Shown here one piece after another: positions 1 to 27,457 of a stretch of DNA of 27,457 nucleotides (the stretch's first letter is position 1; the number at the start of each line of letters is the position of its first letter). The stretch is from a virus: IMG/VR virus record IMGVR_UViG_3300021599_000280, positions 1-27,457 of that record. One strand, written 5' to 3'. Made by a program: the position numbers and the translations under genes. The notes under the pieces are model-generated. The model saw only the letters and a program-made list of their open reading frames with translations, was not told the DNA's origin and did not search any database.

Positions 1-53
1 TCTGCGGCTTCTTCTTGTAGGATAGCCATAACTTCGTAAGTTTGTTCGTTCAT
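1..53 (-). CDS. Unknown protein, N-terminal fragment cut by window edge
   Basis: The first 17 residues of a minus-strand gene are visible (it starts MNEQTYEVMAIL). Its ATG overlaps the TGA stop of the gene upstream (ATGA), the same coupling seen at many junctions in this window, which supports a real start. The rest lies outside the window, so no function can be assigned. Confidence 0.5.
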   Translation of the reverse strand, partial: MNEQTYEVMAILQEEAA

Positions 54-274
54 TCTTTATTTCCAATATTATACTTTTGTCGAATCTTTGAAGCAACAAC
101 ATTTGCCGGATACATCGGCTCAAGAGATAACATATCATCACAAATATCGTTGACAATTAACTCGGCAAACTTTTCTATGGCATGTTCCCACGGGATTCGT
201 TTTGCTCCGAGTCCGTAAATTTCGAGCCCTGACGCTCTCTCAAATTCTCTAAGTTTCTCATGCATATTATTCAT
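50..274 (-). CDS. Hypothetical protein (74 aa)
   Basis: A short soluble protein with no recognised family. The ATG at 274 lies one base after the stop of the exonuclease gene, with the purine-rich stretch GCAAGAGAAAGA just upstream. A longer reading from a TTG at 292 would overlap the exonuclease and looks less likely. The sequence mixes acidic and hydrophobic residues (for example HAIEKFAELIVNDICDDM) in a helical pattern, with no signal peptide, membrane segment or cysteine motif. It sits in a translationally coupled run with the exonuclease and the partial gene at the window edge. Confidence 0.6.
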   Translation of the reverse strand: MNNMHEKLREFERASGLEIYGLGAKRIPWEHAIEKFAELIVNDICDDMLSLEPMYPANVVASKIRQKYNIGNKE

Positions 275-275
275 A

Positions 276-563
276 TTATCTTTCTCTTGCAAAAGGATTA
301 ATATATTGTCCTGAACTTGTTGTGCTTGTCTTCAGTGTTTTAAACACATTTTGTACACCCACTGCTTGATTCCATGCATCTTCTAATGCGTGGTGTTTTA
401 GTACAGGTGGACGTTGTGGATTAATACCAATGTCAAACAATGTGCGTGTGCAACGAGCTTCCCAAAAACTCCACGGAACTGCCTTGCCAATCTTTTTAAA
501 CACATGCTCACAGATCACAATGTCAAAGGCAGCACCATGACTCCAAACACGTTTAGCACCCCA
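276..563 (-). CDS. dexA: DexA-like 3'-5' exonuclease, C-terminal part (frame broken)
   Basis: This is the C-terminal half of the DEDD-family exonuclease whose N-terminus is at 515-877. In this frame the protein reads WSHGAAFDIVICEHVF, then a helical stretch, then HHALEDAWNQA. That is the late exonuclease motif: a His followed five residues later by the fourth metal-binding Asp (HxAxxD). The FD in AAFDI is the middle acidic motif. It has no start of its own. It is out of frame with the N-terminal half only because a 17-bp segment is duplicated at 547-580; deleting one copy joins KFCWGAKRV to WSHGAAFDI and gives an ordinary full-length enzyme of about 195 residues. Confidence 0.8.
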   Translation of the reverse strand, partial: WGAKRVWSHGAAFDIVICEHVFKKIGKAVPWSFWEARCTRTLFDIGINPQRPPVLKHHALEDAWNQAVGVQNVFKTLKTSTTSSGQYINPFARER

Positions 564-877
564 ACACGTTTAGCACCCCAACAAAATTTGTACAGTTGAT
601 TAAACGCATCAACTACATCAATCCTATTGTTTTCACTGAACGCTTCGTCCTGTGCTTCTTTGCTTTGATTAGCCCACCAAGCGATAGTGTCATCATTGGT
701 AACTAACCCAATACGATCACAACTGTCTAAGTCTACACGAACGTAGAACTTTTCACACTTTGGATCTTTTACATCGTCGCCGAACGGATCAAACTTTACT
801 GCACCAATCGTAAGAATGGCAGCATCCGGAGATGTTGCCAATGTTTCTAAATCGATCATAATATCTGTATTTGCCAT
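515..877 (-). CDS. dexA: DexA-like 3'-5' exonuclease, N-terminal part (frame broken)
   Basis: N-terminal half of a DnaQ/DEDD-fold 3'-5' exodeoxyribonuclease resembling T4 DexA. The first metal motif is DLETL near residues 9-13, followed by DAAILTIGAVKF, the usual beta-hairpin of this fold. T4 DexA degrades DNA from 3' ends and is thought to help break down host DNA. The true frame holds through CWGAKRV (about residue 105); the remaining residues printed in this frame come from reading the second copy of a 17-bp tandem repeat and are spurious. A sigma-70-like promoter lies at 903-931 and the leader carries AAAGAAAGA. The upstream neighbour is the bS21 gene. Confidence 0.85.
   Translation of the reverse strand: MANTDIMIDLETLATSPDAAILTIGAVKFDPFGDDVKDPKCEKFYVRVDLDSCDRIGLVTNDDTIAWWANQSKEAQDEAFSENNRIDVVDAFNQLYKFCWGAKRVGVLNVFGVMVLPLTL
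547..580. repeat. 17-bp exact tandem duplication inside dexA
   Basis: Two identical adjacent copies of ACACGTTTAGCACCCCA occupy 547-563 and 564-580, and three more bases of the unit (aca) follow. Seventeen is not a multiple of three, so the duplication shifts the exonuclease frame. Removing one copy restores a continuous protein with all expected motifs. Confidence 0.95.
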
Positions 878-902
878 ATAAGTATCTTTCTTTAAGAAAC
901 TT

Positions 903-931
903 ATTATAACACATACAGACTATTAGGTCAA
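903..931 (-). promoter_or_regulatory. Sigma-70-like promoter for dexA
   Basis: On the minus strand TTGACC (931-926) is followed by a 17-bp spacer and a perfect TATAAT (908-903). The predicted start of transcription is near 896, giving a leader of about 19 bases before the exonuclease ATG at 877. The -35 box overlaps the bS21 stop codon. This would let the unmodified host polymerase transcribe the exonuclease early. Confidence 0.75.
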
Positions 932-1158
932 TACATTTTCTTAGGTAATGAGTCTTTTTCCAGTTTTTTAATCCAACGAGCTCTTGCCGCTGATTTCTTG
1001 CGTTTACGTTCAGTAGTTGGCTTTTCATAAAACTCATTCTTTTGTAGAGTTTTTAGTGTACCTACTTCCTCAATTTTATTTTTAAATCGGCGAATTGCAC
1101 GATTAATATCTTCACCGTCTTTTAACACTACGGCAGTGCCTCTAACATTATTCCTCAT
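928..1158 (-). CDS. rpsU: Ribosomal protein bS21 homologue
   Basis: A 76-residue homologue of the small-subunit ribosomal protein bS21. Diagnostic features are RAIRRFKNKIEEVG (the first helix) and the near-invariant block FYEKPTTERKRKKSAARAR, followed by a basic C-terminal helix. In bacteria bS21 sits near the anti-Shine-Dalgarno end of 16S rRNA and helps initiation. Phage copies are known from aquatic phages, including phages of SAR11, and are thought to swap into host ribosomes. The ATG at 1158 is chosen because GAGGA lies at good spacing before it and the family begins near here; it overlaps the previous gene by 11 bases. The family call is secure, but the role in infection is inferred. 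Confidence 0.93.
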   Translation of the reverse strand: MRNNVRGTAVVLKDGEDINRAIRRFKNKIEEVGTLKTLQKNEFYEKPTTERKRKKSAARARWIKKLEKDSLPKKMY

Positions 1159-1564
1159 CGGGTTCCTCTTCGTTATCATCGTTGGCCTCTTTTAAGGCAT
1201 CTAAAATCCAGTCTAAGTTATATATCCTATTACGACTAATCAGGTGCCAAGGTGTGATTTCATCTGTAGTCAAATAATGGGTATTGGGTTGTGCTAGTAA
1301 GAAACTAACAAATTGTTTAGTAATTGAATCACAATTATCGATGTCAATAATGATAAAGTCAGCTTGTTGGCTAACACTTAACATCCATTCAATATCAACT
1401 TCGTCTGTGTCATACATGTAGACATTTAAGTCATCTATACTTTGGCTTAGCAGTTGCTGGAACTGCATTTTAACTTTAGTACTAGGTTTGATTAATAGGT
1501 ATCCAGGATTAAGATTAAACAACTTATCCGGAGGGGTAATTAGGTTTATTTTTCCAAGGTTCAT
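1148..1564 (-). CDS. Hypothetical protein with acidic tail (138 aa)
   Basis: No recognised family. The protein alternates predicted strands and helices. A hydrophobic strand ending in two aspartates (ADFIIIDIDNCD, near residues 68-79) resembles the core strand of a Rossmann-like or P-loop-like fold, but no nucleotide-binding loop is visible. The last fifteen residues are almost all Asp, Glu and Asn. It lies directly upstream of bS21 and its stop codon overlaps the bS21 start, so the two are probably translationally coupled. That coupling is the only functional hint. Confidence 0.7.
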   Translation of the reverse strand: MNLGKINLITPPDKLFNLNPGYLLIKPSTKVKMQFQQLLSQSIDDLNVYMYDTDEVDIEWMLSVSQQADFIIIDIDNCDSITKQFVSFLLAQPNTHYLTTDEITPWHLISRNRIYNLDWILDALKEANDDNEEEPDEE

Positions 1565-1640
1565 ATTATTAATTAGCTGTCTCTGTGTTTAATACGATTC
1601 CAAAGAGAGTTAGGAGTCTGTTCGCTATTTTGAACATAGC

Positions 1641-3032
1641 TTAGTCCTTGGTCTTCACGACTAACTCTCCCTCTTTCCTCATCATGTAGCTGCTCTTTTT
1701 TTTTGATTCGTCTAACTCTTTAACTGCTTCTTGATCAGACGAGTCAGCATTGATCCACATACTACCATTAAAAATAAGATTACGCATTACACCGTCAATC
1801 TCTCTAGTTGTACGATCACCCTTCATTGGATTTTCTGGATAAGGAAACAGTGCTTTGATTCCTTCGTCAACAATTTCTTCAGCAGATTTTTCTTTAGAAA
1901 CTTCTTCTTCAGCGGCTTCAATCATTTTGTTCCACTGATCTAAAGGATCTACTTGTTCTGTGACAGTAGTTTCGTTGGCTATGCCATTTCCACTCTCCGT
2001 AGTCAGGCTGTCACCCTCTGCTTTGTGAACTATCGGTTCTAGATTTTTAAAATGCGAGAAAGGTTGATTCAAGTACGGGTGTTGTTCTAATATAGATTTT
2101 TCTTCTACAGGTTTGTCAAACATCCAACCTGGCGGGTGCGGATCATTCGACACAGTTTCTTCTTTGGGCTTCTCATCTGCAAATGCCTGATTTAACTCGT
2201 CAGCTACTTCCCGGAGGTGCGCTTCCATATAATCAAACTCATCTTCTTCTTTAGCTTGTCTAAACCACTGGAATGAGTATTGGCTTGCTAACAATAGGAT
2301 AACAGCTAGCGGGTCAAACACTACAACAATAATAATGATTACCCATGTAACAGCTTTTTCTAATACATTAGCATCGGGATTGTCACCGTAGATAAAGTTA
2401 GCAATATATTTTATCGGACCAACTTCTGCCTCCACTTTGCGTACTTCTGCGGCAATGGGTGCTCGCTCTTCATTAAGCTGAGTAATTGTTTTCTGTTCGG
2501 CTGCAATCTCGGATTGAAGACGACTGCGTTCTTTTTGTTGTGCTCGGCGGATTGCCACTGCTTTGTCGGCACCTGTTTCCGTAGTACTGCGACCCATAAC
2601 CTGGTCGACAGCTTCATCCATTTGTTTAAGAGCTTTGCGGTTTGCATCTATATTGTCCTTTGCTGTCTTAATCTTTTCATCATAGACTGAAATCTTAGCC
2701 TGTACATCACCTGACACTAGGCCAGCATCACTATGTGCTTTACTTAGGAATCCAAAGATACCCATACTAGTAATAAGCATTAATATAGCAATGGCAGCGA
2801 GCAGATAACCTTTAATGAATACAGGTGCTCGATGCCAATTTAACTTTAACCAGACAGTGGCAATTAGTTTACTAACCTCTAGTACCACGCCCATGACAAT
2901 AATAGGCACTACAGCAGCCGCAAAGATACTAACCAATCCTGCAACACTATACCAAATGGCAACGGCAGATATAGTTAATCCGCTTAGGAGCGCAAACCAT
3001 GCTATAGACTTATCGGCTAATGTTATCTTCAT
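1641..3032 (-). CDS. Large multi-pass membrane protein with coiled coil (463 aa)
   Basis: Three hydrophobic segments lie in the first 95 residues (about 10-29, 33-58 and 73-95). A long charged coiled-coil region follows at about 110-205 (repeated Lys/Glu/Gln heptads), then a fourth, very hydrophobic segment near 225-250 (VTWVIIIIVVVFDPLAVILL). The C-terminal 200 residues are acidic and probably disordered. The layout recalls DUF4407-type membrane proteins, but that link is tentative. It follows the cell-wall hydrolase and the holin candidate, so a role in lysis or membrane remodelling is possible; superinfection exclusion is an alternative. A TAAATA box lies at 3039-3044, very close to the ATG. 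Confidence 0.8.
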   Translation of the reverse strand: MKITLADKSIAWFALLSGLTISAVAIWYSVAGLVSIFAAAVVPIIVMGVVLEVSKLIATVWLKLNWHRAPVFIKGYLLAAIAILMLITSMGIFGFLSKAHSDAGLVSGDVQAKISVYDEKIKTAKDNIDANRKALKQMDEAVDQVMGRSTTETGADKAVAIRRAQQKERSRLQSEIAAEQKTITQLNEERAPIAAEVRKVEAEVGPIKYIANFIYGDNPDANVLEKAVTWVIIIIVVVFDPLAVILLLASQYSFQWFRQAKEEDEFDYMEAHLREVADELNQAFADEKPKEETVSNDPHPPGWMFDKPVEEKSILEQHPYLNQPFSHFKNLEPIVHKAEGDSLTTESGNGIANETTVTEQVDPLDQWNKMIEAAEEEVSKEKSAEEIVDEGIKALFPYPENPMKGDRTTREIDGVMRNLIFNGSMWINADSSDQEAVKELDESKKKSSYMMRKEGELVVKTKD

Positions 3033-3076
3033 AGAATGTATTTATTGTAATTTTTATAGGTATTATACCCATATAA

Positions 3077-3397
3077 TTACTTAAAGATAATCAGTGCCAT
3101 CAACATGGCTTGCACAAAGAAACCAAAACCAATTGTGATAATGTTTAACAAGTCTTTGGCAATTACTGATCGCACAAAGAATGTAAACAGGCCCAACCAC
3201 ATTAGGGCAACCATGTCAACTGGTGGCAACTTTTCAGTTAGTCCAGTGAGCACAGCAACCAAAGTTGGAATAGTGGCTAAATGCACTAGAATTACGGCAA
3301 CCCAACCTAATGTCTCTGCTGACATGTGCCCGATGTTTTCTTTAATATTGTCCATAACTCTGCGAACGTTAACCAACTCTCTCAAACTAACTTGCAT
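3077..3397 (-). CDS. Small membrane protein, holin candidate (106 aa)
   Basis: After a polar N-terminus of about 28 residues there are three hydrophobic segments: LGWVAVILVHLATIPTLVAV, VDMVALMWLGLFTFFV and IITIGFGFFVQAMLMALIIF. The chain ends in a lysine. Size, three-segment topology and position immediately after the cell-wall hydrolase are typical of a class I holin, which would permeabilise the inner membrane to time lysis. No specific holin family is recognised, so the call rests on topology and context. The ATG at 3397 follows AAGGA at proper spacing, and that site lies just after the hydrolase stop, so the genes form an operon. Confidence 0.75.
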   Translation of the reverse strand: MQVSLRELVNVRRVMDNIKENIGHMSAETLGWVAVILVHLATIPTLVAVLTGLTEKLPPVDMVALMWLGLFTFFVRSVIAKDLLNIITIGFGFFVQAMLMALIIFK

Positions 3398-3406
3398 GAT
3401 AAATCC

Positions 3407-4228
3407 TTATTTGTAAAATACATGACCGGCAATGGTTGCTACTCGTTCTCTGTTCCATTTTGGATTGATATGAGTAGCGTGGAAGTAAAGTGCCTTCTGA
3501 AGGCTGGGTAAACGGAATCCTTCTAATAAGACCTGACGTGCAACCATTTCACTTTCTTTGAACGCAGCCATATTTCTAGGCCTAGTCATAGTGGCAGTTT
3601 CGCAATACCAACTAAATTGGCATAGAACTTTCTCATAGACTATGTTCTTTTGATAAACAACTTGACAGATGTCTTTGGGGAACTGTCCGCTTTCAGCACG
3701 ATTGATAGTAACCTGTGCCACAGCAACCTTACCTTCAAATGGTTGGTTGCCTGCTTCGTAATAGATGTTACGAGCCAAACATTCTAACTGTTTGTTTCTA
3801 ACTTCAGCAGTGACTGAGGTGTTATTCATAACCAACTGCTTGTTTGGGTCAAGTTTATACATGACCGCTTTGTATCCAATAAATCCAACAAGTGCTAGAC
3901 CGATCAATACAGTGCCAATACCTTTAACTTTAGTGCCAGTGTAGACTGGATTGGGTTTGAGTACAGCATTTCCTGTACTGTCGCCACGACTGGGAATATG
4001 TGCAGTAGTACGTTGATTTGGGCTGTTTAAAGAATACTGCAACGGCTCAGCGGCCATTGCTCGTTTACGTTTCTTTTCTTCTGCCTCAACACCCCACTTT
4101 TTTTGGATGTCTTTCCAATCTTGGTCCAACTGCTCTGCTCGACGTTTAGCTTCTGATGAAGCAAACTTTTGTTTGCCTTTTCGTTTACCTGTAGTAGATA
4201 ACCACGGGCCTTCTAAATGCATTGACAA
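3407..4228 (-). CDS. SleB/CwlJ-type cell-wall hydrolase, membrane-anchored endolysin
   Basis: The C-terminal domain (about residues 145-273) matches the SleB/CwlJ hydrolase family, which cleaves peptidoglycan glycan strands. It contains ARNIYYEAGNQPFEGKVAVA, with the likely catalytic Glu near 158, then INRAESGQFP, CQFSWYC and ALYFHATHINPKW. A lysine-rich N-terminus (1-60) and one transmembrane segment (about 104-121) precede it, so the enzyme should be anchored in the inner membrane with the catalytic domain outside. AGGAG lies six bases before a TTG at 4228; the first in-frame ATG is at 4222, so the start is either MSMHL or MHL. It heads the lysis genes and has its own promoter-like sequence. 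Confidence 0.88.
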   Translation of the reverse strand: MSMHLEGPWLSTTGKRKGKQKFASSEAKRRAEQLDQDWKDIQKKWGVEAEEKKRKRAMAAEPLQYSLNSPNQRTTAHIPSRGDSTGNAVLKPNPVYTGTKVKGIGTVLIGLALVGFIGYKAVMYKLDPNKQLVMNNTSVTAEVRNKQLECLARNIYYEAGNQPFEGKVAVAQVTINRAESGQFPKDICQVVYQKNIVYEKVLCQFSWYCETATMTRPRNMAAFKESEMVARQVLLEGFRLPSLQKALYFHATHINPKWNRERVATIAGHVFYK

Positions 4229-4259
4229 TTCATACTCCTAAAAGTTAAACACAATCTGT

Positions 4260-4288
4260 ATTGTAACTTCTTTTTAGGAATATGTCTA
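4260..4288 (-). promoter_or_regulatory. Sigma-70-like promoter for the lysis genes
   Basis: TAGACA (4288-4283), a 17-bp spacer and TACAAT (4265-4260) read toward the hydrolase. Each box has one mismatch to consensus. A small perfect inverted repeat, ACAAT-CTGT-ATTGT at 4251-4264, overlaps the -10 box and could be an operator, though it is short enough to occur by chance. Confidence 0.5.
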
Positions 4289-4304
4289 GTCTTTTGGACA
4301 GTAT

Positions 4305-4874
4305 CTATATAGTAGTAGCCAAACGATCTAGATTATAGAGATTGATAATCATATGAATTCTGTGATCATCGCCACCGTTATACACACCATGCATTCTCGT
4401 GCTATCAAATTCATAAATCTTACCTTTTTCCCAATGGTAAGAATTATTATCTATTCTATATATTGCCTTGTCATTTGTTTGAATAGGCACATGGATCCTA
4501 TGGCAGAGTGTTAAAAAGTTGCCTCTGTCAACATGACCACCAACAAAACCTTTAGGATGACATCTAGTTAAAAGAGCAGCATATTGTTTAAATTCGTAGT
4601 GATTCTTTAATAAAGCTAATACTGGCTCTATAACAGGAAAATACTTATCGTATAATTTTCGTTTTGAAATATCCATAATGGATGTATCATCATCGAAAGC
4701 AGTTGCACATAAGCAAGTGTGAAATATAGGAATTGAATTTGTGCCAGCCATTGTCGGAATGCCAGCCCTGTACTCATCCTCAAACCAATCTTTTTCTTCA
4801 ATAGTACTTAATATATCATCCACCATTGAAATAGGAATATCACAAATCACTTTTTGATCTATGTTCATTTTCAT
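4305..4874 (-). CDS. 2-oxoglutarate/Fe(II) oxygenase, aspartyl/asparaginyl hydroxylase-like
   Basis: The double-stranded beta-helix core is visible in the second half. GGHVDRGN supplies the HxD iron ligands (His114, Asp116), RIHVPIQTN is the strand typical of aspartyl/asparaginyl beta-hydroxylases, DSTRMHGVYN supplies the distal His (162), and DDHRIHMIINLY carries the Arg (172) that would bind 2-oxoglutarate. Such enzymes hydroxylate protein side chains or small molecules; the phage target is unknown. The ATG at 4874 follows AAAGGAG at good spacing, and a TAAATA box sits 18 bases upstream. It is the second such oxygenase in the window, and the two are of different subfamilies. Confidence 0.82.
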   Translation of the reverse strand: MKMNIDQKVICDIPISMVDDILSTIEEKDWFEDEYRAGIPTMAGTNSIPIFHTCLCATAFDDDTSIMDISKRKLYDKYFPVIEPVLALLKNHYEFKQYAALLTRCHPKGFVGGHVDRGNFLTLCHRIHVPIQTNDKAIYRIDNNSYHWEKGKIYEFDSTRMHGVYNGGDDHRIHMIINLYNLDRLATTI

Positions 4875-4903
4875 TATGGGTCTCCTTTCTAATATTTACT
4901 ATA

Positions 4904-4941
4904 ACTGCTAGTACTGTTTAATTGACTAGCAGTCAATTAAA
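4904..4941 (-). promoter_or_regulatory. Two overlapping, mutually exclusive hairpins
   Basis: An 11-bp perfect inverted repeat with a 3-base loop (4917-4927 with 4931-4941) overlaps the stop codon of the gene at 4937. A second 9-bp perfect repeat (ACTGCTAGT at 4904-4912 pairing with ACTAGCAGT at 4925-4933) shares bases with it. Only one can form at a time. Neither is followed by a T-run on the minus strand, so this is not a standard terminator. It sits between the Isc cluster and the oxygenase gene. Confidence 0.6.
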
Positions 4942-5266
4942 ATGAGCCCGCTACCATTTCTAGTAGTTCTTCATGTTCATACGATTCATATTCCTCGTTG
5001 AACTCATATATAGCATCATCGATACCTTCCCAACCTTTTACACCCAGCATTTCAAATAATTCTTTTTTGGTTATAGGTTCGTTACGCATATGGCTAACCC
5101 AAACTGATGTCATAATGATGCAGGCAAATACAGTTCTGTCACTATACACTTCGTTGGCTTCACACCATTGAATAGTACGTTCCATGTAGTATCGAATGTC
5201 TTCAATTCTATGCTCTAATTGAGCAATCCAATCTCTAGTTGCTTTTCTATCCCACACTTTTTTCAT
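4937..5266 (-). CDS. Hypothetical protein coupled to IscA (109 aa)
   Basis: A soluble, mostly helical protein with an acidic C-terminus and two isolated cysteines. No family is recognised. Its ATG overlaps the TGA of the IscA-like gene (ATGA), so it is translated with it and may act in the same iron-sulfur module; that is inference from position only. The central part (residues about 50-75) reads as two helices, with the second around PITKKELFEMLGVKGW resembling a small helix-turn-helix or domain-packing segment. Confidence 0.7.
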   Translation of the reverse strand: MKKVWDRKATRDWIAQLEHRIEDIRYYMERTIQWCEANEVYSDRTVFACIIMTSVWVSHMRNEPITKKELFEMLGVKGWEGIDDAIYEFNEEYESYEHEELLEMVAGSF

Positions 5267-5589
5267 ACCCTAAAACTTTCACCACATCCACATTTGTCAC
5301 GTTCATTTGGATTTCGAAATTCAAATCCTTCATTGAGGCCATTGCGAATCCAATCAACTATTAGGCCTTTTAAATAGACTTCTGATTTAGCATCAACTAA
5401 TAAGGCAAAATCTGGATGAGCGTAGTTGGTTACACCTACTTCAGCTTCGTAGCTATCCACAAATTCTAACACATAGGCTAACCCACTGCATCCTGTAGTT
5501 TTTACACCTAGCCTGATACCTATACCGCGGCCTCGTTTGGTTAACTGTTGTTTGATCTTTTTAGCCGCTGTGTCTGTTACGGTAATCAT
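5263..5589 (-). CDS. iscA: IscA/HesB-type Fe-S carrier protein
   Basis: A 108-residue A-type iron-sulfur carrier. The three ligand cysteines are in the canonical places: TTGCSGLAY (Cys34) and the C-terminal CGCG (Cys100 and Cys102), and the start MITVTDTAAKKI is also typical. A-type carriers receive clusters from a scaffold such as IscU and deliver them to apo-proteins in the cytoplasm. The gene overlaps the end of the IscU gene by 29 bases, a compact arrangement that supports joint function. Length and motifs look intact. Host origin is likely, but no close donor can be named from sequence alone. Confidence 0.92.
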   Translation of the reverse strand: MITVTDTAAKKIKQQLTKRGRGIGIRLGVKTTGCSGLAYVLEFVDSYEAEVGVTNYAHPDFALLVDAKSEVYLKGLIVDWIRNGLNEGFEFRNPNERDKCGCGESFRV

Positions 5590-5796
5590 TTACTGCCGCC
5601 TTGATAGCATCTTCTGCCAATATGCTACAATGTATTTTAACTGGCGGTAGGGCTAGTTCTTCGGCGATTTCGGAGTTTTTAATTGATCCTGCTTCGTCGA
5701 TGTGCATTCCTTTGACCCATTCTGTAATGAGGCTCGAGCTCGCAATAGCCGATCCGCAGCCATACGTTTTAAATTTTGCATCTGTAATAATACCTG
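5561..5796 (-). CDS. iscU: IscU-type Fe-S scaffold, C-terminal part (frame broken)
   Basis: This frame carries the second half of IscU: TYGCGSAIASSSLITEWVKG with the second ligand Cys, and LPPVKIHCSILAEDAI with the third Cys preceded by the conserved Lys-Ile-His. It is separated from the N-terminal half only by the 34-bp tandem duplication at 5763-5830. With one copy removed the protein is 128 residues, the length of E. coli IscU, with cysteines at 37, 64 and 107. The last residues overlap the IscA gene. Confidence 0.85.
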
Positions 5797-5830
5797 TACG
5801 TTTTAAATTTTGCATCTGTAATAATACCTG
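5763..5830. repeat. 34-bp exact tandem duplication inside iscU
   Basis: Two identical adjacent copies lie at 5763-5796 and 5797-5830; each starts TACGTTTTAAATTTTGCATC and ends AATACCTG. Thirty-four is not a multiple of three, so the gene is shifted out of frame. Removing one copy restores a normal IscU. Thirty-four is twice the 17-bp unit length in dexA, but the two sequences are unrelated. Confidence 0.95.
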
Positions 5831-5981
5831 TATCATGATCCACCTTTATCTGTAATTTCATTACATCGCCGCAAGCAGGTGCGCCAACCATACCAGTACC
5901 AACATCAGGATCACTCTTATCAAAAGATCCGACATTCCTGGGATTTTCATAGTGATCAACAACTTTATCGCTGTATGCCAT
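5769..5981 (-). CDS. iscU: IscU-type Fe-S scaffold, N-terminal part (frame broken)
   Basis: N-terminal half of the scaffold on which [2Fe-2S] clusters are built before transfer to carriers such as IscA. The opening YSDKVVDHYENPRNVGSF and the block VGAPACGDVMKLQIKV (first ligand Cys37, followed by the conserved Asp39) are characteristic of IscU. The frame is right until the 34-bp duplication; the final RYYYRCKI is a frameshift product. The ATG at 5981 lies within the end of the exported-protein gene. No cysteine desulfurase (IscS) is visible here, so the phage protein would depend on the host sulfur donor. Confidence 0.88.
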   Translation of the reverse strand: MAYSDKVVDHYENPRNVGSFDKSDPDVGTGMVGAPACGDVMKLQIKVDHDTGIITDAKFKTYRYYYRCKI

Positions 5982-6252
5982 AGCAAGTTCTCTCCTTATA
6001 AGTTTTACCTTCAGGAGTTTGTATTTCTCGCCATTCAGTACATGTCTGCACAGGCTGTTGTTCTATAATAACAGGCGCCGGTTGAGGACGGGTCAATACA
6101 TAAGTTACTACGCCGCCTACAATGGCAGGAGCTATCCAATTATTGTGAGAGCCTTGCCAATATCCATGATGCCTAAAACCATGTCCATGGTGCGGACCTG
6201 CAAATACAGTAGCACTGACAGTTAGTAAAAGAACAGTTAAAAGTTTTTTCAT
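5965..6252 (-). CDS. Exported small protein with one membrane segment (95 aa)
   Basis: A clear Sec signal peptide (MKKLLTVLLLTVSATVFA, probable cleavage before GPHHGHG) is followed by a His/Gly-rich stretch (HHGHGFRHHGYW). A hydrophobic segment, APAIVGGVVTYVLTRP, and a proline-rich linker come next. A C-terminal region has two cysteines (CTEW and RTCYG) that could form a disulfide outside the cytoplasm. The ATG at 6252 is preferred because AAGGGG precedes it and the signal peptide begins there. The His-rich segment suggests metal binding, which would fit the iron-related neighbours, but this is speculation. Similar glycine-rich exported proteins exist in bacteria. Confidence 0.75.
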   Translation of the reverse strand: MKKLLTVLLLTVSATVFAGPHHGHGFRHHGYWQGSHNNWIAPAIVGGVVTYVLTRPQPAPVIIEQQPVQTCTEWREIQTPEGKTYKERTCYGIQR

Positions 6253-6302
6253 ATTATACCCCTTGTAAGTATATAACGTATTTACCAGGGGTTTCGTTGA
6301 CA

Positions 6303-6497
6303 TTAAGCTGCTTCTTTTCGAGCGTTCTTAACTGCGGTAACATCGTTACGAGTTTCTTTGCACAACTTAGCCAAATCTTGGCAAGCCTTACGTACACGAG
6401 TGCCGGCAGCGCCAACTTCCTTGTCATAGAATTTTTCGAAGTCTGCCTCCATAGCCTCTACGATTTTTGTGAATTCTGAATATTTGTTTGTTGCCAT
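6303..6497 (-). CDS. Histone H1-like (Hc1-type) DNA-binding protein
   Basis: A 64-residue, helical, lysine-rich protein of the type seen in bacterial histone H1-like proteins. It has an acidic-amphipathic N-terminal helix (IVEAMEADFEKFYDKE), then the conserved GTRVRKACQDLAKLCKE segment, then a basic tail. Such proteins bind DNA non-specifically and compact the nucleoid. In a phage it could help condense viral DNA or reshape the host nucleoid. The usual long Lys/Ala-rich C-terminal tail is very short here. The ATG follows AAAGGAGA at good spacing, implying strong translation. Confidence 0.75.
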   Translation of the reverse strand: MATNKYSEFTKIVEAMEADFEKFYDKEVGAAGTRVRKACQDLAKLCKETRNDVTAVKNARKEAA

Positions 6498-6569
6498 GTT
6501 ATGGTCTCCTTTGTGTTATATTAGTTATTGCTAGCTACAGAATTGTACTTGCAATAGTGAAATGGATTT

Positions 6570-7070
6570 TTACAATGGGCCCAATTCTTTTTCTAACCAT
6601 TCTTTACAGTCTGTCCAATTACGATATAAATGAGCGCGGCCGCCGGCTCTAATCCATTCTTCATTGTTACTGCGTCGATCATCAATTAAGATATCTTCTG
6701 CACTTTCGCATCTAACCCATTTATCGTGACTATATGGTCCAAAAAATACAGGAATATGAGGAAAATGCAATCTTGCCCACCATACTTTATCAACAAACGC
6801 CCAAGGCATATCATTGTTATGGGGAACAGCAGTTAAAAAGTATAAACCAACATCTTTATGTTTGTCAGTATACTCTGTGACCCAATTGACTAGATCAACA
6901 GCACCTTCTTTTAACGGAAGTTTACTGTACATACGTTGATCGTCTTTGAGACTATTCCACACTGGCTGAGGAAGCATTTCTCCCTCTTGCCAAGCAGGTT
7001 GTTTAAGGTAATTGCGGGCATAGCCCATCCAGTCGGCGACTACGTCGTCCATGTCTAAATAAATGTTCAT
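6570..7070 (-). CDS. HAD-family 5'(3')-deoxyribonucleotidase
   Basis: A 166-residue HAD-superfamily phosphatase. Motif I is LDMDDVVADW near residues 5-14 (nucleophile Asp and acid/base Asp two residues on), a motif II-like Thr occurs in YFLTAVPHNN, and motif IV is ILIDDRRSNNEEW with paired aspartates. This matches the NT5C/deoxyribonucleotidase group, which removes phosphate from deoxynucleoside monophosphates. Its place among ribonucleotide reductase and GlyA genes suggests a role in balancing dNTP pools or recycling host DNA. The start codon lies just after the PAAR gene stop, and a TAAATA box overlaps that stop. Confidence 0.85.
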   Translation of the reverse strand: MNIYLDMDDVVADWMGYARNYLKQPAWQEGEMLPQPVWNSLKDDQRMYSKLPLKEGAVDLVNWVTEYTDKHKDVGLYFLTAVPHNNDMPWAFVDKVWWARLHFPHIPVFFGPYSHDKWVRCESAEDILIDDRRSNNEEWIRAGGRAHLYRNWTDCKEWLEKELGPL

Positions 7071-7090
7071 GCGTACATGATACTATCTAT

Positions 7091-7474
7091 TTAAGAATTA
7101 GCAAAGACATTTGGTGATCCTGACGATAGTGTATGACCACTGTAACTATCACCCAGACGACCAATGTTTAAATTATTAGCAAAAACATCTCCGCTGTAGC
7201 TTGTCAAGGAAACTTGATGGGGTTCGCACGTACTAACATATACTGTAGAATACGTAGGAACATATTCGGGAGGTGGTTCGGGAGGTGGAGGATCTTCAAC
7301 TTCTACTGCTACAATGACTTCATAGTTGTGAACTTGACTCAAGTCGCCTTTACGTACAACACCGATACTGTTAGCAAATACATCACCAGATCCAGTTAAT
7401 GTAGTGGTAGTGGTATCACAACCATGCCCGGTTGTAATTGTATCAACACTGTCTTTTCTAGCTACGGCTGGCAT
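7091..7474 (-). CDS. PAAR-repeat tail spike-tip protein
   Basis: A 127-residue protein with the PAAR signature at its start (MPAVARKDS, TTGHGC) and repeated blades: GDVFANSIGVVRKGD near 30-44, GDVFANNLNIGRLGD near 95-109, and a final partial SPNVFANS. Candidate zinc ligands are His17, Cys19, His49, Cys83, His86 and His114. PAAR proteins form a sharp cone on the gp5-like trimeric spike that punctures the outer membrane; T4 gp5.4 is the phage example. A proline-rich insertion, DPPPPEPPPEYVP, separates the two halves and is unusual. The gene is embedded in metabolic genes. Confidence 0.85.
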   Translation of the reverse strand: MPAVARKDSVDTITTGHGCDTTTTTLTGSGDVFANSIGVVRKGDLSQVHNYEVIVAVEVEDPPPPEPPPEYVPTYSTVYVSTCEPHQVSLTSYSGDVFANNLNIGRLGDSYSGHTLSSGSPNVFANS

Positions 7475-7478
7475 GGTA

Positions 7479-7769
7479 TCAAGCTAGCGCAATGCCAGTT
7501 GTTGTTTCAAGGAACTGTTTAGCAAATTGTTCATCGCTTGCTTCAGCTACCGTTACTGTTGTTTTAAGTAGCTTAACATCTCTGTCAGGGCTAACTGTAA
7601 ACAGGTAAGGCATTAGTCCAGGACCTTTTGGACCCATACCAATAACCTGTATTCTTGATAGCTTATAATAGCTATCTGTTTCTTCTACTAGTTTAGCAAC
7701 TAGTTCTTCTCCACTTGTGAGTTTAAGTGTAATAACTTCGCCTACGCTTACGCCTTTGTTAATTAACAT
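7479..7769 (-). CDS. Sm/Hfq-like small beta-barrel protein (tentative)
   Basis: A 96-residue protein whose first 60 residues resemble an Sm fold. GEVITLKLTSGEELVAKLVEE looks like the Sm1 strand pair (a glycine, then a function-to-variant strand), and LMPYLFTVSPDRDVKLLK could be the closing strands. The C-terminus is helical and ends in TTGIALA. Sm/Hfq rings bind RNA; a phage version could tune mRNA stability or translation. The similarity is by pattern only and no canonical Hfq motif (such as YKHA) is present, so a different SH3-like barrel is possible. It is packed between the glutaredoxin and PAAR genes. Confidence 0.55.
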   Translation of the reverse strand: MLINKGVSVGEVITLKLTSGEELVAKLVEETDSYYKLSRIQVIGMGPKGPGLMPYLFTVSPDRDVKLLKTTVTVAEASDEQFAKQFLETTTGIALA

Positions 7770-7770
7770 T

Positions 7771-7998
7771 TTATACCTTTTCTAAATGTGCTTTAAGTTC
7801 TGTAAATCCACCAATCAGTTCTTCGCCGATAAAAATCTGCGGAACTGTTCGTGCTGTTGGAACAGCTTCCAATAGTTCTTCTTTTGTGTATCCGTCTCCG
7901 ATTTTCTTTTCTTCAAACTCGATACCTCGTTGTTTTAATAATGCCTTTGCTTGATCGCAATAAGGACAGTGGTACTTGGACCAAATAGTTGCTTTCAT
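7771..7998 (-). CDS. grx: Glutaredoxin
   Basis: A 75-residue glutaredoxin with the dithiol active site CPYC at residues 11-14, the cis-proline motif TVPQIFIG, and the GGFTEL glutathione-binding turn. It uses glutathione to reduce disulfides and is a known electron donor for class I ribonucleotide reductase; T4 NrdC is the phage parallel. The gene sits three bases from the oxygenase gene and one base from the Sm-like gene, in the same transcription unit as nrdB. Dithiol glutaredoxins can also carry Fe-S clusters, which fits IscU/IscA nearby, but the CPYC site favours the reductase role. Confidence 0.95.
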   Translation of the reverse strand: MKATIWSKYHCPYCDQAKALLKQRGIEFEEKKIGDGYTKEELLEAVPTARTVPQIFIGEELIGGFTELKAHLEKV

Positions 7999-8000
7999 TG

Positions 8001-8555
8001 TTACACCTTATCTTCTATAATTTCTAATTTAAGAGCACAGGTAATTCTTAATAAATTATCTTGTGCTGGGCAGTCTCCGTAGTGTCTCCACGAACTAGGG
8101 AAAACTGCAATGCGTCCTGGAACAAATTTAATTTCTAAATCTTTATCATCGGGGGTTTTTAGTATTGTTGACCCTCTCGGATCGTCCCACGTTGGGTTTA
8201 CATAATATAACAGCGTTAAAAACTTTTCAGGAGGAGAAGTGTTAGGCTCACCTGTTGGGGTATAATCCATATCAGTGTGCCATCCGCCTTGTTGATTAGA
8301 GGTCTGTCCATTTAATGCAGCAGAGTTAGTAACAAAATTGATGCTACTTACTGTCTTAAATTTCTTTTCTAAATACTCTACAAAAAAGTGTCCAGCTCCC
8401 GGCCGTTCATAAAGTTTTTGACCCCAAAATCTATTATCTTCTAATGTAGCTTGCCGGCCAAAGAACCAGCTATTAGAATCCATAGTCCATTTATAGTACA
8501 GTTGCATCATTTCTTTATCAACTATATTATCATGTATTTGGAATAATTCTGTCAT
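8001..8555 (-). CDS. 2-oxoglutarate/Fe(II) oxygenase, prolyl hydroxylase-like
   Basis: A 184-residue enzyme of the 2OG-Fe(II) superfamily. Iron ligands are WHTDMD (His93, Asp95) and WRHYGD (His158), and Arg170 in LLRITCALKL is the likely 2-oxoglutarate anchor. The stretch FLTLLYYVNPTWDDPRGST is the usual strand and turn before the distal histidine in the P4H-like group common in aquatic phages. Substrate is unknown; proposals for phage homologues include protein hydroxylation and DNA or nucleotide modification. It lies between nrdB and glutaredoxin, all transcribed together. Confidence 0.87.
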   Translation of the reverse strand: MTELFQIHDNIVDKEMMQLYYKWTMDSNSWFFGRQATLEDNRFWGQKLYERPGAGHFFVEYLEKKFKTVSSINFVTNSAALNGQTSNQQGGWHTDMDYTPTGEPNTSPPEKFLTLLYYVNPTWDDPRGSTILKTPDDKDLEIKFVPGRIAVFPSSWRHYGDCPAQDNLLRITCALKLEIIEDKV

Positions 8556-8563
8556 AATTGTTA

Positions 8564-9664
8564 TTATAATACAGGAAGCTCGTCGTAGTCAATAGCGTCG
8601 GACATCACACCGATAACATAATTAGTTGATTCGTTTTCCTGCAATGCTGTTTGTTTCTTACTAGTATCGCTATGTTTGTTGAACCAAGGAATAGGTGTCG
8701 ACTTTGGTGCCGGACTTAGATACTTAATACCAATATCCTTTAGTGCTCCAACTGCTGTGTAGTCTACAAAGTCTTTTAGAATATTAGCATTCAATCCAAT
8801 AACTGGACCCATTTTAAACAAATAATCAGCCCATTCTCTTTCTTCACGAATAACATCCATGTACATCTTATATACTTCTTGTTCACATTCTTGTTTGGCT
8901 TTGACAAATCTAGGATCTTCCTTGACCACTTGATTAATCAAGTAAGCAGTCCAACCTTTGTGTAACAGTTCGTCTTGTAGGATCAAACTAATAATATTGC
9001 CGTTACCGATAAAGATTTTGTTCTCAACCATTGCAAGACTTGTAGCAAACGATACCATAAATCGGAATGCCTCTAATGCATAACTTGCGTTCAATGCCAT
9101 CCAAATAGCTTTGATATGCTCGTGCTCGTCAACTGTTTCACCTACTTCTTTACGACAGTTGATTTTATGCAACGCATCGTAGTATAGGCCCACGCTTGAT
9201 GCCATGTCTACAATCTCTTTGGTGTCGTGGATGGTGTTAAACACATCCTTGGGTACGTTGTAAATGTTACGAATGATATGACTGTAGCTCTTGCTGTGAA
9301 TGTTTGTTTCAAAGAATCCCCAGTTGTACATGAGAGCTTCAACTTCAGGCAACGAACATACTGGTGTAAATACCTGTGTTGGTCCACGACCTTGTAAACT
9401 ATCAAGTGCTGTTTGACGTAGTAAGTTACTAGTAAAAATATGTTTGACAGCGTCACTTGCATCTTTAAAGTCATTGCTGTCTTTAGTAAGACTTACTTCT
9501 TCAGGTTGCCAGAAGAAGCCTCGGGCTGTGGCATCGAAGTCTGCAATCTTCTTGTACTTAACTTCTTCAAATCTTTGAATAGTAACTGGTCCAGATGGGT
9601 CCAGAAACATTTTACGACTTAGATAGTCTGTCTTTGTGTGTAAGTTGTATTGTTGTTTGCTCAT
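8564..9664 (-). CDS. nrdB: Ribonucleotide reductase class I, beta subunit (R2)
   Basis: A 366-residue R2 protein that holds the di-iron/tyrosyl-radical cofactor for ribonucleotide reduction. Ligands map to Asp88 (LDSLQGR), Glu119 and His123 (FETNIHSKSYSHI), Glu198 (ALEAFRF), Glu232 and His235 (QDELLH), with the radical Tyr at 127. The C-terminus YDELPVL is the tail that docks on NrdA. There is one extra residue between the Glu and His ligands compared with E. coli (FETIHSRSY), although His-to-Tyr spacing is unchanged. It overlaps the glyA stop by one base. Confidence 0.95.
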   Translation of the reverse strand: MSKQQYNLHTKTDYLSRKMFLDPSGPVTIQRFEEVKYKKIADFDATARGFFWQPEEVSLTKDSNDFKDASDAVKHIFTSNLLRQTALDSLQGRGPTQVFTPVCSLPEVEALMYNWGFFETNIHSKSYSHIIRNIYNVPKDVFNTIHDTKEIVDMASSVGLYYDALHKINCRKEVGETVDEHEHIKAIWMALNASYALEAFRFMVSFATSLAMVENKIFIGNGNIISLILQDELLHKGWTAYLINQVVKEDPRFVKAKQECEQEVYKMYMDVIREEREWADYLFKMGPVIGLNANILKDFVDYTAVGALKDIGIKYLSPAPKSTPIPWFNKHSDTSKKQTALQENESTNYVIGVMSDAIDYDELPVL

Positions 9665-10812
9665 TATCCATTCCTTAAAATATCTATCATACGTCTAGCT
9701 AAGTCTATAAACCATTGTTCATCATGCCCGCGAGTTGTTTCTGCGGCTACACCGATACGTACTCCTGATGTTTCTGCAAAGCTACGTTGCTCACCAGGAA
9801 CGCCATTTTTATTTACCGTGATGCCATGCTGTTCTAACTTATCTGCGTACTCACGCCCACTCATTGCTTGATTACGTAAATCTACAGTAAACATATGACA
9901 TTCAGTACTACCGCTAACAATATCAACTCCTGCCATTACAAAAGTATTTGCCATAGCTTTAGCATTTGCTTTGATTTGGCGAGCGTAGTCTTTGAACTCA
10001 GGCTGTAGTGCTTCATAGAAACATTGTGCCTTGCCAGCAATAATGTGCATTAGTGGACCACCTTGTGTTCCTGGAAACACAGCACCGTTGATGCGTTTGG
10101 TAAAATCTGGATCGTTCCAAAGTATCATACCTCCACGTGGTCCACGTAGGCCTTTGTGTGTTGTAGTAGTAACAACATCAGCATAGGGGAATGGGCTAGG
10201 ATACTCTCCGCCTACAATCAATCCTGAATAGTGACTAACGTCTGCTACCAGTATGGCGCCAACACTGGCAGCAATTTCTTCAAATCGAGCCCAATCAATC
10301 ACTTGACTATAAGCACTGGCGCCAGCAATAACCATCTTGGGATTGGTATCCCATACCAGCTGTGCCACCTCATCATAATCAATTAATCCTTGCTCGTTAA
10401 CACCATATGTATGCGAGATAAACCACGAGCCGCTAGCATTGACTTTAGCACCGTGGCTTAAATGTCCTCCACTTGCTAGGTCCATTCCTACTACTGTGTC
10501 TGTAGGGTTTAGGAATGCTTTGAATACTGCTAGGTTAGCATTGGCACCCGAGTGGGGTTGTACATTGGCAAACTTACAATCAAATAACTTAGTAGCATAT
10601 TCGATGGCGGCATTTTCAATCTCGTCTACGTTGGCACAACCGTTATAGTAACGCTTGCCCGGCAGGCCTTCGGCATACTTGTTGGTTAGGATACTACCAC
10701 AAAGATCCATCACTGCTTGGCTGGTGTAGTTTTCGCTGGCAATTAATTCAATAGTGTTACGCTGTCTAATGGTTTCACTTAATACCGCTTTCTCAATTCT
10801 TGGGTCAATCAT
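9664..10812 (-). CDS. glyA: Serine hydroxymethyltransferase
   Basis: A 382-residue PLP enzyme converting serine and tetrahydrofolate to glycine and 5,10-methylene-THF, the one-carbon donor for thymidylate synthesis. Seen motifs: IELIASENYTS (N-terminal folate/PLP region), QPHSGANANLAV, the PLP lysine in TTTTHKGLRGPRGG (Lys220), and GTQGGPLMHIIAGKA. It is shorter than the roughly 417-residue bacterial enzyme, mainly at the N- and C-termini, but all core motifs remain. The PLP-stacking region reads DVSHYSGLI rather than the common DMAHVAGLI form. AAGGA lies at good spacing before the ATG. Its place beside nrdA/nrdB points to dNTP supply. Confidence 0.95.
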   Translation of the reverse strand: MIDPRIEKAVLSETIRQRNTIELIASENYTSQAVMDLCGSILTNKYAEGLPGKRYYNGCANVDEIENAAIEYATKLFDCKFANVQPHSGANANLAVFKAFLNPTDTVVGMDLASGGHLSHGAKVNASGSWFISHTYGVNEQGLIDYDEVAQLVWDTNPKMVIAGASAYSQVIDWARFEEIAASVGAILVADVSHYSGLIVGGEYPSPFPYADVVTTTTHKGLRGPRGGMILWNDPDFTKRINGAVFPGTQGGPLMHIIAGKAQCFYEALQPEFKDYARQIKANAKAMANTFVMAGVDIVSGSTECHMFTVDLRNQAMSGREYADKLEQHGITVNKNGVPGEQRSFAETSGVRIGVAAETTRGHDEQWFIDLARRMIDILRNG

Positions 10813-10814
10813 TA

Positions 10815-11033
10815 TTATCCTTTATAATATTGCACTATACCTAAAAACCATACTGTGGCTAACATGGCAAAGTTTGCGGCACTGGGCCAATCTCTACTGC
10901 GTACGGCAGTTGCTAACCAAGCGGCATTGCCTACAAACAATAATTCAATGCCTAGAATAGCATCTAGCCGAAAACTAACTACTACAGCACCTGCGAACAT
11001 GATACCAAAACATAGCCATTTGATTATATTCAT
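10815..11033 (-). CDS. Small membrane protein (72 aa)
   Basis: Begins MNIIKWLCFG. Three hydrophobic segments almost fill the chain: about 4-22, 24-42 and 52-68. No family is recognised. The ATG at 11033 is chosen because the previous small gene ends one base upstream (TGATATG); a longer reading from 11054 would overlap that gene. It is the last of three consecutive small membrane proteins placed between the aldolase and glyA, and glyA begins two bases after its stop. Confidence 0.65.
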   Translation of the reverse strand: MNIIKWLCFGIMFAGAVVVSFRLDAILGIELLFVGNAAWLATAVRSRDWPSAANFAMLATVWFLGIVQYYKG

Positions 11034-11034
11034 A

Positions 11035-11166
11035 TCATGCCATTGTAATGGCAATAAAAGCCAGCATAAAACTTAATACTGCTCCCACAATAGGAATCAC
11101 AATGTGTATGTGTTTGACCACATCTTCTACTGGATCTGATTCAGATTCTTTATTCTCGTGGTTCAT
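11035..11166 (-). CDS. Small single-span membrane protein (43 aa)
   Basis: Reads MNHENKESESDPVEDVV, then one hydrophobic segment (IHIVIPIVGAVLSFMLAFIA) and a short tail. The acidic N-terminus and single span suggest a C-out small membrane peptide. It overlaps the preceding gene by 17 bases and is followed by the 72-residue membrane protein after one base. No family is recognised; the packing on both sides supports it being a true gene. Confidence 0.55.
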   Translation of the reverse strand: MNHENKESESDPVEDVVKHIHIVIPIVGAVLSFMLAFIAITMA

Positions 11167-11257
11167 CTTTTTCGTTCCTATACATATCCCACAGTACTGC
11201 TCCTACTACGGCTACCATTAATACTATGGCAACAATTTCATTCATTGTCATGTTCAT
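11150..11257 (-). CDS. Small single-span membrane protein (35 aa)
   Basis: Starts MNMTMNEIVAIVLMVAVVGA, a hydrophobic span at about residues 7-23, followed by a charged tail ending RNEKDEPRE. The ATG overlaps the TGA of the gene upstream (ATGA). The positively charged residues just after the span suggest the tail is cytoplasmic. It is too small for family assignment. It is the first of the membrane-peptide trio between the aldolase and glyA. Confidence 0.5.
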   Translation of the reverse strand: MNMTMNEIVAIVLMVAVVGAVLWDMYRNEKDEPRE

Positions 11258-11451
11258 GCTCCGTAGTATCTATTTTTAGGTAAGTCTTGTGCTAACGCAT
11301 CCTCATACGTTAATGAAGGATCGTTCCAGATATTACGGTTGTTCCATTCACGAATCTTATCAAGTCGTTCTTGGTCAGTTAATTCATAACATCTAGGATT
11401 ACGATCAGGTTGGCGCAGAGTTTCTACACCTCTAGAAAAAAACTTTAGCAT
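11254..11451 (-). CDS. Hypothetical protein (65 aa)
   Basis: A small, basic-to-acidic soluble protein with Trp/Asn-rich centre (EWNNRNIWNDPSLTYEDA). No family recognised. Its ATG directly abuts the aldolase stop (TAA then ATG) and its stop overlaps the next small membrane protein. It is therefore co-translated with the aldolase. Confidence 0.65.
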   Translation of the reverse strand: MLKFFSRGVETLRQPDRNPRCYELTDQERLDKIREWNNRNIWNDPSLTYEDALAQDLPKNRYYGA

Positions 11452-12102
11452 TTAATACTTTCCGCTAGCTAATACAATTTTACAAATGTGCTCTAATCGT
11501 TCAATGTGTTCATAGGCACGCCAGGGGCTTGTGTCAATAGCAACAACACCGTGCCCTTTGATTCCAACTATGTCATAGGCAATATTGCCCTCGTTGTCTA
11601 ATTGTAACATCTTATGACACTGATCCGCAAGCTCTTGGCTGATCGGAGGCACATCGCCTACATTTGGTGCTACTTTGGTATAGCGATTGAGTTCTGGAAA
11701 TGCATTACTAATAGTACTCAAATCAATTCCGGCATGCATAGCGGCAATACAATAGGTAGGATGAACGTGTACTACTACACGAACCTCACCTGTATGTTGT
11801 CCCATTTCTCGTTGTAAACCAAAATGTAATGGCAGTTCCCCACTGGGCTTTAGGTTAGCACTAATGTCAGTATACTCTAATTCTTTAGTTGCATAATATC
11901 TAGTTGGTGGTTGACCCCAGTATCCTGTCTCAATGCCAATCTTCTTAAATTGATCTGGTTGTAGCGTCTGCTTACGTACACCACTAGGTGTAATGTAAAA
12001 ATGATCACGATCGTGATGACGAATACTTACATTGCCATCACGACTGGTAATCCAGTTACGCTTGTAAGCGTCTACCATTATGTCACATATAGTTTCTAAC
12101 AT
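11452..12102 (-). CDS. Class II aldolase/adducin-family protein
   Basis: A 216-residue zinc enzyme of the class II aldolase family (relatives: fuculose-phosphate aldolase, methylthioribulose-1-phosphate dehydratase). Active-site pieces are present and in order: SRDGNVSIR at the start (substrate phosphate loop), SGELPLHFGLQRE with the catalytic Glu, VVHVHPTYC with two zinc His, and IKGHGVVAID with the third zinc His. The metabolic reaction cannot be fixed from sequence. The gene overlaps the nrdA stop by one base, so it is expressed with the reductase. A sugar-phosphate aldolase could feed pentose or one-carbon metabolism; that is inference. Confidence 0.85.
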   Translation of the reverse strand: MLETICDIMVDAYKRNWITSRDGNVSIRHHDRDHFYITPSGVRKQTLQPDQFKKIGIETGYWGQPPTRYYATKELEYTDISANLKPSGELPLHFGLQREMGQHTGEVRVVVHVHPTYCIAAMHAGIDLSTISNAFPELNRYTKVAPNVGDVPPISQELADQCHKMLQLDNEGNIAYDIVGIKGHGVVAIDTSPWRAYEHIERLEHICKIVLASGKY

Positions 12103-13448
12103 TACAGTTTACAAGACTCGCAGTCTTCCTCGTCTTCAAAGTTAATAGGTTCTAACATAGTTGGTGCATCTTCAGCAGTCATCTTACTACCTTGCTTGTT
12201 AATCAAACTATAGTAAAATGTTTTCAATCCCCAATAGTGTGCTTGCATCAAATTCTTAGCAATCAATGTAGTTGGTACTTTACGATCTGCCCAGTGTGCT
12301 GGATTGTAGAATGTGTTTGTTGAAATGCTTTGATCGATGTAGGCGGCAATAACAGCTGCCGTTTTAATGTAGCCATCACAGTCTTTCTGTTCCCACATGA
12401 GTTGATACTTGTTCTTCAACTTAGCATACTCAGGAACAACCTGTACAAATGATCCTGCTTTAGATTCTTTAACTGAAATCAAGCTCATAGGCATTTCAAT
12501 ACCATTGGTTGAGTTAATAACAACACTTGAGCTTTCTACAGGAGCCACTGCCATCTGTGTAGCATTACGAACACCGTGTTCTTTCATGTTAGTGCGTAGT
12601 GTTTCCCAATCAAGTTCTGGAGCAAAGTCTGCAAGTTCATTAACACCTTTAGCACGTAGTTCCCAAGGAAAGGTGCCTTGTCCATAACGTGTCTTATCAC
12701 TACCTTCACACTTGCCGCGTTCTTTAGCTAGCTCAACACTAGCTTCTGTTAGATAGTAACTTTGATGTTCCATCCATGATTTAACTTCAGATAACGAATC
12801 TTTCTCACCATACTTAAGACTGCGTTTAGCATGCCAGTATGCTAGGTTAGTAATGCCAATGCCTAATGGACGAATTTCGTCATTGCTCAACTTAGACTGG
12901 ATAGAAAGAAAATCTTGGTAATCGAGTATATTGTTAAGACTACGGTGAAGGATACGGCAAGCCCTACGCATATCTTCTGGGTTGCGGAAAGCTCCCCAGT
13001 TGATTGAGCCCAGTGTACATAAAGCAATACGACCGGTATCATCATCCAGACGCTTAAAAGACTTAGTAGGTAATAGGATTTCACAGCATAAGTTACTCTG
13101 GTAAATTGTATGGTACTCTGGGTCAAACGGACCCTGGTTCATTACATTGTCAATGAACACTAGATAGATACGTCCTGTATCAGTACGTTCTTTCAGTATG
13201 CCCGACTTGAATACTTCTTCAGCGGACATGGTTTTCTTACGTAAGCCCGGAGTCCTTTCGTACTTTACGTAAAGCTCTTCGAAGCGTTCTGTGTTTTGAT
13301 AGAACGCTTCATACAAGTCAGGTACTTCATTTGGATCAAAGAATGTTATTTGTTCTTTGTTTTTAAATCGTCTCCAGAAGAAAGCACTAAGCACAACCCC
13401 ATAATCCATATGACGGACTCGGGTTTCTTCTGTTCCTTGGTTGTTCTT
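12102..13448 (-). CDS. nrdA: Ribonucleotide reductase class I, alpha subunit, C-terminal part (frame broken)
   Basis: In this frame the protein resumes KNNQGTEETRVRHMDYGV and runs to the end (448 residues). The radical-site strand SNLCCEI carries the thiyl Cys (E. coli Cys439 equivalent) with its Asn and Glu partners, ALCTLGSIN carries the second redox Cys, and FYYSLI the Tyr pair of the radical pathway. The C-terminal tail ends CESCKL, the swinging dithiol. Codons upstream of 13448 in this frame are not real. The segment joining it to the N-terminal part, about seven residues after PIWH, is missing. Confidence 0.9.
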   Translation of the reverse strand, partial: KNNQGTEETRVRHMDYGVVLSAFFWRRFKNKEQITFFDPNEVPDLYEAFYQNTERFEELYVKYERTPGLRKKTMSAEEVFKSGILKERTDTGRIYLVFIDNVMNQGPFDPEYHTIYQSNLCCEILLPTKSFKRLDDDTGRIALCTLGSINWGAFRNPEDMRRACRILHRSLNNILDYQDFLSIQSKLSNDEIRPLGIGITNLAYWHAKRSLKYGEKDSLSEVKSWMEHQSYYLTEASVELAKERGKCEGSDKTRYGQGTFPWELRAKGVNELADFAPELDWETLRTNMKEHGVRNATQMAVAPVESSSVVINSTNGIEMPMSLISVKESKAGSFVQVVPEYAKLKNKYQLMWEQKDCDGYIKTAAVIAAYIDQSISTNTFYNPAHWADRKVPTTLIAKNLMQAHYWGLKTFYYSLINKQGSKMTAEDAPTMLEPINFEDEEDCESCKL

Positions 13449-14403
13449 ACTGATGATGCCAAATAGGATAAAAAACAGTAGCACTTGCATTACGAATACC
13501 TCCTTGTGAACATGATCGTAAATCACCGAACCATTTTTTCAGGAAAGGTATCATACCTGTGTGCATAATTTCGCCGCCCCTAATGGGACTACCTAATGGA
13601 CGTAGACGTCCAATCTCTAGACCAATGCCAGCACGTTTGCTGGCATACTTAGCCATCATTTCCCCAGAGGCAAAAATAGAGTCGAGATCGTCATCGCTAC
13701 GAATAAGAACACAGCTACTAAACTGTTTGGTAGGAGTACCAAGGCCAGCGAGTACAGGAGTAGCAAGAGTGAAAAGACCATCACTGGCGGCCGTATAATA
13801 CTCTTTGATAAATCGCATACGAGCCGTGTTAGGCTCTTCCTTATGGAAAACAGTTGCGGCTGCAACCATGTAACGAATTTGAGGAGTTTCATAAGTTTCC
13901 TTAGTGGCACGATTCTTTACAAGATACTTTTCAATTAACTGTTCAATAGCGGCATACCCATACTGTTCATCTTTTTCGTGATCCAGCATGTCATTCATCT
14001 TGTTCCAGTCTTCTTCACTGTACCAATCTAATAGCTCACTAGTATACAAGCCAGTAGCCACATTAGTCTTTACAATGTCGTAAAGGTGGGGAGGCTCGTA
14101 GGCGCCATAAACATCCTTACGCAACATACTTAAACGTTGCTTGCCTGCTACATATTGGTAATTTACATGTCCCACATCGGGATTATGTTCTACATCGATT
14201 AGATTAACAATAGCACGTAGCGTAATCTCATCTACTTCTCTAGTAGTAATACCGTCGTAGAAATGAGGCTGTGCTTTGATTTCAATCATTGACTGACTAA
14301 CATCTGCAATCCCTTTACATACTTTTGCAATCTGTGTCTGCCACTTTTCGATCATTAGTGGTTCTTTTTTTCCGTCTCTTTTGATTACAGTTATTGTTGT
14401 CAT
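13447..14403 (-). CDS. nrdA: Ribonucleotide reductase class I, alpha subunit, N-terminal part (frame broken)
   Basis: N-terminal 318 residues of NrdA. An ATP-cone-type start (ITVIKRDGKKEPL, residues 3-15) is followed by the conserved DVGHVNYQYVAGKQR region, FSSCVLI with the first redox Cys (Cys231), and the loop region PIRGGEIMHTGMIPFLK and SCSQGGIRNASATVFYPIWH. It stops at an in-frame TAA two residues after PIWH. The downstream frame continues the protein; comparison with E. coli NrdA indicates a loss of about 20 or 23 bases here (length of the form 3n+2). Joined, the enzyme would be about 774 residues, the family size. Confidence 0.9.
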   Translation of the reverse strand: MTTITVIKRDGKKEPLMIEKWQTQIAKVCKGIADVSQSMIEIKAQPHFYDGITTREVDEITLRAIVNLIDVEHNPDVGHVNYQYVAGKQRLSMLRKDVYGAYEPPHLYDIVKTNVATGLYTSELLDWYSEEDWNKMNDMLDHEKDEQYGYAAIEQLIEKYLVKNRATKETYETPQIRYMVAAATVFHKEEPNTARMRFIKEYYTAASDGLFTLATPVLAGLGTPTKQFSSCVLIRSDDDLDSIFASGEMMAKYASKRAGIGLEIGRLRPLGSPIRGGEIMHTGMIPFLKKWFGDLRSCSQGGIRNASATVFYPIWHHQ

Positions 14404-14427
14404 ATTCTTAAATTGGTGTCTAGGACG

Positions 14428-14433
14428 TATTTA
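14428..14433 (-). promoter_or_regulatory. Late-promoter-like box upstream of nrdA
   Basis: TAAATA, in the context ACTAAATACG, 24 bases before the nrdA ATG. One of thirteen such boxes placed before genes in this window; it resembles the T4 late -10 element TATAAATA. Confidence 0.4.
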
Positions 14434-14859
14434 GTGGAGTGTCTTCATTGCGTAAATCTTTTGCGATTTCAATGACTTAGGCAGTGTTTTAACATTAATC
14501 CAATCATCGTCATATCCATATACTTTATCTTCTACAAGCAACAAATAATACACTGTTTTATTGATTCTGTCAATAGCTACATTTATCGTTGGATGACAAT
14601 TCTTAAAACGCTCAGTTAATTGGAGAGTATAACACATGCCAAGAATTCGATTAAAGTCGCAATATTCATTTTCAGTTATAAGTTCCCAAGGAGTGGGCCA
14701 TGTGTTTTCATCATAAGGGTCAGTATATCGTTTGACTCGAGGAAGTCGTTGAAAGAAATTGGTAACGTCGCCTAATGGATCAGCCGCTGTTTCGAGTTGT
14801 TGCCTTAGGTTGTACCAGGCAGAAAGATTCTGTTGACTTAACCGATCTTCAACAATCAT
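14431..14859 (-). CDS. Hypothetical protein downstream of tail fibre (142 aa)
   Basis: A soluble mixed helix/strand protein with no recognised family. Its C-terminal half reads as antiparallel strands (INKTVYYLLLVEDKVYGYDD, near 104-123). It starts five bases after the tail fibre stop, so it could be a fibre chaperone or attachment protein, the usual occupant of that position in tailed phages; nothing in the sequence proves this. Confidence 0.65.
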   Translation of the reverse strand: MIVEDRLSQQNLSAWYNLRQQLETAADPLGDVTNFFQRLPRVKRYTDPYDENTWPTPWELITENEYCDFNRILGMCYTLQLTERFKNCHPTINVAIDRINKTVYYLLLVEDKVYGYDDDWINVKTLPKSLKSQKIYAMKTLH

Positions 14860-14863
14860 TAAT

Positions 14864-16429
14864 TTAACTTAATGTTTTGTAAGTATATGTCATAATACTT
14901 GGAACAAGTGAAGTGTCCGATACGTTGCTGTTTTTATATTGTATCATTATACAATCAGCAACTGATGTAGTTGATACTGCAAAGTTAATTGCAGTGTCTC
15001 CGCCGGTAGCTCCAGTGTACTCATAATCATCTACAAGTTGTGCAGTATTAGTATCCTTGTCATACGATATTAGTATTTTACCTTTTCGCATTTGAACAGA
15101 TGCCTGGCTTTCAAGAATGTAGTTAATTTCAAAACCTGTGCTGTTATTATGTGGAAGTCTAATTAAATTTAGAAATGTCGACGGTGAGTATATCACTGTT
15201 GATTTTCTAGTTTCAAATTCTTGAAAATACACTTTGCCGGCTACTTCTTTTATATAGGCATTACTAAAATTATTAGATGCTAAGTCAGCAACACTATCTA
15301 GATCACTTGTTCTATCAAAGTTATCTTGTATAGAACTGTTACCTGTAGATGTAAATGTAATAATATTGTATAAACTTGTTGCATTACCACCTCCATTATT
15401 ACCTACATTGACAAATGTATTCCCTCTACTCTTATTGCCATATCCAACGGCAACATAGATACCCTGTCTGTATATATTTTCAAAATAACAATTTTCTATA
15501 ATATTTTTTCTTGGACCAAATTCTTCGCCGTCACTTACTAGATCAGCACCTACACCAAAGTTAAATCCATACTTGCCATCTGTTATTTCACAGTTAATAA
15601 ATTTATTATTGATTATGTCTTGTTGAGAATACACGCTGTATTCAAAACCTTTTACATACACATTATTAAACAGATTGCGTTGGCACGTTACTAATTCGCT
15701 AAATGCATACATGACTATACCGTTGTTAATATAGGTAAGAGGATTACTAATAAACTCTCCGTTGATTGCAATATCATCAAACACACTATCTCGCACAGCA
15801 TTTAATTGCAACCCAACTGCGGTTATTGAAGTTGTGTTCAGGGTAAATACTTTCAAATAACAAAATGTAGGCTGTTGACTATATCTAGTAATATCGCTGA
15901 CGCCGTGATCCTTACCAGCGCCTTCAATTCTTACATAACTAGGAATATAGATTGTACTTTCAAATCTATATTTTCCAGGCAAGAAAGTTAACACTACTCT
16001 TGCTTTAGAACCATCACCAACTGTATCTAAGAATAAATTTGTTATGGCACGTTGTATTTCAACTGACTGATCTGTTACATTATCATCTTCGTCTAATGGA
16101 AGAATTCCATAGCTTGCACTACTAACACGGTCATCTAATCTGTCTTGTAGTGTACGTACAATAGGAAAGTTAACATTGTCACCTGTTTGAATTAACGGAG
16201 CTTCATCTTTATAAATGTAAGTGCTAAAGTCTAATAGATTATCAGCTTCTGTTAAAATCTTAGTATTGCCCACAGCAGGCGCACCTTCGCCTACAGCGCC
16301 ATTTCCTATATACAATTTTTGTGTGTCAATTGCCCAAGCTAGTTCGCCGCTTGCAAGCTGTGGTAACCCAGAACCTGAGTTCTCTTTACCTCTACGTAGT
16401 TGAATTCTGCTTATTTGTACGACAGCCAT
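14864..16429 (-). CDS. Tail fibre/tailspike protein with beta-helix domain
   Basis: A 521-residue virion protein. The N-terminus ISRIQLRRGKENSG followed by LASGELAWAIDTQKLYIGNG is the adaptor domain found on many fibre and structural proteins of T4-like cyanophages and relatives. From about residue 105 (SSASYGILPLDED) the chain becomes a right-handed beta-helix of the pectate-lyase-like superfamily, with a tailspike-type opening (QSVEIQRAITNLF, LPGKYRFESTIYIPSYVRI) and Asn-rich coils (NIIENCYFEN, NKFINCEIT). Such proteins bind or degrade host surface polysaccharide. A beta-sandwich-like tail follows after about residue 390. No catalytic residues can be named. Confidence 0.87.
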   Translation of the reverse strand: MAVVQISRIQLRRGKENSGSGLPQLASGELAWAIDTQKLYIGNGAVGEGAPAVGNTKILTEADNLLDFSTYIYKDEAPLIQTGDNVNFPIVRTLQDRLDDRVSSASYGILPLDEDDNVTDQSVEIQRAITNLFLDTVGDGSKARVVLTFLPGKYRFESTIYIPSYVRIEGAGKDHGVSDITRYSQQPTFCYLKVFTLNTTSITAVGLQLNAVRDSVFDDIAINGEFISNPLTYINNGIVMYAFSELVTCQRNLFNNVYVKGFEYSVYSQQDIINNKFINCEITDGKYGFNFGVGADLVSDGEEFGPRKNIIENCYFENIYRQGIYVAVGYGNKSRGNTFVNVGNNGGGNATSLYNIITFTSTGNSSIQDNFDRTSDLDSVADLASNNFSNAYIKEVAGKVYFQEFETRKSTVIYSPSTFLNLIRLPHNNSTGFEINYILESQASVQMRKGKILISYDKDTNTAQLVDDYEYTGATGGDTAINFAVSTTSVADCIMIQYKNSNVSDTSLVPSIMTYTYKTLS

Positions 16430-16450
16430 TGAAATATCCTCGTTATACGA

Positions 16451-16456
16451 TATTTA
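16451..16456 (-). promoter_or_regulatory. Late-promoter-like box upstream of tail fibre
   Basis: TAAATA in the context GCTAAATATCG, 21 bases before the tail fibre ATG, overlapping the end of the nuclease gene. A late box is expected before a structural gene. Confidence 0.45.
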
Positions 16457-17048
16457 GCTGTTCAAACGGTAGTACTGCTCCACTCGCTTGCACCATTCTT
16501 CTGTCCAGTAGTCAAAGTCCTTGGGTTCTAGGATAAACTCCTGATATTCATAGTCTTTGCTACACATTAGGATAACACCCTTACGGATATTAGTTCCATG
16601 TACTTCGTTATGTGCTAAAGCATAGGCTGTTAGCTGTAGGAAGTAATCACTAATGTACTCTAGTTTCTTGGGCTTGTTAGTCTGCTTAAAGTCTAGGATG
16701 CTTTCGTCACCGTTGTGTACACCTACACAGTCAGTAGTACCCGCATATAGTTCGGGGAAGTACAAGGGTACTTCTGATCCCCACACTTCAGTTACATTAC
16801 ACATGCCCTTTTCAATCACAATCTTTGCCATCTTCTGGCTTTGTTGTGCAAATGGATTAGTAATTGCTTCGTTCATGGGCTCACCTTTGACATAGTCCTC
16901 TAGGAACTTGTGCATACGTGTGCCTCGATTGGCTGCTTCCGTAGTAATCTCTTGTGCCTTCTTTTCACCTACTGCTTTGCGCCAGTTGGCTAATGCTATG
17001 CGGCTTTCTTCTGGTTTAGTTTTATCCAGTACTGTCGTGACACTAGGG
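16454..17048 (-). CDS. PD-(D/E)XK-type nuclease, C-terminal part (frame broken)
   Basis: This frame holds the catalytic part of a RecB-like/PD-(D/E)XK nuclease. RGTRMHKFLEDYVKG resembles the helix preceding the core, LYAGTTDCVGV supplies the first acidic residue, ESILDFKQTNKPK gives the D-x-K pair, and DYFLQLTAYALAHNE is the conserved Gln/Tyr motif after the core. In aquatic T4-like phages such proteins are annotated as exonucleases, probably acting in recombination or host DNA degradation. The frame is continuous with the N-terminal part once one copy of the 82-bp duplication is removed, giving a protein of about 230 residues. Confidence 0.85.
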
Positions 17049-17130
17049 ACCTACTGCTTTGCGCCAGTTGGCTAATGCTATGCGGCTTTCTTCTGGTTTA
17101 GTTTTATCCAGTACTGTCGTGACACTAGGG
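16967..17130. repeat. 82-bp exact tandem duplication inside the nuclease gene
   Basis: Copies at 16967-17048 and 17049-17130 are identical; each opens ACCTACTGCTTTGCGCCAG and closes GACACTAGGG. Two further bases (ac) after the second copy also match. Eighty-two is not a multiple of three, so the nuclease frame is broken in the second copy. One copy alone gives a continuous protein. Confidence 0.95.
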
Positions 17131-17225
17131 ACTTTATGCCCTTGTGGTGTAGCGTATAAACGCTTACCGGAGCTGTCGTCCCTAGAGAGTTTTTCGTATT
17201 TAAATTTGTTTATTAGTAGGGTCAT
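17043..17225 (-). CDS. PD-(D/E)XK-type nuclease, N-terminal part (frame broken)
   Basis: The first 60 residues, including ATPQGHKVPSVTTVLDKTKP (a segment usual at the N-terminus of this phage nuclease group) and IALANWRKAVG. The last residues before the stop arise from reading across the 82-bp duplication. The ATG at 17225 has no Shine-Dalgarno sequence, and a perfect sigma-70 promoter ends only five bases before it, so the message may be leaderless. Confidence 0.8.
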   Translation of the reverse strand: MTLLINKFKYEKLSRDDSSGKRLYATPQGHKVPSVTTVLDKTKPEESRIALANWRKAVGP

Positions 17226-17230
17226 GATAC

Positions 17231-17259
17231 ATTATATAGTATCTAGACCCATATGTCAA
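17231..17259 (-). promoter_or_regulatory. Perfect consensus sigma-70 promoter
   Basis: TTGACA (17259-17254), exactly 17 bp, then TATAAT (17236-17231) on the minus strand, matching the bacterial consensus at every base. It drives the nuclease gene, whose ATG follows the -10 box by five bases. Such a strong site suggests immediate-early transcription by unmodified host polymerase. Confidence 0.85.
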
Positions 17260-17591
17260 CCAGGTTGTTTGAGCGATTTAGCCGCTGCTCTACTTGCTGA
17301 AGTGTCCAAACTTGTAGTACTCTTATCTGAACGGGTAGCTTCTGGTTTTTCTTTAGTTTTAAGAGTTAATCCTCGGCCGTCGAACTGATCAACCATGTTT
17401 TTTAATTGCGGTAAACTATCAAATTGTTTTTTAAATGTTTCATAGTCCATTTGACTTCCTGAAACATTGCGTAGCATATTAGAGACAGCGTCCCAGCTGT
17501 ATTGACCTGAGACGCCTTTTGAATCTGCTCTAGACTTTAGAGCATTAAGGACGCGGATAAGTGTACCCGCATCTTCATTTATTTTTTTTTT
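17256..17591 (-). CDS. Reading frame without its own start, probable slippage product
   Basis: This frame is open from just after a TAG at 17595-17597 to a stop at 17256. It has coding-like sequence from the first codon: INEDAGTLIRVLNALKSRAD, then GQYSWDAVSNMLRN, a central region, and a Lys/Ser-rich tail ending SLKQPG. No ATG, GTG or TTG exists before the ATG at 17477, which lies 35 codons into the coherent sequence. It begins inside a run of ten A that ends the upstream gene. A one-base slip (-1 frameshift, or an extra A in the transcript) would join it in frame to the upstream protein. No family is recognised. Confidence 0.65.
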   Translation of the reverse strand, partial: KKKINEDAGTLIRVLNALKSRADSKGVSGQYSWDAVSNMLRNVSGSQMDYETFKKQFDSLPQLKNMVDQFDGRGLTLKTKEKPEATRSDKSTTSLDTSASRAAAKSLKQPG

Positions 17592-18472
17592 GAACTAAGA
17601 ATTGTAGCTAGTTTGCGGCTATACTGTACAGTTTCGCGCATTTCACGGCCTGCTGCCTCTTCGCCACCTGCTGCTGGAGCTGCGGCTGCAAACTCATCGC
17701 CAGTTGGCATTTGTTCTGCACCCATTTCTAATCCTGGCTCGCTGCCTGGCATGCCTGTTGGACCTTCTTCGCCTGTTAGAATAGCAACTGCCTGGGCTAG
17801 GGTTGTACGTGTTGATTCTAAACATGTATATAATTCTTCTAATGCCGGTTTAACTTGGCCAGAGAATTGAGTACTGATATTGCTGCCTAATTCATCTCTT
17901 ATAGAGTCTACTAATTCTAACATGGTTTCTGATTTTAATGATGCAGTGTCCTCTAGCCAACCAGTGACTTTATCTACCATATCACGTGCGCTCATGATTA
18001 ACGCAGCTTTTTCTTCTTCGCCTTCTGTTAGTGTTCTTTCACTTAATACACCACGTAATACTTGCATTGCTTCTTCAATGCTTTCTTTCTTAGCCATTTT
18101 AGTGGCTGTGGCATGCATTACTTCGTCGCCTTTGTCGCCGTAACGTTTTTTAAATTCGCCTGACTTCTTCTTCATGCCTTTAACAAACTTTTCTTTCTTT
18201 GACTCTTCGCCTGGACTTAGAGTACGCTCTGAAATAGCTTGTGTTATTACATCTAGTAATGCACGGTCACGTTGATAGCTGTTGCTTTCGTAAACTGCAT
18301 CATAGTTTCTGCTGGTTTCAAATTCAGCTAATTCAGTTGTAATTTTATCACGAGCTGCTTGTAGTTGTTCCATAGTGAAACTATCTACATTTAATTTGTA
18401 GCCAAATTTCTTAGCAAGACTCTCGTTAAGTGCTTTGCTACTCTTTGGATGTGAAAGTTCGTTAATCTGCAT
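17579..18472 (-). CDS. Unknown virion-like protein with NE-motif N-terminus (297 aa)
   Basis: Begins MQINEL, one of five proteins in the window with this type of start. Mostly helical, with a positively charged domain near residues 97-130 (FKKRYGDKGDEVMHATATKM) and two similar segments, SERTLSPGEESKKEK (82-96) and SERTLTEGEEEKAAL (about 144-158), suggesting an internal duplication. The C-terminus is low-complexity Gly/Ala/Pro/Glu and ends SSKKK at an A10 run. No enzyme motif is seen. A head or scaffold-associated role is possible from the N-terminal peptide. A GATAAATAAC box lies 28 bases upstream of the ATG. Confidence 0.75.
   Translation of the reverse strand: MQINELSHPKSSKALNESLAKKFGYKLNVDSFTMEQLQAARDKITTELAEFETSRNYDAVYESNSYQRDRALLDVITQAISERTLSPGEESKKEKFVKGMKKKSGEFKKRYGDKGDEVMHATATKMAKKESIEEAMQVLRGVLSERTLTEGEEEKAALIMSARDMVDKVTGWLEDTASLKSETMLELVDSIRDELGSNISTQFSGQVKPALEELYTCLESTRTTLAQAVAILTGEEGPTGMPGSEPGLEMGAEQMPTGDEFAAAAPAAGGEEAAGREMRETVQYSRKLATILSSKKK
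17582..17591 (-). promoter_or_regulatory. A10 slippery run at gene end
   Basis: Ten consecutive A on the minus strand (ten T on plus) directly before the TAA of the 297-residue gene. The context TCA AAA AAA AAA TAA permits -1 ribosomal slippage, and runs of nine or more A are also known sites for transcriptional slippage. Adding one A would fuse the two reading frames. Confidence 0.6.
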
Positions 18473-18506
18473 GTTCTGTATCCCTAAAGACTGTTATTGT
18501 TATTTA

Positions 18507-18938
18507 TCAAAAGTTTGCTTTAAACATTAAAGAAATTTGTTCCTTGTAACGTTTAGCTCTGTGCTCTGCTTGTTCCCAACGCCACATAAAAATGTCACGT
18601 TTGTCAAGATCTTTTGCGTGTTCATATCTATATTTAAAAAAACTAGCATCATTACTGTTGTTCCAGTATTGTGTATCTAGAGATTTTATTTCATTGTATC
18701 TATTAAAGTTAGTTTGATCATAGAATTTAGCTGCTAATGTAGCTGTTGTTTTAATTCTAAACTGATCAATAACATCACCATCTTGTAATCTAACAGTCCA
18801 CATTCCTTGGGTGTTTTGTTTGATTCTGTATCGTTTATAAACAATACTTTTATCAGGTAAAACAGCCAATGGTATTTTCTTTTTAAACTCTTCTTCTAAA
18901 AAAGTTTCTAGTTGTTTAGCTTGTCGTTTAAAGTTCAT
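18507..18938 (-). CDS. Hypothetical basic protein (143 aa)
   Basis: Starts MNFKRQAKQLETFLEEEFKK, an amphipathic helix. The middle has a beta-like segment (YKRYRIKQNTQGMWTVRLQD, near 34-53) and the C-terminal half is helical and rich in Arg, Lys, Trp and Tyr (DIFMWRWEQAEHRAKRYKEQ). No family is recognised. The ATG at 18938 overlaps the previous gene by 11 bases. It belongs to the co-transcribed chain running from the nucleotidyltransferase at 20875 down to the 297-residue gene. Confidence 0.65.
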   Translation of the reverse strand: MNFKRQAKQLETFLEEEFKKKIPLAVLPDKSIVYKRYRIKQNTQGMWTVRLQDGDVIDQFRIKTTATLAAKFYDQTNFNRYNEIKSLDTQYWNNSNDASFFKYRYEHAKDLDKRDIFMWRWEQAEHRAKRYKEQISLMFKANF

Positions 18939-19128
18939 TAGCAATTACTCGAGGATTAATGTCTCCTATCTTAATTACCAAACTTTTACGTATAAGACCT
19001 TCAATTGTGAATTGATCACGCTCACTAAAACTATGTAGTGGACGAGCATGTGTTAGTTGTTCTAACATCTGCTTTTCAGTGTTTGAAGTATAGATTTCAA
19101 ACTCTTTGACTAATTCATTTATTTTCAT
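18928..19128 (-). CDS. Small protein with NE-motif N-terminus (66 aa)
   Basis: Begins MKINELVKEF, matching the shared N-terminal peptide of neighbouring proteins. The remainder is a short charged sequence with a helix (EKQMLEQLTHA) and a strand-like segment (SLVIKIGDINPRVI). No family is recognised. The ATG overlaps the TGA of the previous gene. Confidence 0.65.
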   Translation of the reverse strand: MKINELVKEFEIYTSNTEKQMLEQLTHARPLHSFSERDQFTIEGLIRKSLVIKIGDINPRVIANEL

Positions 19129-20159
19129 CTTCTGCTCAACATTCTTCTTAGAAGGCTAATAATTTCATTGTGTTCGCCGTGATCAGAGTTAGCTCTTCCT
19201 CCGTGTATAGGACTAGTGCTGTCATTTGGGGGAGGATCTAACTCGTTAAGCACTGAATTTTCTGTGCTAACGACTGCTGTACCAGCTTTGAGTTCATCCG
19301 TATCTGGAGTGTCCATTGACATTTTGCCGTCTGCTGTTGGTTTCAATGCAGTACTATCAACTTCCATTGACGATCCGTCAGCTTTAGTTAACGTTGCTTT
19401 TTTAGTAGCAGGATCAACTTTGGTAATCTTGCCTACTTCAGCACCCATAGCTTCATCAGTGGATCTATTGTCAGCATCTGCTTTGGCTCTGGCTTGTTCT
19501 CTACTAGGACTGTACCCTCGAGCCCTTGCTTCTTGTTCTTGATTAGGATAGACAGTTACTTTAAACATTTTACCATCTTTGACAATGTACCATTCTGATG
19601 GATCTAGATCGTGTCTTTCATCATTAGCACCACCGTCATCTTGATATGCTTGTGATTGACGTTTGCCCATGCCACTTATACTAGACTGGTAATCTCTATC
19701 GTATGCTGACGAACTGCCGCGTCTACGATAAAGTGCCTCTTGCTCAATATCCTCACGTTCCATACGATCATTATAATCGTTGGCCATTTGTTCTTTCTTG
19801 TCTAGATAGTTTTGATATCTCTGTTGATCACGCTCAGTAGCATCTGGACCTTCTGCTCTTGCCTTTAGGTCAGCTGCATGTGATTGATCTAACTTACGAC
19901 GATGTTCTGCGCTGGCTGAATTAGGATTATACCCTTCGGCCATTTCAGGAGCTGTTTTGTGTTTCTGTCCACGAACAGATTGACTAGCTTTCTTAGCATC
20001 TTTATGAGCACCAGCAGCGCCGCCACCAATAGCAGCCGAAGCATTCTTAGCTACCGGATTAGTAGCCTTGGGTGGTTCAATGTGAGTCTTAGGCTTTGCG
20101 TTATACTTAACAGCTCTTACACCTTTCTTGTGTTCGTGGATAATTTCATTTCTTTTCAT
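19125..20159 (-). CDS. Largely disordered NE-motif protein (344 aa)
   Basis: Begins MKRNEIIHEHKKG. The chain is highly charged and poor in large hydrophobics. There is a Gly/Ala segment followed by AHKDAKKA and a Lys/His stretch (residues about 42-70), then long Arg/Asp/Gln-rich regions (ERDQQRYQNYLDKKEQ). A small ordered domain near 190-220 reads DPSEWYIVKDGKMFKVTVYP, and a beta-repeat region follows (KITKVDPATKKATLTKADGS). The C-terminus ends LLRRMLSRR. No catalytic motif is visible. The composition fits a structural or internal-head protein better than an enzyme; this is inference. Confidence 0.7.
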   Translation of the reverse strand: MKRNEIIHEHKKGVRAVKYNAKPKTHIEPPKATNPVAKNASAAIGGGAAGAHKDAKKASQSVRGQKHKTAPEMAEGYNPNSASAEHRRKLDQSHAADLKARAEGPDATERDQQRYQNYLDKKEQMANDYNDRMEREDIEQEALYRRRGSSSAYDRDYQSSISGMGKRQSQAYQDDGGANDERHDLDPSEWYIVKDGKMFKVTVYPNQEQEARARGYSPSREQARAKADADNRSTDEAMGAEVGKITKVDPATKKATLTKADGSSMEVDSTALKPTADGKMSMDTPDTDELKAGTAVVSTENSVLNELDPPPNDSTSPIHGGRANSDHGEHNEIISLLRRMLSRR

Positions 20160-20875
20160 TGTATGTTCTCCAGGCTAAGAGCCTTGTCTTCTAAATCGTA
20201 TATATGCTGACGTAATTGATCTATGTAACCTTGAGCTCTTAGTGCTTTAAATGCTATGTTCTCTACACTAAATTCGCCTTCACGTTCTAGTCCACTCTTA
20301 CGTAACTTGTTAAGTTCATCTTTAACTGTGTTTGCCATGTTAATATCATCTGAGCGTAATGACATTTTAATTTTGTTAAGATAGTTTCTAACTTTTAGTG
20401 CAACATCATTATCGTCAATGTTTACTTTAACAGCTTGTGGAGTACTAATCCAACGGTTGTCTAATACGCTGTAAATGCCAGCACTATGATGTTTGTCGGT
20501 AGTTGGTTGTACATATACTTCTACATCAATACCGTGTATCTTTACATCATGCGTAAAATTATATTGATTCTTCTTAGCATCAAACAAGGGCTTTAAGTGA
20601 TATTGAGCTGCACTCGGTATTTCAACAACTAAATGCAAGTCAATATCACTGTACTCAGTATAGGTATAAGCGGCATTAGAGCCTGATATAGTTATATCTG
20701 TTAATCTTAAATTAGGGATATCTATAAATTTGATAAAATGCTTGGCAATCGTTAATAATTTAAAACGAACTTTTGGATCCATTTCTCTACCGTCCCATAG
20801 CTTGGGATTCAATCGGTCGTGAAATCTTACAACCGAACTTACTATATTATCTAACTTGAATTCCCTGAGAAACAT
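20156..20875 (-). CDS. Pol-beta-superfamily nucleotidyltransferase
   Basis: A 239-residue protein with a clear minimal nucleotidyltransferase core. ITISGSNAAY gives the Gly-Ser motif (65-66), YSDIDLHLVV the Asp-x-Asp pair (Asp77, Asp79), and GIDVEVYVQP the third acidic position (Asp117 or Glu119). Such enzymes move a nucleotide to RNA, protein, antibiotic or another nucleotide. The substrate is unknown; no HEPN or antitoxin partner is visible beside it. A helical C-terminal domain follows (about 155-239). It starts the ATGA-linked chain to 17579 and is one of three transferase-like genes in this module. Confidence 0.85.
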   Translation of the reverse strand: MFLREFKLDNIVSSVVRFHDRLNPKLWDGREMDPKVRFKLLTIAKHFIKFIDIPNLRLTDITISGSNAAYTYTEYSDIDLHLVVEIPSAAQYHLKPLFDAKKNQYNFTHDVKIHGIDVEVYVQPTTDKHHSAGIYSVLDNRWISTPQAVKVNIDDNDVALKVRNYLNKIKMSLRSDDINMANTVKDELNKLRKSGLEREGEFSVENIAFKALRAQGYIDQLRQHIYDLEDKALSLENIQ

Positions 20876-20881
20876 ATTATA

Positions 20882-21187
20882 TTATTTTAAAATTTGTAAC
20901 ACGGTATCTGCATGAGCAGTTAACCAACTCAATACTACGGCTCCGCCAGCAACAGTGTAAATCCATCGCTGTTTAAAATTTTCTAACTCTGTGATCTTAG
21001 TGGCTAACTGACTATGTTGGTCACAGCTTGCTCCATACATATCATCCAATTTGGCCATGACACTGTCACGAGTTTTGTCTAAACAGTCGTGCATGTCTTT
21101 AACATCGACCTTGATCTCGTCTAGTTTTTCGTCTAAGTTTACCACCTTGGTTTCTACTATACCAAGTCGTTCTGCTGCTGTTGCCAT
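20882..21187 (-). CDS. Coiled-coil protein with C-terminal membrane anchor (101 aa)
   Basis: Residues 1-70 form a heptad-rich coiled coil (VETKVVNLDEKLDEIKVDVK); residues about 75-92 (IYTVAGGAVVLSWLTAHA) form one transmembrane segment. The layout matches XhlA/hemolysin-type phage proteins that work with holins, and also general tail-anchored phage proteins. The ATG follows AGGAG at good spacing. It lies far from the lysis genes, which weakens a lysis role. Confidence 0.7.
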   Translation of the reverse strand: MATAAERLGIVETKVVNLDEKLDEIKVDVKDMHDCLDKTRDSVMAKLDDMYGASCDQHSQLATKITELENFKQRWIYTVAGGAVVLSWLTAHADTVLQILK

Positions 21188-21264
21188 TAGGCTACTCCTG
21201 TATTGTGTTCAGTATTTCTTTTACTGGGTGAACCTTAAAGATGCCTAGTGTGCCTATTGTATTA

Positions 21265-21270
21265 TATTTA
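21265..21270 (-). promoter_or_regulatory. Late-promoter-like box
   Basis: TAAATA in the context AATAAATATAAT, one base from the T4 late consensus, 77 bases before the ATG at 21187. Confidence 0.45.
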
Positions 21271-21642
21271 TTGTTTATAATCGAAAACAATATTGCGTCC
21301 AAGACTAAAATATGGTTTGTCAAACTTAACAGTTTCAGTTAATTCTTGTATAAAAGGAACAAATTCAAATGTTTCCTTAAGTCGAGCAATTTTATCCCCA
21401 TTATGTTCAAACACGTCTTCTCGTTCAGCAGTCCATTCAAAATACCAGCAGCGTTCGTTTGGCGCACCAAAAATATCAGCTGAGATAATCTTAGGAGGTT
21501 TATCATAAAGGACGTTTGCAGTTAGTCCGATAGTCTGCATTACAGTATCAAAATTTTGTTGCTGTAGTCTTTCTAGATCACTTCTAGATTTGTATTGAAA
21601 CGTAGCGGTAATATCAACGAGAGTGTATAAACAATAGATCAT
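21268..21642 (-). CDS. Conserved phage protein of unknown function (124 aa)
   Basis: Starts MIYCLYTLVDITATFQYKS and contains RLQQQNFDTVMQTIGLTANV and WYFEWTAEREDVFEHNGD, ending FSLGRNIVFDYKQ. The pattern resembles a small protein I associate with T4-like cyanophage genomes, but I cannot name its function and cannot confirm the match here. It looks like a compact alpha/beta protein. A TAAATA box sits six bases before the ATG, and a terminator lies just upstream of it. Confidence 0.7.
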   Translation of the reverse strand: MIYCLYTLVDITATFQYKSRSDLERLQQQNFDTVMQTIGLTANVLYDKPPKIISADIFGAPNERCWYFEWTAEREDVFEHNGDKIARLKETFEFVPFIQELTETVKFDKPYFSLGRNIVFDYKQ

Positions 21643-21660
21643 GACTAGTATTTAACAGCC

Positions 21661-21690
21661 GTAAAAAAGCCCACTGTAAAAGTGGGCTTA
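21661..21690 (-). terminator. Rho-independent terminator
   Basis: On the minus strand AAGCCCAC, a 7-base loop and GTGGGCTT form an 8-bp perfect stem (21667-21674 with 21682-21689) followed by TTTT. It ends the transcript of the 119-residue gene. Confidence 0.85.
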
Positions 21691-21709
21691 GTCTTCCCAT
21701 CCCGGAGAA

Positions 21710-22069
21710 TTAAGATGCTACTAAAGAAGTAGCTAGTGCAACTGTAGAATCGTTTGCAGCACCGTTTGTATTAGCAGCGCCGAAAATGTTACGAACACGT
21801 TCTTGTAAACTTGTTGCGTCATTTGCGTGACCGTCAACAACTATTGTAACTGTACCAGCTCCACTGTTTGTAGCAAAGTACATTAGTGGGTTGATTTCAC
21901 GTAGAAGTTGCTCTAATTTGCCTTCAACAACGCCGTCGTCTGCTGTTAGATCGATAGCTGTGCTGCTGTCGTCCTTAACACTGATAAGGTATGCTTTTAA
22001 TTGTGCTGTGGTAGTTAGTGTACCAACGATTGCGGCTGCTGCGCCGTTAACTCTTGTAAATCCTGCCAT
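21710..22069 (-). CDS. Putative virion protein (119 aa)
   Basis: Starts MAGFTRVNGAAAAIVGTLTT; rich in Ala, Thr, Val and Asn with no cysteine, a composition typical of capsid or tail components. Middle segments (SGAGTVTIVVDGHANDATS) suggest a beta fold. The ATG at 22069 is preceded by GGAG at good spacing; a longer reading from 22126 lacks such a site. The gene is a single unit with an exact T4-type late promoter (TATAAATA) about 70 bases upstream and a strong terminator downstream, as expected for an abundant structural protein. Function remains inferred. Confidence 0.72.
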   Translation of the reverse strand: MAGFTRVNGAAAAIVGTLTTTAQLKAYLISVKDDSSTAIDLTADDGVVEGKLEQLLREINPLMYFATNSGAGTVTIVVDGHANDATSLQERVRNIFGAANTNGAANDSTVALATSLVAS

Positions 22070-22139
22070 AATATTTCTCCTCGATATGACTTGTCCATTC
22101 TCTATGGACGACTTGCAACCTAGCAAGCCTTTGTATTAT

Positions 22140-22147
22140 TATTTATA
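22140..22147 (-). promoter_or_regulatory. Exact T4-type late promoter TATAAATA
   Basis: TATAAATA on the minus strand, identical to the T4 late -10 element recognised through the gp55/gp33/gp45 system. It lies about 70 bases before the ATG at 22069, between two terminators, so that gene is an independent late unit. The T4 factors themselves are not in this window. Confidence 0.65.
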
Positions 22148-22155
22148 TCAGATAC

Positions 22156-22184
22156 AAAAAAACCCCGGATTATGGGGTTTTTTG
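22156..22184 (-). terminator. Terminator after the KxDG protein
   Basis: AAAAAACCCC, a 7-base loop and GGGGTTTTTT (22157-22183), symmetrical and so able to act on either strand. On the minus strand it follows the stop at 22196 and separates that operon from the virion-protein gene. Confidence 0.85.
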
Positions 22185-22195
22185 GCTAGATAATA

Positions 22196-23344
22196 TTACT
22201 TCGGAGTCCAGCGTTTACGGGGCACTAGTTTGACATTTCCAAACTGTTTACCTGCTGGTGCATATCGTACACGCCCTTCGCCCTGTGTATCCCAGATTTC
22301 GCCCTGTCCTTGCTCTACTTGATCGATTACTTTGTCCTTAAGACTCATAATACGTCCAACTAGTCCAAAGATAGCATCTAGTGCATTAGCATGTTGTTGT
22401 GCAAGAGCTTCGATTTTAGTTTGCTTGGGTAGACTAACTTTACTGCTCTTTAACCAAGTGAAGAAGTCTTGAGTGCCTATTTGATCTAAATTCTTAGCCT
22501 TGGCGCTTTGATTTACATAGGTATACAAAATGTTTTTAAGATCACCTAAACCACTAGTTCCTTGTATGAATCCGTCAATGGCTGCTGAGTGTTGACTTAG
22601 GTACTGTTCTACTGCATCAATAGCACTAGTATCAAGGGCTACAGGATTGCTGTTATATACCGGCCCTTGCACAATCAATGCAGGGTTAGTATTAAACATA
22701 CTAAAGTCATCCATGGGCTTCTGTTCACTATCGTCCATGCCAAACTCTGGAAAGTAAGCATGTCCAACAACCATAACTTGCGCACGACTAATCTGCTGCC
22801 CCAGTGGGCTAGCAGCCTTAACGTGGTAACATGTTTGACTATTAGGATTAGGGCAAAATGTATATACTCCGTTAGCATCTACTTTAGGTTGCTGTAAGAA
22901 CAGACCATCTGCATAAACATATCCAACAAACGTTTTTGGTGTAGCTGCATCAAACAAGGAATATAATCCAGCAAATTGCTTGCCAAATGCTTGTCGCTGT
23001 TGTGCTTGCTCAGGAGTCTTTGGATTGCCACTTTTATTAACAATAAAGTCGTAGACATCTTTAGGATTATCACTAGCCGCACCACGACTCCAACCATTAT
23101 GTCCTGCTAAGATTAGTGGACCACCTTTCTCTGCACGGCCCCAATAGATTTGAGGATTCCCATCCCACTTCATGCGAATAGTTTTACTACCTTCAGCAGT
23201 GGCTATTTCTTTTAAGTGTTCCAATGCTTCCATTGTACCTTTACTGCCGTGGAAGAATACTAGATCTTCTAAGTGATTAAAAGCTCGACCTAGTTTTTTT
23301 GTAGCAGCTTCTTCTGCTTCTTTTAAGAATTCATTTGCTCTCAT
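22196..23344 (-). CDS. Putative covalent nucleotidyltransferase (KxDG ligase-like), DUF6267-like
   Basis: A 382-residue protein. MKWDGNPQIYWGR contains K-x-D-G (Lys59, Asp61, Gly62), motif I of DNA/RNA ligases and capping enzymes, where Lys takes the AMP or GMP. TFVGYVYADGLF (138-149) sits where motif III would be, GEGRVRY (Glu356) resembles motif IV and VKLVPRK (Lys372) motif V. The order is right, but motif spacing is longer than in known ligases. I think this is the family annotated in phages as DUF6267; that is from memory. N-terminus MRANEFLKEA resembles a T4 capsid-targeting peptide. It overlaps the gene upstream by ATGA. Confidence 0.7.
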   Translation of the reverse strand: MRANEFLKEAEEAATKKLGRAFNHLEDLVFFHGSKGTMEALEHLKEIATAEGSKTIRMKWDGNPQIYWGRAEKGGPLILAGHNGWSRGAASDNPKDVYDFIVNKSGNPKTPEQAQQRQAFGKQFAGLYSLFDAATPKTFVGYVYADGLFLQQPKVDANGVYTFCPNPNSQTCYHVKAASPLGQQISRAQVMVVGHAYFPEFGMDDSEQKPMDDFSMFNTNPALIVQGPVYNSNPVALDTSAIDAVEQYLSQHSAAIDGFIQGTSGLGDLKNILYTYVNQSAKAKNLDQIGTQDFFTWLKSSKVSLPKQTKIEALAQQHANALDAIFGLVGRIMSLKDKVIDQVEQGQGEIWDTQGEGRVRYAPAGKQFGNVKLVPRKRWTPK

Positions 23345-23628
23345 TCACAATTCCATCGACGCAGAGCAAGTGCTTTTGGAGTAGGTTTGCCATTAGGTTT
23401 TTTCATAGGACCTTTGTTACCACTCATACGGGCACAGAAACTCTTACGGCGTTTAGCATCTTTGCTGCCTGCTTTGAGTTTACTCGGTTTGGTAGTAACC
23501 GCAGTCTTTAATTTGCTGCCTGGATTCTCACGACGATATGCATTGACAGCTTTTTGACTTAGTCCGTCTGTCTTGTCTTGCTTATTGACTTTGTTCCAGT
23601 CTTCGGAAATGATTTCGTTTATTTTCAT
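23341..23628 (-). CDS. Small basic conserved protein with NE-motif N-terminus (95 aa)
   Basis: Begins MKINEIISED. The rest is strongly basic: AYRRENPGSKLKTAV, then KDAKRRKSFCARMSGNKG, a Pro/Lys linker and ALRRWNCE. The RRENPGSKLKTAV and KRRKSFCARM blocks recur in proteins of aquatic phages annotated as DUF6321-like (from memory). Charge and size suggest nucleic-acid binding. It is coupled on both sides by ATGA overlaps to the two transferase-like genes, so the three are translated together. Confidence 0.75.
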   Translation of the reverse strand: MKINEIISEDWNKVNKQDKTDGLSQKAVNAYRRENPGSKLKTAVTTKPSKLKAGSKDAKRRKSFCARMSGNKGPMKKPNGKPTPKALALRRWNCE

Positions 23629-24365
23629 GTTAGTCTATTCATAAAATTACGGAACCATTCGTTAGTTCCTACTGGGTGTTTTGGTGTTTTTTCTGCCCAG
23701 TTCTTATCTTGTTTGACATGTGCTAACAATGCCTGCGCTTGATCGTCAGGTAAGCTAGACATGATAGCTTCAACACTGTCTATATTATCACCAGTGGCAT
23801 TAGGACCTAATAGTACCTTAGCAATGTCATCCCAGTCATCTGCAACTAGCTCTCCTTTTTTATTATCAGGAGTACGTGCAAACAAACCTTGCCATGCAGA
23901 ATACATGTAGCCTTTGCTTTTTGCTAATTGTGCTAACATTAGTTGCTTGCCAACACCTTTATATGTAGAACCTTTAGGAATCTTATGTTGATGGTAACGA
24001 CTAACTTTAGCCACGTTAGGAATTGTTTCCAAATCTACTTGATAAAACTCATCACCTACTGGCAAACGTACAAACACATTTACGCCTGCTTGACGTACTT
24101 GGAATCCACGATCCTGTACAAAAGCAGCTAAGGCCTTACGTGCAGCTTTATCATCATCTGTTTTAAATTTAACTTTTACTTCATCTAGGTCAACTTGCAA
24201 ATCCATGTCGCCGCTCATTTCGCCAGGTGTAGGAGTATGTGCGCTGCCAATAGCCACGCTATTCAAACCTAATGGGCTTAGAATAGCATCCATTTTATCT
24301 TTCATTTCCGGAGCTAATTTTTGATCGAACTCTTTAGTGTCCGGAAATATTACATTCTTACTCAT
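23625..24365 (-). CDS. Second Pol-beta-type nucleotidyltransferase-like protein
   Basis: A 246-residue protein with SVAIGSAHTP (Gly-Ser, 40-41), then SGDMDLQVDL (Asp53, Asp55) and FYQVDLETIP (Asp112), the three acidic positions of the Pol-beta nucleotidyltransferase core. A ten-residue loop between the GS and DxD motifs is longer than usual. KIPKGSTYKGVGKQLMLAQL and the C-terminal WAEKTPKHPVGTNEWFRNFM (conserved-looking) have unknown roles. No substrate can be given. It is unrelated in sequence outside the motifs to the transferase at 20156. Confidence 0.75.
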   Translation of the reverse strand: MSKNVIFPDTKEFDQKLAPEMKDKMDAILSPLGLNSVAIGSAHTPTPGEMSGDMDLQVDLDEVKVKFKTDDDKAARKALAAFVQDRGFQVRQAGVNVFVRLPVGDEFYQVDLETIPNVAKVSRYHQHKIPKGSTYKGVGKQLMLAQLAKSKGYMYSAWQGLFARTPDNKKGELVADDWDDIAKVLLGPNATGDNIDSVEAIMSSLPDDQAQALLAHVKQDKNWAEKTPKHPVGTNEWFRNFMNRLT

Positions 24366-24615
24366 TGCCTTTGCTTTCCTGTATTTTCTTCATGCCACGC
24401 TTAAATTTAGCTGGTTCGCTAGTACGGATAGCATTAACGAAACGGCGCTCTAATTCAGCAGCCGTTTCTACATCGTATTGCTCACGGATTAGAGTTAATA
24501 GGTTAATTGCACTTTCGATTAGGTTTGCACCGCGACTTTCGATCACTTGATCCTTGTCACGGCTAATACCTAAGTCGCTTAATTCTTGTAATATTGATCT
24601 GGTACTTTTACGCAT
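24358..24615 (-). CDS. Hypothetical helical protein (85 aa)
   Basis: Starts MRKSTRSILQELSDLGISRD; all helical, with ESRGANLIESAINLLTLIRE and AAELERRFVNAIRT suggesting a helical bundle. It overlaps the transferase gene by eight bases. I recall similar proteins in T4-like aquatic phages but no function. A TAAATA box (24638-24643) lies 22 bases upstream of the ATG. Confidence 0.7.
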   Translation of the reverse strand: MRKSTRSILQELSDLGISRDKDQVIESRGANLIESAINLLTLIREQYDVETAAELERRFVNAIRTSEPAKFKRGMKKIQESKGNE

Positions 24616-24670
24616 AAAACCCTTAAATCCTTTTGTATATTTAACCTTTTTACAAAGTAAAATAAAAATG

Positions 24671-24699
24671 TTGCAGTGCCAGGTAAACTAGACTAAATA
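24671..24699 (+). promoter_or_regulatory. Promoter-like site for the plus-strand island
   Basis: TTGCAG at 24671-24676, 17 bp, then TAAATA at 24694-24699. The -10 part fits the late-type box; the -35 part fits sigma-70, so this may be a mixed site. It lies in the 135-base divergent gap (24616-24750), where I see no further gene. Confidence 0.4.
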
Positions 24700-24750
24700 T
24701 ATTAGTAGAAACCATGAGTCTCTATTCACACTACACAGAGGTATTATAAC

Positions 24751-24927
24751 ATGAAATTCTTATCAGAGCAAATGATTAGGATAATGGAACGTCTATCCGA
24801 AATGTTCCCAGGATCCAATTACCAAAGCCGTTTAGATGCATATCTAAGCACCAAAGGCATTACCGATGCCGCACAGTTGGAAAACTACGTCAGACAATTC
24901 AACTCCCAAAAGGAAAGTTATCTATGA
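24751..24927 (+). CDS. Small hypothetical protein (58 aa)
   Basis: Reads MKFLSEQMIRIMERLSEMFP, then a segment with Tyr/Leu spacing (SRLDAYLSTKGITDAAQLEN) and ends KESYL. Two short helices; no family recognised. A weak AGAGG lies ten bases before the ATG. Its TGA overlaps the next ATG (ATGA), which supports both being real although they are short. Confidence 0.6.
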   Translation: MKFLSEQMIRIMERLSEMFPGSNYQSRLDAYLSTKGITDAAQLENYVRQFNSQKESYL

Positions 24928-25022
24928 AAAACATCATCAACACTATATTCGAAAGTCTAGTTGCATGGGGCGAAGCTATTGCGGAATACCGTAAGAGTAA
25001 AGCATCTCATCACTACTATTAA
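24924..25022 (+). CDS. Small hypothetical protein (32 aa)
   Basis: MKNIINTIFESLVAWGEAIA followed by a basic tail with aromatic end (HHYY). An amphipathic helix with a basic, aromatic C-terminus. Translationally coupled to the gene before it. No function can be assigned. Confidence 0.5.
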   Translation: MKNIINTIFESLVAWGEAIAEYRKSKASHHYY

Positions 25023-25039
25023 GATTACTAAATATTGGC

Positions 25040-25150
25040 ATGAAATTAGTGTATATACACGGTGCCAATGCCACCAGCGAGAGCTTTAACTATATCAAAA
25101 GTAAACTAGGCGACGGGCTAGACATCAACTACGATAGCCGCAATGGTTAA
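25040..25150 (+). CDS. Alpha/beta hydrolase, N-terminal fragment
   Basis: Encodes MKLVYIHGANATSESFNY, the first strand and oxyanion HG turn of an alpha/beta hydrolase, then DINYDSRNG, and stops. The protein resumes in another frame at 25143-25493. The region that should carry the nucleophile elbow (G-x-S-x-G) is absent, so a middle segment of roughly 50-60 residues has been lost. The AATGGTT at the junction could be the microhomology at which the deletion occurred. A TAAATA box ends six bases before the ATG. Confidence 0.75.
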   Translation: MKLVYIHGANATSESFNYIKSKLGDGLDINYDSRNG

Positions 25151-25493
25151 GGGTGCTGTAACATTGAGTACACCCTATGGTGGTGCTGAAGTAGCGGACT
25201 ATGCCCAATACTTCTTACCATTCAGCAGACTGATGCGTGACATTGGTCCTAGTTCGTGGGTCATGAAGCAGGCAAGCCGTATTAAGATACAGCATCCTTG
25301 GACTAACATTGTTACTGTAAAGGGTCAAAGTCCGTTTATGCATGAGCCTAATGACGGTGTAGTAACCATTGCTAGTCAGAAGCATCATGAGGACATGGAA
25401 CTAGTAGAAGTAGATTATAACCACTATGAGGTTGTGCTTAGTGACGTAGTGGTTAAACTTATTAAAGAACGAGTAAACAAGTTCAGAAAATAA
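25143..25493 (+). CDS. Alpha/beta hydrolase, C-terminal fragment
   Basis: Reads VKGAVTLSTPYGGAEVADYA, a lid-like region (LPFSRLMRDIGPSSW), and then IVTVKGQSPFMHEPNDGVVT, where the Asp of the triad would be, and VDYNHYEVVLSD, with the His. The TLSTPYGG and EPNDGVV blocks are typical of lipase-like hydrolases. Without the nucleophile serine the pieces as printed cannot be active. If the loss is an assembly error, the real protein is an esterase/lipase-like enzyme of perhaps 200 residues. Confidence 0.75.
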   Translation: MVKGAVTLSTPYGGAEVADYAQYFLPFSRLMRDIGPSSWVMKQASRIKIQHPWTNIVTVKGQSPFMHEPNDGVVTIASQKHHEDMELVEVDYNHYEVVLSDVVVKLIKERVNKFRK

Positions 25494-25494
25494 G

Positions 25495-25523
25495 TTGCTT
25501 TTTTATCACAAAGCATATATAAT
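25495..25523 (+). promoter_or_regulatory. Sigma-70-like promoter
   Basis: TTGCTT at 25495-25500, a 17-bp spacer and TATAAT at 25518-25523 on the plus strand, about 58 bases before the ATG at 25581. The -10 box is perfect. It starts immediately after the hydrolase stop. Confidence 0.65.
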
Positions 25524-25580
25524 AGTACATAGAGAAAAAGAAGTATCTATGTTAACAGACATTACACACAGGAGATTATT

Positions 25581-25816
25581 ATGTCAGAAATTTTTACAGC
25601 ACCAAAGCTACCAGAAGTTAAATTCAACAAAAACGGGTACAAGACGACTTCCAAGCCAAGTTCCAAGGTTGGGAAATGACTGCTACTCGTGACGAGAAGA
25701 CTGGTCAAATCGTTACTAAAGTAGACATGCCAACTTTCCCAGGATTGGAAAAAGTATTAGAGACAGCTGAAAAGATGTACGCATTTGTCAACGCTGGCGC
25801 AACTGCTAAGAAGTAA
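25581..25816 (+). pseudogene. Short conserved-looking protein, frame broken by a probable deletion
   Basis: The start is strong (AGGAGATTATT before ATG). The frame reads MSEIFTAPKLPEVKFNKNGY and then becomes meaningless to a TGA at 25677. A second frame, from about 25637, reads VQDDFQAKFQGWEMTATRD, KTGQIVTKVDMPTFPGLEKV and ends NAGATAKK at 25816. The two halves look like one protein with a missing segment between NGY and VQDD. Dedicated promoter and terminator suggest an abundantly expressed product. No function is known to me. Confidence 0.7.
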
Positions 25817-25834
25817 TAGTATATTACATCAAAC

Positions 25835-25858
25835 AAAAAGGACCTTCGGGTCCTTTTT
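25835..25858. terminator. Bidirectional terminator with UUCG loop
   Basis: AAAAAGGACC, loop TTCG, GGTCCTTTTT: a 10-bp perfect stem closed by the very stable UUCG tetraloop, with T-runs on both strands. It serves the plus-strand gene ending at 25816 and the minus-strand methyltransferase ending at 25862. Confidence 0.92.
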
Positions 25859-25861
25859 CTA

Positions 25862-26386
25862 TTACTTTATTCCTATCCAGGTTAGTCGTGTATATTTTTC
25901 TTCTGGATCTTCAAGCCGCATTCTGCTAAAATGCAGGGTTTCACTTAATGGATACAGTGTTTTAAAGTCTGGCATATCTCTTGTTTGAAGTGCCACAGGG
26001 GTGCCTTTAGGTATACGATCAAACCAATCACTGCCCTCGATGTTGTTGCAACTGGTATTGATTATCAGGCTTGGATTTTTATAGTTCAACTTATTAGCAT
26101 CGCCAGTTAGCTGCTTTACCAAATGTGCTATATTAAAATGCTCTGCTACTCGATCTGCATCATCAACAACTTCGGGATCTATGTCCACGTTTAATAGTTG
26201 ATTAAACTTGATTCCTTGATTAACCAACACTGGCCCTATATTACCATACCAACTGCCTAAGTTGTAGATCTTATCATGACGATCATATTTGAGTCGTTTA
26301 AGTTGTCTTGCAAGATGCAGCTTACTTATAAGCAGGTCATCTGAACAACTACCTCTCAAGGTTAACGGACTTGACTCTAGTATCAT
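25862..26386 (-). CDS. Class I SAM-dependent methyltransferase-like protein
   Basis: A 174-residue protein with a Rossmann-type SAM site: KIYNLGSWYGNIGPVLV (motif I, the Gly loop) followed by LLNVDIDPEVVDDA (motif II, with acidic residues for the ribose hydroxyls) and PSLIINTSCNNIEG in the position of the catalytic loop. Substrate is unknown; the NTSCN loop is not the NPPY of DNA N6-adenine enzymes, which argues against a simple DNA methylase. It follows the Cys-rich gene by five bases, in one operon with the virion protein upstream. Confidence 0.8.
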   Translation of the reverse strand: MILESSPLTLRGSCSDDLLISKLHLARQLKRLKYDRHDKIYNLGSWYGNIGPVLVNQGIKFNQLLNVDIDPEVVDDADRVAEHFNIAHLVKQLTGDANKLNYKNPSLIINTSCNNIEGSDWFDRIPKGTPVALQTRDMPDFKTLYPLSETLHFSRMRLEDPEEKYTRLTWIGIK

Positions 26387-26391
26387 AGGTG

Positions 26392-26826
26392 TTAATCAGC
26401 AGATTTGTTCTTGTCTTTTTCAGTGATTGGGCCACCAGTGACCCAGGCCTTGCATGAACGTGTGCCAGCACACTTAAAGTGTAGGAAGTTGCAATATCCT
26501 AAATCTGATAAGTTAATAGTTGCATTGGCATCTATTGCTGTTTCATCGCCCTGTATGCCTGTGCTTATACACTTTCTCATACTGTCGCTGACATCAAATG
26601 CCGCACAGTTTCCACATAACATTGTTTTAGCAGAGACGGCGGTCACGTTGAATATCTTTGCGCTTTTGTTCCAATAGTCTCCAGCTTGTTCTGGATTGGC
26701 AGGTCCGTAGTGATATTCGTCAATGGCCTTTTGACGATTCTTTAAGTTGACATCAATGTCATGTGTGGCAATAGGACAGCCCTTGTTGGCTGCTTCTACT
26801 ATGTTGATATATTTTCTGTACATCAT
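26392..26826 (-). CDS. Cys-rich protein, possible Fe-S or zinc binding (144 aa)
   Basis: Contains MLCGNCAAFDVSDSMRKCIS and, later, LGYCNFLHFKCAGTRSCKAW, then VTGGPIT. The six cysteines (C-x2-C, a third near +15, then C-x6-C-x5-C) resemble the layout of HiPIP-like Fe-S proteins or a zinc ribbon. The family seems to recur in aquatic phages but its function is not known to me. The start is at 26826 (or the next ATG, 26823): the TTG at 26841 lies inside the upstream gene and lacks support. The N-terminus (M/MYRKYINIVEAA) is a weak match to the capsid-targeting peptide. Confidence 0.75.
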   Translation of the reverse strand: MMYRKYINIVEAANKGCPIATHDIDVNLKNRQKAIDEYHYGPANPEQAGDYWNKSAKIFNVTAVSAKTMLCGNCAAFDVSDSMRKCISTGIQGDETAIDANATINLSDLGYCNFLHFKCAGTRSCKAWVTGGPITEKDKNKSAD

Positions 26827-27457
26827 CTCTGTTCGATCCAACTTAGACTGGCCACGGCTTTTTTATTAGCATTTTTGGCTGCGATGGCAATGGTTATAGT
26901 ATCGCTGACTGTGCCCATACTGCCTCGTCCTAACTGTAGATCTGCCTGGTTGGTCAGGTCAACTTTAACTGCGGCGCCCGCTGTGACAAATCCTGAATCA
27001 AACTGTGTGCCATCGGTGACAGCACCTGTTGCTGTGTAGTTGTATTGCGTAAATGCGTTGGCATCTGGCATGTCTACCCAAGTGCCATTGAGTGTAGCAT
27101 TGCGTAGAACTTTATAGTAGATGTCAGTGTTGTCCAGTGTATTGGCCACAAAGTTTGTGAGAATAATAACTGATTCTAGTGCTGTGGGTTTCATACGAAC
27201 ACTGACCACAGGATAAAAAGTTAATGCGTCGGCTAATGTGATACCAGTCAATGGTGTTAGAATGTTTTCTGGAATACCCTGTTTAACTAGTCGTCCTTCT
27301 ACTAGTACGCTGTTGGATCCTTGATACAAGTGATGTGTGCCCGCGGCACCGCCAAAGTTTTCGAGTTCTAATCTAATGGGTAAAAACGGAGTTCTGCTCC
27401 ACGGAAATAACAGTCTATTGCCAGTGTTGAATGTGTGTATGACACGGGGCAGGCCGT
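26823..27457 (-). CDS. Virion structural protein, C-terminal part (cut by window edge)
   Basis: The frame is open to the window end, so at least 210 residues are C-terminal to an unseen start; it does not begin at the TTG at 27329. The visible part reads LPRVIHTFNTGNRLLFPWSR, then strand-rich Thr/Val/Asn sequence (TDIYYKVLRNATLNGTWVD, VKVDLTNQADLQLGRG) and ends ASLSWIEQR. Repeated strand pairs and lack of catalytic residues suggest a beta-structured virion component, perhaps a baseplate or fibre part. Its stop overlaps the next gene. Confidence 0.72.
   Translation of the reverse strand, partial: GLPRVIHTFNTGNRLLFPWSRTPFLPIRLELENFGGAAGTHHLYQGSNSVLVEGRLVKQGIPENILTPLTGITLADALTFYPVVSVRMKPTALESVIILTNFVANTLDNTDIYYKVLRNATLNGTWVDMPDANAFTQYNYTATGAVTDGTQFDSGFVTAGAAVKVDLTNQADLQLGRGSMGTVSDTITIAIAAKNANKKAVASLSWIEQR

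Follow-up and report, generated by a model that had tools for sequence, protein, structure and literature searches.

A putative programmed −1 frameshift at a conserved A run in a virion-protein family of jumbo T4-like phages

We propose that a virion-protein gene on a viral contig is extended by a programmed −1 ribosomal frameshift, perhaps aided by RNA-polymerase slippage. Judging from sequence, we place the probability of this reading at roughly 0.8; the fusion product, the efficiency of the shift, and its mechanism are untested. The window (the whole stretch of DNA analyzed here) is a 27,457-base IMG/VR record. According to the proposal, most ribosomes would read SSKKK, stop, and yield a 297-aa protein. 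A fraction, held in place by a stem-loop that starts 8 nt further on, would slip back one base at A_AAA_AAA or A_AAA_AAG beside the stop codon and go on in the −1 frame, adding 108 aa at the C terminus for a total of 405 aa. The constant run of nine A's (A9) may contribute some RNA-polymerase slippage, which would lead to the same product. That the fusion is made, in what proportion, and that both forms enter the virion are inferred.

Results

Junction of the Two Reading Frames

The features of the locus, all on the minus strand, are as follows.

17579..18472, minus strand: upstream (N) ORF, 297 codons, virion-protein homologue, starting MQINELSHPKSSK and ending SSKKK-stop
17582..17591, minus strand: A10 slippery run, with the heptamer A_AAA_AAA in the 0 frame at 17588–17582 (A_AAA_AAG in most relatives)
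17579..17581, minus strand: 0-frame stop codon TAA, immediately 3′ of the slippery heptamer
17565..17573, minus strand: 5′ arm of the predicted stem-loop, GATGCGGGT, after an 8-nt spacer from the heptamer
17550..17558, minus strand: 3′ arm of the predicted stem-loop, ATCCGCGTC, pairing with the 5′ arm
17256..17582, minus strand: C ORF in the −1 frame, 108 codons plus stop counted from the first post-slip codon ATA, predicted winged-helix-like domain
16454..17225, minus strand: exonuclease gene, directly downstream, broken by an 82-nt tandem duplication

The N ORF ends in TCA AAA AAA AAA TAA, as a preliminary description of this DNA had read it. That description also had the −1 frame opening inside the A10 and running for 110 codons. 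The long frame, open at the A run, is real, but it begins 3 nt ahead of the A10, with a TTC (17594–17592) right behind a TAG, and it counts 108 codons from the post-slip ATA (17582–17580) to the stop at 17258–17256. The open overlap of the two frames is 13 nt, essentially the A run alone. Slippage would thus append 108 residues (INEDAGTLIRVL...SLKQPG) for a predicted fusion length of 405 aa, with the expected junction peptide SSKKKINEDAGTLIR in the window and SKKKVNEDADTLIR in relatives. The C frame does lack ATG, GTG, and TTG for 35 codons, as first described, with the earliest such codon at position 17477.

The −1 frame evolves as a protein upstream of any start codon. Within the window’s clade, substitutions in the prestart segment fell on codon positions 1, 2, and 3 of this frame in the ratio 104/42/227, stem columns being excluded from the count, and the changed codons comprised 163 synonymous and 116 nonsynonymous cases. 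The preliminary description had already noted coherent sequence from the first codon of this frame.

Conservation Among Homologues

A first scan of viral contigs recovered 79 loci, and all 78 that were untruncated (78/78) end alike, with the second domain in the −1 frame. A profile scan found at least 589 relatives, and further scans brought the classified set to 319 homologous loci, which form 122 clusters when grouped at 90% nucleotide identity. Of the 312 loci where the C domain is detectable, 295 have it in the −1 frame, and it is kept as a protein family-wide. An in-frame heptamer A_AAA_AA(G/A/C), ending in G in 91 clusters, A in 11, and C in 5, is combined with an open −1 frame in 107 of 122 clusters, strong support for the suggestion that slippage links two frames of a virion protein. 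Because the same kind of junction recurs in 107 of 122 clusters and the frame evolves as a protein before any start, the −1 frame is far beyond chance. No start codon occurs within the first 15 C-frame codons in 53 of the first 71 clusters; some relatives have TAATG at the junction, where an ATG read in the C frame shares bases with the stop, and in three slip-site clusters a further C-frame start lies close by.

Among the 107 slip-site clusters, the A run measures nine in 95, ten in 8, eight in 3, and six in 1. The A8 lineages retain A_AAA_AAG, as does the single A6 cluster (L303), whose five contigs end GGA AAA AAG TCG TAA. Only this cluster is truly A6: two further candidates for short slip sites, L149 and L156 (A7/A6), were rejected on finding a primary A9 upstream in each. 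One locus (L161) was scored as lacking a slip site solely because its contig ends inside the C ORF. In a separate lineage of six contigs (L278, L280, L281, L283, L284, and L343), the N ORF ends in an A10 or A11 whose register would call for a −2 or +1 shift, and this register is kept in both of two variants, TCC plus A10 and TCA plus A10. A change in shift direction is possible in this lineage, as is an action of polymerase slippage.

The stem-loop predicted downstream of the heptamer has a 9-bp stem and a 6-nt loop (window 17573–17550). RNAalifold detected the stem unaided in an alignment of 29 sequences, with compensatory changes in seven of nine pairs. Once the structure was fixed, pairing held in 98.1% of cells, and 17 cells had changed on both sides against 3.8 expected, values reached by 0 of 500 shuffles; sliding the stem partner by one to three columns lowered pairing to 30–43%. 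For 30 members of the window’s clade, folding gave a mean z of −4.3 relative to versions encoding the same protein with synonymous codons. A second group, with stem sequences unrelated to those of the window’s clade, gave a mean z of −3.0, and marine-type lineages gave about −1, mostly with no clear stem. Overall, the stem is significant in roughly 40% of all clusters.

Alternative Explanations

The window contains frame-breaking artifacts, so we had to consider whether a mistake in sequencing or assembly, or the decay of a pseudogene, had split one long ORF. A perfect 82-nt tandem duplication at 16967–17130 interrupts the exonuclease gene and is single copy in two near-identical contigs from other metagenomes (L002 and L003), and is probably an assembly artifact; a perfect 34-nt tandem duplication at 5763–5830 breaks an IscU/NifU-like gene that is an uninterrupted 128-aa ORF in a relative. 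The ribonucleotide reductase large subunit (12102–14403) likewise appears as two overlapping ORFs, against one 785-aa ORF in a relative. At the A run, however, L002 and L003 carry the same A10, and a −1 junction of the same kind recurs in over 100 divergent clusters, so that homologues already refute error and we give this explanation practically no credence. The preliminary description had named eleven A's in the reads as a sign of a simple fused gene; both near-identical contigs have ten, and in most relatives an A9 plus G keeps the register. It is also hard to see the C frame as a separate gene reached by reinitiation at the stop or by an internal start. The TAATG overlaps in some relatives speak for such a route, as does the separate translation of C in cultured jumbo phages, but the window’s first possible start, 35 codons in, would remove helix 1 and strand 1 of the structural model, most clusters surveyed have no early start, and coding constraint is already present in the prestart codons; moreover, the slip site would be unneeded. 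We consider this route very improbable.

The more serious contender is RNA-polymerase slippage, in which an A is added (or two are lost) on the A9 or A10 and the altered mRNA is then translated normally into the fusion, a route known from Thermus dnaX. On stretches of nine A or T, slippage by bacterial RNA polymerase is efficient in vivo (PMC5009743), and nine is the exact run length in 95 of 107 clusters (10 in another 8). The codon preceding the run is TCA or CCA in 99 of 108 cases, although TCA encodes only about 31% of the serines in these genes, and the L278 lineage has A10 or A11 in another register. Conservation of the A9 and of the preceding TCA/CCA goes beyond what a ribosomal heptamer needs, and this counts against our best explanation; for that reason, we keep polymerase slippage both as a rival and as a possible helper. 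The mostly stemless marine-type lineages, the register of the L278 lineage, and the extra C-frame starts in three slip-site clusters weigh against the best explanation as well. Yet the A6 and A8 lineages retain A_AAA_AAG, a G follows the A’s in 91 of 107 clusters in a fixed register (neither of which polymerase slippage requires), and covarying stem-loops stand at the spacing of ribosomal stimulators, about 5–9 nt. In E. coli, A_AAA_AAG, the dnaX site, is much more shift-prone than related heptamers (PMC5009743). Polymerase slippage as the sole mechanism thus seems unlikely to us; whether the ribosome or RNA polymerase slips is still undecided, with the evidence favoring the ribosome.

Lineages With Separate Genes

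In 13 clusters, the C domain has its own ATG, and none of these has a usable slip site. In one of them (L309), the N protein still ends in Lys-Lys-Lys, here spelled AAG AAG AAG and followed by TAAGGATTAGACATG. A separate C gene with its own ATG is also found in cultured jumbo phages (SCTP-2 genes 8 and 7, Atu_ph07, and Vibrio 2.275.O 025/026), and N and C are likewise separate as RaK2 ORF135/136, CBB_298/299, and 121Q 27/28. An exonuclease-type gene comes next in most of these cultured phages, as in the window. Among the named and jumbo phages searched, the fused arrangement turned up in no cultured phage.

The preliminary description had called for a comparison with homologues and held that a normal ATG before the C frame would refute programmed slippage. 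The comparison turned up both states, the slip-site junction in 107 of 122 clusters and a separate C with its own ATG in 13. The anticipated refutation did not follow: such ATGs occur, yet in lineages without the slip site (only three slip-site clusters have an extra start), and because the slip site is missing there, these lineages serve as a natural control. On a quick N-protein tree rooted with the cultured phages, all of which have separate genes, the arrangement switched at least five times by parsimony, with three switches forced by well-supported branches; some branches remain open, and the count is a minimum estimate. One slip-site locus (L318) is nested among relatives with a separate C, possibly reflecting regain of the slip site or gene exchange.

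Homology and Virion Function

Searches by tblastn of the window and marine versions against named phages returned nothing or short weak matches only, and profile searches of selected jumbo-phage records were needed to find cultured relatives. The N-protein profile matched proteins of SCTP-2, Atu_ph07, Vibrio 2.275.O, and RaK2 (E 1.7e-11 to 8.8e-7), and the N protein matched PHROG 14154, “virion structural protein.” The RaK2 match is ORF135, to which CBB_298 is 57% identical. Mass spectrometry has identified CBB_298 and CBB_299 in CBB virions with 10 and 2 unique peptides, respectively (PMC5259590, Table 4). The C extension aligned to CBB_299 over nearly the full length of the profile (E 0.0014 among 335 targets, hhalign probability 48%), whereas a search of the selected jumbo-phage records with just the C profile gave no match. 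Homology of the C domain to the separate gene of cultured phages is thus weak by sequence and rests partly on synteny, the order N, C, exonuclease being common to the window and several cultured jumbo phages. A relative of the window’s gene lies on a 364,554-base contig carrying a T4-type major capsid protein and portal, and we therefore assign the family to jumbo T4-like phages.

GTDB genomes yielded no relative, and Pfam and PDB sequence searches gave nothing convincing. A tail-sheath identity was discarded, since the Pfam model had no match in seven relatives. No tape-measure gene was identified; the neighbors are the exonuclease and genes without assignment.

AlphaFold modeled the N protein as helical (pLDDT 71) and the C domain as a compact helix-strand-helix-helix-strand-strand fold (pLDDT about 90 at residues 11–80). 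Matches of the C model in the PDB were mostly winged helices, all weak (best E 0.09), and the C domain is predicted to be winged-helix-like in topology only. That it binds nucleic acid is inferred.

The N-protein start, M(K/R/Q)xxE(L/I/F), is a look-alike of the T4-type capsid-targeting leader, whose role has been described (PMC3012670, PMC5694885), and separate C genes start M(R/K)xx(D/E)(L/I), resembling the N proteins’ starts. By analogy, we infer that the N-terminal MQINEL-type leader may act like a capsid-targeting sequence, which in the T4 type is a short N-terminal peptide that the prohead protease removes. If this is right, fusion would give the C domain use of the N protein’s leader, and we infer that the leader carries the C domain along. 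Many minus-strand ORFs of the window (18928–19128, 19125–20159, 22196–23344, and 23341–23628) begin M(K/R)(I/A/R)NE(L/I/F)xxE, much as the frameshift gene does, and may have in common a leader that targets the head. Judging from sequence starts alone, a related phage (contig G003, 45382–48695; L163) appears to encode ClpS-like, heme-oxygenase-like, and DnaK-like proteins.

Discussion

Several known systems resemble this locus in part. As with lambda gpG/gpGT, to which the preliminary description had likened it, a late phage gene would slip by −1 near the end of the first ORF, so that a minority of the product is longer at its C terminus by about 110–140 aa, and the direction of the shift can vary among lineages. 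The logic fits, but mature virions contain neither gpG nor gpGT (PMC5009743), whereas in CBB the counterparts of the present proteins belong to the virion (PMC5259590), evidence that is indirect and comes from relatives. The present family also differs in its downstream stem and in the separate second gene of cultured relatives, and no sequence similarity was found.

The heptamer and its register are those of E. coli dnaX and the IS3 family, whose frameshift sites have downstream stems, and a stem-loop stimulator is common to both. Here, however, the gene encodes a virion protein rather than a polymerase or transposase, the stop comes right after the heptamer, and the run is extended to A9. 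Thermus dnaX, with its transcriptional slippage, likewise has nine A’s at the frame change but not the structured downstream stem, fixed register, or A6 and A8 lineages seen here. Listeria phage PSA and T7 gene 10 each provide a structural protein in short and frameshift-extended forms; the PSA shift is +1, and both involve capsid or tail-shaft proteins, in contrast to the accessory virion protein here, and are unrelated as far as known. Closest are RaK2, CBB, and 121Q, where a homologous N gene, a C-like gene, and an exonuclease-type gene stand in this order (N and C being ORF135/ORF136, CBB_298/CBB_299, and 27/28, respectively), but as two genes, each with its own ATG and without a slip site.

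A frameshift in this N-protein family, or its exchange with a separate gene, was not found in the literature (open-access text only). The class of mechanism is known, and the fusion protein itself has not yet been seen. If the proposal holds, it adds a widespread programmed frameshift, with at least 589 relatives, to the virion proteins known from jumbo T4-like phages. T4 itself has no gpG/gpGT system and is cited as departing from the tail frameshift that is usual in phages (PMC5009743). Gene callers will miss about 108 virion-protein residues in these genomes. Since lineages with a start codon are natural controls, fusion at a fixed ratio can be compared directly with free expression. We would go further only tentatively, with the odds somewhat against us: a virion-protein pair may switch repeatedly between separate genes with their own starts and a single gene whose second part is accessible only through slipping at an A9 that suits ribosome and polymerase alike, with the slip acting as a stoichiometry dial that would bring a winged-helix domain into the head by means of the N protein’s leader.
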